DNA of 64,000 bases from Pseudonocardia hierapolitana (GTDB taxonomy: Bacteria > Actinomycetota > Actinomycetes > Mycobacteriales > Pseudonocardiaceae): contig NZ_VIWU01000001.1 of assembly GCF_007994075.1 (NCBI RefSeq), positions 6,696,001-6,760,000 on the forward strand. The letters run 5' to 3'. This document shows, piece after piece, positions 1 through 64,000 of this stretch. Positions within the stretch are counted from its first letter, which is position 1. The number at the start of each line of letters is the position of its first letter. Both the position numbers and the translations under genes were made by a program. The notes under the pieces are model-generated. The model saw only the letters and a program-made list of their open reading frames with translations. It was not told where the DNA came from and did not search any database.

Positions 1-2
1 GC

Positions 3-200
3 GCCCTGCTCGTCAGCGGTGCCAGGCGGGCCCTGGCGGACATCGAGCTCGCGCTGGCCAGGATGAGCGAGGGCGGCTACGGCCGGTGTCGCGCCTGTGA
101 CGCCGGCATCCCGATCGCCGTCCTCGCCGCGATCCCGACGACCACGTTGTGCCGGGTGTGCCAGCTGTCGGCCGAAGGTGTCACTTCGACCGGGTCCTGA
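3..200 (+). CDS. DksA/TraR-type zinc-finger protein, C-terminal fragment
   Basis: The gene begins upstream of the window; only the last 65 residues and the TGA stop at 198-200 are visible. The frame reads a short helix (ALADIELALARM), then GGYGRCRACDAGIP and TLCRVCQLS. This gives the C-x2-C ... C-x2-C four-cysteine finger of the DksA/TraR family. Family members bind RNA polymerase through the secondary channel or act as small zinc proteins. In actinomycetes short versions are common and mostly uncharacterised. The N-terminal coiled coil cannot be judged because it lies outside the window. It is convergent with the regulator that follows, with a 47-bp gap. Confidence 0.75.
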   Translation, partial: ALLVSGARRALADIELALARMSEGGYGRCRACDAGIPIAVLAAIPTTTLCRVCQLSAEGVTSTGS

Positions 201-247
201 CGGCGCCGGACGGCCCTTCTGCCAGTAAGGCGCCCGTCCTGAACGAT

Positions 248-943
248 CTACGCCGGCGCGCGGGTCAGGGTCACGCAACACCTACCCGGCGCCGGATCCA
301 ACCTCGCCTGCACGTCGGTGTGGCCCAGCTCGCCGAGCATGGCCCTGATGAGGTGGAGGTTCATGCCGCACACGAGGGCGGTGTGGTCCCGGGCCAGCGC
401 ATGGAACGGGCAGTTCGCGAGCTCGAGCACGCCGTCCTGGGCGCGCGGTTCGTATCCGTGACCGGCGAGCGTCATGGCGACGTCGTCGAGCGGGGACGCA
501 GCGGGGCTTCTGTCGCGTAGCTGTTCCTCCGCCCCGAGGCGACGTCCGCACTCGGTGGCCACTCGGTGCACCGCATCGAGGACGGGGGCCCCGTCGCGGG
601 CGGCGGCCTCGACGGCGCCCGCCAGAATCCGCCCGGCCAGGTCGTAGTGCCGCGGCGGCAGCGTGACCGCGACCTCCCGGGCGGAACGCCGGTACAGCTT
701 TGTCGGCCGTCCTGCGCCCGGGCCGCTCCGACCGGACAGCCGCCGGAACTCGGTGTCGAGCAGTCCTTCCTCCACCAGCTTGTCCAGGTGGAACTTCACG
801 GTGTGCCGGGGCAGGCCGACGCCCTCCGCGGCTTGGTCCCGGCTCACCGGCTGGGGCTGCGCGGCGACGTAGAGGTAGAGCGCGCGGCGCGCCGGCTCGG
901 CGAGCGCGCTGACCCCGCTGACCTGCGACACGAACTCGTCCAA
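248..943 (-). CDS. Winged-helix regulator with C-terminal Cys cluster (SufR-like)
   Basis: This is a 231-residue regulator. An N-terminal winged helix (LDEFVSQVSGVSALAEPARR through HTVKFHLDKLVEEGLL) is followed by a GRPTKLYRR wing. The C-terminal segment carries NCPFHALARDHTALVCGMN and PGRCCVTL. This C-x13-C plus CC arrangement resembles the iron-sulfur ligands of SufR-type repressors, so redox or iron sensing is likely but inferred. I chose the TTG at 943 because AGAAGGAG stands 7 bases upstream. The ATG at 973 would overlap the -35 of the divergent promoter and has no ribosome site. The gene is divergent from the 1036-4499 operon, which it probably controls together with itself through the repeats at 956-965 and 1012-1021. 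Confidence 0.8.
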   Translation of the reverse strand: MDEFVSQVSGVSALAEPARRALYLYVAAQPQPVSRDQAAEGVGLPRHTVKFHLDKLVEEGLLDTEFRRLSGRSGPGAGRPTKLYRRSAREVAVTLPPRHYDLAGRILAGAVEAAARDGAPVLDAVHRVATECGRRLGAEEQLRDRSPAASPLDDVAMTLAGHGYEPRAQDGVLELANCPFHALARDHTALVCGMNLHLIRAMLGELGHTDVQARLDPAPGRCCVTLTRAPA

Positions 944-955
944 TGATCGACTCCT

Positions 956-1021
956 TCTAAAAGACACAGGCATTGACGTAACAGGCGGGACGCTCTAACG
1001 TCCACGCTATCGTCTTTTAGA
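956..1021. promoter_or_regulatory. Symmetric operator pair between divergent genes
   Basis: The sequence TCTAAAAGAC at 956-965 is repeated as its exact reverse complement, GTCTTTTAGA, at 1012-1021. The arms are 46 bp apart. On each transcript the box GTCTTTTAGA lies directly in front of the ribosome binding site (AGGAG for the TTG gene, GGAGG for the ATG gene). A box just downstream of each start of transcription suits a repressor. The neighbouring Fe-S-type regulator is the obvious candidate. Confidence 0.6.
973..1001 (+). promoter_or_regulatory. Promoter of the 1036-4499 operon
   Basis: TTGACG at 973-978 and TAACGT at 996-1001 are separated by exactly 17 bp. Transcription would start near 1008, just before the GTCTTTTAGA box at 1012-1021, followed by GGAGG at 1025-1029 and the ATG at 1036. 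The match is by eye; no start site has been mapped. Confidence 0.55.
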
Positions 1022-1035
1022 GCCTGGAGGAAATC

Positions 1036-1488
1036 ATGACCACCCACCGCGACACCCCGGCACCCCGTCCAGGCATCGACCCCGGCCCGGCCGCTCACCA
1101 GGCGTTCCTGCTGTTGCGCACCGTGTTCACCGTGGCGCCGGTGCTGTTCGGGCTGGACAAGTTCTTCGGGCTGCTCACCGACTGGGAGGGCTACCTCGCC
1201 CCGCAGATCGACGGTCTCGTACCCGGCACTGCCCACCAGGCGATGCTCGCGGTCGGCGTGGTGGAGATCCTTGCCGGTGTGCTCGTCGCGGTGTCGCCGC
1301 GCATCGGCGGGTACGTCGTGGCCGCCTGGTTGGCCGGCATCATCGTCAACCTGCTGCTCCTCGGCGGCTTCTACGACATCGCCCTGCGCGACTTCGGGCT
1401 GCTCGTCGGCGCGTTGGCCCTCGCACGCCTCGCCGCCGCGTTCGGTCACCGCGGTTCCTGGGTGCGTCACTGGGGGCGGACGTCGTGA
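1036..1488 (+). CDS. Small integral membrane protein, DoxX-like
   Basis: A 150-residue protein with about four hydrophobic segments (roughly residues 25-45, 72-92, 95-115, 118-138) and a short polar N-terminus. Size and pattern, including LFGLDKFFGLL near the first helix and VEILAGVLVAVSP, resemble the DoxX/DoxD-type membrane family, whose roles are poorly defined. The ATG has GGAGG six bases upstream. It is the first gene of an operon and overlaps folE in a GTGA junction, so translation is coupled. No catalytic residues are recognisable; the family assignment is tentative. Confidence 0.65.
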   Translation: MTTHRDTPAPRPGIDPGPAAHQAFLLLRTVFTVAPVLFGLDKFFGLLTDWEGYLAPQIDGLVPGTAHQAMLAVGVVEILAGVLVAVSPRIGGYVVAAWLAGIIVNLLLLGGFYDIALRDFGLLVGALALARLAAAFGHRGSWVRHWGRTS

Positions 1489-2129
1489 CCTCGCCGGCTC
1501 GCGCGTTCCCGCCGCCCACTCCGCTGCGGGTCGTTCCTCCCGTCGAGGGTGTCGACCTCGTCGGCGCCGAGCGTGCCGCGGCGGCCTTCCTGACCGCGCT
1601 CGGCGTAGCCACGGACGGCGGCGCGACCGCCGACACGCCCCGTCGGATGGCGCACGCCTACGCGGAGATGCTCAGCCCGCGGTCCTTCGACCTGACCACG
1701 TTCGCCAATGACGAGGACTACGACGAGCTGGTGCTGGCCCGCGGCATCCCGGTGCACTCGGTCTGCGAGCACCACATGCTCCCGTTCCTGGGCACCGCGC
1801 ACGTCGGGTACCTGCCGGGCCAGCGGATCCTGGGCCTGTCCAAGCTCGCGCGGGTGGTCGAGCTGTTCGCCCGCCGACCCCAGGTCCAGGAGCGGCTGAC
1901 CAAGCAGGTCGCCGACTGGCTGCAGACCCACCTGAAGCCACGCGGGGTCGGGGTGGTGATCGAGGCCGAGCACATGTGCATGACCCTGCGCGGCGTACGC
2001 GCCGGTGGCACGAGCACCGTCACCTCGAGCTTGCTCGGTGGTCTTCGGGACGATCCCCGGTCCCGCGCCGAGTTCCTGGCCCTGACCACCGGGGCCGGCT
2101 CGGCTGCAACCGGGAGTCGTCGTGGCTGA
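1485..2129 (+). CDS. folE: GTP cyclohydrolase I
   Basis: FolE converts GTP to 7,8-dihydroneopterin triphosphate, the first step toward tetrahydrofolate and pterins. The 214-residue protein contains the diagnostic [10 protein letters not shown] zinc and active-site motif (around residue 90), [17 protein letters not shown], and [15 protein letters not shown] with the second zinc cysteine. The length fits the bacterial enzyme. The GTG start at 1485 overlaps the preceding stop, and the end overlaps the next gene by 8 bp. Sitting between a membrane protein and transaldolase under a likely redox-responsive promoter, it may be an extra, condition-specific copy rather than the housekeeping folate gene. 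That is inference. Confidence 0.93.
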
Positions 2130-3258
2130 TCCGCTCGCCGAGCTGACCGCAGCCGGGGTGGCCATCTGGCTGGACGATCTCAGCCGCACCCGGCTGGCCT
2201 CGGGCAGCCTCGCGGACCTGGTCCGCGACTGCCACGTCGTCGGGGTCACCACCAACCCCACGATCTTCCAGCGCGCGATGAGCCACAGCGACTGCTACGA
2301 CCAACAGCTCAGCGATCTTGCCATGCGCGGCGTCGAGGTCGAGGAGGCCGCTCGCATGATCACGACCTTCGACGTGCGGTGGGCCTGTGACGTGCTGCGC
2401 GGAACCCATGATGCCAGCGACGGCGTGGACGGCCGGGTGTCCATCGAGGTCGACCCCCGGTTCGCGCACGACACCGAGCGGACGGTCGCCGAGGCCCGCC
2501 AGCTGTGGTGGCTGGTGGACCGGCCCAACCTGTTCGTCAAGATCCCGGCGACCAGGGCCGGGTTGCCGGCCATCGCGCAGTGCCTGGCCGAGGGCATCAG
2601 CATCAACGTCACGTTGATCTTCTCCCTGCAGCGCTACGCCGAGGTGATGGGCGCCTTCCTGGAAGGTGTGGAGCGGGCCCGCGCCGCCGGCCACGACCTG
2701 ACCCGGCTCACCTCGGTCGCCTCCTTCTTCGTCAGCCGGGTCGACACCGAGATCGACCAGCGCCTGGACGCGGTCGGCTCCGTCGAGACGAAGGGCATGC
2801 GTGGCCACGCTGCGATCGCCAACGCGCGACTGGCCCACCAGCGCTACGCGGAGGTCTTCGCCTCCGACCGATGGCGGCCACTCGCCGAGGCCGGGGCGCG
2901 ACCACAGCGCCCGTTGTGGGCCTCCACCGGGGTCAAGGACCCGGCCTACGCCGACACCCGCTACGTCCTCGAACTGGTCACGGGCGGCGTGGTCAACACG
3001 ATGCCCGAAGCCACCCTGCGCGCCGTGGCCGACCACGGCGTCGTGCGCGGAGACACCATCCGCCGCCGTTACGGCGACGCGGCCACGGCGATGGCGGCGC
3101 TCGCCGATCTCGGCATCGACTACGACGACGTGGTCGACAAGCTCGAGCACGACGGCCTGACCACGTTCCAGGAGTCCTGGGCCGCCCTCGCAGAGACCCT
3201 CCAGCAGAAGCTCGCGGCCGCGAAACGTGGCGGCGGAGAAGAGGAAGATCCCACATGA
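2122..3258 (+). CDS. tal: Transaldolase
   Basis: Transaldolase moves a dihydroxyacetone unit between sugar phosphates in the pentose phosphate pathway. The 378-residue protein has the N-terminal [13 protein letters not shown], the Schiff-base lysine motif NLFVKIPAT (about residue 138), and the [18 protein letters not shown] segment of the longer actinobacterial type. The GTG start at 2122 lies inside the end of folE, and its stop overlaps the next ATG (ATGA), so all four genes of this operon are translationally coupled. Supply of pentose phosphates and NADPH fits a stress-linked operon with a reductase. Confidence 0.93.
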
Positions 3259-4499
3259 GCGATCCACGCACGTTCGCCATCGTCGGCGCTGGACTGGCCG
3301 GAGCGAAGGCCGCCGAAGCGCTGTGCACCGAAGGCTTCGACGGACGCATCGTCCTGTTCGGCGCCGAGCCGCACCGGCCCTACGAGCGGCCACCGCTGTC
3401 CAAGGGATACCTACAGGGCAGTTCCGACCGCGACACCGTCTACGTGCACCCGCCGGACTGGTACACCGAGCACCAGGTCGAACTCCGCCTCGACACCCCG
3501 GTCACGGCGATCGACCGCCGCGCACACGAGATCGTGACCGGCGACGGCGGCCGGTTGCACTACGACAAGCTGCTGCTGGCCACCGGCGCAACGCCACGCA
3601 AGCTGACGGTGCCCGGATCCGAACTCGACGGTGTGCGCTACCTGCGCAGCCTCGATGACAGCGACCACCTCGCGTCCGCGTTCCGGCCCGGCGCCAAGGT
3701 CGTGATCATCGGCGGAGGATGGATCGGCCTGGAAACCGCCGCCGCCGCCCGCGGCGCGGGCGCCGAGGTCACGGTGCTCGAACGCGCCGAGCTGCCCCTT
3801 CTCCGCGTCCTCGGACCCCGGGTGGCGAAGGTGTTCGCCGACCTGCACCGCGACCACGATGTCGACCTGCGCTGCCGGGTCACCGTCAAGGCCATCCGGC
3901 CAGCTGCCGGCGACCCGTCGTCCGCCGGCACCGTGCTGCTCACCGGCGGCACGGAGCTGGAGGCCGACGTCATCGTCGTCGGCATCGGGGTCGTCCCCAA
4001 CGTCGAGCTGGCCCGATCCTGCGGGCTCAACGTCGACAACGGCGTCCTGGTCGATAGGCACCTGGTCACCTCCGACCGCGACATCCTCGCCGCCGGCGAC
4101 GTCGCCAACGCCTACCACCCGCTGCTGCACCGGCAGCTCCGCGTCGAACACTGGGCCAACGCGCTGCACCAGCCGGTGATCGCCGGCCAGACCATGCTCG
4201 GCCGGGCCGCCAGCTACGACCGGCTGCCGTACTTCTTCACCGACCAGTACGACCTCGGCATGGAGTACACCGGGTACACCGACCCCGACGGCCACGACGA
4301 CGTCGTGATCCGGGGCGACACCGCGACCCGCGAGTTCATCGCGTTCTGGCTGAACAACGGGCGCCTCACGGCTGCGATGAACGTCAACGTCTGGGAGGTG
4401 ACAGAACCGATCCGGGAGCTGATCCGATCCGGCACGCAAGTGGACGCCAACCGGCTCACCGACCTCGACGTCCCGCTGACCCACGCCACCGTCGGATGA
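3255..4499 (+). CDS. FAD/NAD(P)H-dependent ferredoxin (rubredoxin) reductase
   Basis: A 414-residue flavoprotein of the ferredoxin/putidaredoxin reductase type. FAD-binding [15 protein letters not shown] is at the N-terminus and the NAD(P)H-binding [19 protein letters not shown] begins near residue 150. A second FAD motif ([13 protein letters not shown]) is near residue 275. The C-terminal domain contains [16 protein letters not shown], typical of reductases feeding electrons to small ferredoxins. No ferredoxin or oxygenase gene is adjacent, so the partner is unknown. The start ATG overlaps the tal stop; it is the last gene of the operon. Confidence 0.88.
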
Positions 4500-4506
4500 C
4501 CACTCG

Positions 4507-4525
4507 GCCGGCACGGTGCCACGGC
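4507..4525. terminator. Possible hairpin between convergent genes
   Basis: GCCGGCACGGTGCCACGGC can fold as an imperfect hairpin (GGCAC/GTGCC core extended by GCC/GGC with a bulge). It lies just after the reductase stop, between convergent genes. No T-run follows, so a rho-independent role is uncertain. Confidence 0.25.
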
Positions 4526-4557
4526 GCGTGGACGTAGTAGATGGATGCTGCAGCGGG

Positions 4558-5430
4558 TCAGATGTTCGAGGAGTCGCCTGGCACGTCCGTCGGGAACACC
4601 GGCGTGCCGGGGAGCTGAGCGTCGATGGGACAGGAAAGCCCCAGGGTGTAGGCGGTCATCGACAGCGACCCGTACGCGTAGCCGTCCACCAGGACCTCGG
4701 TACCGCCGCCACCGGCGGCGCCGGCGAGGCCGGCCAGGTACAGCAGCGGAATGAAGTGGTCGGGGGTCGGCACCGCCTGCTGGTACTCGCGGTGGGCGTC
4801 CAGTGTCGCGGCCTCGGTCGGTGCATCGAGCATCACCGCCTTGGCGGCCTCGTCGAACCGCTTGGCCCAGTCGTAGCCGTCGTCGGTCATGTGACGGCTC
4901 ATGCCCCTCAGGTTGTGCACCACGTTCCCGCTGGCCACGACGAGCACCCCGCGTTCCCGCAGCGGCGCCAGCTTCGCTCCCAGCTCCAGGTGGTAGTCGA
5001 ACGGCTTGTTCGCGTTGATGCTCAGCTGCACGACGGGAATATCGGCGGCCGGGAACGCGTGCGTCAGCACCGACCAGGTGCCGTGGTCGATGCCCCAGGA
5101 GTCGAGGTCCGCCCCGACCCACATCGGGTGCACCACATCGCTGACCTCCTCGGCAAGCTCCGGCAGCCCCGGAGCTGGGTAGTCCACTTCGAACAACCGC
5201 TCGGGGAAGCCGAAGAAGTCATGGATGGTGCGCGGCCGGGGCATCGCGGTGACCGCGGTGGCCTGGATGTACCAGTGCGCCGAGATGACCAGGATCGCGC
5301 GGGGCCGCGCCACTGCCTGCCCGTAGGCCCGCCACGCCTGGCTGTACCGGTTCACTTCGAGCGCGTTCATCGGGTTGCCGTGACCGAAGAACGCGGCCGG
5401 CAACGGCCCCGACGACGACATCTGGCTCAC
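4558..5430 (-). CDS. LigB-type extradiol dioxygenase (4,5-DOPA dioxygenase family)
   Basis: The protein is about 290 residues and matches the YgiD/DODA class of non-heme-iron extradiol dioxygenases. Visible motifs are LPAAFFGHGNPMNAL with the first metal histidine, VISAHWYIQ, WGIDHGTWSVLTHAFP, VVASGNVVHNLRG and VPTPDHFIPLLYLAG. The substrate is not evident; bacterial homologues cleave DOPA-like catechols. The GTG at 5430 has AGGAG about 4-5 bases ahead, whereas the ATG at 5421 lacks a well-spaced site. It is convergent with the reductase and faces away from the degraded stretch before the insertion sequence. Confidence 0.85.
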   Translation of the reverse strand: MSQMSSSGPLPAAFFGHGNPMNALEVNRYSQAWRAYGQAVARPRAILVISAHWYIQATAVTAMPRPRTIHDFFGFPERLFEVDYPAPGLPELAEEVSDVVHPMWVGADLDSWGIDHGTWSVLTHAFPAADIPVVQLSINANKPFDYHLELGAKLAPLRERGVLVVASGNVVHNLRGMSRHMTDDGYDWAKRFDEAAKAVMLDAPTEAATLDAHREYQQAVPTPDHFIPLLYLAGLAGAAGGGGTEVLVDGYAYGSLSMTAYTLGLSCPIDAQLPGTPVFPTDVPGDSSNI

Positions 5431-5692
5431 GCCTCTCCTCCACCTGCACTGCGTAGGCACACACTGAATCGGGTTCCGGCCGGAAGCGCTCGACCCGACC
5501 GGAGCGCGGTTCGGAGGGACTGCCTTCCAGAACTCTCGGCCCAGGGCTCGGCGTCGTCAACGCCCTCATCGAGGGAGCGTCTCCGAGCCCGCACTGCGGG
5601 GTCAGCCGACGGTTGCGCCGAACACCGTTCCCAGCAGGACGGTCGCCATCGCCGTGCTCGACCACGATCTGTACACGACGTTCCAGCGCGGC
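5431..5692. other. Non-coding or decayed stretch
   Basis: No convincing gene. On the minus strand a frame ending at about 5607 reads NVVYRSWSSTAMATVLLG followed by VFGATVG and a stop, which looks like the hydrophobic end of a membrane protein without a start. It probably is a remnant of a gene broken by the element next to it. Confidence 0.35.
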
Positions 5693-5860
5693 CTAGTGCT
5701 CCCCGCCGGAGGTTCGCCAAGGGTCTCGGCGGCCCAGCTCCACGCTGGACGCAGCGGCGACCAGCCCGAGTACGCCCGGTACGAGGGCTGTCCGCCGCCA
5801 CGCCCAGCGAGAAGCTGGATCCACCGATACCCCCGACGAACCTCCGGCGGGAAGCACTAG
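5693..5860. repeat. 168-bp element with 24-bp inverted ends
   Basis: Positions 5693-5716 and 5837-5860 are inverted copies of each other with a single mismatch in 24 bp; both arms end in CTAG on the outside. The 120 bp between them are not an intact gene, although the minus-strand frame (RTALVPGVLGLVAAASS) looks like part of a membrane protein. Size and structure suit a MITE-like or rearranged sequence. The right arm's last four bases are also the target duplication of the neighbouring insertion sequence. Confidence 0.55.
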
Positions 5861-6878
5861 CGCCTGTTTAGAAAGTGGATCTTCGTCGTCGGCCAGCGCG
5901 TGTCGGTCGGCGGAGATGAGTGAGGCCTCCGGTAGATGGATCAACGACCAAGAAGACCATCACCACCGGAGACCTCGTGGGGACCGTACCCGCGGGTGCC
6001 CGTCATGACCTCACCGACGCGCAGTGGCAGCTGCTTGCACCCCTGCTACCTGCGGTGAGTGGGCGTGGGCGGCCCCGAACGTGGACCAGACGACAGTTGA
6101 TCGACGGGATCCGGTGGCGGACCCGTGCCGGCACACCGTGGCGGGACATACCCGAGCGGTACGGGTCCTGGCAGTCGGTCTACGGCCTGTTCCGGGCCTG
6201 GCAACGTGACGGCATCTGGACCCGGATCATGGAACGCCTGCAGCAACTCGGTGACGAGGCTGGCCTGATCTGCTGGGACGTGTCGGTGGACTCCACGATC
6301 GTGCGGGCGCACCAGCACGCCGCGGGCGCCCGCCAAGACCCGGCCGGTCAAGTCGAACCACCCGGTGATGAGCCGGCCGACCACGCACTCGGCCGGTCCC
6401 GTGGCGGATGGACCACAAAGCTGCATCTGGCTTCTGAGCAGGGGCGTAAGCCGCTGTCGATGCTGCTCACCGCCGGGCATCGAGGAGACAGCCCGCAGTT
6501 CGTGCCGGTCCTGGAACGCATCCGGGTCCTGCGGCCCGGGCAGGGGCGGCCCCGGACCCGACCGGACCGGGTACTGGCCGACAAGGCCTACTCATCCTGG
6601 GCCAACCGCGCCTACCTACGCCGACGCGGTATCCGCGCGACTATCCCGATCAAGCGCGACCAGCAGGCCCACCGGCGTAAGCGTGGATCACGTGGTGGAC
6701 GGCCTCCACGGTTCGACCCCGACATCTACCGCCAGCGGCATGCCGTTGAGTGCAGCATCAACCTGCACAAACAGCACCGAGGGTTCGCCACCCGCTACGA
6801 CAAGCTCGCCCTGCGCTTCGAAGCCACCACCCAGATCGTAGAGATCAACATCTGGCTCCGCCGATTAGTAAACACGCG
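5861..6878 (+). mobile_element. IS5-group insertion sequence, 1018 bp
   Basis: The ends are inverted: CGCCTGTTTA at 5861-5870 and, on the other strand from 6878, CGCGTGTTTA. Directly outside both ends stands CTAG (5857-5860 and 6879-6882), a YTAR-type 4-bp target duplication typical of IS5/IS427-like elements. One transposase frame fills the element. The intact ends and duplication indicate a fairly recent insertion, here into the palindromic target CACTAGTG. Confidence 0.85.
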
Positions 6879-6882
6879 CTAG
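5977..6882 (+). CDS. IS5-family transposase
   Basis: A 301-residue DDE transposase. The N-terminal DUF4096-type segment (HDLTDAQWQLLAPLLPAVSG ... GTPWRDIPERYGSWQSVYGL) precedes the catalytic core with WDVSVDSTIVRAH (first Asp), RVLADKAYSS (second Asp) and HAVECSIN (Glu), then GFATRYDKLALRFEATTQ. The GTG at 5977 has GGAG 5 bases upstream and follows an in-frame upstream extension to 5920. No frameshift is needed. The TAG stop (6880-6882) lies in the CTAG target duplication, so the element itself ends before its own stop codon. The helix after the Glu reads INLHKQHRG, where relatives usually have a basic residue after the Glu-Cys pair; activity is plausible but not certain. Confidence 0.9.
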   Translation: MGTVPAGARHDLTDAQWQLLAPLLPAVSGRGRPRTWTRRQLIDGIRWRTRAGTPWRDIPERYGSWQSVYGLFRAWQRDGIWTRIMERLQQLGDEAGLICWDVSVDSTIVRAHQHAAGARQDPAGQVEPPGDEPADHALGRSRGGWTTKLHLASEQGRKPLSMLLTAGHRGDSPQFVPVLERIRVLRPGQGRPRTRPDRVLADKAYSSWANRAYLRRRGIRATIPIKRDQQAHRRKRGSRGGRPPRFDPDIYRQRHAVECSINLHKQHRGFATRYDKLALRFEATTQIVEINIWLRRLVNTR

Positions 6883-6921
6883 TGCCTGGCTCGGTTGGGT
6901 GGGCCTGCACGTGGTCTCGGG

Positions 6922-8154
6922 CTAGCGGTCCACCGTGAAGTCACGCTCCGGCCAGCCGAGCAGCCTCGCCCCGAGCACCGCGGCGTGGATGGTGAAACGT
7001 TGCGCCGGGTCGGTGGGGTCGTATCCGGTGAGGGTCTTGATCCGGTCGAGGCGGTAGGTGACGGCGCGGACGGACAAGTGCAGTCGGCGCGCCGTCTCCG
7101 TGGTGACGCTGCCCGTGGCGAAGTAGGCGTCGAGGGTCGTGAGAAGGGGTTCGGCCCCGCCGCGCGCACGCACCAGCTGGCCCAGTACGGACTGGACCAG
7201 GTCGGCGATCGCGGGCTGGTCGCGGAGCAGCACCCGGTAGATGAGCAGTTGCTCGGCCTGGATCAGCGGGCTGTCGAGGCGCAATCGCACGGCCATCGTG
7301 AGGCCCTCGCGGGCTTCCTCGTAGGACCGGGCAATCCCGTAGGACCCGAGATAGGGGCGACCGACGGTGACCCGCCACGGCCCTCCGCGGGAGTGCTCGA
7401 GCTCCTTGAGCAGGAGATCGCCGAGCGTCTTCGGCCCGGTTCGCGCCCCGGGAACGTCCGTGTCGGCCGGGGTGATGGCAACGATCCAGCCGTCCTTCGT
7501 GGCGACCAGGACGTCGCGGTCGCCCGCCCAGTGCACAACGGCGCGCTCGAGTGAGCTGATCGTCGCTTCGGTCTCGGTGAGCCGGCCCGCCGGTGCGGCC
7601 AGCGCGACCTGGTGCTGACGGGTCATGTCGAGGCCGAAGGGCTCTGCGCGCTCCACGAGCCGGCCGACGTCGGCGTCACCGCGCAGGAGGTCCTCGATGA
7701 ACTCGCGTCGCAGGGTCTCCTCCCACCGCACCATCTGCCGGCGGGCGTCGGTGTACGCCTCGACCAGGCGCGCGACGGCCTCGTCGACCACGTGCAGCAC
7801 GGCGGCGGCCGCGGTACGCACGACCTCGCTGTCGCGGGAGCGGACGACCGCGGGAAGGTGCTGCCACAGCTGCTGCGCTGCCGACAGGTAGAGCTGTACG
7901 ACGCTGCCTGCCGAGACTCCCAGCTCCGCGGCCCGCCGACCCAGAAGCCCCACGGCATCGAGCTCGACGGCATCGGGCTTTCGACCGGACACCGCGGCCT
8001 CGGCGAGGAGCGGGAGGTAGTCGCCGAGGAGCTCGATCGGAACGTTCCCCACCTCGCGACCCGCGCCTCGGGCGACGTCTGCCAACCACGAGTCGCTCGC
8101 AGTGCGGAGATCGCTCCCGGCCCGAGCCCGCTGCGGGGTGCCGCTGTCGGTCAC
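6922..8154 (-). CDS. PucR/CdaR-family transcriptional regulator
   Basis: A 410-residue regulator. The N-terminal helical sensor-like region (to about residue 170) is followed by the GGDEF-like CdaR middle domain and the C-terminal PucR helix-turn-helix (TTETARRLHLSVRAVTYRLD RIKTLTGYDP region). Family members activate purine, amino-acid or sugar-acid catabolism. The ligand here is unknown. The GTG at 8154 has GGAGG six bases upstream. It is the nearest gene downstream of the insertion sequence and has the same orientation as the AcoR-type regulator, 156 bp away. Confidence 0.85.
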   Translation of the reverse strand: MTDSGTPQRARAGSDLRTASDSWLADVARGAGREVGNVPIELLGDYLPLLAEAAVSGRKPDAVELDAVGLLGRRAAELGVSAGSVVQLYLSAAQQLWQHLPAVVRSRDSEVVRTAAAAVLHVVDEAVARLVEAYTDARRQMVRWEETLRREFIEDLLRGDADVGRLVERAEPFGLDMTRQHQVALAAPAGRLTETEATISSLERAVVHWAGDRDVLVATKDGWIVAITPADTDVPGARTGPKTLGDLLLKELEHSRGGPWRVTVGRPYLGSYGIARSYEEAREGLTMAVRLRLDSPLIQAEQLLIYRVLLRDQPAIADLVQSVLGQLVRARGGAEPLLTTLDAYFATGSVTTETARRLHLSVRAVTYRLDRIKTLTGYDPTDPAQRFTIHAAVLGARLLGWPERDFTVDR

Positions 8155-8310
8155 GGCGCTCCTCCGACCACACGCTGCCGGGCCGGCGACACCCGTCGAC
8201 GATCCACGAAGCCGCCACCTTCCGCGCCGGCGCGAACGCTGCCGGTCCTCGGCAACCTACTCCTCGGTGCCTGCCGCTGCCCCCGGCCGCCGGGGGCCTG
8301 CGGTCGGGGA

Positions 8311-9774
8311 TCAGCCGCGGCCGGGGATCCGGATGCCGTACTGCGCGATCTTGCGGTAGATCGTCGCCCGGCTCATGCCCAGCTCGGCGGCCGCCCGGCC
8401 CACGGTGGTGCCCGGCTCGACCAGGCAGCGCACGATCTCGTCGCGCTCGATCGTCTCGATCCGGGTGAGGCGGCGGGTGGCGCCGCTGAACACCTCGGCC
8501 GGGAGGTGGCGGGGGTCGACCACGTCACCGCGGGTCACCGCCTCGCGGACGACGCGCTGCAGCTGCGTCGCGTTGCCCGGCCAGTGGTAGGTCGTCAGCG
8601 CCCGGGCGGCGTCGGGGGAGAACCGGACGTCGCGACCCCGGGCGCGGCGGGCGAACCAGCGCGCGAGCGGCAGCACGTCGTCGGGCCGGTAGCGCAGCGG
8701 GGGCACCTCGACCACCTCGTCCACGAGCTGCTGCAGCGCGGCCGGGATGGCGGCCGGGTCCTCGGCGGTGAGGGCGAAGGCGCGCCGCCCGACCCGCTCG
8801 AGGATCGCGGCGAGCTCCGCGGCGGCCCAGGAGGAGAGCGTGTCGACGCGGCCGACGACCACGCTCGTGCTCTCCTTGCCCAGCTCGGGCGTCCACAGGG
8901 CGAGCCAGGACTCGGAGTCACCGGGGGCGGGCGGACGGGCGGTCAGCAGCCGGTCGTGCGGGCGGACCCGGCGGTGGGCCGCGGCGAGCAGGGCCGCCTT
9001 ACCGGCGCCCGGCTCGCCGACGACCGCGACGCCGCGCCCCGCCTGCAACGCCGCCACGACCGTGTCCAGGGGGTCCCGCCAGGCCGCGGACAGGGCGGGC
9101 GAGGGCTCGTCCGGCTCGGCCGGGGCGACCCGGAACACCTCACCGCGGGGAGCCGGCCGCGGCCGGGCGCCGCGCGAGCGGGCCTGCACCAGGGCAGCGG
9201 TGTGGCCCGCCGCCATCTGGGCGAGCGCGAGCAGCAGGTTGTCCGCCTGCCGCGACCACGTCGTGAGGTTCACGCTGCCGAGCAGCTGTCCGGTCGCCAG
9301 GTCCGCCACCGGCACCGCGGCGCAGGTGTAGCCCCACAGGCCGGTGCAGTAGTGCTCGTCGGCCCGCACGAGTGACGGCGCGCGGTCGGCGAGGGCGAGG
9401 CCCAGCCCGTTGGTGCCTGCCTCCCGCTCGGAGAACGCGAAGCCGGGCGCGAGGTACACGCGGTCGAGGGCCCGCAGCAGGGTCGTGTCGTTGCACATCC
9501 GGCTCAGCACCAGGCCCGCGCTGTCGGTGAGCATCAGGCTCACGGGCTCGTCGGCGAGCGTGGCGTGCAGCCCGCGCAACACCTCCTGCCCGCACTCGAA
9601 GAAGAGCGAGCCGTCGTCGACCTGGCCGGCGAAGACCGGGTTCACCGCGTCCAGGGACACCCCGTAGCCCGCGCTGCGGCGCCAGGACGCGGTGAGCCGC
9701 GACGAGACCGGGACCGCTCCGCCGCGCTCCCGCGCGATGAGCTCGCGCTCGGCGAGCTGCGCCTCTCCGTCCAC
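8311..9774 (-). CDS. AcoR/MimR-type transcriptional activator (GAF, degenerate AAA+, Fis HTH)
   Basis: A 487-residue regulator. A GAF-type sensor occupies about residues 45-190 (SLMLTDSAGLVLSRM, EREAGTNGLGLALADR). A central AAA+ region keeps a Walker A (VVGEPGAGKAALLAA) but lacks the GAFTGA loop that contacts sigma-54, and the Walker B is eroded. The C-terminal Fis helix-turn-helix reads TVGRAAAELGMSRATIYRKI. This architecture is that of actinobacterial AcoR-like activators such as MimR of propane/acetone clusters. The GTG at 9774 is preferred because AGGAGG stands six bases upstream; the frame is open to a GTG at 9819. It is divergent from the amidohydrolase operon, which it probably activates. 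Confidence 0.85.
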   Translation of the reverse strand: MDGEAQLAERELIARERGGAVPVSSRLTASWRRSAGYGVSLDAVNPVFAGQVDDGSLFFECGQEVLRGLHATLADEPVSLMLTDSAGLVLSRMCNDTTLLRALDRVYLAPGFAFSEREAGTNGLGLALADRAPSLVRADEHYCTGLWGYTCAAVPVADLATGQLLGSVNLTTWSRQADNLLLALAQMAAGHTAALVQARSRGARPRPAPRGEVFRVAPAEPDEPSPALSAAWRDPLDTVVAALQAGRGVAVVGEPGAGKAALLAAAHRRVRPHDRLLTARPPAPGDSESWLALWTPELGKESTSVVVGRVDTLSSWAAAELAAILERVGRRAFALTAEDPAAIPAALQQLVDEVVEVPPLRYRPDDVLPLARWFARRARGRDVRFSPDAARALTTYHWPGNATQLQRVVREAVTRGDVVDPRHLPAEVFSGATRRLTRIETIERDEIVRCLVEPGTTVGRAAAELGMSRATIYRKIAQYGIRIPGRG

Positions 9775-9847
9775 CGGACACCTCCTCGCACGCTTCGCTG
9801 CGTCCTCGAACTGTGACACAACGGTGTCGGGGCGTCGCCGTGATGTG

Positions 9848-9862
9848 GTCTCAGATTGAGAC
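9848..9862. promoter_or_regulatory. Palindromic operator, divergent AcoR/amidohydrolase promoter
   Basis: GTCTCAGATTGAGAC is a perfect inverted repeat (GTCTCA, 3-bp spacer, TGAGAC) in the intergenic region. It is a plausible binding site for the adjacent AcoR-type activator. A near-identical site, TCTCAAATTGAGA, occurs at 31053-31065 before the HlyD lipoprotein gene. Confidence 0.55.
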
Positions 9863-9949
9863 GCTCCCGGGCCCGCACCGGGCTGCCGGCTGTCTAGCGT
9901 CCCCGGCCATCGCGGACCACCACACCTGCCGCGGGACGAGGAGACAACG

Positions 9950-10963
9950 ATGTACTCGAAGGACGGCGAGAACTACTTCATCGTGGACGCGCACATCGCG
10001 CTCTGGGACGCGCGTCCGCAGAACCAGCGCAACATCCACGGCAAGCAGTTCATCGACTGCTTCTACGACTACCACCGCAACCTCAGCCCCGACTCCGAGG
10101 TGTGGCCCTACGAGGAGTACCTCCACCAGGGCGCCGACCGGCTCGTGCACGATCTGTTCGAGGTCGGGTACGTCGACCACGCGATCTTCCAGCCGGCCTT
10201 CCTCGGCGAGTTCTACCGGAACGGATTCGGCCAGACCGAGGAGGCGTCGGCGCTCGCGAAGGCGCACCCGGAGAAGCTGACCTACAACCACTTCTGGGAT
10301 CCCCGCAATGGCGAGGAGGGCCTGAAGCAGCTCCGCGAGGACGCGGCGCGGTTCGGGCTCAAGGGCGTGAAGCTCTACACCGCCGAGTGGTACGGCCAGT
10401 CCCGCGGCTGGAAGCTCGACGACCCGTGGTCGTACCGCTACCTGGAGGCGGCGCAGGAGCTGGGCATCCGCAACATCCACATCCACAAGGGCCCGACGAT
10501 CCGCCCGCTGGACCGCGACGCGTTCGACGTCGCCGACGTCGACAAGGTCGCCACCGACTTCCCGGAGATGAACTTCGTCATCGAGCACTGCGGCCTGCCG
10601 CGGCTCGAGGACTTCTGCTGGATCGCCACCCAGGAGCCCAACGTGCACGCCGGCCTGGCCGTGGCGATCCCGTTCATCCACACCCGCCCGAAGTACTTCG
10701 CGCAGATCATCGGCGAGCTCCTGTACTGGCTCGACGAGGACCGCATCCAGTTCTCCAGCGACTACGCGCTCTGGACGCCGCGCTGGCTGATCGAGAAGTT
10801 CGTCGACTTCCAGATCCCCGAGGACATGACCGAGTACGCGCCGCTCACCACCGCGCAGAAGAAGAAGATCCTCGGACTGAACGCCGCCGCGATGTACGAC
10901 ATCCCGGTTCCCGCCGAGCTGCAGCTCCCCCGCGCGGAGCCGCAGGCCGTGGCGGTGGCCTGA
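9950..10963 (+). CDS. Amidohydrolase of propane-monooxygenase clusters
   Basis: A 337-residue metal-dependent hydrolase of the amidohydrolase-2 (TIM-barrel) family. Visible are the N-terminal FIVDAHIALWD with the metal-site Asp-x-His, KGVKLYTAEWYG, IRNIHIHKGPTI, FVIEHCGLPRL and QFSSDYALWTP with the late Asp. It is very like the amidohydrolase encoded next to propane monooxygenase (prm/mim) operons of Rhodococcus and Mycolicibacterium, whose exact role there is unsettled. It starts at an ATG after a GAGGAGACAACG leader and is followed by the DUF59 gene after 2 bp. No monooxygenase genes are present in the window. Confidence 0.85.
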   Translation: MYSKDGENYFIVDAHIALWDARPQNQRNIHGKQFIDCFYDYHRNLSPDSEVWPYEEYLHQGADRLVHDLFEVGYVDHAIFQPAFLGEFYRNGFGQTEEASALAKAHPEKLTYNHFWDPRNGEEGLKQLREDAARFGLKGVKLYTAEWYGQSRGWKLDDPWSYRYLEAAQELGIRNIHIHKGPTIRPLDRDAFDVADVDKVATDFPEMNFVIEHCGLPRLEDFCWIATQEPNVHAGLAVAIPFIHTRPKYFAQIIGELLYWLDEDRIQFSSDYALWTPRWLIEKFVDFQIPEDMTEYAPLTTAQKKKILGLNAAAMYDIPVPAELQLPRAEPQAVAVA

Positions 10964-10965
10964 GC

Positions 10966-11658
10966 ATGCCCACCCCCGAACAGGACGCGCTCCGGGCGCT
11001 CGGCACGGTCGTCGACCCGGAGCTGGACGAGCCGATCACCGACCTCGGCTTCGTCCGCTCGCTCGATGTCGACGGCGACCGCGTCACGGTGCACCTGCGC
11101 CTGCCCACGTCCTTCTGCTCGCCGAACTTCGCCTACCTCATGGCCTCGGACGCCAAGGACGCGCTCGTGTCGCTGCACTGGACCCGCCGGGTCACGGTGG
11201 AGCTGGACGACCACCACGACTCCGACCTGATCAACCGCGGACTGGCCGCCGACGCGGGCTACCGGGGCACGTTCACCCACGAGGCCGAGGAGAGCCTGGA
11301 CGAGCTGCGCGAGACGTTCCGGCGCAAGGCGCACACCGCTGCGATGGAGCGGGTGCTGACCCGGCTCATGCGGGCCGACCCCCATCGGACGGAGGCCGAC
11401 CTGCACCGGGTGACGATCGGCGACCTCCCCGCCGACGACGCGACCGCGGCGCTGCTGCGCCGGCGCGCGGCCATCGGACTGGGGCACGACCCCGTCCTCC
11501 CGGTCCTGGTCGACTCCGATGGGACCCCTTACCGGCCCGACGAGGTGCCGCTGCGGCTGCGGATGGCCCGGTCCACCCGGATCTCGCTCGAGGGCAACGC
11601 CCACTTCTGCCGTGGCCTGCTGGCCACCCGCTACGACCTGGAGGAGACAGCATCGTGA
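10966..11658 (+). CDS. DUF59/MIP18 metal-sulfur cluster assembly factor, long form
   Basis: A 230-residue protein. The N-terminal DUF59 (PaaD/SufT-like) domain covers about residues 8-95, with VVDPELDEPITDLGFVRSL and LPTSFCSPNFAYLMASDAKD, where the cysteine is the usual conserved residue. A C-terminal extension of some 130 residues is typical of versions in propane-monooxygenase clusters. Members aid maturation of metal centres. Here it may serve a monooxygenase encoded elsewhere, or the adjacent hydrolase. It lies 2 bp after the amidohydrolase and overlaps the dehydrogenase start by 4 bp. Confidence 0.85.
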   Translation: MPTPEQDALRALGTVVDPELDEPITDLGFVRSLDVDGDRVTVHLRLPTSFCSPNFAYLMASDAKDALVSLHWTRRVTVELDDHHDSDLINRGLAADAGYRGTFTHEAEESLDELRETFRRKAHTAAMERVLTRLMRADPHRTEADLHRVTIGDLPADDATAALLRRRAAIGLGHDPVLPVLVDSDGTPYRPDEVPLRLRMARSTRISLEGNAHFCRGLLATRYDLEETAS

Positions 11659-12680
11659 AGGCCGTGCAGGTGGTCGGGTACCACCGCGACCTCGAGATGA
11701 CCGACGTGGCCGAGCCGACCGTCGTCGAGCCGTTCGACGTGATCGTGAAGATCGGCGGTGCCGGGGTGTGCCGCACGGACCTGCACATCCTCGAGGGGCA
11801 GTGGGAGGAGAAGTCCGGCGTCGCGCTGCCCTACACGATCGGGCACGAGAACGCCGGCTGGGTGCACGCCGTCGGGAGCGCGGTGACCAACGTGCGCGAG
11901 GGCGACAAGGTCATCGTGCACCCGCTGATCACCTGCGGGCTGTGCCGCGCCTGCCGCTCCGGCGACGACGTGCACTGCACGCAGTCGCAGTTCCCGGGCA
12001 TTGACACGAACGGCGGATACGCCGAGTACCTGCGGACCTCCGCCCGCAGCGTCGTCAAGCTCGACGACTCCCTGGAGCCGGCCGCCGTCGCCGCCCTCGC
12101 CGACGCGGGCCTCACCGCGTACCACGCGGCGGCCAAGGCGGCCCGGCGGCTCGGTCCGCGCGACACCTGCGTCGTGATCGGCGCCGGCGGTCTGGGGCAC
12201 ATCGGCATCCAGGTGCTCAAGGCCCTGACACCGGCGCGGATCGTGGTCCTGGACCGCAACCCGGAGGCGGTGAAACTGGCCGAGTCGATCGGGGCGGACG
12301 AGGGCGTGGTGGCCGACGGCGGGCACGTCGACCACGTCCTCGGGCTCACCGACGGCGCGGGCGCCGAGGTCGTGGTCGACTTCGTCGGCGAGGGCGGCAG
12401 CACCTCCGAGGGCCTGCGGATGACCAGGCAGGCAGGTGACTACCACGTGGTCGGCTACGGAGAGAACGTCGACGTCCCGACGATCGAGCTGATCTCCGGT
12501 GAGAAGAACATCGTGGGCAACCTGGTCGGCAGCTACAACGACCTGTGCGACCTCATGGAGCTCGCCGCTCGGGGCCTGGTCACGCTGCACACCGCGCGGT
12601 ACCGGCTGGACGACTTCCAGCAGGCGATCGACGATCTCGCGGCCGGCCGGGTCCGCGGACGCGCGATCCTCGTGCCCTGA
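11655..12680 (+). CDS. Zinc-dependent NAD(P) alcohol dehydrogenase (PrmE/MimE-like)
   Basis: A 341-residue medium-chain dehydrogenase. The catalytic zinc ligands are in GAGVCRTDLHILEG and the glycine-histidine motif IGHENAGWV. The structural zinc site is CGLCRACRSGDDVHC, and the nucleotide fold starts with VIGAGGLGHIGIQVLKAL near residue 175, followed by VVLDRNPEAV (acidic residue favouring NAD). Similar enzymes in prm/mim clusters oxidise the 2-propanol or other alcohol made by the monooxygenase. The GTG at 11655 overlaps the DUF59 stop. It is convergent with the IMPase-family gene, 18 bp away. Confidence 0.87.
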   Translation: MKAVQVVGYHRDLEMTDVAEPTVVEPFDVIVKIGGAGVCRTDLHILEGQWEEKSGVALPYTIGHENAGWVHAVGSAVTNVREGDKVIVHPLITCGLCRACRSGDDVHCTQSQFPGIDTNGGYAEYLRTSARSVVKLDDSLEPAAVAALADAGLTAYHAAAKAARRLGPRDTCVVIGAGGLGHIGIQVLKALTPARIVVLDRNPEAVKLAESIGADEGVVADGGHVDHVLGLTDGAGAEVVVDFVGEGGSTSEGLRMTRQAGDYHVVGYGENVDVPTIELISGEKNIVGNLVGSYNDLCDLMELAARGLVTLHTARYRLDDFQQAIDDLAAGRVRGRAILVP

Positions 12681-12698
12681 GCGGGGCAGCCGGCGGCC

Positions 12699-13484
12699 TC
12701 AGGACAGCAGATCGGTCTCGGCCAGCACCGCGGCGAAGTCGTCCCACAGTTGCGGTGCGGCGCAGATGGTCAGCTCCGGCGTCGCTTCCCCGTCCGGACC
12801 GGTGAGGACGAGGCCGGCCTGGGAGGCGAGGAACAGTCCGGCGGCGACGTCCCACGGGTGCGTGCCGATGACGACGCCGACGTCGAGGCGCCCGACGGCG
12901 AGGTAGGCGAGCTCGAGGGCAGCGGGCAGCCTCCGGACGTCGCCGACGCGCGGCAGGAGCGTGGCGAGGACCGGGCCGATCCGTTGTTTCGTGGCAGGGG
13001 AGGGGTTGTAGCTGACTCCTGCGAGGGCCTCGGTCAAGCGGGTGGCGCGCCTCGCGGTGACCGCGTGCCCGCCGAGCCGGGGCGGATGCGCGGCCACCGC
13101 GGTGAACGTCTCGCCCGCAACCGGGTCGTGCACGACGCCGAGCCGTGTGCTGTCGCCCTCCTGCAGGGCGATCGAGACGGACCACGGCCCGGTGCCCGAG
13201 ATGTAGTTGCGGGTGCCGTCGAGCGGGTCGATGACCCAGCTCCACCCGGTGGTCCCCGCCCGGGACGTGCCTTCCTCGCCGAGCAGCCCGTCATCGGGGC
13301 ACGCCCGCAGCAGGCCGTCGACGAGCAGCTGCTCACTCGCGAGGTCGACGTCGGAGACCAGGTCGTTGGCGTGGGCCTTGGCGCCCTGGACGACGAGCGC
13401 GGCCCGGCGCTCGAGCTGCAGCCGCCCCGCCCGGTGGGCCAGGCCGACGGCGACGTCCAGCAACGCGTCCAGATCGCGGTTCAC
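12699..13484 (-). CDS. Inositol monophosphatase-family phosphatase
   Basis: A 261-residue Mg-dependent phosphatase. The metal-site motifs are LLGEEGTS (about residue 70), WVIDPLDGTRNYISG (about residue 82) and THPWDVAAGLFLA near the C-terminus. These are the three IMPase signatures. Substrates in this family include inositol phosphate, sugar phosphates, histidinol phosphate and PAP. The gene lies directly downstream of the GntR regulator on the same strand, suggesting a sugar-phosphate substrate in the acid-sugar island (inference). The start is the GTG at 13484; its ribosome site is weak. Confidence 0.88.
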   Translation of the reverse strand: MNRDLDALLDVAVGLAHRAGRLQLERRAALVVQGAKAHANDLVSDVDLASEQLLVDGLLRACPDDGLLGEEGTSRAGTTGWSWVIDPLDGTRNYISGTGPWSVSIALQEGDSTRLGVVHDPVAGETFTAVAAHPPRLGGHAVTARRATRLTEALAGVSYNPSPATKQRIGPVLATLLPRVGDVRRLPAALELAYLAVGRLDVGVVIGTHPWDVAAGLFLASQAGLVLTGPDGEATPELTICAAPQLWDDFAAVLAETDLLS

Positions 13485-13537
13485 GCTGCGCCCTTCGTGG
13501 TGGGGTCCGGCAGATCATGGTGCCAGAGGCGAGCCGG

Positions 13538-14218
13538 TCAGCGGCCGATCAGGTCCTGCCAGTAGCTGTCCGCGCCCTGCAGGTGGGCGTCGAGCAGCGC
13601 CACCGCGCGCTCCTCGTCGCGCTCGACGACCGCCTCGAAGATCTTCTGGTGCTCGGTGAACGACTGCTTGCGGCGGTCGAGGCCGCGGAAGAAGAACTCC
13701 CGGCGCCGCTGCGTCATGAGGTAGAAGATGTTGACCAGCCGCAGGAGCACCGTGTTCTGGGTGGCCTTGACCAGTCCGCAGTGGAAGACCCGGTCCAGCT
13801 CGGCGAACGGGCCGTCGCTCGCGATCGCCTCCTCCCAGTCGCCGAGGCAGGCGCGCAGCTCGGCGATGTTCTCCGCGCTGTGCCGGCGGCACGCGAGCCG
13901 GATGGCCTCCAGTTCCTGGATGCGGTGCACCTCGATGATCTGGCCGACCTCGTCGCGCGAGAGCGGGATGCCGACCTCCGCGAACAGCCGCAGCGTCTCG
14001 ATGCTGGCCGACTCGGGCGTCAGGTAGATGCCGGACTTCGGCCGGCGCTCGATCAGCCGGAGCGCCTCGAGGACCGACAGGGCTTCGCGGACCTGCGGTC
14101 GGCCGGCCTGGAACCGTTCTGCGAGCTCCCGCTCGGACGGCGCGCGCTCGTTGGGGCCGTAGTCGCGCGAGAGCAGGAACGAGACGAGCTCCGCCACCAG
14201 CACGTGCTGTTCCTTCAC
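13538..14218 (-). CDS. GntR-family regulator (FadR/FCD type)
   Basis: A 226-residue regulator. The winged helix (APSERELAERFQAGRPQVRE, ALSVLEALRLIERRPKSGIY) is followed by an all-helical FCD ligand domain with the metal-site region EVHRIQELEAIRLA, DRVFHCGLVKATQN and FTEHQKIFEAVVERD. FCD regulators usually sense sugar acids or other carboxylates. The GTG at 14218 has GGAG 5 bases upstream. It is divergent from the RraA-like gene. The perfect repeat at 14247-14263 lies between them and is its likely operator. Confidence 0.9.
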   Translation of the reverse strand: MKEQHVLVAELVSFLLSRDYGPNERAPSERELAERFQAGRPQVREALSVLEALRLIERRPKSGIYLTPESASIETLRLFAEVGIPLSRDEVGQIIEVHRIQELEAIRLACRRHSAENIAELRACLGDWEEAIASDGPFAELDRVFHCGLVKATQNTVLLRLVNIFYLMTQRRREFFFRGLDRRKQSFTEHQKIFEAVVERDEERAVALLDAHLQGADSYWQDLIGR

Positions 14219-14246
14219 GCGGACTCCTCTGACATCTGGCCTTCCA

Positions 14247-14263
14247 ATCTGGTCTGTCCAGAT
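14247..14263. promoter_or_regulatory. GntR operator candidate
   Basis: ATCTGG and CCAGAT form a perfect inverted repeat with a 5-bp spacer. A further ATCTGG half-site-like copy lies at 14234-14239. The position between the GntR gene and the catabolic operon fits repression of both. Confidence 0.6.
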
Positions 14264-14328
14264 GCTAGCGTCGGGCCGGTCCGCGGCCGTCCCGGCGCCG
14301 CTCTCATCGTCGAGGGAGAGAAGTACAG

Positions 14329-15042
14329 ATGTCCGATGCGCTCGACCCGTCCGTGCTCGATGCGCTCAAGAAGTACGACGCTCCGACCCTGTCCAACGCG
14401 ATCGAGCTGTTCGACGTCCGCCCTCGCGACGAGGGCTACATGAGCCACGACATCCGGTGCCAGTTCCCCGATCTCGGCGTCATGGTGGGCTACGCGGCCA
14501 CCGCGACGATGCGGGCGCGCGGCGCGAGCGAGGGGTACTCGCCCGACGCACTGGCCGCACACGTGCAGGCGGTCCCGGGACCGCGGATCGTGGTCGTCCA
14601 GGACCTCGACGAGCGGCCCGCGCACGGCGCCCTGTGGGGCGAGGTCATGGCCACGACGTTCACCGCCCTCGGCTGCCTCGGAACGGTCACCGACGGCTCG
14701 GTGCGCGACCTGGACGAGGCGCACGCGATCGGCTTCCGCTTCTTCGCCCCCGCCGTCACCGTGTCGCACGGCTACGCCCGGGTGGAGGGCGTGGGTGAGC
14801 CGGTGCGGGTCGGCGGCATCACGGTGCGGCCCGGCGACCTGCTGCACGCCGACAAGCACGGGGTGCTGCTGATCCCGCACGAGATCGCCGCCGAGCTGCC
14901 TGCCGCGGCCGACCGCATCATCGCCGCCGAGCAGGAGCTCATCGGCTGGATCCGGTCGCCGGAGTTCGATCCGGAGCAGCTGCCCGAGCGCCGCGCGACG
15001 ATGAAGGCGGCTTTCACACAGGCGTCCGAGCGTTCTCGCTGA
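14329..15042 (+). CDS. RraA-like aldolase/lyase family protein
   Basis: A 237-residue member of the RraA / 4-hydroxy-4-methyl-2-oxoglutarate aldolase family. The core motif is GALWGEVMATTFTALGCLG followed by TDGSVRDLDEAH, holding the Gly-loop, Arg and Asp that bind Mg and pyruvate. Some relatives cleave 4-hydroxy-2-oxo acids; others only modulate RNase E. With a sugar-acid dehydratase and aldolase downstream, a catabolic role is more likely. The start ATG has GGGAGAGAAG upstream, and it is the first gene after the GntR operator. Confidence 0.82.
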   Translation: MSDALDPSVLDALKKYDAPTLSNAIELFDVRPRDEGYMSHDIRCQFPDLGVMVGYAATATMRARGASEGYSPDALAAHVQAVPGPRIVVVQDLDERPAHGALWGEVMATTFTALGCLGTVTDGSVRDLDEAHAIGFRFFAPAVTVSHGYARVEGVGEPVRVGGITVRPGDLLHADKHGVLLIPHEIAAELPAAADRIIAAEQELIGWIRSPEFDPEQLPERRATMKAAFTQASERSR

Positions 15043-15146
15043 CCGGGCGCGTCCGTGACCTGTTCCTCCTCTCCTCGAGGAGAACGTGGTTCGACCGTTC
15101 TGACGATCGATCGACGCGCCACTCGTGCTTCACGCAGCCCGAGAAC

Positions 15147-15251
15147 GTGATCCGGGGTCCTTCACCGTGCCCGACGCCGCCGGGCCCCGGTGCGCTGCAG
15201 GCGGCGCTGCGGCAGATCCAGGAGCAGCTCGAGCTGTTCGAGGTGGGATGA
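15147..15251 (+). other. Possible 34-residue ORF in intergenic gap
   Basis: Between the RraA-like and enolase genes (15043-15276) one plus-strand frame, open well upstream of a GTG at 15147, ends in ALQAALRQIQEQLELFEVG and a stop. The helical end looks protein-like but there is no clear ribosome site. It may be a gene remnant; I would not call it a gene. Confidence 0.2.
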
Positions 15252-15276
15252 GCCGGACGACGAAGGAGAACCGACC

Positions 15277-16473
15277 GTGAAGATCGCAGCCGTTCGCTGC
15301 GTGGAGTACAGCGGGACCCTCGATCACCCGGGCGCGTTCTGGGAGGAGCGCCTGATCCGCCCGGTCGACATCTATCCGCAGTTCCAGGCCGAGGGACCGT
15401 GGTTCCTGCCGCGGGCCGGCTCCGGCTCCTACCGCATGACCTCGGTGTTCGTGCACATCGAGACCGACGTGGGCGTCACCGGCACGGCAGGCCCGATCAC
15501 GCGCGAGCAGGCCCACGTCATCGAGACGGGTTTCGCGCCGCTGCTGATGAGCCAGGACCCGCTCGCCACGGAGTACCTGTGGGACGTCATGTACCGCCAC
15601 GCGGTGCACGGCCGCAAGGGCGTGGAGATGCTGGCGATCAGCGCGCTCGACTGCGCGCTGTGGGACCTCAAGGGCCGCCACCTCGGCGTCCCGGTGTACG
15701 TGCTGCTCGGCGGGCCGACCAGGGACTCCATCCCCGCGTACGCCTCGGCACTCGGCTACTCGCTCGAACTGGACAGAGCCCGCGAGCGGGCCGCCGAGAT
15801 CGCGGGGCAGGGGTTCACCGCCACCAAGTGGTTCCCCCGGCACGGGCCGACCGACGGCAAGGCCGGGATGGCGGCGAACGTCGCGCTCGTCGCGGCGCTG
15901 CGCGAGGCCGTCGGGCCCGACGTCGACATCATGGTCGACGCCTGGATGTCCTGGGACGTGCCGTACACGCTGCAGATGGTCGACCGCCTGGCCGAGTACG
16001 CGCCGCGGTGGATCGAGGAGCCGGTGCTGCCGGACAAGCCGCAGTCCTACGCCGAGATCACCCGCCGGATGCGCACCGGGATCCTGGTGTCCGGCGCCGA
16101 GCACGAGTACACGCGCTGGGGCATCCACCAGCTCATGGCCGCGGGCGCCATGCACATCTACCAGCCCGACACGTACTGGGCGGGCGGCATCAGCGAGATG
16201 CTCAAGATCGCGGCGCTGGCGAGCGCGTACGACGTGCAGCTGATCCCGCACGGCCACTCGGTGCCCGCCAACACGCACTTCAGCTTCGCCCAGCCGGTGA
16301 CGCTCACGCCGATGGTGGAGTACCTGCTGAAGTGGAACGTCATCCACCAGTGGTTCCTCGCCCACCCCGTCCACCCGGTGGACGGGAAGGTGACACCGCC
16401 GACGGAGCCCGGCCTGGGCATGGACCTGGACGTGAACAAGATCGAGAGCAAGCGGGAGCTGACCTTCGCGTGA
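15277..16473 (+). CDS. Enolase-superfamily sugar-acid dehydratase (rhamnonate dehydratase-like)
   Basis: A 398-residue mandelate-racemase/muconate-lactonizing-enzyme family protein. The barrel has TATKWFPRHGPTDGKAG, resembling L-rhamnonate dehydratase. The Mg ligands are in IMVDAWMSWD (Asp), PRWIEEPVLP (Glu) and VSGAEHEYTR (Glu), and the base is in LIPHGHSVPA (His). Such enzymes dehydrate an aldonic acid to a 2-keto-3-deoxy acid. The exact sugar cannot be told from sequence. The GTG at 15277 follows AAGGAG. The downstream HpaI aldolase would split the product. Confidence 0.87.
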   Translation: MKIAAVRCVEYSGTLDHPGAFWEERLIRPVDIYPQFQAEGPWFLPRAGSGSYRMTSVFVHIETDVGVTGTAGPITREQAHVIETGFAPLLMSQDPLATEYLWDVMYRHAVHGRKGVEMLAISALDCALWDLKGRHLGVPVYVLLGGPTRDSIPAYASALGYSLELDRARERAAEIAGQGFTATKWFPRHGPTDGKAGMAANVALVAALREAVGPDVDIMVDAWMSWDVPYTLQMVDRLAEYAPRWIEEPVLPDKPQSYAEITRRMRTGILVSGAEHEYTRWGIHQLMAAGAMHIYQPDTYWAGGISEMLKIAALASAYDVQLIPHGHSVPANTHFSFAQPVTLTPMVEYLLKWNVIHQWFLAHPVHPVDGKVTPPTEPGLGMDLDVNKIESKRELTFA

Positions 16474-16493
16474 ATGCCGACCAGGGAGGACAG

Positions 16494-17291
16494 ATGGGTA
16501 GGACACTGCGGGAGCTGTGGGACGGCGGCGAGGCGACGATCGGCGGCTGGTGCTCGATCCCCAGCTCGTTCTCGGCGGAGATGATGGGCCGCTGCGGCTT
16601 CGACTGGGTCTGCATCGACACCCAGCACGGCGTGATCGGCTACGACGAGATGATGCCGATGCTGCAGGCGCTGTCGATCACTCGGACGCCCGCGTTCGTG
16701 CGGGTGCCGTGGAACCAGCCCGACCACATCATGAAGGCCCTCGATGCCGGCGCGCAGGGCGTGATCGTGCCGATGGTGAGCACCGTCGAGGACGCGAAGG
16801 CGGCGGTCGCGGCCGCGAAGTACCCGCCGATGGGCATGCGCAGCTGGGGCCCGATCCGGGCCGCGCTCGACGTGCCGGACTACAGCCCCGAGTCGGCCAA
16901 CCGGCGCACGATCGTCGCAGTCATGATCGAGACACCCGGCGGGGTGGAGAACCTCGAGGAGATCCTGCAGGTCCCCGGCGTCGACGCGGTGTACGTCGGC
17001 CCGTCCGACCTCGCGCTCGGCCACGGCATGACGCCCACGCTGAAGGTCGAGAACCCCGAGCACGAGAAGCTGATCGACCGGATCGTCGACACCTGCCGGC
17101 GGCACGGGGTCGTCGCGGGCATCCACTGCGACAGCGTCGAGACCGTGCGCCGCTGGCACGCCCGCGGCTACGGGATGTTCACCGTCGGCTCGGACGCCGC
17201 GTTGATGCGCTCGGCGGCGACGGCGGTGGTGGCGCAGGCGTTCGAGGGCGGCCGGGAGATCAAGGTCCCGGCGACGGGGCAGTACGCATGA
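16494..17291 (+). CDS. HpcH/HpaI-type aldolase (2-keto-3-deoxy acid aldolase)
   Basis: A 265-residue class II aldolase. Signature segments are WVCIDTQHGVIGYDEM, VPMVSTVEDAKAAVAAAKYP, AVMIETPGGVENLEEIL (metal Glu) and AVYVGPSDLALGHG (metal Asp). RhmA-type members split 2-keto-3-deoxy-rhamnonate to pyruvate and lactaldehyde, a good fit downstream of a rhamnonate-dehydratase-like enzyme. The ATG has GGGAGGA six bases upstream and the end overlaps the next start (ATGA). Confidence 0.88.
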   Translation: MGRTLRELWDGGEATIGGWCSIPSSFSAEMMGRCGFDWVCIDTQHGVIGYDEMMPMLQALSITRTPAFVRVPWNQPDHIMKALDAGAQGVIVPMVSTVEDAKAAVAAAKYPPMGMRSWGPIRAALDVPDYSPESANRRTIVAVMIETPGGVENLEEILQVPGVDAVYVGPSDLALGHGMTPTLKVENPEHEKLIDRIVDTCRRHGVVAGIHCDSVETVRRWHARGYGMFTVGSDAALMRSAATAVVAQAFEGGREIKVPATGQYA

Positions 17292-18295
17292 CTCGCGTCC
17301 TCGTCTCGCAGGAGATCCTCGAGGAGGCCCTCGAGGAGTTCGACGGCACCGGCATCGAGGTGGACCTGCGCCGCGACCACCGGCCGCTGCCCGCCGCCGA
17401 GCTGCGGGCGGCGGCCGCGGACTACGACGGGCTGATCTGCCTGCTCACCGACCGGATCGATGCGGAGTTCCTCGCGGCGTGCCCGCGGTTGCGGGTGGTC
17501 GCCAACGTCGCCGTCGGCTTCGACAACATCGACGTGGCAGCGGCGACCCGCGCGGGGGTGGCGGTCACCAACACCCCGCGCGTGCTCACCGACGCCACCG
17601 CCGACCTGGCGTTCACGCTGCTGCTGTCCACCGCCCGCCGGGTGCCGGAGGGGGACGCGTTCCTGCGGGCGGGGAAGTACACGCACTGGCGGATCAAGCA
17701 GGAACAGATGGGCGTGGACGTCTTCGGAGCCACGCTGGGGCTGTTCGGGCTGGGCCAGATCGGGCGGGCCGTGGCGCGACGGGCCCGCGGCTTCGACATG
17801 ACCGTGCTGTACCACGACGTGCAGCGGTTGCCGGCCGAGGACGAGCGCACGCTCGGCGTGACGTACGTGGAATTCGACGAGCTCCTGGCCCGCAGCGACT
17901 TCGTGTCGGTGCACTCGCCGCTCACCGACTCGACGCGCCACCGGTTCGACGCCGCGGCGTTCGCGAAGATGAAGCCGAGTGCGATGCTGATCAACACCGC
18001 GCGCGGCCCGATCGTCGACGAGGCGGCGCTGGCCGCCGCGCTGCGCGACGGCGTGATCGCCGGGGCGGGCCTGGACGTCTTCGAACGCGAACCCGAGGTG
18101 GACCCGCAGCTGCTGCAGCTGCGCGAGCGCGTGGTGCTGCTGCCGCACCTGGGCAGCGCCACCGGAACCACCCGCCGGGAGATGTGCCGGATGGCTGCCC
18201 GCAACGTCCGCGACGCGCTGTCCGGCAAGCGGCCGGAGAACCTGGTGAACCCCGAGGTCGCCGATCGGATCGCGGCGCCGGGGGAGCGTCCATGA
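17288..18295 (+). CDS. D-isomer-specific 2-hydroxyacid dehydrogenase (glyoxylate reductase-like)
   Basis: A 335-residue NAD(P)-dependent oxidoreductase. It has VANVAVGFDNIDVAAATRAG, the Rossmann motif LGLFGLGQIGRAVARRARG, catalytic Arg in LINTARGPIVDE, Glu in DVFEREPEV and His in LLPHLGSATG. The pattern is closest to glyoxylate/hydroxypyruvate reductases. It probably reduces or oxidises a small 2-oxo or 2-hydroxy acid arising from sugar-acid breakdown. It overlaps the aldolase by 4 bp and is followed after about 30 bp by a second dehydrogenase of the same superfamily. Confidence 0.88.
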   Translation: MTRVLVSQEILEEALEEFDGTGIEVDLRRDHRPLPAAELRAAAADYDGLICLLTDRIDAEFLAACPRLRVVANVAVGFDNIDVAAATRAGVAVTNTPRVLTDATADLAFTLLLSTARRVPEGDAFLRAGKYTHWRIKQEQMGVDVFGATLGLFGLGQIGRAVARRARGFDMTVLYHDVQRLPAEDERTLGVTYVEFDELLARSDFVSVHSPLTDSTRHRFDAAAFAKMKPSAMLINTARGPIVDEAALAAALRDGVIAGAGLDVFEREPEVDPQLLQLRERVVLLPHLGSATGTTRREMCRMAARNVRDALSGKRPENLVNPEVADRIAAPGERP

Positions 18296-18326
18296 CCAGC
18301 AAGGAGACATCCGTCTCCCGATACCC

Positions 18327-19292
18327 ATGGGGGTCTTCGTGAGCACGCCGGATCGGGTCGAGATCGCCGTCATCGGCAGGCAACGCCCTGCCGTGCTCGA
18401 AGCGCTCGGCGCCGAGTTCACCCTGCACGAGGTCGCATCGCTCGACGACATCGCGGGCTCGCTGGGGCCCGCGGCCGAGCGCGTCCGGGGCGCGCTGTCG
18501 AACCCGATGATCGGGCTGTCGGCGGCGATGATGGACGCGTTGCCGAAGCTGGAGATCACGACGTTGTTCGGGGTCGGGCTCGAGCGCACCGACCTCGCGG
18601 CCGCCCGCGAACGCGGCATCGTCGTCACCACCACCCCGGTGCTGTACGAGGACGTCGCCGACACCGCCGTGGTGCTGGCGATGGACGTCTCCCGCCGGAT
18701 CACGGCGGGCGACCGCTGGGTGCGCGCCGGGCACTGGGCGGCAGGCGGCGCGGCCGCGTCCGGCAGGCGGTTCTCCGGCAAGCGCGCGGGGATCCTCGGC
18801 ATGGGCCGGATCGGCCGGATGCTCGCCAAGCGGCTCGAGGCGTTCGACATGCAGATCGCCTACTACGACCCGCGCCCGGCGCCCGACGTGGAGTACCGGC
18901 TGCACCGCACCGGCGTCGAGCTCGCGCGCGAGTCGGACTTCCTGTTCCTGTGCGCGGCGGGCGGGCCGGGCGTCGGCCACGTCGTCGACGCCGAGACCCT
19001 CGCGGCGCTCGGCCCGGAGGGCGTGTTCGTCAACGTCGCCCGGGGCTGGCTCGTCGACGAGCAGGCGCTGGTCGACGCCGTCACGAACGGCACGATCGGC
19101 GGCGCGGGCCTCGACGTTTTCGACGACGAGCCGAACGTCCCGCAGCCGCTGGTCGAGGCCGACAACGTCGTGCTCGTGCCGCACATCGCGAGCAACACGT
19201 TCGAGACCCGCAGCGACATGGACCAGTGCGTGATCGACAACATCCGCTCGTGGTTCTCGACGGGCAAGGCCATCACCCCCGTCCCGTCGTGA
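18327..19292 (+). CDS. Second D-isomer-specific 2-hydroxyacid dehydrogenase
   Basis: A 321-residue member of the same superfamily but clearly divergent from its neighbour. Seen are ITTLFGVGLERTDLAAARER, the Rossmann motif AGILGMGRIGRMLAKRLEA, Arg in VNVARGWLVDEQAL, Glu/Asp in DVFDDEPNVP and His in VLVPHIASNT. The ATG at 18327 is in frame with a GTG at 18339, which has GGGGG 5 bases ahead and may be the true start. Two such dehydrogenases side by side may handle different 2-oxo acids, or the two are a duplication followed by divergence. Confidence 0.85.
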   Translation: MGVFVSTPDRVEIAVIGRQRPAVLEALGAEFTLHEVASLDDIAGSLGPAAERVRGALSNPMIGLSAAMMDALPKLEITTLFGVGLERTDLAAARERGIVVTTTPVLYEDVADTAVVLAMDVSRRITAGDRWVRAGHWAAGGAAASGRRFSGKRAGILGMGRIGRMLAKRLEAFDMQIAYYDPRPAPDVEYRLHRTGVELARESDFLFLCAAGGPGVGHVVDAETLAALGPEGVFVNVARGWLVDEQALVDAVTNGTIGGAGLDVFDDEPNVPQPLVEADNVVLVPHIASNTFETRSDMDQCVIDNIRSWFSTGKAITPVPS

Positions 19293-20329
19293 AGCCGGCG
19301 GCGACACGGGAGGTCGGACGCACCGGGGTCGAGGTCACGCAGCTCGGCTTCGGCGGGGGCGCGCTCAAGCCGCCCCGGTCCGAGTACCGGGAGGAGGACG
19401 GGGTGGCCGCCCTCGACGCGGCCTGGGCGGGCGGCGTCCGCTACTACGACACCGCCCCGTTCTACGGGCGGGGGATCAGCGAACAGCGGCTGGGCCGCTA
19501 TCTCGGCGGACGCTGCTCCGGCGGCCAGGGCGACGAGCCGTTCGTCCTCTCGACGAAGGTCGGGCGCCTGATCCGCCCGGCCCGCTCGGTGCAGCGCCCG
19601 TCGGCCCGGATCGCGATGGGCGACCGCGCGACCTGGGAGGTGCACTACGACTACAGCCGCGACGGCGTCCTCCGTTCGCTGGAGGACTCCATCCAGCGGC
19701 TGGGCGTCTCCGCGGTCGACCTGGTGCTCGTGCACGACCTGGACACGGTCCACCTCGCGCCGCAGGCGCGGATGGAGGCCCACACCGACGACCTCCTGCG
19801 GTCGGGCTGGGCGGCACTGCAGGACCTCAAGGCGCAGGGCGTGATCCGCGGCGTCGGCTTCGGCATCAACGAGATCGGGCTGGTGTCGCACTGGCTGGAC
19901 CGGTTCGACCCGGACGTGTTCCTCGTCGCGGGCCCGTACACGCTGATGGAGCAGGGCGGCCTGGCGGAGCTCGACCGGTGCGCCGAGCGCGGGGTCGGCG
20001 TCGTGATCGGCCAGCCGTTCGCCTCGGGGATCCTCGCCACCGGCCCGGCCGCCGGCGCGACCTACTACTACCGGGAGGCGGGCGAGCAGGAGCGGGAACG
20101 GGCCCGCCGCCTGCAGGAGGTCTGCGCCTCGTTTGACGTGCCGCTGCCCGCGGCCGCGCTGCAGTTCCCGCTCGGGCACCCGGCCGTCGCCGCCGTGATC
20201 CCCGGGGTGAAGAACGCCGACGAGGCGCAGTCATGCCTCGACGCCTTCTCCCGCGAGGTCCCGACGCAGCTGTGGACCGCGCTCCGGGACGAGGGCCTGC
20301 TGGCCCCCGACGCCCCCACGCCGGCATGA
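19289..20329 (+). CDS. Aldo/keto reductase (aldose dehydrogenase-like)
   Basis: A 346-residue TIM-barrel oxidoreductase. The active-site Asp and Tyr are in YYDTAPFYGRGISEQRLG, the Lys in PFVLSTKVGRL, and the His in VDLVLVHDLD. Length and the RDGVLRSLEDSIQRLG segment are like D-threo-aldose/L-fucose 1-dehydrogenases, which oxidise a sugar to its lactone. That would be the entry step of this island (inference). The GTG start overlaps the preceding stop, and the end overlaps the next ATG. Confidence 0.87.
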   Translation: MKPAATREVGRTGVEVTQLGFGGGALKPPRSEYREEDGVAALDAAWAGGVRYYDTAPFYGRGISEQRLGRYLGGRCSGGQGDEPFVLSTKVGRLIRPARSVQRPSARIAMGDRATWEVHYDYSRDGVLRSLEDSIQRLGVSAVDLVLVHDLDTVHLAPQARMEAHTDDLLRSGWAALQDLKAQGVIRGVGFGINEIGLVSHWLDRFDPDVFLVAGPYTLMEQGGLAELDRCAERGVGVVIGQPFASGILATGPAAGATYYYREAGEQERERARRLQEVCASFDVPLPAAALQFPLGHPAVAAVIPGVKNADEAQSCLDAFSREVPTQLWTALRDEGLLAPDAPTPA

Positions 20330-21189
20330 CGGCGGCAGCGCGCACCCGGGCCTGGTCGTTCGCCGACGCGGCGGGCGTGCCGCTCGGCGAGGGCGAGGTG
20401 CTGCTGTGGTGGCTGGGGCAGGCCGGGTTCCTGCTCCGCGGCCCAGGCGCGACGGTTCTGGTCGACCCCTACCTGACCCCGGGCGGGGCGCGCCGGTTCC
20501 CGCCGCCGTTCCCCGCGGCCGACGCGGCCGGGGTGGACGCCGTCCTGGTGACGCACGAGCACGGCGACCACCTCGACGTCGACGTCGCCCGCGCCTTCGC
20601 CGAGGCCGGATCGGAGGCCCGGTGGGTGGTGCCGGAGCCGGTGGCCGACCGGCTCGAGTCGCTCGGGATCCGCCGTGAGCTGATCGAACCGGCCCAGCCC
20701 GGCCAGCCGGTCACGATCGGATCGGTACGGGTCGACCCGCTCGCAGCGCACCACGGTGTCGACATGGCGGACGCCTACGGCACCGGCGCGGCGCTGTCCG
20801 GCGGGCTGGTGCGCTTCCTCGGCTACGTCCTCGACCTCGCCGGCACGCGCATCTACCACTCCGGCGACTGCCTGGCCTACCCCGGCCTGGCGGAGGAGCT
20901 CGCCCGGCTGGAGGCGCACGTCGTGCTGCTGCCCGTCAACGGCCGCGACGCCGAGCGCGAGGCGCGCGGCATCGTCGGCAACATGTCCGCCGAGGAGGCG
21001 GTCGAGCTCGCCGTGCGCGCGGGAGCCGAGGTGCTCGTCCCGATGCACTGGGACATGTTCGAGGGCAACCCGGGCCACCCCTCGCGCGCGGTCGCGCTGG
21101 CCGAACGCGACCACCCGGAGCTGACCGTGCTCGTTCCGAGCAAGGCACGCCCGATCGGGCTCCGCCGGTTCGGGCAGGGAGCGGCCTGA
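20326..21189 (+). CDS. Metallo-beta-lactamase-fold hydrolase (UlaG-like)
   Basis: A 287-residue protein with the metal motif VLVTHEHGDHLDVD (HxHxDH), LAAHHGVDMADAYG, RIYHSGDCLAYPGL and PMHWDMFEGNPG. The WWLGQAGFLLRG start and these motifs resemble UlaG-type lactonases, so hydrolysis of a sugar lactone is a sensible inference, linking the sugar dehydrogenases to the dehydratase. It is joined by 4-bp and 1-bp overlaps to its neighbours. Confidence 0.85.
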   Translation: MTAAARTRAWSFADAAGVPLGEGEVLLWWLGQAGFLLRGPGATVLVDPYLTPGGARRFPPPFPAADAAGVDAVLVTHEHGDHLDVDVARAFAEAGSEARWVVPEPVADRLESLGIRRELIEPAQPGQPVTIGSVRVDPLAAHHGVDMADAYGTGAALSGGLVRFLGYVLDLAGTRIYHSGDCLAYPGLAEELARLEAHVVLLPVNGRDAEREARGIVGNMSAEEAVELAVRAGAEVLVPMHWDMFEGNPGHPSRAVALAERDHPELTVLVPSKARPIGLRRFGQGAA

Positions 21190-22223
21190 TGCGCGCGCTC
21201 AGCGTCCACCAGCACGAGCACGGCGGCACCCTCGTGCTCGACGACGTCCCCGAACCCGCGCCGGATGACGGCGACCTCCTCGTGGAGGCCGTCGCCCTGG
21301 GCGTGTGCGGGACGGACCGCGAGATCGTCGCGAAGGGGCCTCGGCAGATCCCGGCGGGCCGTACGGGGCTCATCCTCGGCCACGAGTCACTGGGCCGGGT
21401 GCTGGAAGCACCTCCCGGGTCGCCCGTCACGGCGGGCGACCTCGTGGTCGGCATCGTGCGCCGCCCCGACCCGGTTCCGTGCGCCTCCTGCGCCGCGGGC
21501 CAGTTCGACCTCTGCGAGAACGGCCGGTTCACCGAGCGCGGGATCCTCGGCCGGGACGGGTTCGGCTCCGAACGGTTCCGGCTCGAACCCGACTACGCCG
21601 TGCGGGTTGACCCCGCCCTCGACCTGGCCGGTGTGCTGCTCGAGCCCACCAGCGTGGTCGCGAAGGCCTGGGAGCTGCTCGACCACCACGCGGTGCGGCG
21701 ACCCCGGCGACGGGCCCTGATCCTGGGGGCCGGCCCGATCGGTCTCCTCGCCGCCTTCCTCGCCGTGCAGCGCGACCTGGACGTCCACGTCGTGGACCGG
21801 CTGGCACACGGTCCGAAGCCGCGGCAGGTTCGCGCTCTGGGCGCCACCTACCACTCCTCACCCGAATCCGCGCGCGGCACGTTCGACGCCGTCGTGGAGT
21901 GCAGCGGCGCCCTCCTCGCCGAGGCCGTCGAGCGCACCGCACCCGGCGGAGCCGCCTGCCTGGTCGGCGCCGGAGACGTCCGATCGGCGGGCGCGATCAA
22001 CCCCGCCGACCTGGCGCGCAGGCTGATCTCCCGGAACCGCACGCTGATCGGCACCGTCAACTCCAACCGCCGGCATTTCGAGGCGGCACACGCCGCGCTA
22101 CGCCGCGCCGACCCGGCGTGGCTCGACGGGCTGTTGACCGACTGCGTGCCGCTCGAGAGCTGGCCTGCCGCGTTCGACACCGACCCCGAGCGGATCAAGG
22201 CGGTCGTCCACTTCACCGCGTGA
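21189..22223 (+). CDS. Zinc-dependent sugar dehydrogenase (glucose 1-dehydrogenase type)
   Basis: A 344-residue medium-chain dehydrogenase. The N-terminal catalytic site has ALGVCGTDREIV and ILGHESLGRV. CASCAAGQFDLCENG is the structural zinc region. ALILGAGPIGLLAAFLAVQ begins the nucleotide fold, and the C-terminal layout is of the Glu_dehyd_C type. It would oxidise an aldose to its lactone. It is last in the operon that starts at 14329 and ends convergent to the LysR gene. Confidence 0.86.
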   Translation: MRALSVHQHEHGGTLVLDDVPEPAPDDGDLLVEAVALGVCGTDREIVAKGPRQIPAGRTGLILGHESLGRVLEAPPGSPVTAGDLVVGIVRRPDPVPCASCAAGQFDLCENGRFTERGILGRDGFGSERFRLEPDYAVRVDPALDLAGVLLEPTSVVAKAWELLDHHAVRRPRRRALILGAGPIGLLAAFLAVQRDLDVHVVDRLAHGPKPRQVRALGATYHSSPESARGTFDAVVECSGALLAEAVERTAPGGAACLVGAGDVRSAGAINPADLARRLISRNRTLIGTVNSNRRHFEAAHAALRRADPAWLDGLLTDCVPLESWPAAFDTDPERIKAVVHFTA

Positions 22224-22350
22224 TCGACAGGACGTCTTCGCGTCGGCGCACCGTTCCCGGCCGAGCGGTCGCACCACGATCGGTCCCGGCAGCACCGCAG
22301 TGCGGTTTCGAGGGCGCTGGTGTCCTGCTCGGCGCGGGCTGCGCCGCTCG

Positions 22351-23292
22351 TCATGCCGCTGGTACGCCCTTCGCCCTGGGCACCCGGCCCAGCCGCGGCT
22401 GCAGGACCGGTGCGTGGTCGGCCAGGAAGGCCCACAGCTGGTCGCCGACCGGCCCGTGCGGCCGGTCGCGCCTGCGCGCCGCCGCGAGGTCCTCGACCAC
22501 TCCGGGGAAATGCCGGCCTGCGATGGACAGCAGGCGCCCGTCGCGCAACTCCGCCTCGATCATGAACCGGGGCAGGTGCCCCCACGCCATGCCGTGCAGG
22601 ACCAGCTCCTTCTTCATGAGGTGGTCCGGCACGGAGCACTGGGGCGCTCCCTCGACGAGGAAATGGCCCGGCTCGGCCGGGTGCCGCGCGGAGTCCCGGA
22701 TCACGCACTGGGTGAAGGCCTGCATCCGTTGCGGCGTGAGGTCGGCGGACGGGGGGAACGGCAGGAATCCGGGCGCCACGACCGGCACCATCGCGACGCG
22801 CCCGAGGTCGATCCACTCCATCCGGACGTCGCTCTTGGGGACCCGGTGCACGATCAGGTCGGCCTCGTCCTCCAGCAGCCGTTCCCAGGGGCCGGTGATC
22901 GTCTCGAACTGCAGGTGCAGCCGCGTCTGCGGACGCTGCCCGAAGAAGCCGCTGAGCAGCGCCAGTACCGGCGGCAACGGGCACAGGTCCCCGAGCACGA
23001 CGCGGAGCTCGGCCTCCTCGCCCATCGCCAGCTGTGCGGCGTACGTCTGCAGGTCCTCGGCCTCGTGCAGCAGGAAGCGCACCTTGCGGTGGAAGGCGCG
23101 TCCGGCCTCGGTGGGCTGCACCCGGTAGCCCGAGCGGTCGAGCAGGTCCAGTCCCAGCTGGCGCTCCAGCTTGGCCACGGCCGCGAACACCGAAGGGTGC
23201 GAGCGGTGCAGCCGCTCGGCGGCGGCCTGGAAGCCGCCGTCGCTCACGACGGCGTCGAAGCACTGCAACTCGTGGAGCGTGAAGCGGGACAT
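22351..23292 (-). CDS. LysR-family transcriptional regulator
   Basis: A 313-residue LysR protein. The helix-turn-helix is at the N-terminus (FTLHELQCFDAVVSDGGFQA, AAERLHRSHPSVFAAVAKLE), followed by LLDRSGYRVQPTEAGR and a periplasmic-binding-like effector domain. It is divergent from the enol-lactonase gene across 72 bp, the normal arrangement for a regulator and its target. The effector is unknown. A TTG-N6-CAA repeat lies in the shared promoter. Confidence 0.9.
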   Translation of the reverse strand: MSRFTLHELQCFDAVVSDGGFQAAAERLHRSHPSVFAAVAKLERQLGLDLLDRSGYRVQPTEAGRAFHRKVRFLLHEAEDLQTYAAQLAMGEEAELRVVLGDLCPLPPVLALLSGFFGQRPQTRLHLQFETITGPWERLLEDEADLIVHRVPKSDVRMEWIDLGRVAMVPVVAPGFLPFPPSADLTPQRMQAFTQCVIRDSARHPAEPGHFLVEGAPQCSVPDHLMKKELVLHGMAWGHLPRFMIEAELRDGRLLSIAGRHFPGVVEDLAAARRRDRPHGPVGDQLWAFLADHAPVLQPRLGRVPRAKGVPAA

Positions 23293-23324
23293 TGTCGAGT
23301 CAGCCTACAGAGCACGTCTGATCT

Positions 23325-23364
23325 TTGTAATGGCAATCTGCAACGGCGTTCCTAGGCTGAGGGC
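23325..23364 (+). promoter_or_regulatory. LysR-type operator and likely leaderless pcaD promoter
   Basis: TTG-TAATGG-CAA at 23325-23336 fits a LysR binding core. TAGGCT at 23353-23358 is a possible -10 whose start of transcription would be at or next to the ATG at 23365, with no ribosome site in between. This suggests a leaderless mRNA. Confidence 0.4.
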
Positions 23365-24177
23365 ATGAACGCTCAGCCCTCCACCTCCTCCTCCATCACC
23401 ACCGGTGACGGCGTCCGCATCGCCTACCGCTTCGACGGCGAGCAGGGCTTGCCGGTGCTGTTGCTGTCGAACTCGATCGGTACCGACCTCCACATGTGGG
23501 ACGGCCAGGTGCCGGCCCTCACCGAGCACTTCCGCCTGCTGCGCTACGACGCGCGCGGCCACGGCGCCTCCGACGTCCCGAGCGGCCCGTACTCGCTGGA
23601 CCGGCTGGGGCGCGACGTGGTGGAGCTGCTGGACGCGCTGGGCCTGCAGCGGGTGCACGTGCTCGGTCTGTCGCTCGGCGGAATCGTCGCGCAGTGGTTG
23701 GGGATCCACGTGCCGGAGCGCATCGACCGCCTCGTGCTCTCCAACACCGCCGCGTACCTCGGCCCGCCGCAGCAGTGGGACCGGCCGATCGCCGAGCTGC
23801 TGGAGGCCCCCGACATGCGCGCCACCGCCGAGATGTTCCTGCGCAACTGGTTCCCGGCCCACATGCTGGAGGGCGACAACGAGGTCGTCGAGGGCTTCCG
23901 CCGCACGTTGCTCGCCACGCGGCGCGAGGGGGTGGCCGGCAGCTGGGCCGCGGTGCGCGACTACGACCTGCGCCGCACGGCTGCGATCATCCCCAACCCC
24001 GCACTGGTGATCGCGGGCGAGCACGACACCGTCACGTCCGCAGGCCACGGGAAGGAGCTCGCCGCCACGATTCCCGGCGCGCGGTTCACCGTGCTGCCCA
24101 CGGTGCACATGGCGAACGTCGAACGGCAGGCCGAGTTCCTGGACGCCGTACTGACCTTTCTCACCGAACGGTCCTGA
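23365..24177 (+). CDS. pcaD: 3-oxoadipate enol-lactonase-like alpha/beta hydrolase
   Basis: A 270-residue alpha/beta hydrolase matching PcaD, which opens 3-oxoadipate enol-lactone in the beta-ketoadipate pathway. Seen are LLLSNSIGTDLHMWDGQV, RYDARGHGASDVPSGPY, the nucleophile elbow LGLSLGGIVAQWLG (Ser), AGEHDTVTS (Asp) and TVHMANVE (His). No other pca genes are present in the window, so it may work on a different lactone. Its neighbour on one side is the divergent LysR gene and on the other a convergent MerR gene. Confidence 0.82.
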   Translation: MNAQPSTSSSITTGDGVRIAYRFDGEQGLPVLLLSNSIGTDLHMWDGQVPALTEHFRLLRYDARGHGASDVPSGPYSLDRLGRDVVELLDALGLQRVHVLGLSLGGIVAQWLGIHVPERIDRLVLSNTAAYLGPPQQWDRPIAELLEAPDMRATAEMFLRNWFPAHMLEGDNEVVEGFRRTLLATRREGVAGSWAAVRDYDLRRTAAIIPNPALVIAGEHDTVTSAGHGKELAATIPGARFTVLPTVHMANVERQAEFLDAVLTFLTERS

Positions 24178-24235
24178 CGGGCGCCGGCGGGTGAGCGCCG
24201 GAACGGCGATCCCGGGCAACCGCGGCACCCGGCGG

Positions 24236-24955
24236 CTACGGGTCGAGCAGCGTGTTGATGCGCCGCATGACGTCGAGCTGTGCGGGGTTGTAGAGGTCCC
24301 TGAGGGCCTTGCCGATCGTCTTCATGGCGAAGGCCTCGCCGCGAGGAGCGTCGATGTGCGGTGCGCGCAGGTCGGGGTAGGCGTCGAACAGCTCCCGGAC
24401 GTAGCGCGCCATGCGCTCGGCGAGGTCCCGGCGGGTCTGTTCGTCGGCGTCGGGGGGCAGCGTGTCGAACTCCCTGTTCACGGGCTCGTCGGAGAGGTTC
24501 TGCAACATGTCCGCGTAGGCCTGGCGAGGGGCCGATCCGATGACCCGCGTCATCACCGTGATCAGTGATCGGTCTGCGTCGGACATCTGCACCCGGGCGG
24601 CCGTGGCGAACTCGGGCGGCAGGTCGGTCGGCAGCGACTGGCGCATGATCAGGCCGAGGTCCAGACGGGCCTGTTGGAGGCGCTCGATGGTGGCCGCGAG
24701 CTCGGCGTCGAGGGTGCGCAGAGCTTCCTGCGGATGGTCGTCGGCGTCGCCCATCGCGGCGATCTGGGACAGCGAGAATCCGAGGTCGGTGAGGCGCTTG
24801 ATGCGCAGCAGCCGGACCAGGTGCGAGACGCCGTACTGCTTGTAGCCGTTGGCGCGTCGCTCGGGTTCGGCCAGCAGCCCGACCTCGTGGTAGTGCCGAA
24901 CCGCCCGCAGACTGGTGCCGGCGAGCTCGGCGATCTCCCGCGTGCTCCAGGCCAT
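24236..24955 (-). CDS. MerR-family transcriptional regulator
   Basis: A 239-residue regulator. The N-terminal MerR helix-turn-helix reads STREIAELAGTSLRAVRHYH, EVGLLAEPERRANGYKQYG, then a helix with LTDLGFSLSQIAAM and a dimerisation coiled coil. The 110-residue C-terminal part is not a known metal site, and few cysteines are seen. I chose the ATG at 24955 because the promoter at 24962-24992 places transcription start on that A, giving a leaderless mRNA. The upstream ATG at 24973 lies inside the promoter. It probably autoregulates through the palindrome; no separate target is obvious. Confidence 0.87.
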   Translation of the reverse strand: MAWSTREIAELAGTSLRAVRHYHEVGLLAEPERRANGYKQYGVSHLVRLLRIKRLTDLGFSLSQIAAMGDADDHPQEALRTLDAELAATIERLQQARLDLGLIMRQSLPTDLPPEFATAARVQMSDADRSLITVMTRVIGSAPRQAYADMLQNLSDEPVNREFDTLPPDADEQTRRDLAERMARYVRELFDAYPDLRAPHIDAPRGEAFAMKTIGKALRDLYNPAQLDVMRRINTLLDP

Positions 24956-24961
24956 GCCTGC

Positions 24962-24992
24962 AGTCCACACCATGCCGTCACGGCATGGTCAA
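24962..24992 (-). promoter_or_regulatory. MerR-type promoter with palindrome in a 19-bp spacer
   Basis: Read on the minus strand, TTGACC (24992-24987) and TGGACT (24967-24962) are separated by 19 bp, the over-long spacing typical of MerR-regulated promoters. A perfect 10+1+10 bp palindrome (24969-24989) fills the spacer. The predicted transcription start coincides with the ATG at 24955. Confidence 0.75.
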
Positions 24993-25018
24993 GGCCCGCT
25001 GTCGGACTCGGGGTCCGG

Positions 25019-25699
25019 TCACGATCCCGTCGGGCGCGTCCGCTGCTGCGGGACGAGGCGCTCGGTGGTGCGCCGGAACGCCCAGAGGACGACCAGCGCG
25101 GCCAGCACCGTCAGCGGGGTACCCATGATGATCTTGGCGATGGCCAGCCACGTGGTGGAGTCGGCGAGGTAGAGCCACTCCTTGACGACGAACCGGGCGC
25201 CGAACACGGCCGCCGCGGCGAGGGTGGCGACGTCGTGCGCGCGCAGCGTGACCGCGTCGGCGCGCCAGGCGTGCTCGTTGCCGTGCATCAGGTTCCATAT
25301 CACGCCGGTGAGCGGCCTGCGGGCCAGTACGGAACCGAAGGTGACGACGAAGCCGGCCAGCGCCATCCAGATCCCGAGCACGAAGAAGTCCTTCGCCGAC
25401 CCGGTCCAGGCGACGATGCCCACGGCGATCGCGAGGCCGAGCAGCCCGCCGATCGCCGAGGTGAAGCGTTCCCCGCGCAGCAGCCGGAACCCGGTGAGCG
25501 CCAGCCCGGCCGCGAGCGAGACGCCGATCGTCATCGGTAGCGGCAGGAACGCGCCGGCCGCCACGAACACGACGACCGGGACGGTGGAGTAGACGAAACC
25601 CATCGGTCCGCCCATGTGGTCGAGCAGCGTCGGCTGCGCCGCGGCGGGCTCCGGCCTGGTGGGCAGGTCCGTCTCGCGGCCACGCCTCTGGTCGATCAC
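25019..25699 (-). CDS. DUF3159 family membrane protein
   Basis: A 226-residue integral membrane protein with about six hydrophobic segments. Recognisable are MGGPMGFVYSTVPVVVFV, RLLRGERFTSAIGGLLGLA, KDFFVLGIWMALAG, RRPLTGVIWNLMHGNEHAWR and LYLADSTTWLAIAKIIMG, which match the actinobacterial DUF3159 family. Its function is unknown. The GTG at 25699 with AAGGACGG upstream gives the family's usual length; the frame is open far upstream to 25966 without protein-like sequence. Confidence 0.82.
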   Translation of the reverse strand: MIDQRRGRETDLPTRPEPAAAQPTLLDHMGGPMGFVYSTVPVVVFVAAGAFLPLPMTIGVSLAAGLALTGFRLLRGERFTSAIGGLLGLAIAVGIVAWTGSAKDFFVLGIWMALAGFVVTFGSVLARRPLTGVIWNLMHGNEHAWRADAVTLRAHDVATLAAAAVFGARFVVKEWLYLADSTTWLAIAKIIMGTPLTVLAALVVLWAFRRTTERLVPQQRTRPTGS

Positions 25700-26281
25700 G
25701 GGTCCGTCCTTCCGTCGGTGAGTGGTGCTGCGGTGGCCCCAGGAGACCTCGTGCCGTAGCGGCACACTCAAGACGAGGGCGGTGTGACGAGAGCCACGGC
25801 GGCGCAGTTCGACGCCCACGGGCTCGGCGACGGTCACCGACCCGGGCGCGCGTACTGGCGGATCGGAGATATCCGACGGGTTTCGGTGCAGCCGATCTCC
25901 GAAGAGGGTTCGCGGGAAACAGCACGCCCGCGCGTTCGGACGGCGCGCTATCCGGGACCTCGCCACGCTGTTGTCCGGCGCAACGACAAATGGTGTTCGC
26001 GACGACGTCGACTCCGACGGCCTGGATCGAGCCGGATCGCTCCGGTATCGGTGGGGCGACGCGGGGAATGCGGTCGCTGACCGAGCCGTACGCGATCGCG
26101 GTGCGTTCCGCGGAACGTACCCCGGGTGCCGCTGCCGGGGTGGTCCGTCTCGTGGGCGCGCCGTTCCCAGCTCGGGCCGCGCTGTCTCACGCCCGGCTCG
26201 GGGCTACTGTCGTGTCGATCCGGTTCGCCCCGAGCCCGCATCTGGGCGGGGTGGCTGGGTTGGGTCGAGGAACTGGGCGGG
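25700..26281. other. 582-bp intergenic region
   Basis: No convincing gene on either strand. GTGCCG-TAG-CGGCAC at 25751-25765 is a perfect 6-bp inverted repeat and may be an operator or short hairpin for the DUF3159 gene. A plus-strand frame near 26130-26260 (GVVRLVGAPFPARAALSHAR) is faintly like the start of a CaiB-type CoA transferase but has no continuation. Confidence 0.5.
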
Positions 26282-27598
26282 TCATGTGACCACCTGCTCG
26301 CGGCGGCGCAGCGACGCACCGTAAGGATCGGGCGAGAACAGCGCGGTGACGATCGTGATCATCACCATCGCCGACATGTAGAGGGCGATCAGGTCGTACC
26401 CGCCGGTGGCGTTCAGCAGTGCGGTCGCGATCACCGGGGCGAGGCCGCCCGCGAAGACACTGGCCGCCTGCGCCCCGATCGACGCCCCGCTGTAGCGCAC
26501 CTCCGGCTCGAACAGCTCGGAGAAGTACGCCGGCTGCGGCGCGTACACCGCGCTGTTGCCGACGTTCACCGCCACCACGGTCGCCAGGACGATGATCGGC
26601 AACGACCGGGTGTCGAGCGCCCAGAAGTACGGCCAGCTCATGGCGAGCAGGACCAGTGAACCCCAGAGCACGACCGGCCGGCGACCGAAACGGTCGCAGG
26701 CCCAGCCGTAGAACGGCAGGCTGACCAGCCCGACAGCCGACGAGATGATCACCGCGAGCAGCAGATCGCCGCGTTCCATGCCGAGCTGCGTCGTGCCGTA
26801 GGTCAGCACGAACGTCGTGTGGATGTAGAACGTGCTGTTCTCGGCGAACCTCAGGCCCGCCGCGCGCAGCACGTTCGTCGGCTGCTTCCGCAGCACCGCG
26901 AGCACCGGCAGCCGCTCGATCTTCCCGGCCGCCTTGGCCTGCTCGAACACCGGTGACTCGTGCACCTTGAGCCGGATCACGATGCCGACCACGACCAGCA
27001 CGATCGAGGCCAGGAACGGCACCCGCCAGCCCCAGGACAGGAACGCCTCCTCGGGCATGCTGCCGGACATGATCAGCAGCGCCAGGTTGGCGGTCAGCAT
27101 GCCGGCCGGCACCCCCACCTGCGGCCAGCTGCCGAAGAACCCGCGTCGGTCTGGCGGCGCGTGCTCGACCGCCATCACCGCGGCAGCACCCCACTCGCCG
27201 CCGAGACCGATGCCCTGGACGATGCGCAGCAGGACCAGCAGGATCGGTGCGGCCACCCCGATCGTCTCGGCGGTGGGCAGCAGCCCGACGAGGAAGGTGC
27301 CGCCGCCCATCAACAGCACGGACAGCACGAGCATCGACTTGCGGCCGATCCGGTCGCCGAAGTGCGCGAACACCACCCCGCCGACCGGGCGGGCGACGAA
27401 GCCCACGCCGAACGTCGACAATGCGAGCAGCGTTCCGGTGAGCGGGTTCGCGGTCGGGAAGAACAGCTTGCCGAACACCAGCGCGGCCGCCGCGCCGTAG
27501 ACGAAGAAGTCGTACCACTCGATGGACGTGCCGATCAGGGTGGCCATGGCGACCCTGCGCGTGCGGACCGGGTCGAGTGCGGGCGGAGCAGGATGCAT
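26282..27598 (-). CDS. MHS-family major facilitator transporter
   Basis: A 438-residue, 12-helix permease of the metabolite:H+ symporter family. The signature opening is ATLIGTSIEWYDFFVYGAAA, followed by GVVFAHFGDRIGRKSMLVLS, RIVQGIGLGGEWGAAAVMAV and FYGWACDRFGRRPVVLWGS. Substrates in this family are small organic acids, osmolytes or sugars acids; the specific one cannot be told. The ATG at 27598 has GGGG seven bases upstream. It stands alone between non-coding stretches, close to remnants of another transporter/LysR pair. Confidence 0.88.
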   Translation of the reverse strand: MHPAPPALDPVRTRRVAMATLIGTSIEWYDFFVYGAAAALVFGKLFFPTANPLTGTLLALSTFGVGFVARPVGGVVFAHFGDRIGRKSMLVLSVLLMGGGTFLVGLLPTAETIGVAAPILLVLLRIVQGIGLGGEWGAAAVMAVEHAPPDRRGFFGSWPQVGVPAGMLTANLALLIMSGSMPEEAFLSWGWRVPFLASIVLVVVGIVIRLKVHESPVFEQAKAAGKIERLPVLAVLRKQPTNVLRAAGLRFAENSTFYIHTTFVLTYGTTQLGMERGDLLLAVIISSAVGLVSLPFYGWACDRFGRRPVVLWGSLVLLAMSWPYFWALDTRSLPIIVLATVVAVNVGNSAVYAPQPAYFSELFEPEVRYSGASIGAQAASVFAGGLAPVIATALLNATGGYDLIALYMSAMVMITIVTALFSPDPYGASLRRREQVVT

Positions 27599-27829
27599 CG
27601 GTGAACCCCTCTGTGTTCCGCTATGCGGACTCTCCGTTTCGCTTGATCAAGGAGAATACGTGCCCGGACGTCGGCAGGAACAGACGTCTTCTCATGCGAC
27701 GGAACCCGGCTCGCTCCTGCGACCGAATGCGAATTCGACGATCCGTTCGCCGAAGGTGTGAACCGGACGACGTCGTATACGGGTGCGCACGGGCATTCCC
27801 TTCCGAACCGGTCCTCGATGTGCGGGTGG

Positions 27830-28072
27830 CTACCACCCACCGAAGGCGAGCCACGCGAGGAAGGGTGCGATGACGACGGAGATCAGGCCGTAGGTGAGGA
27901 GCTGGCGAAAGAGGCGGGGCCGTACCGACGGCTCGGCGGCGCCGAGGATCAACCCGCCGGTGATCCCGAGGGGATTGATGTCGACGAGGATCGAGGCGAG
28001 AGCGAGCGCGAGCACTCCGCCCACCGGCGACACACCGGCGGCCACCGACTTCGCGGTCATCAGCATGCCGAC
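27830..28072 (-). pseudogene. C-terminal remnant of an SLC13/MatC-like permease
   Basis: About 78 residues remain with the natural stop at 27830-27832. The text MLMTAKSVAAGVSPVGGVLA, NPLGITGGLILGAAEP and LLTYGLISVVIAPFLAWLAF is the last part of a dicarboxylate-type permease. The preceding several hundred residues are missing; upstream of about 28072 the sequence is that of a LysR gene on the other strand. The gene is broken by a deletion. Confidence 0.6.
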
Positions 28073-28082
28073 GGCTCCTGCC

Positions 28083-28514
28083 GCGGCGGGACTACGACGC
28101 GTGCCGCTCGTCTCGGCCCCGGTCGGCGTCTACGTCCGCGTCGATCACCCGCTCGCCTCCCGCGGGCAGCTGGGGTGGCGCGACCTCGAGACCTGGCCCA
28201 TCGTGGCCATGAGATCGGGAACCGTGCTGTGGGAGATGCTGCACCGGCACGTCGCCCGTCCCGACATCGTCGTCGAGGCCATGTCGGCTCGCACCGTCAA
28301 GGTCATGGTCGGCGAGGGTGCCGGGCTGGGCATCCTCGCGCGGTTCGACACGTCGGCCGACATCCACGACCTCGCGTGGCTACCGCTGCGCGACGGTCAG
28401 CCCGTCACGCTCTGCCTCTCCCAGCGTCAGGACAGCCAGCCGTCCCGTGCGGCCCTCATCGTCCGCAGGCTCGTCCAGGCGAAGGCAGGCGAGCTGTCCG
28501 GTCACATGACCTAG
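28083..28514 (+). pseudogene. C-terminal remnant of a LysR-family regulator
   Basis: The plus frame ending at the TAG (28512-28514) reads VPLVSAPVGVYVRVDHPLAS, RDLETWPIVAMRSGTVLWEM, KVMVGEGAGLGILARF and ALIVRRLVQAKAGELSGHMT. This is the second half of a LysR effector domain. There is no helix-turn-helix; the sequence upstream belongs to a permease on the other strand. It cannot encode a working regulator. Confidence 0.65.
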
Positions 28515-28531
28515 ACGGCGTGGCGGCCTGG

Positions 28532-30130
28532 TCACAGCTCGGGTGGTGCCCCTGCGTGTCCGTTCGCCGGCCCGGCGCGCAGCGGAATCGCGAGCAGCGC
28601 GCCGAGCAGGGTGACCAGCGCGGTCACCAGGAAGACGTCGCTGTAGGAGGAGGCCAGTGCGTCGAGCTGGGTGCGTTGCACGAAGGCGTACATGCCGATG
28701 ACGTCGCCGCCTGCGAGGCCGAGCGCGGGTAGTTCGGTGGTGGCGGCCGGCAGCAGCGCGGCGCGGTCGGCCATCGCCTGGGCCTGTCGCCCGCTCGCCA
28801 TCGCGGTCAGGACGGCCAGGCCCATCGCGCCCGCCACCTGGCGGGTGACGTTGTTGAGCGCGCTGCCCTCGTTCACCTTCTCCTTGGGGAGACTGGCGAT
28901 GCCGGCGGTCATCACCGGCATCATCGCCATGCCCATGCCGGCAGCGCGCACGCAGGTCCACACCACCACGTCGCCGCGTGTCATGTCGGGGTTGATGCCG
29001 CAGAGCAGGTAGGTGCCGTAGGCGGAGATCGCGAAGCCGGTGATCGCCAGTGGGCGGGCGCCGATCTTGTCGTAGAGCCGGCCGGAGAGCGGCATCATCA
29101 CCGCCACCACCAGTGCCTGGGGCAGGATCCGCCCCCCCGCCTCGAACGCTGTCAGCCCCTGGCCCTGCTGCAGGAACACGGGTACGTAGAACAGCACCGA
29201 GAACAGCCCGATGGTCAGGATGGACAGCAGGAGCAGTGAGTTGGTGAACGCCCAGTGGCGGAACACCCGCACGTCCAGCAGCGGGTGCGCCACCTCCAGC
29301 TCGATCAGCACGAACAGGGCGAGGCCGAGCAGCCCGAACGTGATCAGCATCAGCACCGGGTAGGACGTCCAGCCCCAGTCCTCGCCTTCGTGGAGGGCGA
29401 GGAGGATGGCGAAGAGGCCGGACCCGATCGTGAGGAAGCCGAGCAGGTCGAACGGGCGGCGCGGCCCGCGCCCCGAGTCCGGTAGCAGCAGGTACGCGGC
29501 CACGAGGCCGAGGATGCCGATCGGCACGTTGATGAAGAAGATCAGCCGCCAGTCGGCGTTCTCGACGAGGTAGCCGCCCAGCACCGGGCCGACCGCGGGC
29601 GCGAACACGATGCCGAGCCCGTACATGCCCATCGCGATGCCGATCTTCTCCCGCGGCACGATCTGGTACACCATCGTCAAGGTGACCACCGGCATGATCC
29701 CGCCGGGCACCGCCTGCACCACGCGGAACGCGATGAGGCTGTCCAGGTTCCAGGCCAGGCCGCACAACGCGGAGCCGGCCGCGAAGCCGAGCAGCGTCGC
29801 CATGTAGACCCGGCTCAGCCCGAAGCGGTCACCGAGCCAGCTGCTCAGCGGAACAACCACGCCCAAGGTGAGGGTGTAGGCGGTGGCGATCCAGAGCACG
29901 TCCTCGGTGGTGGTGCCGAGGTCGTCCTGAATGGCCGGGATCGCCACGTTCACGATCGTCACGTCCAGTACGGACATGAACATCCCGACGATCAGCACCA
30001 GCAGCGACACCACCCACGACCGGCCCGTGTCGGGCGGCTCCCCTCGTGCCGGCGACGCGCCCGCTGCTTCCTGCGTTCGTTCGCCCGCCCGGCCCGTGGA
30101 GGGCGTCGCTCGGCTCGCTGTCTCCGTCAT
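28532..30130 (-). CDS. DHA2-family (EmrB/QacA) drug efflux permease
   Basis: A 532-residue, 14-helix MFS permease. Diagnostic are VGMFMSVLDVTIVNVAIPAI, WIATAYTLTLGVVVPLSSWL, GDRFGLSRVY and GPVLGGYLVENADWRLIFFI. This is the EmrB type that exports hydrophobic drugs by proton antiport, often with a HlyD/EmrA adaptor. A TetR gene is divergent, with a likely operator at 30147-30167, and two HlyD-type genes lie beyond it. The ATG at 30130 is chosen; in-frame ATGs at 30136 and 30139 are equally possible and none has a clear ribosome site. Confidence 0.9.
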   Translation of the reverse strand: MTETASRATPSTGRAGERTQEAAGASPARGEPPDTGRSWVVSLLVLIVGMFMSVLDVTIVNVAIPAIQDDLGTTTEDVLWIATAYTLTLGVVVPLSSWLGDRFGLSRVYMATLLGFAAGSALCGLAWNLDSLIAFRVVQAVPGGIMPVVTLTMVYQIVPREKIGIAMGMYGLGIVFAPAVGPVLGGYLVENADWRLIFFINVPIGILGLVAAYLLLPDSGRGPRRPFDLLGFLTIGSGLFAILLALHEGEDWGWTSYPVLMLITFGLLGLALFVLIELEVAHPLLDVRVFRHWAFTNSLLLLSILTIGLFSVLFYVPVFLQQGQGLTAFEAGGRILPQALVVAVMMPLSGRLYDKIGARPLAITGFAISAYGTYLLCGINPDMTRGDVVVWTCVRAAGMGMAMMPVMTAGIASLPKEKVNEGSALNNVTRQVAGAMGLAVLTAMASGRQAQAMADRAALLPAATTELPALGLAGGDVIGMYAFVQRTQLDALASSYSDVFLVTALVTLLGALLAIPLRAGPANGHAGAPPEL

Positions 30131-30146
30131 GCCCATCATCGTCGCA

Positions 30147-30167
30147 TAGAGATCTAGAAGTTCTCTA
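30147..30167. promoter_or_regulatory. TetR operator between efflux permease and its regulator
   Basis: TAGAGA and TCTCTA form a perfect inverted repeat with a 9-bp spacer containing the palindrome TCTAGA. It is AT-rich against the local background and centred in the divergent intergenic region. Confidence 0.65.
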
Positions 30168-30226
30168 ATAGAGTCGATGAGGAGTCGTAAACCGAAACTG
30201 ACGGCACCTTGGGTATGCTCGCTCCG

Positions 30227-30886
30227 ATGGCAGCGGCGGGCGAGGGTGGGACCACGGTTGCGCAGCGCGAGCGTGATTCCGCTGGCGCGCCGCCCGTCGA
30301 AGCGCCCGATCACCGCAAGGGGTCCCGGCGGCGGGGAGAGAAGCTGTACTCCGCCATCTACGAGGCCACCCTGGCCGAGCTCGTGGACGTCGGGTACGCC
30401 GACCTGACCATGAAGGGCATCGCCCAGCGGGCCGGTGCGAGCAAGGGGTCGCTGTATCGCCGCTGGTCCGGTCGCGCCGAACTCGTGGTGGACGCGGTGC
30501 AGCACGCGGTGCCGGTGGCGCTGGAGGTTCCCGACGTCGGCAGCGTCCGCGACGACGTGCTCGGTTTCCTGCGCCGGATCGCCACCGTGTTGAACGGGCC
30601 GATCGGCGTGGCCGTGCGCGGCCTGCTGGTCGAGACGGTGGAGGATCCGGAGCTGAGCGCCGTCGTCCGGGCGAGGTTCATCGAGCCGGTGACCGCGAGC
30701 ATGCTCGAGGCGTTGCGGCGCGGCGTCGTTCGCGGCGAGGTGCGGCCGGCGGCGCTCACCCCGCTCGTGGCGAACGTGGGCCCCTCCGTGCTCCGCGAGC
30801 ATTTCCTGCTGCGCGGTGGCCCGATCCCGGACGCGCTGCTGGTCGACATCGTGGACACCGTCGTCGTCCCGCTGACGCGCGCCTGA
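30227..30886 (+). CDS. TetR-family repressor of the efflux permease
   Basis: A 219-residue TetR protein. After a polar N-terminal tail, the DNA-binding domain reads LYSAIYEATLAELVDVGYAD, LTMKGIAQRAGASKGSLYRR, WSGRAELVVDAV. The C-terminal ligand domain ends with LVDIVDTVVVPLTRA. The ATG at 30227 is taken because TATGCT at 30214-30219 could be a -10 giving a leaderless start there; in-frame starts at 30209 and 30215 exist. It is divergent from the DHA2 permease. Confidence 0.87.
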   Translation: MAAAGEGGTTVAQRERDSAGAPPVEAPDHRKGSRRRGEKLYSAIYEATLAELVDVGYADLTMKGIAQRAGASKGSLYRRWSGRAELVVDAVQHAVPVALEVPDVGSVRDDVLGFLRRIATVLNGPIGVAVRGLLVETVEDPELSAVVRARFIEPVTASMLEALRRGVVRGEVRPAALTPLVANVGPSVLREHFLLRGGPIPDALLVDIVDTVVVPLTRA

Positions 30887-31052
30887 CCCCCCGGCCCCGG
30901 CGCGCCCCGCGGCGAGCCGGAGTCGCTTCCGAGCCGGTGCCGCCGGATCGAGCTGACCCTTGCCTGCCGGTGCCTGCGGGTCGAGCCGTCTCCCCTGCGT
31001 GTCCGAGACCTACGTGTGTTGGCACAGGACCCGGCCGCTAGGCTCCCAGCGA

Positions 31053-31065
31053 TCTCAAATTGAGA
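31053..31065. promoter_or_regulatory. Palindrome upstream of the HlyD lipoprotein gene
   Basis: TCTCAAATTGAGA is a perfect 13-bp palindrome. It stands 53 bp before the ATG at 31119 and is nearly the same as the site at 9849-9861. Confidence 0.5.
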
Positions 31066-31118
31066 ACTCCGAGTACCTAATGCAAGACGAGGGCAGAGGC
31101 AGCGGGGGGAGCGTGGAG

Positions 31119-32678
31119 ATGGACGGGCGTCATGCGCGTACAGGCCAGCTGCGGCGGGCCGCGCAGGCGGCGGCAGCCGTTGTGGTCGCACTGACCGTGG
31201 TGGGGTGCACGGGGGAGGAGCCGTCGGCGCCGCGTACCGCGGCGGTGACGCGCGGCTCCGTGACCACCGGCGTATCCGCGAGCGGCTCGATGAGCGCGAT
31301 CAGCCAGCAGAACCTCGGGTTCCGGTACGGCGGTCAGCTCACCAACGTGTTCGTGAAGGTCGGGGATCGCGTCGAGGCCGGCCAGGTGCTGGCCACCCTC
31401 GACGACTTCTTCCTCCGCCAGGTCCTCGCCGAGCGGCAAGGGCAGCTGAGGTCGCAGCAGGCCGTGCTCGACCGGCTGATCAACTCGCCTGTTGTCGAGG
31501 GGGCGCAGGACGCCGTCTCGCAGGCCGAGGAGATCCTCGACGCGACGCGCAGGCAGGCGAAAGCGGTGCTGAACGCGGACGAGGTCGCGATCGACAACGC
31601 CGAGCGGCAACTGGCGACCGACCGGGAGGCGCACGAGGAGGCGGAGGACCGGCTCGAGCGCGACCGGGAGGCGTGCGGCGACTCAGCGGGCGACGGCAGC
31701 GAGGACGACGAGGACTCCTCCGAGGCATCGCTGCCCGTCCTCGACCCGACCGACCCCGCGTGCAGCGCCGCCGAGGCGGCGGTCACCGCGGCGGAGCAGA
31801 AGGTCACGGCCAGCGAGAACACGCTGGACAGCGCCGTCGAGAAGCGCGACGTGGACAAGGCGAACGGCGACATCGCGATCGCCAACGCCGAGCAGGCGCT
31901 GGTGAGCGCCCGCAACAGCGCGAACTCGGAGGAGTCGGATCGCCCCTTCGACATCGAGCAGCAGCGGGGCGTGGTCGTGACGGCCCAGGCCGCCCTGGCG
32001 GCGGCCCAGCGTGACCTCGACGACGCCACCCTGCGCGCCCCCGTGGCAGGCACCGTCTCCGCGCTCAACGGGGCGGTCGGCGAGTACCTCACGCCGAGCA
32101 ACGGCACCAGCGCGCTCGCGCCCGGCAGCGGCGCGGCGATCCCCGGTGTGGAGAGCCCGTCGGCGGCGCAGGCCGCCATGGGCGCCGTCGCGAATCCCGC
32201 CCGGCCCGGGGGCACGCAGTTCCTGGTGCTGGACGACATCGACGCGTTCCAGGTGGTCGCCCCGTTCAACGAGTCGGACGCCGCGAGGATCGCGGCGAAC
32301 CAGAAGGCGAACGTGTCGGTCGACGCCATCCCGGATCTCACGCTGACCGGCACCGTGCTCGCTGTCGCCCCGAGCGGCACCGCCGTCTCGGGGGTCGTCA
32401 ACTTCTACGTCACGATGATCATCAGCGGCAACGATCCGCGGCTCAAGGACGGCCAGACCGTGCGTGCCACCGTCGTGACGGAGGAGATCGGCGACGTGCT
32501 GACCGTGCCGAGTGCGGCGGTGCGCCAGGAGGACGGCCGCGCGACGGTGACCGTCGTCGAGCCGGGCGGTGCGCAGAAGCCGGTTCCCTTCGATCCCGGA
32601 GTGGTGGGGCCCGACCGGACGCAGGTGATCTCGGGCCTGCGGGAGGGGCAGCAGGTGCTGCTGCCTGCCGCGCGATGA
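31119..32678 (+). CDS. HlyD-family efflux lipoprotein (periplasmic adaptor type)
   Basis: A 519-residue membrane-fusion protein. The signal segment VVVALTVVGCTG holds a lipobox (VVGC), so it should be lipid-anchored outside the membrane. A biotinyl-lipoyl half (FVKVGDRVEAGQVLATLDDF) is followed by a long, acidic helical hairpin (about residues 110-300, many Ala/Glu/Arg) and the second lipoyl half (DATLRAPVAGTVSALNGAVG). A beta-barrel with VLDDIDAFQVVAPFNESDA and an MP-type C-terminus complete it. The ATG at 31119 has GGGGGGA eight bases ahead. A HlyD adaptor gene follows after 39 bp. Confidence 0.85.
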   Translation: MDGRHARTGQLRRAAQAAAAVVVALTVVGCTGEEPSAPRTAAVTRGSVTTGVSASGSMSAISQQNLGFRYGGQLTNVFVKVGDRVEAGQVLATLDDFFLRQVLAERQGQLRSQQAVLDRLINSPVVEGAQDAVSQAEEILDATRRQAKAVLNADEVAIDNAERQLATDREAHEEAEDRLERDREACGDSAGDGSEDDEDSSEASLPVLDPTDPACSAAEAAVTAAEQKVTASENTLDSAVEKRDVDKANGDIAIANAEQALVSARNSANSEESDRPFDIEQQRGVVVTAQAALAAAQRDLDDATLRAPVAGTVSALNGAVGEYLTPSNGTSALAPGSGAAIPGVESPSAAQAAMGAVANPARPGGTQFLVLDDIDAFQVVAPFNESDAARIAANQKANVSVDAIPDLTLTGTVLAVAPSGTAVSGVVNFYVTMIISGNDPRLKDGQTVRATVVTEEIGDVLTVPSAAVRQEDGRATVTVVEPGGAQKPVPFDPGVVGPDRTQVISGLREGQQVLLPAAR

Positions 32679-32717
32679 GTGAGCGCGTCGGAGCCGTCAT
32701 CCCATGGAGGTGTGTCG

Positions 32718-33446
32718 ATGACTGAGGGCCCGGACACGGAGCCCATCGCGACGAGCGAGGGTGCATCCCCTTCGCCGGCGGGGCGCCGCAGGATGAGGCG
32801 CACCACCCGTATCGGCCTGCTGGTCGTTCTGGTACTCGCGGTGGTGCTGGGCGGCGGTGCCACGGCGTGGTTCGTGATCGACGCGCAGAGCTACGTCACC
32901 ACGGACAACGCCCAGGTCGACGGGGACGAGATCTCGGTCAACGCGCCGACCAGCGGGTACGTCGTCGACTGGACGGCGGGGGAGGGGGCGCGGCTGACGG
33001 CGGACCACGTCGTCGGGCGGATCCGCATGCAGGGCGCGTTCGTCCAGCCGGAGATACCGGTGCGGGCGCCGGCCGATTCCACCGTCGTGATCGACAACGC
33101 GGTCGAGGACGCCTTCGTCACGGCAGGCACCCAGCTCGCGGTCGCCTACGACTTCTCCACGATCTACGTGACGGCACGGGTGGACGAGACGGACATCGAC
33201 GACGTCCGCGTCGGCCAGCGCGTGGACATCGAGGTCGACGCGTTCCCCGGCGGGAACCTGACCGGCCGCGTCCGCGAGGTCCAGGGTGGCGCGGCCGGCG
33301 TCTTCTCCGTCCTGCCCGAGTCCAACACCTCGGGGAACTTCCAGAAGGTCACCCAGGTGATCCCGGTCGAGATCGCCCTCGACGACCCGCGGGGCCTCGC
33401 CCTCGTGCCCGGCATGAGCGTCACCGTGAAGATCCACAAGGGGTGA
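32718..33446 (+). CDS. HlyD/EmrA-like adaptor with N-terminal membrane anchor
   Basis: A 242-residue protein. One transmembrane helix (IGLLVVLVLAVVLGGGATAW, about residues 36-58) precedes SYVTTDNAQVDGDEISVNAP and TSGYVVDWTAGEGARLTADH, the EmrA-type start of the lipoyl domain. The coiled-coil hairpin is absent, making it shorter than EmrA. The C-terminal barrel has VGQRVDIEVDAFPGGNLTGR and ALVPGMSVTVKIHKG. The ATG at 32718 has GGAGG upstream. With the lipoprotein and the DHA2 permease it probably forms an export system (inference). Confidence 0.85.
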   Translation: MTEGPDTEPIATSEGASPSPAGRRRMRRTTRIGLLVVLVLAVVLGGGATAWFVIDAQSYVTTDNAQVDGDEISVNAPTSGYVVDWTAGEGARLTADHVVGRIRMQGAFVQPEIPVRAPADSTVVIDNAVEDAFVTAGTQLAVAYDFSTIYVTARVDETDIDDVRVGQRVDIEVDAFPGGNLTGRVREVQGGAAGVFSVLPESNTSGNFQKVTQVIPVEIALDDPRGLALVPGMSVTVKIHKG

Positions 33447-33485
33447 CCGCCGCAGGCTGCGGGGGCGAACGGAGCCTGGCGGACT

Positions 33486-33499
33486 CCAACGTCTGTTGG
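33486..33499. promoter_or_regulatory. Operator candidate upstream of the 120-residue gene
   Basis: CCAAC-GTCT-GTTGG is a perfect inverted repeat, followed by another CGTTGG at 33508-33513. A related sequence, CCAACAACCGTTCG, lies at 33943-33956 before the downstream TetR gene, suggesting a shared regulator. Confidence 0.45.
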
Positions 33500-33543
33500 C
33501 CTACAATCGTTGGCATCATTCGCAATTCCAGCAGGAGGAGCCG

Positions 33544-33906
33544 ATGAGCGACCGGAAGAGCGTCATGATCCGCCGCTACCGAATGGAGGGTTCGATGGAC
33601 GAGCTGATGCGCACCGTCGACGTGCAGTTTGCGCGTCAGATCGAGGCGATGGGTGGTGGCGCTTCCGCGGCTGCCGTCCAGGTGCCTCCCGGGATCGTCA
33701 GCTACCAGGCGGTGCGCACGGGCCCCGACACTCTGCTGACGATCACCGTCTTCGAATCGGCGGTGCACCTGGAGCGCGCGCAACAGGGCGCTCGGCAGAT
33801 CCGGGAGAGCCTCGCGGCCTTCGCGGTCGAGGAGGTCGACACGATCTCGGGTGAGGTGGTGATCAGCCGGGCGACCAGCGCGGCACTGGATCCGGTCCGG
33901 CCCTGA
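33544..33906 (+). CDS. Small ABM-like (monooxygenase-fold) protein
   Basis: A 120-residue soluble protein. The alternating beta-strand pattern with VMIRRYRMEGSMDELMRTVD, GIVSYQAVRTGPDTLLTITV and FESAVHLERAQQGARQIRES resembles ferredoxin-like antibiotic-biosynthesis-monooxygenase folds. No catalytic residues are certain. The ATG has AGGAGG upstream. The TetR gene 64 bp downstream is on the same strand and shares an operator-like motif. Confidence 0.65.
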   Translation: MSDRKSVMIRRYRMEGSMDELMRTVDVQFARQIEAMGGGASAAAVQVPPGIVSYQAVRTGPDTLLTITVFESAVHLERAQQGARQIRESLAAFAVEEVDTISGEVVISRATSAALDPVRP

Positions 33907-33942
33907 GCCGCCGGCGGCTCGGGCCGGGGCATTGCTCGCCCT

Positions 33943-33956
33943 CCAACAACCGTTCG
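33943..33956. promoter_or_regulatory. TetR autoregulatory site candidate
   Basis: CCAACAACCGTTCG matches the site at 33486-33499 in nine positions of 14 by eye, including CCAAC and the central GTT. It sits just upstream of TAGTGT (33959-33964), a possible -10 for the TetR gene. Confidence 0.35.
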
Positions 33957-33970
33957 CATAGTGTCGGCGA

Positions 33971-34576
33971 GTGCCGTTCACCAACCGATCCCTCGCCGCG
34001 CGTGAGGCGATCCTCGGTGCCGCGCGGGCGCGCTTCACCGAGCAGGGCTACGAGCGCACCACCATCCGGCAGGTGGCCACCGACGCCAACATCGACCCGT
34101 CGATGGTGATGCGGTACTACGGCAGCAAGGACGGCCTGTTCACGGCGGCGGTGGACGTCGACCTCGAGCTGCCGGACCTCGCTGCCATCTCCCGGGACGA
34201 GGCCGCGGGGGTCCTCGCCAAGCACTTCGTGACGATGTGGCGAAACGACCGGAACGGACCGCTCAGCATCCTGCTGCGCTCGGCCGTGACCCACGAGGAA
34301 GCGGCCGAGCGGCTCCGCGCGGTGTTCTCGGGCCAGGTGAGCGCCATGGTCCGCCGGCTACTGGGCGAGGGGCCCGAGGTGGAGCTGCGCGCAGGCCTGC
34401 TCAGTACACACCTGCTCGGGGTCGCGCTGACGCGTCACATACTCCGGCTGCCGCCCGTCGTCGGCCTGGACGACCGGGACGTGGTCGCGATCGCGACCGA
34501 GTACGTGGAGCGCACCCTCTTCGGGCAGTTGCCCATCGCGGCCGCCACGGCGAGCGAGGTCGTGAGCCCGTCCTGA
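33971..34576 (+). CDS. TetR-family regulator
   Basis: A 201-residue TetR protein. DNA-binding region: AAREAILGAARARFTEQGYE, RTTIRQVATDANIDPSMVMR, YYGSKDGLFTAAV. The C-terminal domain is of the TetR_C type common in actinobacteria. The GTG at 33971 has no ribosome site but lies six bases after a possible -10, so the transcript may be leaderless. It probably controls itself and the small gene upstream. Confidence 0.87.
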   Translation: MPFTNRSLAAREAILGAARARFTEQGYERTTIRQVATDANIDPSMVMRYYGSKDGLFTAAVDVDLELPDLAAISRDEAAGVLAKHFVTMWRNDRNGPLSILLRSAVTHEEAAERLRAVFSGQVSAMVRRLLGEGPEVELRAGLLSTHLLGVALTRHILRLPPVVGLDDRDVVAIATEYVERTLFGQLPIAAATASEVVSPS

Positions 34577-34620
34577 CTCACGCGCCGGGACGCACCCGGC
34601 GGGCAACGGAGCCGGCGTTC

Positions 34621-34905
34621 CTACACGAGCCTGAGGATCGGTCGCTGCGACGTCGCGGCCGGCTCGCTGCGGTCCACTCCTGTCCGGATGTCCTCGCTGC
34701 TCCTGCTCGTCGAGCTCGCGGCGGGCGGAGCGCTCGGCGAGTAGCTGGGCGGCAGGGGTCGTTCGGGCACGGACTCGTTCAAGCGGCCGAGATGACGAAC
34801 CACGACGATCGCGCCGAAGACCGCGAGCTGCCAGAACAGCACCATGCCGAGCGTCGTGAGCGCGTAGCCCCAGGTGTTCATCGCGGGCCCGTGCCACCAC
34901 ATCAT
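34621..34905 (-). pseudogene. Frameshifted small membrane protein with SHOCT motif
   Basis: The start is good (GAGGAG eight bases before ATGATG at 34905) and the first part reads MMWWHGPAMNTWGYALTTLG, MVLFWQLAVFGAIVVVRHLG, a typical single-helix start of SHOCT-domain proteins. The expected C-terminal SHOCT helix pair is found in a different frame of the same strand (AAQLLAERSARRELDEQEQ, about 34700-34760). In the starting frame the text turns into low-complexity Pro/Ser. A one-base shift near 34765 would restore it. It is either a real lesion or a sequencing error. Confidence 0.6.
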
Positions 34906-35116
34906 TCTGGACACTCCTCGTCCGAAGCCGCCGGGCGCTCGGCCGGCGGTCGTTGTCCTGGTCTCGAAGCTCGACAGGTGGCGTAGCGACGGGCTGATCG
35001 GTCCTTCGGGTCCCTGTCGGTCGTGCACCCGGCACAACGACCACGCTGCCGCGAGGTCACGAGGAGTAGTTGGAAAGTTACTCGCAGAGATCGTTTTGTG
35101 GGATACGAAGCGCGGG

Positions 35117-36457
35117 TCAGGTGAACGCGAAGACGAGCGGGAGAACGGCGACGACCGTTGCCGGCCAGGCGGCGAAGACGGGCAGGTACCGGGTCTGCCA
35201 TCGCTCGACGCGGTGGAAGGGGGCCCGCCCGCCGAGGAACCGCATCGAGAGCCATGCGGTACCCGCCAGGTTCACGAGCAGGACGAGGTTGAGGCCGAGC
35301 GCTGCCGTCCGGTTCGGGGTGAACCCGAGATCGCCGATCCGGGCGACCATCGCGCCGAGCACCATCACGTCGAGCAGGAGGGCGCTCCCGACGGCGAGCA
35401 GCTGGACGCGGTCCATCAGCCCGGCCGGCCGGGACGGGTCCCGCGCCGACATCGCATAGAGGACGAGCCCGAGCACGACCACCATGAGGGCGTCGAAGAC
35501 CCCGAGCAGCTCGCGGTCGAACGCGGCGGCAACCCCGGACACGACATAGGTCACCGCGGCGACGGTCAGCATCACGGCGAACAGCGGGGTGAAGAGCATC
35601 GTGAGCACCGGCGCCATGTTCTCCACCACGTGCTGCTTGGACTCCACGAGCCACGCCGCGACGATCACGGCACCGGCCGCGCCCGACGGCAGCACCCACT
35701 CGGCGATCCGCTCGACCTCGACACCGATCGGATCGAGGATCGCGCCGGTGAGCATGAGCAGCACGCCGCCACCGAGCGCGATGAGCACGTAGTAGATGAC
35801 CCACTCACCGGTGAAGCGGACGAAGTCCATGCGCCGCTCGTGCGACCGGACCGTGCCGTCCATGTACGGGTAGGCGACCGCCAACCACAGCACGACGGGC
35901 AGGTGGAGCGCGACGAGCAGCTCGGTGGCCGAGCCCGGGCGGTACGGGTAGAGGTTGACCACGAGCGCGGCGAGCACGAACGGTGCGGCCGTGAGCAGCC
36001 ACCGCCGCGCGTCGAGCCGCCGCCTCCGGGCGAAGTACGCCGCGAGGAACGGCAGCACCAGCAGGCCCGCGTTCCGCAGCAGCCAGCCCGGTTCGTCCTG
36101 GGGGAACCCGGCGGCGAGGCGTGCGATCTGGACGGTGACCGCCGCACCCACGGCGGGGACGAGCGCCTCGAACCACCCGCCGGACGAGCGCACCGCCTCG
36201 TCCTCACCGCCCAGGACGAGCTGCTTCCACAGCCGGCCGCTGTGCTCGCGCGCGAACTCGCGGGACAGGCTGTCGAGGTCGCCCATCCGCTTCACGGCGA
36301 CGAGGAACGCCTCGTCGGCCGTGAGGTCGGCCGCGCCCAGCTCCGCGATCTGGTCGCGGAGATGGGCCTCCAGCTCGTCGACGTCGCGGTCCGCGACCGC
36401 CGGTGCCTTCGTGACGTAGGCCCGCCATTCGGCGATCTGCGACTCCACCCGATCCAT
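35117..36457 (-). CDS. HAAS/permease-prefix-domain membrane protein
   Basis: A 446-residue protein. The cytoplasmic N-terminal HAAS-type domain (DVDELEAHLRDQIAELGAAD, LTADEAFLVAVKRMGDLDSL) is followed by about ten transmembrane helices. This layout, directly after a PadR gene, is common in actinobacteria and bacilli, where the HAAS protein is thought to act with its PadR partner. The transported or sensed molecule is unknown. The ATG at 36457 has GAGG eight bases ahead and lies 3 bp after the PadR stop. Confidence 0.83.
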   Translation of the reverse strand: MDRVESQIAEWRAYVTKAPAVADRDVDELEAHLRDQIAELGAADLTADEAFLVAVKRMGDLDSLSREFAREHSGRLWKQLVLGGEDEAVRSSGGWFEALVPAVGAAVTVQIARLAAGFPQDEPGWLLRNAGLLVLPFLAAYFARRRRLDARRWLLTAAPFVLAALVVNLYPYRPGSATELLVALHLPVVLWLAVAYPYMDGTVRSHERRMDFVRFTGEWVIYYVLIALGGGVLLMLTGAILDPIGVEVERIAEWVLPSGAAGAVIVAAWLVESKQHVVENMAPVLTMLFTPLFAVMLTVAAVTYVVSGVAAAFDRELLGVFDALMVVVLGLVLYAMSARDPSRPAGLMDRVQLLAVGSALLLDVMVLGAMVARIGDLGFTPNRTAALGLNLVLLVNLAGTAWLSMRFLGGRAPFHRVERWQTRYLPVFAAWPATVVAVLPLVFAFT

Positions 36458-36460
36458 GGC

Positions 36461-36820
36461 TCACACCTCGCCGAGCGCGGGCATCAGTCCACCGGGACCT
36501 CGCCAGATGTCGCCCAGTGCGCGGGTGACCGTGACCCACTGCCGTCGCTGTTCCGCGAGTGCCGCTCGCCCGTCGTCGGTGATCGCGTAGTACCTGCGGC
36601 GACGTCCCTCGGGCGGCGTCCGCCACTCCGTCGTCACGTACCCGAGCCGCTGGAGGCGGTGGAGCAGCGGATAGAGCATCCCGTCGGTCCACTCGAGCTC
36701 ACCCCCGGAGAGCTCGCGCACCCGCTTCAGGATCGCGTATCCGTAGCTCTCGCCCTCCACGAGGATCGCGAGCACGAGCGGTGTCGCCGACGCCGCGACC
36801 AGGTCCTTGTCGATCTGCAC
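36461..36820 (-). CDS. PadR-family transcriptional regulator
   Basis: A 119-residue PadR protein: LVLAILVEGESYGYAILKRV, GGELEWTDGMLYPLLHRLQR and WRTPPEGRRRRYYAITDDGR form the winged helix, with a short C-terminal dimer helix. The GTG at 36820 has GAGG five bases upstream; a GTG at 36826 is also in frame. The AT-rich region just upstream (36830-36875, TTGATA and TATGCATAAAGG on the minus strand) is the likely promoter and operator. It forms an operon with the HAAS membrane protein. Confidence 0.88.
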   Translation of the reverse strand: MQIDKDLVAASATPLVLAILVEGESYGYAILKRVRELSGGELEWTDGMLYPLLHRLQRLGYVTTEWRTPPEGRRRRYYAITDDGRAALAEQRRQWVTVTRALGDIWRGPGGLMPALGEV

Positions 36821-36918
36821 GACCACCTCGCATAGCTTGAACCTTTATGCATAGAAGCACAATGTATCAAGGGCCGCAAACGCCCGGGGGCGCGGCTGCC
36901 GAGAACGTCGACGGCTTC

Positions 36919-37482
36919 CTAGCGCGTGTGCGGGGTCTCCTCGCCGGCCGGGAAGAAGATCGCGGTGACCAGGTGCGGGCTGCGGTCCGGCGTGGGCTCG
37001 TTGTCGACCACGTTCCGGAGCACCGACCGGAGCCCATCGATCAGCATCGTGAGCTCGTCGGGGCGCAGCCACAGGACGCCCTGCCGGTAGCCGACCCGGT
37101 CGGCGGTCGGATCGGCGCCGGGCCGGTCGAGATAGGAGTTGAACTCAGCGAGCACCGCGGCCATCCCGACCGCGAACGCGCGGCGATGGTCGTCCAGCGA
37201 CATCGCTGCGGCCACGTCGGCGCCGATCGCCGCCCGTTCGTGCCGCAGCCGGTAGTGGCGCTCGACCGCGCCGCGCACGCGCTCCTCGCGCGCCACCTCC
37301 AGGACGCCGGCGTCGGCCAGCACCCCGACGTGCCGGTACACGCTCGTCTTGGGGACGTCGGGCAGTCGGGCGCACAGATCGGATGTCGTCCGCGTCTGTC
37401 CGCCGGACATGGCGAACACGATGCGCAGCCGGACCGGATGCACGAGCAGGCCGAGCGTATCCACGAGCCGACGATCCCACAT
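36919..37482 (-). CDS. ArsR-like winged-helix regulator
   Basis: A 187-residue regulator. The helix-turn-helix reads HPVRLRIVFAMSGGQTRTTS, DLCARLPDVPKTSVYRHVGV, LADAGVLEVAREERVRG. The C-terminal half is helical with a conserved-looking YLDRPGADPTADRVGYRQGV. No metal-binding cysteine pair is seen, so a small-molecule or protein effector is more likely. The ATG at 37482 starts a normal-length protein; an upstream in-frame start at 37569 would overlap the divergent hydrolase. A TTCC-N7-GGAA repeat lies in the intergenic region. Confidence 0.82.
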   Translation of the reverse strand: MWDRRLVDTLGLLVHPVRLRIVFAMSGGQTRTTSDLCARLPDVPKTSVYRHVGVLADAGVLEVAREERVRGAVERHYRLRHERAAIGADVAAAMSLDDHRRAFAVGMAAVLAEFNSYLDRPGADPTADRVGYRQGVLWLRPDELTMLIDGLRSVLRNVVDNEPTPDRSPHLVTAIFFPAGEETPHTR

Positions 37483-37492
37483 CTGGTACCGT

Positions 37493-37507
37493 TTCCAAAG
37501 TTGGGAA
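37493..37507. promoter_or_regulatory. Short palindrome in divergent ArsR/hydrolase promoter
   Basis: TTCCAAAGTTGGGAA has TTCC and GGAA arms around 7 bp. It is centred between the two divergent starts (37482 and 37530). Confidence 0.35.
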
Positions 37508-37529
37508 TGGCTGCGGCGAGGGGTCTGCC

Positions 37530-38450
37530 ATGAGCACGAACGCGAGGGCGGCGATGCAGGACCGACCACCCCTGGGGCGGTACTTCGACGTGGGGGGTCG
37601 CCGCTTGCTGCTGCACAGCTCGGGAAGCGGGGCTCCGGCCGTGGTGTTCCTGGCGGGGGCCGGCGGGGTCGGCCTGGACTACTGGGACGTCCAGGAGAAG
37701 GCTGCCGAGCTCACCACGAGCGTGGTCTACGACCGGACCGGGACGGGGTGGAGCGACCGGGTCGCCGTTCCGCTCAGTTCGGCCGAGGTGACCGAGGAGC
37801 TGCGCGAGCTGCTGCGGGCCGCCGGCACGCCCGCTCCCTACGTGCTGGTCGGCCACTCCCTCGGCGGCCTCTTCGCCCGGCACTACGCGACGCGCTTTCC
37901 CGACGAGGTGGCCGGCCTCGTCCTCATGGAGACCGATCACGAGGACTACGACTCCTACATGCCCCGCGAGCTGACCGAGATGCGGGCCGCGTGGGACCCC
38001 GACCAGGAGCTGCCCGACGAGCTGCCGGAGGAGGCCGTCCAGCTCTACCGCGGGCTGTTCGCGCGGATGATGGCGGACTGGCCGGAGGAGATCCGCGAGC
38101 CGCTCGTCGACCGCCACGTCAGTCCTGAATGGATCATGGACGGGTACGCGCTGGTGCCCTACCGCGACCGGTTCCTCGACGAGCTGCGCCAGGCAGGGCC
38201 GCTCCCCGACGTACCGCTGATCCTCCTCACCGCGATGGATGTCGACGACTTCAAGAATGCGGTGCTGATCGGCGAGTCCGATGCGCTGCTGCGCGAGGAG
38301 ATCGAGGGCAAGCGGCGGCTGTACACCGACCTGGCCGCATCGGTTCCGCGCGGCGAGAACCGCCTCGTCCACGGCGCCGGACACGCCTCCATCCACTGGC
38401 GCCGCCCCGACGCGGTACTGCGCGCGATCCACGACCTGCTCGGCATGTAG
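37530..38450 (+). CDS. Alpha/beta hydrolase
   Basis: A 306-residue alpha/beta-fold hydrolase. Visible are VVFLAGAGGVGLDYWDVQEK, VYDRTGTGWSD, the nucleophile elbow VLVGHSLGGLFARHYA (Ser) and a late VHGAGHASIHWRRPD (His). Substrate is unknown. It is divergent from the ArsR-like regulator with 47 bp between, so the regulator probably controls it. The ATG at 37530 is followed by an in-frame ATG at 37554. Confidence 0.85.
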   Translation: MSTNARAAMQDRPPLGRYFDVGGRRLLLHSSGSGAPAVVFLAGAGGVGLDYWDVQEKAAELTTSVVYDRTGTGWSDRVAVPLSSAEVTEELRELLRAAGTPAPYVLVGHSLGGLFARHYATRFPDEVAGLVLMETDHEDYDSYMPRELTEMRAAWDPDQELPDELPEEAVQLYRGLFARMMADWPEEIREPLVDRHVSPEWIMDGYALVPYRDRFLDELRQAGPLPDVPLILLTAMDVDDFKNAVLIGESDALLREEIEGKRRLYTDLAASVPRGENRLVHGAGHASIHWRRPDAVLRAIHDLLGM

Positions 38451-38548
38451 TGCGCGGCGGTGCTCTGCGCCTCGTCCAGGTGTCCACGACGGCTGTGGTC
38501 GATCAACCGTGACAGCAGTTGCCGGGATCGAAAAATGTCCCGGCGGCG

Positions 38549-38760
38549 TCACGCCGAACGGGTTCGGCTGATGAGCTCGTAGACGTTCCCGTCCGGGCCG
38601 CGGAAATGGAACCACGACCCGCTGTCGTCTCGCTGGGTGTCGGTGAAGAACTCGATCCCGGCTGTCTCCAACTCGGTCCGCGCGCGATCCCAGCACATGC
38701 CCACCAGTACGTCGGTGGGCAGATGCGGGCGCACCGACCGTCCACGTGGTTCGAGTCCAG
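38549..38760 (-). pseudogene. C-terminal remnant of a glyoxalase/VOC-family protein
   Basis: The minus frame ending at 38549 reads RARTELETAGIEFFTDTQRD, DSGSWFHFRGPDGNVYELIS, the last two strands and metal Glu of a vicinal-oxygen-chelate protein. The first half is absent or unrecognisable and there is no suitable start. Confidence 0.6.
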
Positions 38761-39057
38761 GAAGCACCTGATCGTCATCCGGGCGCCATGCACGCTTCAT
38801 GCGTCCGGTGCTCGCCGTATGCGGGCGCCGTGCAGTCTCGCAGTTGCCCACGGTGGGCCCGAGTCGGTTGCTGACGTGTCGCAACTGGCGGGCCGCCGGG
38901 GCGTGGTGCGGCGTGGATCGCCGGTAGGGCCGCTTGCCTCAGGCGCGGCGTGGGCCGGTGACAGCCGTACCCGGACGTCAGCGGGCCGATCCCTGGCCGC
39001 ACGTCCCGATGTTTCCGTCCACTCTGCCGCGCGGCGGCGACTGTCTGGAGTTTCGTC
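38761..39057. other. Upstream region of the giant gene
   Basis: No gene seen. The GGAG seven bases before the ATG at 39058 is the only clear signal; I could not pick a promoter with confidence. Confidence 0.4.
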
Positions 39058-42000
39058 ATGGGTCAGGTGTCTGTGCGCGAAGGCGAGGCCTTCGGCCTTG
39101 CTGTGCGTGCCGACGTCGACGCCGTGCGGCTGCGGCTCTCGCCGGTCGACCGGCTGTGGCAGGTGGTGCGGTGGCTGTGCACGCTCGCCGGAGCGGTCGT
39201 GGTGTTGTGGGTCGGGGCGGCGTTCCTGACGGCGGCCCCGGCATCCGCGGCGGCAGCGATACCGGTCGTGCAGGTTGCAGCCGTCAAGCAGGGTCTGATG
39301 AAGGAAGGCGGCATCAGCCCCGCAGGAAGCGGAGATGGCGACTCGGATTCCGGAGACGGCGATTCGGGTTCTGACGGTGGCGATGACGGTGGGGACTCCG
39401 GATCGGACTCGGAAGGCTCGGATTCGGAGAAGAAGTCGGAGAAGAAGGACTCCGGCGAGGAGGGCTCCGAGAAGAAGGAGTCCAAGAAGCGGGCGTCCGA
39501 GAAGCGGGAGTCCGAGAAGAAGGAGTCCGAGAAGAAGGACTCCGAGAAGAAGGACTCCGAGAAGAAGGACTCCGAGAAGAAGGACTCCAAGAAGAAGGAC
39601 TCCAAGAAGAAGGACTCCAAGAAGAAGGACTCCAAGGAGCAGGAGTCCAAGGAGCGGGAGTCCGAGAAAGAGGAGTCCGAGAAGAAGGACTCCGAGAAGG
39701 AAGAGTCTCGCGAGCGGAACCCGGAGGACTCGGACGGCTCCGAGAGCCGGGAGGGGAACAGCTCGCGGGCCAGCCGGGCCGATACCGAGGACGGGTCGTC
39801 CGGCGATCGCAGGTCGGAGGAAAGCGGTCCGGTCGACGGCGGCGAGCGCACGGGTGAACGAACCTCGCGCCGGCAGTCCGACGACGAGGAGTCCCGCCGG
39901 GAGGAACGACGCTCCGACGGCAGCAGCCGCAACGCGGAGCGGGAGCCGGGCACCGAGAGCACCGGGGACGCCGGGGACGACGAGAGCCGGGAACCGGCGA
40001 ACCAGGACCAGGCCGACCACGACCCGGCGGACCGGGAGAACACGAACGGCGGCGACCGCTCCGCCGCACAGGAGCCGGGTGGGACGCGTGAACGCGGGCA
40101 GGCGCGGGACTCCGAGGCTGAGGGCGTCGATCCGCAGACCGCCTCCGAGGGGGACGGCGGTGACCGCGCCGAGGAGGCCGGGGAGACCGTCCGCGACGAG
40201 CTCGCCGCGCGAGCCGGACGGCGCGACGGCGACGACGGCCAGGGGCGTGAAGATCGCCGCGATCGGACGCGGCCGGTCGACGGGGGCGGTGACCCGGCGG
40301 ACCGGACCGAGACCGGGGCGCGCCGCAGCACGAACGACGGCCATCGTGACAGCGGCGCCGACCGGCCGGGGCTCGGACGGGACGAGGCCGACCGCGAGGA
40401 TCTGGCGGCCCCCTGGAGCCCGACCGACACCGACGGTGAGGCCGACGCCGCTGACACCGACTCGGCCGACGTGAGCGCCTCCGTGCGGCGCCGGGCGGAG
40501 GGCAGCGAGGTCACGGGCGAGGCCGACCGCGGGGATCGGGTCGAGGCAGCCGACGACAGCGGGATCGGTGACGGGCGACGGTCCGGGGCCGAAGCGCTCG
40601 AGGAGCGCGATGAGTCGCCGGACGTGCGGTCGAGGGCGGGTGACGAGCGCGACCGGACCGCCGGACGAAGCGTGTCGGCGGCAGGCGACGACGGCGGTGC
40701 CGTGCGGTGGTCTGCGCTCGCCGAGAAGGTGTCGGATGATGCGCGGCAGCTGAGCCGGGGAGGCCGCGAGTCCCGCGAGGACGGGGACGAGCGCGAGAAC
40801 CGGGACGCGGTCGTCGCGGCGGAGGACGTCTCGCGCGAGGTCACCGACTCCGTCGAGGATCTGGTGGAAGAGCAGGGCGACGATGCCGGCGAAGCAGCGC
40901 GGGACGTGCTGGCGCGCATCCCCGAGTGGGTCGAGGCTGCGTCCTCCGGGGAGGACATCAGCGACCGCGTGGAGGCGGCTCGCGCCGAGTGGGCCGAACG
41001 TGATCGTGACGATGCCGCCGACGGGGAAGACACCGACCGCGACGTCACAGGTCGCGACGGCACAGAGCGCGACGACATCGAGCGCGACGACGTCGCGCGG
41101 GCGGTGCGGGAGCTGACCGAGCGGATCGGTGGTGACCGGGGGCCGGCGCGGCGCAGTGGTGACCTCGATGACGACGGCGTGACGGGCACAGGACGGCTGT
41201 CGGACTCGGACGATCCCGATGGGGAGGCGGTCGGGTCGCCGGCCCGGGAGCGGTTGTCCGACGCGGATGATGATGCCGAGTCGGTACTGCGTGAGCGGTT
41301 CGAGGTGACGCGCGACGGGTCGGAGCAGGACGACGATGCCGGCGAGTCGGAGGATCTGCGTGAGCTGGCCGAGCGGGCCGGCGCGGAGACCGCGCAGGTC
41401 GTCGACCGGTTGGTGGCGCCGTCGGAGCGGCGTGGCGAGGTCGTGATGCGCGACGCGTCGGACCGGCGCCCGCGGGTGGACGCCGAGGAGCTGGATCGAA
41501 TCGGTGACCGGGTGGTCGAGGTCGTCCGGGAAGCGGTGGAGTCCGACGGCGATGCCGACGGTCTCGGCGAGGATCTCGCCGATGCCGTGAACGAGCTGGC
41601 CGATGAGGTGTCCCGGTCGGTTCGGTCGCGTGAGGGGCCGTCGGATCGGCCGGAGCCGCAGCAGGCCGTGCTGACGCGGGACGTGAGCACCAAGAACGCG
41701 GGCGAACGTCAGGTCGCGCCGGGCGACGGCGATGACGCGATCCCGGCCGACGGGACCGACGCCGACTCGTGCGAGGCGTCCGGCGGTGGATGCGCGGAGG
41801 GGACGCTGAGTTCGCGCCTGTTGTCTGCAGAGAGCGCGCGTGGTCCTCCGTCCTCGGCGCGCCACTCCGATGATGACGAGGATGAGGACGAGTACTCCGA
41901 TTCCGAGGAGCTGACAGAGCAGGTTCTGCGGGACCGGATCGAGACGGACAAGAGCGCGGAGGCGCTCGAGGAGAGCCGCCGCGAGGTCGCGGCGGGTGAG

Positions 42001-45000
42001 AAGACGGCCGCTGAGCACGCCGAGCAGGAGGCCGCGCACGAGCGGCGGGTGGCGGAGGCAGAAGCGGCCAGGGCGGAACTGTCGCCCGAGCGGGTCGAGC
42101 TGATCGACGAGGTCGTCGACGGGCACCGGGAGCTGGCGGACCGCGAGGAAGAGCTGGCGACCGAGGAGCGGATGGTCGCGGCGGGCACCACCTCCGAGCG
42201 TGAGCACGAGCGCAACGTCGCGGATCACGAGGAGCGGCGCGACGAGGTCTACGAGGCCACCGACGAGCTGATGGACGCCACCGGGCACGACCTGGACGTG
42301 GTGTCCGAGGACGACCTCGACGGCGAGGGAGCGGTCTCCGGTTGCGGGTCGAGCGGTGTGTTCGTCGGATGCGGGGCGGCGACCGAGGACGCCGACGGCG
42401 AGCGCGACTCGGATCGGTGCGTGGCGCTGTCGGGTGTGTCGGGGTGCGGCGCGTCGTCCAGGTCGGGGGACAACGAGGCATCCGCGTCGTGCGACGTGTC
42501 CGGCGGTTGTGAGAGCAGCGCTGCCGCTCGCGACGAGGACGGCCGGGCTACCCAGGCGTCGGCGCGCTGCAGTGGAGTGTGTGAAGAGCGTTCCCGGGCC
42601 GTGCCGGACGGCGCCTCGGCGGACTGCCACAGCACGAGTGGGTCGTGTGAGAGCAACAGCTCCGGGAGCGACCGCGCCGGCGGGGCCAGGATGGCGAGCA
42701 GCGACGGTGAGGGCACGGCCGACCGGGTGGATGCGGCGGCAGGCGCCGGCAGCGCGTCGGCACGGTGCCAAGGCGGCGACTGCGCGACGTCCAGCTCGGT
42801 GGAGCTGGACGAGGCCGGTGAGGCCGAGGCAGAGGCCGAGGTCGACTGTGGCGCCGGTTGCGCCGGTTCGGCTGCCACGTCGACCGCCGCAGATCACCGT
42901 GCCGGGACCGCGGGTACCGCGACACAGGCGCCCGAGGCGGCCACGGACGCCACTGCGAGCTGCACGGTCGGGGGCGGCGGGTGCCGCGCGGTCTCCGAGT
43001 CCGACGTCGACGGGTCGGGTGACGGCTTCGACATCGACGGTGCCGCCCGCGTCGAGGTCGACTGCGCCGAAGCGCAGTGCTCCGGGAGCGGGACGACCGC
43101 GACGAGCGGGTCCGCGGACGGAGCGACGGCCGGAACGCGTCGCGACAGCCGTGGGACGGCGTCGTGCGAGGTGCGGGGCGGCGGGTGCGAGGCGACGAGC
43201 CGAACCGGGACCGAGACGTCGATCGACGAGTCCGAATCCGAGTCCGCGGACGGGCCGGCGCTGTCGGACGGCGATGCGCTGGTGACCAGCTCGTCGGAGG
43301 TGACCGTCGACTGTGGTGGCGTGGCCGGCTGCACGGGCAAGGGCGCGACGGCGGCCAGCGCGGATGCGGCGAGCGGGACCGGTTCCCAGCGGCTCGGCGA
43401 GGGATCGTCCAGCTGTGAGATCAGCGCAGGCGCCTGCATGGCCGACAGCCACGCCGTCGCGGACGGCTCGTCCGGCAGCGTCGATGGGCCGGGCGACACC
43501 GCCAACTCCACCGGCACCGCTTCGGCGAACGCCGTCGTCGACTGCGCGGGCGTCGCCGGGTGTGGCGGCAAGGGTGCGAGCGGCACCCGGGCGAAGGGCG
43601 TCGGGGTCGCGGCCGGTGGCGCGTCCGCACCGGTGCGTGAGACCACCGGCACGTCGAGTTGCGAGGCCAACGCCACGGGGTGCGTGTCGGACTCGACGTC
43701 GCGTGTGAGCAACGACCACGAACCGACGGCCGCCGACGCCTGGCTGGCCGACCGCAACGCCGAGTCCGCCGCCCGCGCACTCGCGGCAAGGGTCGACTCG
43801 GTCCCGAGCACGGATCCGGCGGCACCGGCCCCGGCGGAGGAGACGGAGCGGACGACCACGACCGGCGACACCGGACCGCTGATCGCGTGGAGCGAGGCGC
43901 ACGCGCGGGTCGCCTGCCAGACCGCCGACTGCTCGGGGCGGGCCGGCAGCGCCACGACCGGCTCCGCGTCCGGCGACGTGGCGTATCGCGACAGCGTGGG
44001 CACGACGTCCTGCGAGACCCGCGGCGCGGGCGGCAGCTGCGGGGCGGACACGAACACGCTGGTGCAGAACCGCTCCGAGCCGGTGATGACCGCGCACGGA
44101 CCCGTGCAGGTCTCCGGGCCGGTCAGCGTCTCCCGCTCCAGCGCGCAGAGCACCTGCCCCGTGGGCTCGATGTCGTGCGGCGGAAAGGCTGCGAGCGAGA
44201 CGAACGCGATCGACCTCGGTGCCAGCGAGCGGCGGCGGGGCTCGAACAGCACCGCGGCCTGCACGGTTGCCGGCGGCGGCTGCACCGGCCAGACGGCTTC
44301 CCAGGCCTCCAGCGCCCCTGAGTTCGTCATCTACGACGCGGTCACGGAGCAGCCCGCCGCCGACCAGCCCCGCAGCGGACCGTCCGGCAACTCCCGGACC
44401 AGCGCGGTCCTCGTCGGCTGCGGCATCGGGTGCACCGGGACGGTCGAGGAAGAGATGAACAACGGCGTCGGCAACGTCGGCGACGGCAACAACGGCGACT
44501 ACAACATCGGGAACCTGAACCAGGGCGACCACAACGTCGGCGACCGCAACATCGGCAACCACAACAAGGGCGATCTCAACCTCGGCGACCACAACACCGG
44601 CGATCGGAACGTCGGCGACCACAACGTGGGCGACCTGAACGTCGGGAACCACAACATCGGCAACCGCAACGTGGGGCACCGCAACCGCGGCGATCTGAAC
44701 CGCGGCTCCGCGAACAAGGGCGACCGCAACCTCGGTAGCGGGAACACCGGAAGCGGGAATGTCGGGGACGGCAACAGGGGTGACCGCAACCGAGGCAGCG
44801 GCAACACCGGCAGCGACAACATCGGCAACGGGAACGTCGGCAACGCCAACCGGGGCAACAACAACCACGGCCACAACAACCAGGGCCATGGGAACCGGGG
44901 TAGCAACAACCACGGCAACCGCAACATCGGCGACAACAACCGCGGCAACGGCAACCGGGGCAACGGGAACCGGGGCAACAGCAATACCGGAAGCTACAAC

Positions 45001-47418
45001 GTCGGCAACGGCAACATCGGCAACCGGAACCGGGGGAACGGGAACCGGGGCAACGGCAACAGCGGTAGCTACAACATCGGCGACGGGAACGTCGGTAGCT
45101 ACAACCGGGGTAGCTACAACGTCGGCAACTCGAACGTGGGTAGCTACAACAGGGGCAATGGCAACGTCGGCAGCTACAACCGCGGGAACTATAACGTCGG
45201 CAACTCGAATGTCGGTAGCTACAACAGGGGCAATGGCAACGTCGGCAGTTACAACCGGGGTAGCTACAACGTCGGCAACTCCAACGTGGGTAGCTACAAC
45301 CGGGGCGACGGCAACGTTGGTAGCTACAACCGGGGGAACTACAACATCGGCAACTCCAACGTCGGCAACCACAACCGCGGCGACGGCAACGTCGGCAACT
45401 ACAACGTCGGCAACTACAACGTCGGCGACCGGAACATCGGTGACCGCAACATCGGAAACGACAACCGAGGCAACGACAACCGGGGCAATGGCAACGTTGG
45501 TGACCGGAACGTGGGTGACCGGAACGTCGGGAACGACAACCGGGGTAACGACAATGTCGGTGACCGGAACGTGGGTGACCGGAACCGGGGTAATGACAAC
45601 CGCGGTAACGACAACGTTGGTGACCGGAACATCGGGGATCGGAACGTCGGGAACGACAACTGGGGTGACGACAACGTTGGTGACCGGAACGTGGGTGACC
45701 GGAACCGAGGCAATGACAACCGGGGTAACGACAACGTTGGTGACCGGAACGTGGGTGATCGGAACCGGGGTAATGACAACCGGGGTAACGACAACACCGG
45801 TGACCGGAATGTGGGTGATCGGAACGTCGGGAACGACAACCGCGGTAACGACAATGTCGGTGACCGGAACGTGGGTGACCGGAACCGGGGTAATGACAAC
45901 CGGGGTAACGACAATGTCGGTGACCGGAACGTGGGTGATCGGAACCGGGGTAATGACAACCGGGGTAACGACAACACCGGTGACCGGAATGTGGGTGATC
46001 GGAACGTCGGGAACGACAACCGCGGTAACGACAATGTCGGTGACCGGAACGTGGGTGACCGGAACCGGGGTAATGACAACCGGGGTAACGACAACACCGG
46101 TGACCGGAATGTGGGTGATCGGAACGTCGGGAACGACAACCGCGGTAACGACAATGTCGGTGACCGGAACGTGGGTGACCGGAACCGGGGTAATGACAAC
46201 CGGGGTAACGACAACACCGGTGACCGGAATGTGGGTGATCGGAACGTCGGGAACGACAACCGCGGTAACGACAATGTCGGTGACCGGAACGTGGGTGACC
46301 GGAACCGGGGTAATGACAACCGGGGTAACGACAACACCGGTGACCGGAATGTGGGTGATCGGAACGTCGGGAACGACAACCGGGGCAACGACAATGTCGG
46401 GGATCGGAACGTCGGGGATCGGAACGTCGGGAACGACAACCGGGGCAACGACAACACCGGTGACCGGAACGTCGGGGATCGGAACGTCGGGAACGACAAC
46501 CAGGGCAACGACAACCTGGGCGACCGGAACGTCGGTGACCGCAACCAGGGCAACGACAACCGCGGCAACGACAACGTGGGCGATCGGAACGTCGGTGACC
46601 GGAACCTGGGCAACGACAACCAGGGCAACGACAACGCCGGGAACGGCAACATCGGCGATCGGAACACGGGTAACGGGCTGCGTGGCAACGACCAGCGGCA
46701 GGGTTGGGACCCGGGCGCGGCGCCGACGGTCGCCGGGGTCGGCGTGGACCTGGCCAACAACTACTACCGGGGGATCGGCACCTACAACGATGCCGCCACC
46801 CGGCACGAGCGGGCTGCGGCGAGGGCGAGCACGCCGGAGGCGGCCGCTCGCCACCAGCGGCTCGCGGACTACTACCGCCAGGCGTCGAGCCAGCTGAGGG
46901 ACATCACGCAGCGGCGGGTGCCGCGGGGGATCCACGGGCACATCCCCGAAGGCGCGCAGCGGTTCAGCGCGCGCACCGCTGCGGACCCGATCAACCGTAC
47001 GACCGGGCCGGACGGGAGCCGGGTGATGGGGGACAGCCGGGTCAAGGAGACCGTCCGTCGCGGGCTGACCAAGGTCACCGGGGCGAGCACGATCATCGGT
47101 GTGGGAATCGATGTCGCCGCCGGAATCTCGGGTGGCGAGGACCCGGCGCACGCGGTCGGTCGGGCCGGCTCGACCGCGATCGTCGGTGCGGCCGCGGGTG
47201 CCGGGGCGCAGGCGGCGATCATTGCGGCCGGGGCGGCGGCCGCGGTTCCGGTCGCGGGGTGGGCGGTCGCGGGCGGCATCCTGGTGGGTGTCGGGGCCTC
47301 GATGCTGTTCGCCAACACGAACGTCGACGACTGGATCGGGGACCGCGCCCAAGACGCGTGGGGCGGGGTCAAGTCCGCGGGTCGCGCTGTCGGCGACTTC
47401 TTCGGCGGCCTGTTCTAG
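39058..47418 (+). CDS. Giant multi-repeat exported protein (2786 residues)
   Basis: Unrecognised as a whole. In order: a polar N-terminus and a hydrophobic segment (about residues 37-62, WLCTLAGAVVVLWVGAAFLT) ending in an AxA-type site (APASAA), so Sec export is likely; a Gly/Asp/Ser linker; a Lys/Glu/Ser array of SEKKD units (residues about 137-216); a highly charged region to about 900; a coiled coil (951-1081); about twenty close Cys pairs (903-1795), alternating C-x3-5-C and C-x6-C; 148 in-register N-x-G-x-x pentapeptides (1801-2540); and a C-terminus with a helical segment (HERAAARASTPEAAARHQRL) and a glycine/alanine-rich hydrophobic stretch (about 2705-2755) before VDDWIGDRAQDAWGGVKSAG. 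The array resembles mycobacterial PPE-MPTR repeats, but no PE/PPE domain is present. The ATG has GGAG upstream. A membrane-protein gene follows after 11 bp. Confidence 0.8.
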   Translation: MGQVSVREGEAFGLAVRADVDAVRLRLSPVDRLWQVVRWLCTLAGAVVVLWVGAAFLTAAPASAAAAIPVVQVAAVKQGLMKEGGISPAGSGDGDSDSGDGDSGSDGGDDGGDSGSDSEGSDSEKKSEKKDSGEEGSEKKESKKRASEKRESEKKESEKKDSEKKDSEKKDSEKKDSKKKDSKKKDSKKKDSKEQESKERESEKEESEKKDSEKEESRERNPEDSDGSESREGNSSRASRADTEDGSSGDRRSEESGPVDGGERTGERTSRRQSDDEESRREERRSDGSSRNAEREPGTESTGDAGDDESREPANQDQADHDPADRENTNGGDRSAAQEPGGTRERGQARDSEAEGVDPQTASEGDGGDRAEEAGETVRDELAARAGRRDGDDGQGREDRRDRTRPVDGGGDPADRTETGARRSTNDGHRDSGADRPGLGRDEADREDLAAPWSPTDTDGEADAADTDSADVSASVRRRAEGSEVTGEADRGDRVEAADDSGIGDGRRSGAEALEERDESPDVRSRAGDERDRTAGRSVSAAGDDGGAVRWSALAEKVSDDARQLSRGGRESREDGDERENRDAVVAAEDVSREVTDSVEDLVEEQGDDAGEAARDVLARIPEWVEAASSGEDISDRVEAARAEWAERDRDDAADGEDTDRDVTGRDGTERDDIERDDVARAVRELTERIGGDRGPARRSGDLDDDGVTGTGRLSDSDDPDGEAVGSPARERLSDADDDAESVLRERFEVTRDGSEQDDDAGESEDLRELAERAGAETAQVVDRLVAPSERRGEVVMRDASDRRPRVDAEELDRIGDRVVEVVREAVESDGDADGLGEDLADAVNELADEVSRSVRSREGPSDRPEPQQAVLTRDVSTKNAGERQVAPGDGDDAIPADGTDADSCEASGGGCAEGTLSSRLLSAESARGPPSSARHSDDDEDEDEYSDSEELTEQVLRDRIETDKSAEALEESRREVAAGEKTAAEHAEQEAAHERRVAEAEAARAELSPERVELIDEVVDGHRELADREEELATEERMVAAGTTSEREHERNVADHEERRDEVYEATDELMDATGHDLDVVSEDDLDGEGAVSGCGSSGVFVGCGAATEDADGERDSDRCVALSGVSGCGASSRSGDNEASASCDVSGGCESSAAARDEDGRATQASARCSGVCEERSRAVPDGASADCHSTSGSCESNSSGSDRAGGARMASSDGEGTADRVDAAAGAGSASARCQGGDCATSSSVELDEAGEAEAEAEVDCGAGCAGSAATSTAADHRAGTAGTATQAPEAATDATASCTVGGGGCRAVSESDVDGSGDGFDIDGAARVEVDCAEAQCSGSGTTATSGSADGATAGTRRDSRGTASCEVRGGGCEATSRTGTETSIDESESESADGPALSDGDALVTSSSEVTVDCGGVAGCTGKGATAASADAASGTGSQRLGEGSSSCEISAGACMADSHAVADGSSGSVDGPGDTANSTGTASANAVVDCAGVAGCGGKGASGTRAKGVGVAAGGASAPVRETTGTSSCEANATGCVSDSTSRVSNDHEPTAADAWLADRNAESAARALAARVDSVPSTDPAAPAPAEETERTTTTGDTGPLIAWSEAHARVACQTADCSGRAGSATTGSASGDVAYRDSVGTTSCETRGAGGSCGADTNTLVQNRSEPVMTAHGPVQVSGPVSVSRSSAQSTCPVGSMSCGGKAASETNAIDLGASERRRGSNSTAACTVAGGGCTGQTASQASSAPEFVIYDAVTEQPAADQPRSGPSGNSRTSAVLVGCGIGCTGTVEEEMNNGVGNVGDGNNGDYNIGNLNQGDHNVGDRNIGNHNKGDLNLGDHNTGDRNVGDHNVGDLNVGNHNIGNRNVGHRNRGDLNRGSANKGDRNLGSGNTGSGNVGDGNRGDRNRGSGNTGSDNIGNGNVGNANRGNNNHGHNNQGHGNRGSNNHGNRNIGDNNRGNGNRGNGNRGNSNTGSYNVGNGNIGNRNRGNGNRGNGNSGSYNIGDGNVGSYNRGSYNVGNSNVGSYNRGNGNVGSYNRGNYNVGNSNVGSYNRGNGNVGSYNRGSYNVGNSNVGSYNRGDGNVGSYNRGNYNIGNSNVGNHNRGDGNVGNYNVGNYNVGDRNIGDRNIGNDNRGNDNRGNGNVGDRNVGDRNVGNDNRGNDNVGDRNVGDRNRGNDNRGNDNVGDRNIGDRNVGNDNWGDDNVGDRNVGDRNRGNDNRGNDNVGDRNVGDRNRGNDNRGNDNTGDRNVGDRNVGNDNRGNDNVGDRNVGDRNRGNDNRGNDNVGDRNVGDRNRGNDNRGNDNTGDRNVGDRNVGNDNRGNDNVGDRNVGDRNRGNDNRGNDNTGDRNVGDRNVGNDNRGNDNVGDRNVGDRNRGNDNRGNDNTGDRNVGDRNVGNDNRGNDNVGDRNVGDRNRGNDNRGNDNTGDRNVGDRNVGNDNRGNDNVGDRNVGDRNVGNDNRGNDNTGDRNVGDRNVGNDNQGNDNLGDRNVGDRNQGNDNRGNDNVGDRNVGDRNLGNDNQGNDNAGNGNIGDRNTGNGLRGNDQRQGWDPGAAPTVAGVGVDLANNYYRGIGTYNDAATRHERAAARASTPEAAARHQRLADYYRQASSQLRDITQRRVPRGIHGHIPEGAQRFSARTAADPINRTTGPDGSRVMGDSRVKETVRRGLTKVTGASTIIGVGIDVAAGISGGEDPAHAVGRAGSTAIVGAAAGAGAQAAIIAAGAAAAVPVAGWAVAGGILVGVGASMLFANTNVDDWIGDRAQDAWGGVKSAGRAVGDFFGGLF
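39466..39705 (+). repeat. 15-bp tandem array coding SEKKD/SKKKD
   Basis: Sixteen consecutive 15-bp units, mostly TCCGAGAAGAAGGAC with variants, code for a Lys/Glu pentapeptide array. It is the same period as the later Asn array, though the sequence is unrelated. It should form a charged, extended or helical stalk. Confidence 0.85.
44458..46677 (+). repeat. 148-unit pentapeptide array (N-x-G-x-x)
   Basis: Every 15 bp begins with AAC or AAT and has a Gly codon third, without a phase break over 148 units. Position 2 is mainly V, R, I or T; positions 4-5 are D/N/S plus R, D, G, N, H or Y. The pattern agrees with Pfam Pentapeptide_2, known from PPE-MPTR proteins, and predicts a repetitive beta-solenoid. 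The first half is varied (GNG, GSY, GNS units, local 75-bp period near 45090-45380); the second half is dominated by NVGDR and NRGND. Confidence 0.9.
45781..46380 (+). repeat. Identical 120-bp higher-order tandem copies
   Basis: Inside the pentapeptide array the 120-bp block 45961-46080 (8 units) is followed by nucleotide-identical copies at 46081-46200 and 46201-46320, and a further identical half at 46321-46380. The block 45781-45900 is also identical, separated by one related 60-bp unit. No silent differences exist between these copies, so they arose recently. Confidence 0.92.
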
Positions 47419-47429
47419 AGGAGGTGGTG

Positions 47430-48110
47430 GTGTCGAACGGGGATCTGCCTCCCGCACCGGACTCGTCCGGGCAGCGGAGGCCGCCGACCGCGCCGCGCGT
47501 CGACGGTCCTTGGCAGGGTGAGCGCTACCGGCTGAAGGCCGCCCACCACCAGGTCGCCGACCGGCTGTTCGTCGCCTCGACCGGGCAGGGTGATCCGTTG
47601 CTGGAGAGCGTCGCGGCCCGCCCGCCGAGACGCCTGCGGGACGCCGCTCTCGGGGCGGTGTACATGGTCCTGCCGGTCGCCGTCGTGATCGCGCTCGTCG
47701 TGTGGTTCACGGCCGAGGACCGGACGCTCGCCTTTCTGATCTCCGCGGCCGTCGTCGCGGCGGTTGCCGTGCTGGCGTTCTGGTACAACGCCTCCGAGCC
47801 GACCGTCGTGCTGCGGGCCGGTGCGCGTGCCGTCGCCGAGGTGGACGCGGACGGCGCCGGAACCCACCTACCGCTCTACGAGCTGCGCTCGGTCAGCGTC
47901 ACGGATTCGCCGCGAGGTCTCGCGCTCCGGCTCGTCGGGCCGGCCGGCCAGCGGCTCACCCTGCCGTTCGGGCTGCTGGAGGCCAATCAACGGCTCTGGG
48001 ATCTCGTGTACAGCGGCATCCGGCACTCGGAGGAAGGCGGCGCCGAGATCGACGAGCGCACGCGACGGGTGCTCCACCTGCCGCCGCGCCGTTCCGAGAC
48101 CGGCGCCTGA
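47430..48110 (+). CDS. Two-helix membrane protein next to the giant gene
   Basis: A 226-residue protein. A Pro-rich N-terminus leads into a polar segment, two adjacent transmembrane helices (GAVYMVLPVAVVIALVVWFT and LAFLISAAVVAAVAVLAFWY, about residues 75-118) and a cytoplasmic or exterior beta-rich domain (VLRAGARAVAEVDADGAGTH, ELRSVSVTDSPRGLALRLVG) that looks PH-like. The GTG at 47430 has GGAGG five bases upstream. It lies 11 bp after the giant gene and is probably co-transcribed. It could anchor, help export or protect against the giant protein; nothing in the sequence decides this. Confidence 0.75.
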   Translation: MSNGDLPPAPDSSGQRRPPTAPRVDGPWQGERYRLKAAHHQVADRLFVASTGQGDPLLESVAARPPRRLRDAALGAVYMVLPVAVVIALVVWFTAEDRTLAFLISAAVVAAVAVLAFWYNASEPTVVLRAGARAVAEVDADGAGTHLPLYELRSVSVTDSPRGLALRLVGPAGQRLTLPFGLLEANQRLWDLVYSGIRHSEEGGAEIDERTRRVLHLPPRRSETGA

Positions 48111-48283
48111 ACGACGATCGGGCGTTCCGGCTCGAGACTTCAACGAGCGCAGGCGCCGAATAGTCCGGCCCGTCCCCCTCGAGTCGATCGCCGAGGGTGA
48201 TCGGGAGGCGGCTGCACGCATCAGATGAGTGATCACCCGCTACGGTGAGCCGTCGTCGTCGGCAGCGGACAGGTCGGGGACCT

Positions 48284-48526
48284 GTGAACAACGAACCCAG
48301 ATCGATCTTCCTGGGCGAGCTCCACTCGGGACACCGAGGCAAGCCGATCTTCATCGAGCGCGCGGGCGGGCACGGGCTCAGCGGCATTCTCAGCGAGGTG
48401 CACCACTACGGGACCTCCGATGGGGCTCGTACGCGCGTCGTCGTGGTGTGGTGGCCTGACGTCGAGATTCCGGTCGACCTCGCCAGCGACGACACGGCGA
48501 TCGTGCACCTTCCCCCCGGGCCGTGA
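48284..48526 (+). CDS. Small hypothetical protein (80 residues)
   Basis: Starts at a GTG (48284) after a weak GGGGAC site. The sequence has ordered features (IFLGELHSGHRGKPIFIERA, RTRVVVVWWPDVEIPVDLAS, DDTAIVHLPPGP), which reads like a small beta-rich domain. I do not recognise the family. It lies between the giant-protein operon and the convergent Ser-Asp repeat gene. Confidence 0.55.
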   Translation: MNNEPRSIFLGELHSGHRGKPIFIERAGGHGLSGILSEVHHYGTSDGARTRVVVVWWPDVEIPVDLASDDTAIVHLPPGP

Positions 48527-48567
48527 GCAGCGCGGGACGCCGAGCGGGCGCCGTGGGACGACGTCGC

Positions 48568-50223
<1,656 letters not shown>

Positions 50224-50592
50224 GGGTGACGCCTTCCTGCTGGCGTTCGAACAGGCGGTGGGCAGCTGAACAATCGCCTCCCGCCGCCGTCCCGTTGCGG
50301 CCCCGAGAAGGGTCGGTCCGCTCGTTCGTCCCCCGTCACCCGAACAGCTCGACGGCTCCCCGCAGGCCGCCCGGCGCTACCCGGCGCCCGCCCGTCGACG
50401 CCGACCTCGGTGAACTCCTGCCGGCGGCCGACAGCGGGAAGTCCGAACGGCGCAAGCAGGGAGATCGACGCGGCCTGCAACGAGTTGCCGCGCCGTGCGG
50501 CGGCGTCACCGTCGGTGATCGACCTTCACCCGGATGGTGCTGATCGTTAGAGTCGCCGCCACACCTGCGACGCCTCGACCCGGACGTCCGTC
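50224..50592. other. 369-bp intergenic region
   Basis: No convincing gene. It lies upstream of the Ser-Asp repeat gene and downstream of the siderophore-binding gene, both on the minus strand, and should contain the promoter of the former; none was clear by eye. Confidence 0.4.
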
Positions 50593-51621
50593 TCAGGCGT
50601 TGGAGAGGTCCGCGACCGGATTTCCGTTGACCGCGTTCGACAGTTGCGGAACCAGCTGGTCCAGCGCATAGAGCAGTGCCTTCGGGCCGCTGTAGGAGAG
50701 CGCTCCGCTCAGGTTGGAGTCGAACGTCGTGTAGAGCGTGCGGTCGCTCTGCACGACGCCCAGCCGGGCGAATACCGGTGAAGCCGTCATCTGTTGCTTG
50801 GTGGCGCCGTTGACGAACAGCACGTCGCGGTCCATCAGTGCGAGCTGTTCCTCGCTGAGGTCGCCGACGTGCTCCTGGGCCTCGAATCCGAGTGCGTCGA
50901 ACAGCGCGCGGCGCGGATCACCCTTGCCGATGAGGTAATGCCCGCCGTTCTCCGGGCCGAAGTCCTCGACGAGGACCTTGCCGGCGAACCCGGGGTTCGC
51001 GGCCTTGGCCGCTTCGATCTTGGCGTTCACCTCGTCGACGAGGGTCTGCGCCTCGGCCTCCTTGCCCAGCGCCTTACCGGTGAGAAGCAGCTGGACGTTC
51101 CACGGAGTCTCCTCGTCCGGGTACTCGCCGGACTGGATGACCGTCGGAGCGATCTGGGAGAGCCGGTCGTAGGTCGGCCGGTCGACGGTCTCGTACACGG
51201 CGAAGATCACATCGGGTTTCGCCGCGGCGACGGCCTCGTAGTCGATCCCGTCGCCGCCCATGGTGGCGACGCCCTTTCCGCCGGTGGCCTCCTGCACCCA
51301 GGGGTAGTTGTCGTAGCTGTCGAACCAGGCGCGGGTCACGATCGGGACGATGCCCAGTGCCAGCACGAAGTCCTGGTCGTTCCAGCCGACGGTGACGACG
51401 CGGGCGGGGTCTTTCGGAACCTCGGTCTCGCCGAACTTGTGCGAGATGGAGACCGCCTCGTCCGAGGGGCCCGGGGCCGGGGCGGAGCTGCAGGCGCCGA
51501 CCATGGCGATGGCGAGAAGAAATGCGACGAGCGCGGCCAATCGGACACCGTGACCTCGGAGCTTCCAGCGGGCTACGCCGGAGAGGCCCCTGTTGCTGTG
51601 TCCGCTGTGACTGGGTTGCAT
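50593..51621 (-). CDS. Fe-siderophore ABC transporter substrate-binding lipoprotein
   Basis: A 342-residue FecB/FepB-like protein. The lipoprotein signal ends LLAIAMVGACSSAP (Cys lipidated). The binding fold has VPKDPARVVTVGWNDQDFVL, IDYEAVAAAKPDVIFAVYE, YDRLSQIAPTV and LVEDFGPENGGHYLIG. It would capture a ferric siderophore at the cell surface and hand it to a permease not in this window. The ATG at 51621 has GAAGGGG upstream; the GTG at 51627 is weaker. An iron-box-like sequence lies at 51640-51658, so iron repression by a DtxR/IdeR protein is likely. Confidence 0.9.
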   Translation of the reverse strand: MQPSHSGHSNRGLSGVARWKLRGHGVRLAALVAFLLAIAMVGACSSAPAPGPSDEAVSISHKFGETEVPKDPARVVTVGWNDQDFVLALGIVPIVTRAWFDSYDNYPWVQEATGGKGVATMGGDGIDYEAVAAAKPDVIFAVYETVDRPTYDRLSQIAPTVIQSGEYPDEETPWNVQLLLTGKALGKEAEAQTLVDEVNAKIEAAKAANPGFAGKVLVEDFGPENGGHYLIGKGDPRRALFDALGFEAQEHVGDLSEEQLALMDRDVLFVNGATKQQMTASPVFARLGVVQSDRTLYTTFDSNLSGALSYSGPKALLYALDQLVPQLSNAVNGNPVADLSNA

Positions 51622-51639
51622 CGACACCCCTTCGAGAAG

Positions 51640-51658
51640 TTAGCTGAGGCTAGCATTA
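51640..51658. promoter_or_regulatory. DtxR/IdeR iron box upstream of the binding protein
   Basis: TTAGCTGAGGCTAGCATTA agrees with most of the consensus TTAGGTTAGSCTAACCTAA. It lies 19 bp before the start codon of the binding-protein gene. Confidence 0.75.
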
Positions 51659-51739
51659 CCTCACGTGGCCAGGTAGGAGTCGGTGGCGCACCGGCGCCGC
51701 GGCCGGAAGGTGATGTTCGCAACGTTGCTCGAAGGCCGG

Positions 51740-51758
51740 TGTAGTTAGGCTAGGCTTC
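51740..51758. promoter_or_regulatory. Weaker iron-box-like site before the hydroxylase
   Basis: TGTAGTTAGGCTAGGCTTC contains the central TTAGGCTA of the DtxR/IdeR consensus but matches poorly in the outer arms. It lies 27 bp before the ATG at 51785. Confidence 0.5.
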
Positions 51759-51784
51759 GCTCATCTCTCGGGGGAAAGGTGATC

Positions 51785-53110
51785 ATGTCGCTCGTCATGT
51801 CCGAGGAGGCCATGCCTCCGGGGATCGCGGAGCCGCACGCCGAGGGGGATGAGCCCCTGGACGTCGTCGGCGTGGGTTTCGGGCCGTCCAACCTCGGCCT
51901 CGCCATCGCGATCGAGGAGTACAACGCGACGAACCCGCGACCGGTCCGGGCCGAGTTCGTGGAGGTCAAGAAGCAGTTCGGGTGGCACACCGGGATGCTC
52001 CTGCCCGGCACCACCATGCAGATCTCCTTCCTGAAGGACCTCGCGACCCAGCGCAACGCGCGCAGCCGCTACAGCTTCGTGAACTATCTGGCGGAGCGGA
52101 ACAGGCTCACCGAGTTCATCAATCATCAGACCTTCTTCCCGACCCGGCTCGAGTTCCACGACTATCTGTTCTGGGCGGCGGAGTCGGTGTCCGCGCGGGT
52201 GCGGTACGACACGAAAGCGGTCGCCGTGCGTGATGCCGACGGCCGGCTCGAGGTCGTCGTGGAGGGACCCGACGGCTCGTACGCCTTGCCCACCCGGAAC
52301 GTCGTTCTCGCCGGAGGACTGACACCCCGGCTGCCGAGCGGGGTCCGGCCTTCCGTGCGGCAGTTCCACAACCACCGTTTCCTCGACCACCTCGAGGAGC
52401 TTCCCGAGCTGCGGCACCAGCGATTCGTGGTGGTCGGCGCCGGCCAGAGCGCGGCGGAGGTCACCGAGTACCTGCACGACCGTTTCGGCGCCGCAGAAGT
52501 GCACGGGGTGTTCGCCCGCTACGGCTACAGCCCGGCCGACGACAGCCCGTTCGCGAACCGCGTCTTCGATCCCGCGGCCGTCGACGACTTCTTCTCCGCC
52601 GATCCCGCGGTGCGCAGGCAACTGCTCGACTACCACCGGTCGACGAACTACTCGTGCGTCGATCTCCCGCTGATCGAGAGTCTCTACCGGCGCGAGTACG
52701 CCGAGCGGGTCTCCGGTGCGCGGCGGCTCTTCATGCACGGCGCGTCGAGCGTGCGCGCGGTGCGGGAGGATTCGACCGGCGTGCGGGTGGAGGTCGTCCA
52801 CAAGCCGACCCGGCGCGTGACCACGCTCGAGTGCGATGCCGTGGTGTACGCCACCGGATTCGATCCGATGCCGTTGCGCGACATCCTCGGGGATCTCGGC
52901 GGTCCGCAGATACCGGCCGACGGGCCGCAGGTCACCCGGGACTACCGCCTGCAGACTTCCGAGCGTCACTCCGGCAACATCTACCTCCAGGGCGGCACCG
53001 AGCACACGCACGGGCTCACCTCGTCGTTGCTGTCGAACATCGCGGTGCGGTCCGCCGAGATCCTGCAGTCGATCACCGAGTCGCTGCAGCCGACCGGCGA
53101 CCGCGCATAG
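51785..53110 (+). CDS. L-ornithine N5-monooxygenase (siderophore biosynthesis)
   Basis: A 441-residue flavin monooxygenase of the SidA/PvdA/lysine-N6-hydroxylase family. FAD site DVVGVGFGPSNLGLAIAIEE; substrate-side GWHTGMLLPGTTMQISFLKD, LATQRNARSRYSFVNYL; NADPH site VVVGAGQSAAEVTEYL; and late VVYATGFDPMP with the C-terminal HGLTSSLLSN. It hydroxylates ornithine at N5, making the hydroxamate unit. The ATG at 51785 has AAAGG five bases ahead. It is the first gene of the siderophore operon and the NRPS downstream has a matching substrate code. Confidence 0.93.
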   Translation: MSLVMSEEAMPPGIAEPHAEGDEPLDVVGVGFGPSNLGLAIAIEEYNATNPRPVRAEFVEVKKQFGWHTGMLLPGTTMQISFLKDLATQRNARSRYSFVNYLAERNRLTEFINHQTFFPTRLEFHDYLFWAAESVSARVRYDTKAVAVRDADGRLEVVVEGPDGSYALPTRNVVLAGGLTPRLPSGVRPSVRQFHNHRFLDHLEELPELRHQRFVVVGAGQSAAEVTEYLHDRFGAAEVHGVFARYGYSPADDSPFANRVFDPAAVDDFFSADPAVRRQLLDYHRSTNYSCVDLPLIESLYRREYAERVSGARRLFMHGASSVRAVREDSTGVRVEVVHKPTRRVTTLECDAVVYATGFDPMPLRDILGDLGGPQIPADGPQVTRDYRLQTSERHSGNIYLQGGTEHTHGLTSSLLSNIAVRSAEILQSITESLQPTGDRA

Positions 53111-53115
53111 TGCCC

Positions 53116-54837
53116 ATGGCGACGACCGGTTCACGTGTTCTGCTCGACGGGATCCGCCGCAACCGGCGCTGGCTGACCACGGGGTCGGCGATGTACGGCG
53201 GGCACCAGATCTGCGAGGCGCTCGTCCCCGTGGTCATCGGCGTGATCATCGACCGGGCGGTCGCCACGGGTGACGTCGGGGCGCTGGTCTTCTGGGTCGC
53301 GGTGCTGGCGGTCCTGTTCGTGGTGCTGTCGCTCATGTGGCGGTTCGGCGCACGCCTGCTGACCTACGCGGAGGCGGGTGAGGGGTGCGCCCTGCGCGTG
53401 GAGGTCGCCGGGAAGATCCTGCAGCCGCGCGGCATCCGATCCGACCTGCGCTCCGGCGAGTTGCTGACGATCTCGAGCAGCGACGCCGACAACGCGTCGT
53501 ACCTGCTGGACTACATCCCCCGGATCGTCGCCTCGGTGACGGCGACGGCGGTGTGCGCGATCACCCTGCTGGTGATCAACGTCCCGCTCGGCCTCGCCGT
53601 GGTGGTCGGCACGCCGCTGGTGCTGGTGCTCCTGCACCTCGGCACCCCGCTCATCACGCGCCGGATCCAGCACCAGCAGGAGTCGGCGGGCGAGGCCGCC
53701 TCGGTGGCCACCGACCTGGTCTCGGGCCTGCGGCCGCTGCGCGGTATCGGAGCGCAGGACGCGGCCACCCAGCGGTATCGGGACGTGAGCAGGCGATCGT
53801 TGCGGGCAACGCTGCGTGCGGCGCGCACCCAACGCGGGTTCGAGGGGATCTCGACGACCATCAGCAACCTCCTGGCCGCAGGGATCGCCATCGCCGCGGG
53901 CTTGCTGGCGCTCGACGGCGCGCTCAGCATCGGGCAGTTCGTCACGGTGATCGGGCTCGCCCAGTTCCTCGTCGAACCGCTCGTCCAGCTGACCGTCGTG
54001 CCCAGCTGGGTCGCCGAGGCCAGGGCGTCGGCCAACCGGGTCGCGCTGGTGCTGTCGGCGCCGCCGCTCGTTCCGGATGGGCGGCGCGCCCTCGACGCCC
54101 CGCCCCACGGCCTCGACATCGTGGACCTGCGCTACCGGAGCATCGACGGCCTCGACCTGTCGGTGCGGCCCGGCGAGCTCGTCGGTGTCGTCGCACCACA
54201 GGCGGCCGACGCGGAGGCGCTGGTCACCGCGCTGTCCGGGCAGGTCCCGCCGGAGGACTACCGCGGCACCATCGCGGTCGGCGGGGTCGACCTGGCCTCC
54301 GTCGAGCATCGCGCGGCGCGCGCGGCACTGCTGGTCGAGCCGCACAACACGGACATCTTCACCGGAACGGTCGGTTCGAACATCCTCGTCGGCGACGCAC
54401 CGACCAGCGATCCCGCCCTCCTCGACAGCACCTTCCTCGAGAGGGCGCTGCGCGCCTCGGCCGCGGACGACGTCGTGAGCACCCAGACCGGGGGGCTCGA
54501 CACCGAGGTGTCGGAGCGGGGCACCAGCCTGTCCGGTGGGCAGCGGCAGCGGTTGGCCCTCGCCAGGGCGTTGTTCGCCCGGCCTCCGGTGCTGGTGCTG
54601 CACGACCCCACCACCGCCGTCGACTCGGTGACAGAACACGCGATCGCCCGCGGTCTGTCCCGGTTGCGGCACGGGCCCGGGCAGACGTTCACCACGGTGC
54701 TGGTGACCTGCAGCCCGATCCTGCTCGCCACCGCCCACCGGATCGTCATGATCGACGGCGGCGCCGTGCGTGCCACCGGCAGCCACGACGAGCTCGTCGA
54801 CCAGGACAGCGAGTACCGGAAGGCGGTGCTCCGCTGA
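53116..54837 (+). CDS. ABC transporter half, exporter fold, degenerate ATP site
   Basis: A 573-residue TMD-NBD protein. Six transmembrane helices (to about residue 310) precede the nucleotide-binding domain. The Walker A region reads VGVVAPQAADAEAL, lacking the Gly-x-x-Gly-x-Gly-Lys-Ser/Thr. Walker B reads VLVLHDPTTAVDS, with His where Asp is expected and Asp in the position of the catalytic Glu. The signature SLSGGQRQRLALARALF is intact. It overlaps its partner by one base. Together they are like IrtAB and other heterodimeric siderophore transporters. The GTG at 53110, in frame, is an alternative start. Confidence 0.9.
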   Translation: MATTGSRVLLDGIRRNRRWLTTGSAMYGGHQICEALVPVVIGVIIDRAVATGDVGALVFWVAVLAVLFVVLSLMWRFGARLLTYAEAGEGCALRVEVAGKILQPRGIRSDLRSGELLTISSSDADNASYLLDYIPRIVASVTATAVCAITLLVINVPLGLAVVVGTPLVLVLLHLGTPLITRRIQHQQESAGEAASVATDLVSGLRPLRGIGAQDAATQRYRDVSRRSLRATLRAARTQRGFEGISTTISNLLAAGIAIAAGLLALDGALSIGQFVTVIGLAQFLVEPLVQLTVVPSWVAEARASANRVALVLSAPPLVPDGRRALDAPPHGLDIVDLRYRSIDGLDLSVRPGELVGVVAPQAADAEALVTALSGQVPPEDYRGTIAVGGVDLASVEHRAARAALLVEPHNTDIFTGTVGSNILVGDAPTSDPALLDSTFLERALRASAADDVVSTQTGGLDTEVSERGTSLSGGQRQRLALARALFARPPVLVLHDPTTAVDSVTEHAIARGLSRLRHGPGQTFTTVLVTCSPILLATAHRIVMIDGGAVRATGSHDELVDQDSEYRKAVLR

Positions 54838-56600
54838 TGACCCTGCTCCCCGTCGCCGGGCCTCGCGAGTCGTGGTCGTGGCTGTTCGCCGAGCTGCGCC
54901 ACCATCTCGCGCTGACCGTCGGCACCCTGATGATCGGCATCGTCGCGGCGGCCGCGGCCGTGCTGCCGGCGTACGTCTTCGGCCAGCTGGTCGACCGCGT
55001 CCGCGGCCAGGAACCGGCGTCGTCGCTCGTGACCATCTCGATCGTCCTGGTCGTCGCCGCGGTCGTCGGCGGCATCAGCTCAGCGGCGGCGACGTACCTC
55101 ACGACGAGGCTCGGCGAGACGGTGTTGGCCACGCTGCGCGAGCGCGTCGTGCAGCGGGCGTTGACGCTGCCGACCGCGGTGATCGAGAAGGCCGGCAAGG
55201 GCGATCTCCTGTCGCGGATCGGCGACGACGTCAACACGATCGGCCGGGCCGTCACGGAGGTCCTGCCGAAGGTCATCTCCTCGCTGCTGGTGGCGGTGCT
55301 CGGCATCGTCGCGATGACGGGACTGGACTGGCGGCTCGGGCTCGCCGGGCTGGCCGCGGTCCCGCTGTACGTCCTCGGCCTGCGGTGGTACCTGCCGCGG
55401 TCGGCTCCGATGTACGCCGACCAGCGCAAGGCGGTCGCGGCCCGGTCGCAGGCGTTGATGGAGAGCATGCTCGGGGCGAGGACCGTGCACGCCTACGGCC
55501 TGGAACGGCGGCACCTCACCGAGATCGACGCCGCCGCCGTCCGCGCGCGGGACCTCTCGATCGGGATCGTGACGCTGTTCACCCGGTTCGTGGGACGCAC
55601 CAACCGCGCCGAGTTCGTGGGCCTGTCGGTGATTCTGATCGTCGGCTTCGTGCTGGTCCGCGGGGACCTGGTCACGGTCGGCGCGGCGACCGCGGCCGCG
55701 TTGCTGTTCCACCGGCTCTTCGATCCGGTCGGCACGGTGCTGCACAGCTTCGACGAGGTGCAGTCGGCAGGCGCGGGCCTGGCTCGGCTGGTCGGGGTGG
55801 TGAGCATCCCGGAGGAGGCGCCCGCTGCGCTCCGCGTGGCCCACACCCCCGAGGACTCCTCCCTGGAGCTGCGGGACATCGAGTTCGGCTACGAACCGGG
55901 CATTCCGGTGCTCTACGGGGTGAGCGTGCGGATCGAGGCGGGGGAGCGGGTCGCCCTCGTCGGGTCCACGGGGGCGGGGAAGACCACCTTGGCGGCCATC
56001 GCCGCCGGGTTGCTCGTCCCCACGGGCGGCTCGGTGCGCCTGGGCGGGGTCGCGCTGCGCGAGCTCACCTCGGACCAGCTGCGCGCCCAGGTGGCGATCG
56101 TCAGCCAGGAGGTCCACGTGTTCGCCGGGCCGCTGGTCGACGACCTCCGGCTCGCGCGTCCGGACGCCACGGCGGACGATGTGCGCGCGGCGCTGGCGTG
56201 CGTCGACGCGCTCGGCTGGGTCGACGCGCTGCCCGAGGGCATCGAGACGCGGGTGGGGGAGGGCGGACGCACCCTCACGGCGGCCCAGGCGCAACAGCTC
56301 GCGCTCGCCAGGCTGGTGCTGCGTGATCCGGGCGTGGCGATCCTCGACGAGGCGACCGCGGAGGCGGGCAGCCTCGGCGCGCGCGGGCTGGAGCTGGCCG
56401 CGGCGGCCGCGACGGCCGGCCGCACGACCTTGATCGTGGCCCACCGGCTGACCCAGGCGGCGGCCGCCGACCGCGTGATCGTGCTCGAACACGGACGCAT
56501 CGTCGAGGCAGGCGCCCATTCCGAACTTCTCGCGGCCGGCGGACGGTACGCCGAGCTGTGGGGTGCGTGGCGGTCGCGGGCCACCGCCGTAGCCGACTGA
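54837..56600 (+). CDS. ABC transporter half, exporter fold, partner subunit
   Basis: A 587-residue TMD-NBD protein. Walker A is canonical (VALVGSTGAGKTTLAAIAAG), Walker B with Glu (VAILDEATAEAG), and the switch His is in LIVAHRLTQAA. The signature motif is degenerate (RTLTAAQAQQLALARLVL instead of LSGGQ). So the pair keeps one good composite site, made of this Walker A/B and the other subunit's LSGGQ. Direction of transport (export of apo-siderophore or IrtAB-like import) cannot be settled. It lies 48 bp before the NRPS. Confidence 0.9.
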   Translation: MTLLPVAGPRESWSWLFAELRHHLALTVGTLMIGIVAAAAAVLPAYVFGQLVDRVRGQEPASSLVTISIVLVVAAVVGGISSAAATYLTTRLGETVLATLRERVVQRALTLPTAVIEKAGKGDLLSRIGDDVNTIGRAVTEVLPKVISSLLVAVLGIVAMTGLDWRLGLAGLAAVPLYVLGLRWYLPRSAPMYADQRKAVAARSQALMESMLGARTVHAYGLERRHLTEIDAAAVRARDLSIGIVTLFTRFVGRTNRAEFVGLSVILIVGFVLVRGDLVTVGAATAAALLFHRLFDPVGTVLHSFDEVQSAGAGLARLVGVVSIPEEAPAALRVAHTPEDSSLELRDIEFGYEPGIPVLYGVSVRIEAGERVALVGSTGAGKTTLAAIAAGLLVPTGGSVRLGGVALRELTSDQLRAQVAIVSQEVHVFAGPLVDDLRLARPDATADDVRAALACVDALGWVDALPEGIETRVGEGGRTLTAAQAQQLALARLVLRDPGVAILDEATAEAGSLGARGLELAAAAATAGRTTLIVAHRLTQAAAADRVIVLEHGRIVEAGAHSELLAAGGRYAELWGAWRSRATAVAD

Positions 56601-56648
56601 CGAGCGCCCTCCGAAAGGACCCTCCCGAGAGGACGAGGTGGGACTGGC

Positions 56649-59600
56649 ATGACCATCGAGCGGGACGCGTTCGACACCCTGGCCGAGCGTCTCCGGGCGC
56701 TGGCCGAGTGGAACGACTCGACGCTGCCTTCGCACACCACGACCGTCGCCGAGATGTTCGAACGCGCGGTGCGTGCGCATCCCGACGCGCTCGCGCTGGT
56801 GGCCGGGAGCGGGGGAGGCGGGCGTTCGGTACAGCTCACCTACACCGAGCTGGCCGAGCGCGTGAACCAGCTCGCGCACCACCTCCTGGAGCGCGGGCTC
56901 ACCGCGGAGCAGGTCGTCGCCGTCCACCTCCCGCGGTCGGCGGAGATGGTGGTCTCGGTACTGGCGATCATGGTGGCGGGCGGCGCCTTCGTGCCGGTCG
57001 ATCCGGAGTGGCCGCAGCAGCGCCGCAGGCAGGTGCTCGACGACGCCGGTGCGGTGATGATGGTGACCGCCCCGGCCGGGACCGGCGCGCCCGAGGGCGG
57101 GTCGCTCGTGCCCGCGGCGGTGGTCGACCTCGACGCATGGGCCTACGCCGGGCTCCCCGCCCGGCCGCCCGCCGTGACCGTCGAGCCCCAGCGCCTGGCC
57201 TACGTGATGTTCACGTCCGGGTCGACCGGCAAGCCCAAGGGCGCCATGATCCGGCACGAGGCCATCTGCAACCGGCTGCAGTGGCAGGTGGAGAAGATCC
57301 TGGGCTTCGGGCCGGGGGACGCCGCGCTGTTCAAGGCACCGCTGTCGTTCGACATCTCGGTCAACGAGATCCTGCTGCCGCTCGTCTCCGGCGGCTACGT
57401 CGTCGTCGCCGAACCGGGCGGCGACCGCGATCCGCAGTACCTCCTCGACGTCATCGCCACCGAGGGCGTCACGTTCGTCTACCTCGTCTCCTCGATGCTC
57501 GACGTGCTGCTGGAGATGGCGCGCGGCACCGCGAAGCTCGACGGGCTCAAGCACGTCTGGTGCGGTGGGGAGGTCCTGACGCCGGAGCTGTTCGAGCGGT
57601 TCCGGGCGCAGCTGACCACCACGCTGTACCACGGGTACGGCCCCGCCGAGGCCACGATCGGCGTCTCGCACGTGATCTACCGGGACGACGCCGAGCGGAT
57701 CGCCACCTCCATCGGGCGGCCCAACCCCTACACCCAGCTCTACGTGCTCGACGAGAACCTGCACCCGGCGCCGGTCGGTGTCGGGGGCGAGCTCTACGCG
57801 GGTGGTTTCCTGCTCGGCCGCGGCTACGTCAACGCGCCGGGTCTGACGGCGGCCCGGTTCGTCGCGAACCCGTTCGCCGACGACGGTTCGCGCCTCTACC
57901 GCACCGGTGACCTGGCGCGGTGGCACGAGGACGGGTCGCTGGAGTTCCTGGGCCGTGCCGACAACCAGGTGAAGATCCGCGGTATGCGCCTCGAGCTGGA
58001 GGAGGTCGAGGCGGTGCTGGCCACCCACCCGGGTGTCCGGCAGGCGGTCGTGATGGCGCGGGACAACGCCGCGGGGGCGAAGTACCTGGCCGGCTACGCG
58101 CTCGCCACCACGGTCGGCGAGGAGGATCTCCGCCGGTGGTGCGCCGACCGGCTGCCCGAGTACATGGTTCCCACCACGTTCACCGTGCTGGACGCGTTCC
58201 CGCTGACGTCGAACGGGAAGGTGGACCGGAAGGCCCTGCCCGAACCGCGGCGCGAGGGCAGGGCCGGGCGGGCGCCGCGCACTCCGCGCGAGCGCACGCT
58301 GTGCGGGATCTTCGCCGACGTCCTCGGGCTCCCCGAGGTCGGCGCCGACGACGACTTCTTCGCGCTGGGCGGCGACAGCATCGTCGCGATCGGGGTGGTC
58401 AGCAGGGCCCGGCGCGCCGGGCTCGTCCTGCGGCCGCGCGAGCTGTTCGAGCTGCGCACCCCGGCAGCGCTGGCGCTGGCCGCGAGCGATGCCGATCCCG
58501 CCGAGCGCGTCGCGACCGTCGAGCCGGTGGGCGGCCTGCCGGCCACCCCCGTCCTCGAGTGGCTCTGGGAGACCGGGCCGTCGGAGGGCTTCTACCAGTC
58601 CATCACCGTGCACAGCCCGGCCGAGCTCACGCCCGACCGCCTCACGGAGGTGGCCTCGGCGCTGCTGCGCCATCACGACGTGCTCCGCGCGGTGGTCGCG
58701 ACGGGCGCCGACGGCAGGCCCACGGTCCGGGTGCCCGCCGAGGTTCCGGCGCCGTCCGTCACCCACGTGCGGCTGGGCGCGGACGAGTCCGTCGACGAGC
58801 GGCTGAGCCGGGAGACGGCCGCCGCCGTGTCCCGGCTGGACGCAGGCTCCGGCCGGATGGTCGAGTTCGTGTGGCTGGACCGCGGGAGCGAACGTCACGG
58901 CAGGCTCGTCGTGGCCGTCCACCACGTGGTGGTGGACGGCGTGTCGCTGCGCATCCTGGCCGAGGACCTGCAGGCGTTGTGGGCGGGCCGCACGCCCGAT
59001 CCGGCGTCGACCTCCTTTCGGGAATGGGCGCTCGCCCTCGCCGACGCCGCGCGGGCGGGAGAGTTCGACGACGACCTCGCCTTCTGGCGGGAGGTGGCGG
59101 CCGCCCCGAACCCGGTGATCGGCCGCCGGGCACTCGACGCGGGCGTCGACACGGTCGCGACCGAGCGGGAGCTGACCGTCACGCTGCCGAGCGCGCTCAC
59201 CGAGCCGCTGCTGGGCGCCGTGCCCGCCGCGATCCACGGCGGCGTCAACGACGCGCTGGTGGCGGCGCTGGCGCTGGCCGTGATCGAGTGGCGCGGCGAG
59301 GCTGCGGGCCGCAGGCTCCTCCTGGAGATGGAAGGGCACGGCCGGGAGGCCGAGCTGCTGACGGGGAACCTCGACCTCTCCCGCACCGTCGGCTGGTTCA
59401 CCACGCTCTACCCCGTCGCCATCGAGGTCCCCGACGGCGGGTCGGCCGCGGTCGTCAAGGGGATCAAGGAGCAGCTGCGTGCGGTGCCCCGCAACGGGCT
59501 GAGCTACGGCGCATTGCAGTACCTCACGGACGCGCGTGCCGATCTCGCGGTGGCGCCCGCGCTGCTGTTCAACTACCTCGGCCGGTTCTCCGCTGACTCC

Positions 59601-62600
59601 GAGGTCGGTGAGGACCGCGACCCGCGCATGCCGCTGCCGCGCGCGCTCGAGATCAACGCCATCACCGTCGACACCACCGACGGTCCGGTGCTGTCGGCGC
59701 GGTTCAGCTGGCCGGCCGCCGTGCTCGACGAGGCAGAGGTCGGGGCGCTGGCCGAGCTCTGGCTGGAACGGCTCGGTGCGATCGCGGGCGACGAGACGGT
59801 CGCGGGGTTCACGCCGTCGGACTTCCCGCTCGTCGAGCTCGATCCGTCCGATGTGGACGAGCTGGAACGCGAGGTCCCCGACCTGCAGGACGTGCTGCCC
59901 CTGCTGCCCCTGCAGGAGGGTATGTACTTCCACGCGAGCTACGGGGACGACGCCGACGACACGGTCGACGCCTACCGGATCCAGCAGATCGCCGAGCTCA
60001 CCGGCCCGCTGGACGCGGACAAGCTGAAGGACGCGGTCGCCGCGATGATCGACCGCCATCCCGCCCTGCGCGCCGGGTTCCGCGGTCTCGCCGACGGGCG
60101 CGTCGTCCAGGTCGTCAGCGGGCACGTCGACCTCGACTGGCGGGCGATCGACCTCACCGACCGGAGCCACGCCGACGCGGTGGCCGAGCTGGAGCGGGCG
60201 GCCGCCGCCGACCGGGCCCGGCCGTTCGTGCTGGCCGAGCCGCCGCTGCTGCGCTACAGCGTGGTGTCGTTGACCCCGACCGAGCACCGGCTGGTGCAGA
60301 CGATGCACCACATCATCGCCGACGGCTGGTCGTACCCGTTGATGTTCAACGACATCGTCGACGCCTACCGCGGCACGCTGCGCGGCTTGCCCGCCGTCGC
60401 GCTGGGCCAGCACATCGCCGCGATCGCCCGCTCCGACGCGCAGGAGACGGGCGCCGTGTGGGCCGACGCGCTGGCCTGCGTCGACGAGCCGACGCTGCTC
60501 GTCGACGCCGACCCGGGTGCGGCGGTCGGGGAGCACCGCATCGTCGCCGAGGAGCTCTCGGCCGAGGCGACGGCGGCGCTGGCCCGGACCGCGCGCGACC
60601 TCGGCGTCACCCTCAGCACCGTCCTGCACGCCGCCTGGGGCCTGCTGCTGGGCGGCACCGTCGGCGAGGACACCGTCGTCTTCGGATCGACCGTCTCGGG
60701 GCGCGCCGGGAACTCCGTGCCCGGGGTCGACGCCGTGGTCGGGCTGCTGATCAACACCGTCCCGGTGCCGATGACGTGGGCGAAGGACGAGCCGGTCGGC
60801 GCCGTGGTGCGCCGGCTGCAGGACGAGCAGACCGCGGTGCTCGACCACCAGCACGCCGGGCTGGCCGAGCTGACCCGGTCGCGGGGTCTGCGCACGCTGT
60901 TCGACACGCTCGTGATCGTCGAGAACTTCCCCGAGGTCTACGCCCCGGCCGACGACGGCCTGTCGGTGCGCGGGTTCACGTCCACCACCTTCTCGCACTA
61001 CCCCGTGTCGATGGTCGCCTTCCCCGGCGAGCGGTTGCGGGTGGAGGTGAAGTACGACGTCGGCCTGGTGTCCGAGGACCGTGCCCATCGGCTGCTGCGG
61101 CAGGTGACGCACGTCCTCGACCGGCTGGCGGCCGATCCCGGAGTCCCGGTCGGCCGACTGGAGCTGATCGGCCCGGACGAGCGGACGCTGGTCCTCGACA
61201 CGTTCAACGACACCGCCCACGACCTGGGCGCCCCGACCCTGCGCAGCCGCTTCGAGCACTGGGCGGCACGCACCCCCGACACCACCGCCGTGGTGTTCGA
61301 GGGCGAGGCGGTCACCTACGCCGAGCTGAACGCGCGCGCGAACCGGCTGGCCCACCGCCTCATCGCGCAGGGCGTGAGGCGCGGGTCGGTGGTCGCCGTC
61401 GTGCTCGAGCGCTCGGTGGAGCTCATCGTCGCGCTGTACGCGGTGCACAAGGCGGGCGCGGCCTACCTGCCGGTCGACCCCGGCTACCCGGCCGAGCGGA
61501 TCGCCTTCATGCTCGACGACGCCCGGCCCGCCCACGTGCTCGACGATCCGGCGGCCTTCCCCACCGACGGGGACGAGTCGAACCCGGACGTGGAGGTCAC
61601 GCCCGCCGACCCCGCGTACGTCATCTACACCTCGGGCTCCACCGGGCGCCCGAAGGGCGTCGTCGTGCCGCACGGCGCCGCGGCCAACTTCCTGTCGTGG
61701 ATGCAGGAGACCTACCGACTGGAACCGGGCGAACCCACCCTGCTGAAGACCCCGTCGAGCTTCGACGCGTCGCTGCGGGAGCTGTTCTGGCCGTTGATGT
61801 CCGGCGCCACGATGGTGATCGCGAAGCCGGAGGGGCACAAGGACGCGGCCTACCTCGCCGAGCTGATCCAGGCCCACCAGGTCACCACGGCCCAGTTCGT
61901 GCCGTCGATGTTCGGGGTGTTCCTCGAGGAACCCACCGTTCGCCGGTGCACCTCGCTCCGGCGCGTGATCTGCGGCGGCGAGGCGCTGCCCGCGGACGTC
62001 GTCGCGCGGTTCCGGGCCATCACCGAGCTGACCGGCGCCGAGCTGCACAACGTCTACGGCCCCACCGAGGCCGCCATCGACGTCACCGGCTGGGACACCT
62101 CGGAACGGCCGGACCGGCGGTCCGTGCCCGTGGGGCGGCCGGTCTTCAACACCCGGCTCTACGTGCTCGACGGGGCGCTGCGCCCGGTGCCGCCCGGTAC
62201 GGACGGTGAGCTGTACATCGCAGGCGTGCAGCTCGCGTACGGCTACCTCAACCGGCCGGGGCTGACGGCGGAGCGGTTCGTCGCCGACCCGAACGCGGCG
62301 GGCGAGCGGATGTACCGCAGCGGCGACCTCGCCCGCTGGGACGACACCGGCGTGCTGGAGATCCTCGGCCGCAGCGACCACCAGGTGCAGGTGCGCGGCT
62401 TCCGGATCGAGCCGGGGGAGATCGAGGCCGCGCTGGTGGCCGCCGACGAGGTCACGCGCGCGGTGGTGGTGGTGCGGGACGGCCGGCTCGTCGCCTACGT
62501 CGTCGGTGCGGGGATCGACCCCGAGGCGTTGCGGGAGCAGGTGTCCCGGGTCCTGCCCGAGCACATGGTGCCCTCGATCGTGGTGGTGCTCGACGCGTTC

Positions 62601-64000
62601 CCGCTGACCCCGAACGGCAAACTGGACCGCAAGGCGCTGCCGGACCCCGACTTCGGCGGCCTCGTGTCCGACCGCGGACCGCGCACCGAGCGGGAGGAGC
62701 GGCTCTGCGGCCTCTTCGCCGACGCCCTGCGCCTCGAGCGAGTGGGGATCGACGACGACTTCTTCGCACTCGGCGGCGACAGCATCACCTCGATCGCCGT
62801 GTCCGGCCGGGCCCGCCGCGCCGGGATGCGGATCACGCCGCGGGACATCTTCCGGCTGCGCACCGTGCAGGCACTGGCCGCGGGCCTCGGCGACGCCCTC
62901 GACGCCGCCCTCGACGCAGCCCCCGCCCCGGAGGCGGATGACGGCGCCGGGCCGGTGCCGCTCACGCCGGTGATGGCGGAGGTCGTGCAGGACGGCATCC
63001 CGCTGGAGAACTTCTTCCAGTCCATGCTGGTGCGCACCCCCGCGTCGTTGACGCGCGGGGATCTCGAACGCATCCTGCGCGCGGTCGTCGACCGGCACGC
63101 GCTCCTGCGGGCCGCGGTCGACACCGGGGACGACACGAGCGGCGCGTGGGCGCTCCACGTGCCCGAGGCCGCGGGTGGGCCGGTCCCGATCACCGAGAGC
63201 ACGGGTGACGCCGAGCCGTCGCCGGAGGTGGTCGAGCGCGCCACCCGGGAGGAGGCCGCGCTGCTCGACGCCCGGCGCGGGGTCATGCTGCGGGCGCACT
63301 GGTTCCGCGACGCGGGCCGGCTGCTGCTGGTCGCGCACCACCTCGTCATCGACGGCGTGTCCTGGCGCATCCTCACCGCCGACCTCGCCGCCGCCTGGCA
63401 GGCCCTCGCGGCGGGCCGCGAACCCGAGCCGGAGCCGGTGGGGACCTCCTACCGGTCGTGGTCGCGGATCCTGCGGCAGGCCGCGGAGAGCGGGGACTTC
63501 CGCGCCGAGCTCGGGCACTGGCGCGACGTGCTGAGCACACCCGACCCGGTTCTCGGCGACCGCGCCCTCGATCCGCGGACCGACGTCGACGCGACCACCG
63601 ACACCCTCGACGTCGACCTGCCCCCCGAGGTGTTCGGGAGCCTCGCCCCGGCGATCCACGGCGGTGTCGACGACATCCTGCTCACCGGGCTCGCCGTCGC
63701 GCTGCAGCAGTGGCGGCGCCGCCGCGGCGTCGACGCGGGCTCGGCGGTGCTGCTGCGTGTGAAGGGGCACGGCCGGGAGGGCGACCTCTTCGACACGAGC
63801 GGGCGGCACATCGACCTGTCCCGGACCGTCGGATCGTTCACGAGCATCTACCCGGTCCGGCTCGACCCGGGTGAGGTGTCCTCGGCGGACGTGACCTCTG
63901 CGGGGCCTCGGCTCGCCCGGGCGGCGAAGCTCGTCAAGGACCAGCTGCGGGTGCCGTCGGCCGGCATCGGCTACGGCGTCCTGCGATACCTCGACGAGGA
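56649..64000 (+). CDS. Siderophore NRPS, 5' part (A-T-E-C-A-T-E...)
   Basis: The frame is open to the window end, giving 2450 residues. Module 1: adenylation ([14 protein letters not shown] near residue 185, [10 protein letters not shown]), carrier with Ser577 (LGGDSI), epimerisation (HHVVVDG at about 758, EGHGRE). Module 2: condensation ([13 protein letters not shown] about 1084, HHIIADG about 1220), adenylation ([14 protein letters not shown] about 1658), carrier Ser2045, epimerisation (HHLVIDG about 2230, cut by the end). My reading of the first adenylation code is D-I-N-Y-W-G-G-I-G-K, as I recall for acylated N5-hydroxyornithine in coelichelin/erythrochelin assembly lines. The second reads D-A-R-Q-I-G-V-I-D-K, which I cannot assign. 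Both GGDS carriers precede E domains, as is usual. No starter C domain exists, and no MbtH or formyltransferase is in view. The ATG at 56649 has GAGG ten bases ahead. Confidence 0.93.

Follow-up and report, generated by a model that had tools for sequence, protein, structure and literature searches.

A giant Pseudonocardia stalk protein with a pentapeptide array and a downstream partner gene: a putative polymorphic toxin and immunity pair

The locus and its reading frames

The window analyzed here (64,000 nucleotides of the Pseudonocardia hierapolitana genome) contains a giant open reading frame that is directly followed by a small partner gene (Table 1). The giant is a single intact ORF without internal stops, and its codon-position GC content (0.70/0.54/0.87) resembles that of both adjoining genes with which it was compared. 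An overlapping frame of 2886 aa on the minus strand, with a codon GC of 0.86/0.55/0.70, was taken for a shadow frame. The source genome consists of a single contig of 8.86 Mb and the pentapeptide array is therefore not located at a contig break. Full-length open relatives are found in two other genomes, namely G022 (2302 aa) and G012 (P. eucalypti, 2182 aa).

From its N-terminus onward, the giant comprises a predicted export signal, an acidic and lysine-rich region, a coil, a region of cysteine pairs, the pentapeptide array and a C-terminal tip. The first-pass annotation had described a single frame of 2786 residues with a signal segment, a Lys array, a coil, Cys pairs, 148 pentapeptides and a glycine-rich hydrophobic C-terminus, and all of these could be recovered from the sequence. 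The frame is intact both here and in the two full-length relatives. Identity to the G022 giant rises along the protein, from 42% in the charged region through 59% in the coil and 79% in the Cys region to 89% at the tip, the most conserved segment.

Table 1. Features of the giant and its partner gene (window coordinates unless stated otherwise)
Feature	Position	Strand	Remarks
Giant ORF	39058 (ATG) to 47418 (stop)	+	2786 aa
Predicted export signal, residues 1-66	39058..39255	+	hydropathy; conserved in relatives
Charged low-complexity region, residues 61-953	39238..41916	+	net -120; 42% identity to G022
Lys/Glu 15-bp array	39428-39699	+	18.1 copies
Coiled-coil-like conserved segment, residues 954-1091	41917..42330	+	coil judged by eye; 59% to G022
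Cys-pair region, residues 1092-1799	42331..44454	+	19 Cys pairs; 79% to G022
148 N-x-G-x-x pentapeptides, residues 1801-2540	44458..46677	+	in-register count; Pfam
C-terminal tip, residues 2542-2786	46681..47415	+	helical segment, then Gly/Ala-rich hydrophobic domain 47062-47415
AGGAGG ribosome-binding site	47419..47424	+	between giant stop and next start
Putative immunity gene, 226-aa protein	47430..48110	+	predicted TM 73-91, 99-117; C-terminal N..LWDLVY.G motif
Giant paralogue (L158-L162), 21,891 residues	own genome 4045526-4111201	+	same signal + stalk

In a Pfam scan, Pentapeptide_2 (PF01469) was the sole family matched by the giant at E <= 1, and the TPS secretion domain of the CDI protein CdiA was not matched at that threshold. 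No PE, PPE, WXG100 or LXG domain was found with Pfam or NCBIfam. PADLOC did not match the giant or its partner, and PHROGs gave one match to the giant, to a family of unknown function with its best stretch within the array. Two hydrophobic segments are apparent from the hydropathy profile, at residues 40-58 and 2673-2737.

Two other frames of the window may be mentioned here. On the minus strand, 48568-50223 holds a frame of 551 residues with a long Ser-Asp repeat tail, which scores far below the NCBIfam cut-off for Clf/Sdr adhesins and has no Pfam match. Also on the minus strand, 55080-63809 holds a frame of 2909 aa without a Pfam match; at 0.95/0.49/0.76, its codon GC departs from that of the neighboring genes, which suggests a shadow frame.

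Export signal, charged region and Cys pairs

The predicted signal has a 39-residue n-region with VRLRLSPVDRLWQVVRW, followed by a hydrophobic stretch (40-58) and A-x-A sites at 60-66. It can be aligned from the start Met in seven family members, including four paralogues of the own genome and two other proteins, and this conserved N-terminal signal would export the giants. The long charged region behind it includes the Lys-rich 15-bp array noted earlier; as a correction, residues 61-953 as a whole are net acidic. The stretch around the coil shares 49-60% identity with the own-genome paralogues.

The giant contains 41 cysteines. Apart from Cys41, which lies in the signal segment, they form 20 pairs, in agreement with the earlier estimate of about twenty: one pair at 905/912 and a further 38 Cys at 1096-1792. 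Short (3-8) and long (>=14) spacings alternate, and this alternation is kept in G022 (17 pairs) and in G012 (18 pairs, with long spacings >=10).

The pentapeptide array

The in-register count of 148 N-x-G-x-x units was borne out, as was the claim that these MPTR-type repeats occur without a PE or PPE domain. The array matches Pentapeptide_2 with an E-value of 1.1e-120 in 27 stretches and displays a higher-order repeat of 120 bp (8 units) at 45463-46634 (90% match). The copy number varies: three relatives have frames with 141, 127 and 108 N-x-G-x-x matches. Array and tip each occur once in the source genome.

A solenoid fold for PF01469 is described in PMC11795689 on the agreement of four methods. 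Structure prediction had been proposed for both the pentapeptides and the C-terminus. In an AlphaFold model of the array end and tip (mean pLDDT 43.5) the array part alone reaches 74-78, and the tip was predicted with low confidence. The model of the Cys region and array start was not usable (mean pLDDT 29.4), and no fold was drawn from either model. Foldseek returned no match at E 1e-3 for the array-end and tip model, and its ferritin-like top hits, none of which reaches that threshold, were disregarded.

The C-terminal tip

GxxxG motifs are not enriched in the tip: five were observed against 5.05 in shuffled sequences. Small-xxx-small motifs are slightly more frequent, at 19 against 13.5, a count that is reached by 5.9% of the shuffles. 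There is one strict GxxxGxxxG match, at 2775, which falls short of a glycine-zipper run.

The tip is present in the own genome and in 6 of 47 congeners, and in none of 32 genomes from other families. Array and tip are absent from the own-genome paralogues. Scanning GTDB with the tip profile gave seven named loci, all from Pseudonocardia (P. kunmingensis, sp. MH-G8, P. eucalypti, P. acaciae and P. spinosispora). The copies in G045 and G010 start at contig ends.

The tip is also found on other stalks, in P. spinosispora (L031) and P. acaciae (L029, L033), where the upstream parts are N-G-rich or unassigned. In L031 (10421-14737) the part in front of the same tip has a Pro-rich region as well as irregular G-N-x-N repeats. 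Tip and partner form no operon on these stalks: L031 and L029 have the partner on the opposite strand, at a distance of about 1.1 kb, and none was seen near the L033 tip on its 3.4-kb contig.

In a homologue search based on the tip of the full-length giant, no database protein out of 7973 scored candidates reached E 1e-3; this search also missed the known giants, and its length limits possibly left out short effectors. When repeated from the G022 stalk, the homologue search succeeded. Against the sequences of the PDB, the best E-value of the tip profile was 0.3.

The partner gene

The partner starts with GTG, 12 bases past the stop of the giant. Its protein belongs to no Pfam or NCBIfam family over the cut-off, and the partner profile had no match in the PDB. 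Among 7997 candidates scored, 52 database proteins were matched at E 1e-3, including the partner itself, one named Plantactinospora and one Streptomyces. It shares 79% identity with its G022 counterpart.

All seven genomes with a tip contain the gene, which stands directly 3' of all seven pentapeptide-type tips. It also occurs apart from the tip: G030 has a copy split over frames, with no tip match and, on inspection by eye of about 2 kb upstream, no trace of a giant; G040 has a weak, partial match without a tip match; and G012 has a second copy with no tip upstream. Across all six frames of the window, the C-terminal partner motif has a single occurrence, namely the one in the partner. The gene is absent from the PLSDB plasmids at 1e-5. 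In 12 loci, tblastn at 1e-6 gave no match to any of nine flanking ORFs, although one of these had been translated in a wrong frame. Since the flanks are short (about 3-5 kb upstream), these results suggest, short of proof, that tip and partner may form a mobile pair.

Tip and partner in WXG100-type effector loci

A ten-tip profile matches at least 23 of 390 Pseudonocardiaceae genomes, 7 from Pseudonocardia and 16 from others in five genera. In a class-wide sample there were matches in at least 4 of 394 genomes, the own included and the other three weak. Twenty of the 21 weak tip loci were read (L089 was left out, and two pairs overlap). The partner was found in the flanks of 16 of these 20, which correspond to 14 distinct places, several of them twice, and a WXG100-type motif lies in frame in 12. 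When seven of the tip-search hits were scanned with Pfam, five passed the WXG100 cut-off. These five carry no other cargo above the cut-off, and one of them also passes T7SS_signal. Four tip loci show tail-only frames of 125-180 residues.

In three loci (L084, L088 and L091) the gene behind a variant tip encodes another membrane protein, some 290 residues long (TM segments judged by eye), perhaps a second tip and partner pairing. A further hit, L082, was rejected as a false relative since it is a GH-E nuclease. The WXG-type relative in L087 has a weak PADLOC match to LeoBC (E 2.3e-5).

Profile comparison with hhalign aligned the tip with the WXG100-type effectors at a probability of 98.3 (E 1.7e-14, 103 columns), and the partner with the genes behind these effectors at 99.7 (E 4e-26). 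Taken alone, the tip match is weakened by the small size and Gly/Ala-richness of the tip alignments. Judged by these profiles, the last ~100 columns of the tip are homologous to the tails of WXG100-type effectors from other Pseudonocardiaceae.

The partner is far more widespread, with profile matches in at least 96 of 390 Pseudonocardiaceae genomes and at least 28 of 46 genera, and with up to at least seven copies per genome. Outside the genus, 22 partner loci were inspected, of which 19 are new and three (L107, L118 and L121) are already within the 16 above. Thirteen stand behind an ORF with a Gly-rich tail; WxG occurs in the N-terminal part of 10 of these 13 ORFs, and at least one GxxxGxxxG likewise in 10. 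The remaining loci comprise three behind another partner copy, one behind a broken Gly-rich frame and five with nothing recognizable. Pfam gave a WXG100-type match for 6 of 10 scanned ORFs upstream of the partner, one of them above the cut-off. An EccC match above the cut-off is present in all 11 genomes tested. The giant is linked to type VII effectors via its tip domain, and no link was found via the pentapeptides.

The stalk family and its exchanged tails

Of 62 Pseudonocardia genomes, 22 have a match to the coil and Cys-region stalk. A search of a 297-genome family sample with the first 261 stalk residues matched eight genomes, one of them by a weak hit outside the genus. Six proteins, none with N-x-G-x-x runs, are 38-45% identical to the G022 giant in the coil and Cys region, of which they cover 37-100%. 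One of them, P0057, has a terminal Colicin_D domain at residues 3018-3096 of 3132, which scores 27.8 bits where the cut-off is 25, and another, P0056, contains DUF4781 plus SecA_DEAD near its end. The other four have no Pfam family at E 0.05. The alignment of P0053 with P0057 (44%) stops at residue 3287 of 3467 and 2942 of 3132, respectively, and the last ~180 residues differ.

The source genome itself contains four close paralogues that share the signal. Their open frames have 21,891, 9,229, 3,607 and 3,060 residues and can be aligned to the giant only as far as residue 1796. Their tails were scanned in five pieces with Pfam at E 0.01. The end of the 21,891-aa frame contains NUDIX and DUF3990 above the cut-off, preceded by a piece with Trypsin_2 below the cut-off; the tail of the 9,229-aa paralogue has Trypsin_2 above the cut-off, and the other two pieces gave no hit at this threshold. 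The gene 3' of the 9,229-aa paralogue is, by eye, a metabolic-looking frame that does not resemble an immunity gene. A SMI1_KNR4-like gene behind the 3,607-aa paralogue scored below the cut-off and was not used. The stalk family thus carries Colicin_D, SecA_DEAD, DUF3990 with NUDIX, or the tip of the giant. The same stalk with differing tails is the behavior of polymorphic toxins.

Other very large frames were encountered. A distant stalk match lies at 6437404-6438057 (+) of the own genome, inside an open frame of 11,962 residues. In P. eucalypti (L169-L177; G012 contig C3, 815157-987998, minus strand) a frame of at least 57,613 residues, or 58,239 by the genome-wide stalk search, is open within 180 kb. 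It is still open at the fetched upstream end and has a stalk match (coil and Cys pairs) near its start. The frame contains no stops, against 232-1482 in the other frames, and has a steady codon GC of about 0.7/0.5/0.9. If translated, this protein would presumably rank among the largest.

Proposed function and alternatives

Visible in the DNA are the order of the domains and of the genes, the reuse of one stalk with different tails and the homology of tip and partner to WXG100-effector pairs. They are best accommodated, with a probability of roughly 0.7, by a Sec-exported, stalked and membrane-acting antibacterial polymorphic toxin with its immunity gene, in which the pentapeptide array would extend the stalk. 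Export, orientation, disulfides, membrane damage, toxicity and immunity are here inferred from sequence.

In the proposed mechanism, the N-terminal signal would direct the giant to the general secretory route, and the protein may remain anchored in or near the envelope of the producer. The acidic and lysine-rich stretch would span the wall. Coil, disulfide-paired Cys region and pentapeptide solenoid would together act as a long spacer, the Cys pairs being oxidized outside the cell to stiffen the stalk and the pentapeptides adding length. The Gly/Ala-rich helical tip, as on WXG100-type effectors, would then enter the membrane of a touching cell and render it leaky. In the producer membrane, the two-TM partner would block the tip. 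Membrane damage and two-TM immunity are proposed because the tip is common to WXG100-type proteins and the LXG glycine-zipper toxins damage membranes. The earlier suggestion of a fibre, stalk or giant effector comes close. The protein is probably stalk and effector at once, because the pair of tip and next gene recurs in WXG100-type loci and the N-terminal two thirds are reused with other tails; the pair and the reused stalk had lain outside that claim.

Several observations run counter to the toxin reading. The tips of polymorphic toxins are usually their most variable part, whereas here the tip is the least variable segment. GxxxG is not enriched in it and its structural model is of low confidence, the pair forms no operon on the other stalk, one of ten ORFs scanned upstream of the partner passes the WXG100 cut-off, and the gene behind the 9,229-aa paralogue looks metabolic. 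Moreover, the presence of this tip on a second type of stalk would be just as compatible with a shared anchor. The giant could then be a non-toxic surface fibre, with a C-terminus that anchors it in the producer membrane, a two-TM partner that aids anchoring or assembly, and a Cys region and pentapeptides displayed for adhesion or aerial growth. The strong conservation of a tip common to two stalk types and the predicted membrane location of the partner both fit such a fibre. However, the tip domain occupies the usual toxin position in the WXG100 proteins, five of which show no other Pfam cargo above the cut-off, the partner is found in tandem copies and without a tip, and other members of the stalk family carry Colicin_D or other domains instead. 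The surface fibre is therefore considered unlikely, and an anchoring role for tip and partner is similarly doubtful.

Export as a type VII (ESX) substrate, by analogy with the mycobacterial PPE-MPTR proteins, is highly improbable. The Pentapeptide_2 array, the homology of the tip to WXG100-type effector tips and an EccC gene above the cut-off in the source genome would agree with it, but this gene is about 2.27 Mb distant, and the giant has a conserved Sec-like signal in place of a PE, PPE or WXG100 domain. That the frame is decaying or untranslated can hardly be maintained: signal and body are in different frames in P. kunmingensis, the MH-G8 array contains a run of N and codon-position changes in the coil are little biased (36/33/41), but the frames here, in G022 and in G012 are intact, codon GC is normal, and changes are biased to the third position in the Cys region (71/80/179) and in the tip (25/11/60).

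Returning to the toxin and immunity reading, a broader proposal can be made, for which the odds appear even. Pseudonocardia may possess its own class of contact-dependent weapon, consisting of Sec-exported giants with a disulfide stalk and swappable tips, whose open frames reach tens of thousands of residues. The MPTR array would be an adjustable spacer that was added in this branch for a tip of the kind that type VII effectors also carry.

Comparison with known systems

The giant joins MPTR pentapeptide arrays, effector domains of the type VII kind and stalked surface toxins, which are usually treated apart. The two-gene pair provides a testable function, and pentapeptide arrays gain a candidate role as spacer. 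If this is true, MPTR arrays would be solenoid presentation spacers, which bears on the open role of the arrays in PPE-MPTR proteins. The stalk giants are also a little-known family of actinobacterial surface proteins that is hardly covered by Pfam. No report of Pseudonocardia stalk toxins or of pentapeptide-array toxin stalks was found in the literature searched, with most subscription journals and bioRxiv lying outside the search.

Compared to the mycobacterial PPE-MPTR proteins as described in PMC4858275, the giant shares the Pentapeptide_2 array. It differs in that it lacks a PE/PPE domain and in that its array joins a Cys stalk to a tip.

TelE (PMC10434224) and EsxX (PMC12744356) are described as membrane-damaging LXG toxins of type VII systems whose C-termini form glycine zippers; TspA (PMC7456083) is considered alongside them. 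Tandem and orphan immunity genes for type VII toxins are described in PMC9484751 and PMC12744356. By these descriptions the giant resembles TelE, EsxX and TspA in its predicted C-terminal membrane-acting domain and in its candidate immunity proteins, some of them tandem or orphan. Unlike these toxins, it contains no LXG/WXG domain, and GxxxG is not enriched in its tip.

Surface-borne, membrane-acting toxins with immunity that work in a contact-dependent manner are described for the CdiA ionophores of CDI (PMC11630599) and for Cdz of Caulobacter (PMC5380434), and these properties are proposed for the giant as well. Set beside the giant by description, both are Gram-negative systems, CDI being exported by CdiB two-partner secretion and Cdz by type I secretion.

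The closest parallel is with the polymorphic toxins described in PMC3482391, which combine a trafficking module, a filament, a C-terminal toxin, a nearby immunity gene and tail exchange. The filaments named there are RHS, filamentous haemagglutinin, phage tail-fibre and ALF repeats; 'pentapeptide' and 'MPTR' have no occurrence in the text available from that source. The giant shares with these toxins the succession of trafficking module, filament, tip and neighboring gene as well as the exchange of tails. It differs in its stalk, which is made of Cys pairs and N-x-G-x-x repeats rather than of RHS or the other filaments. The giant would be a variation on the stalked polymorphic toxins, with a Cys-pair and pentapeptide stalk.
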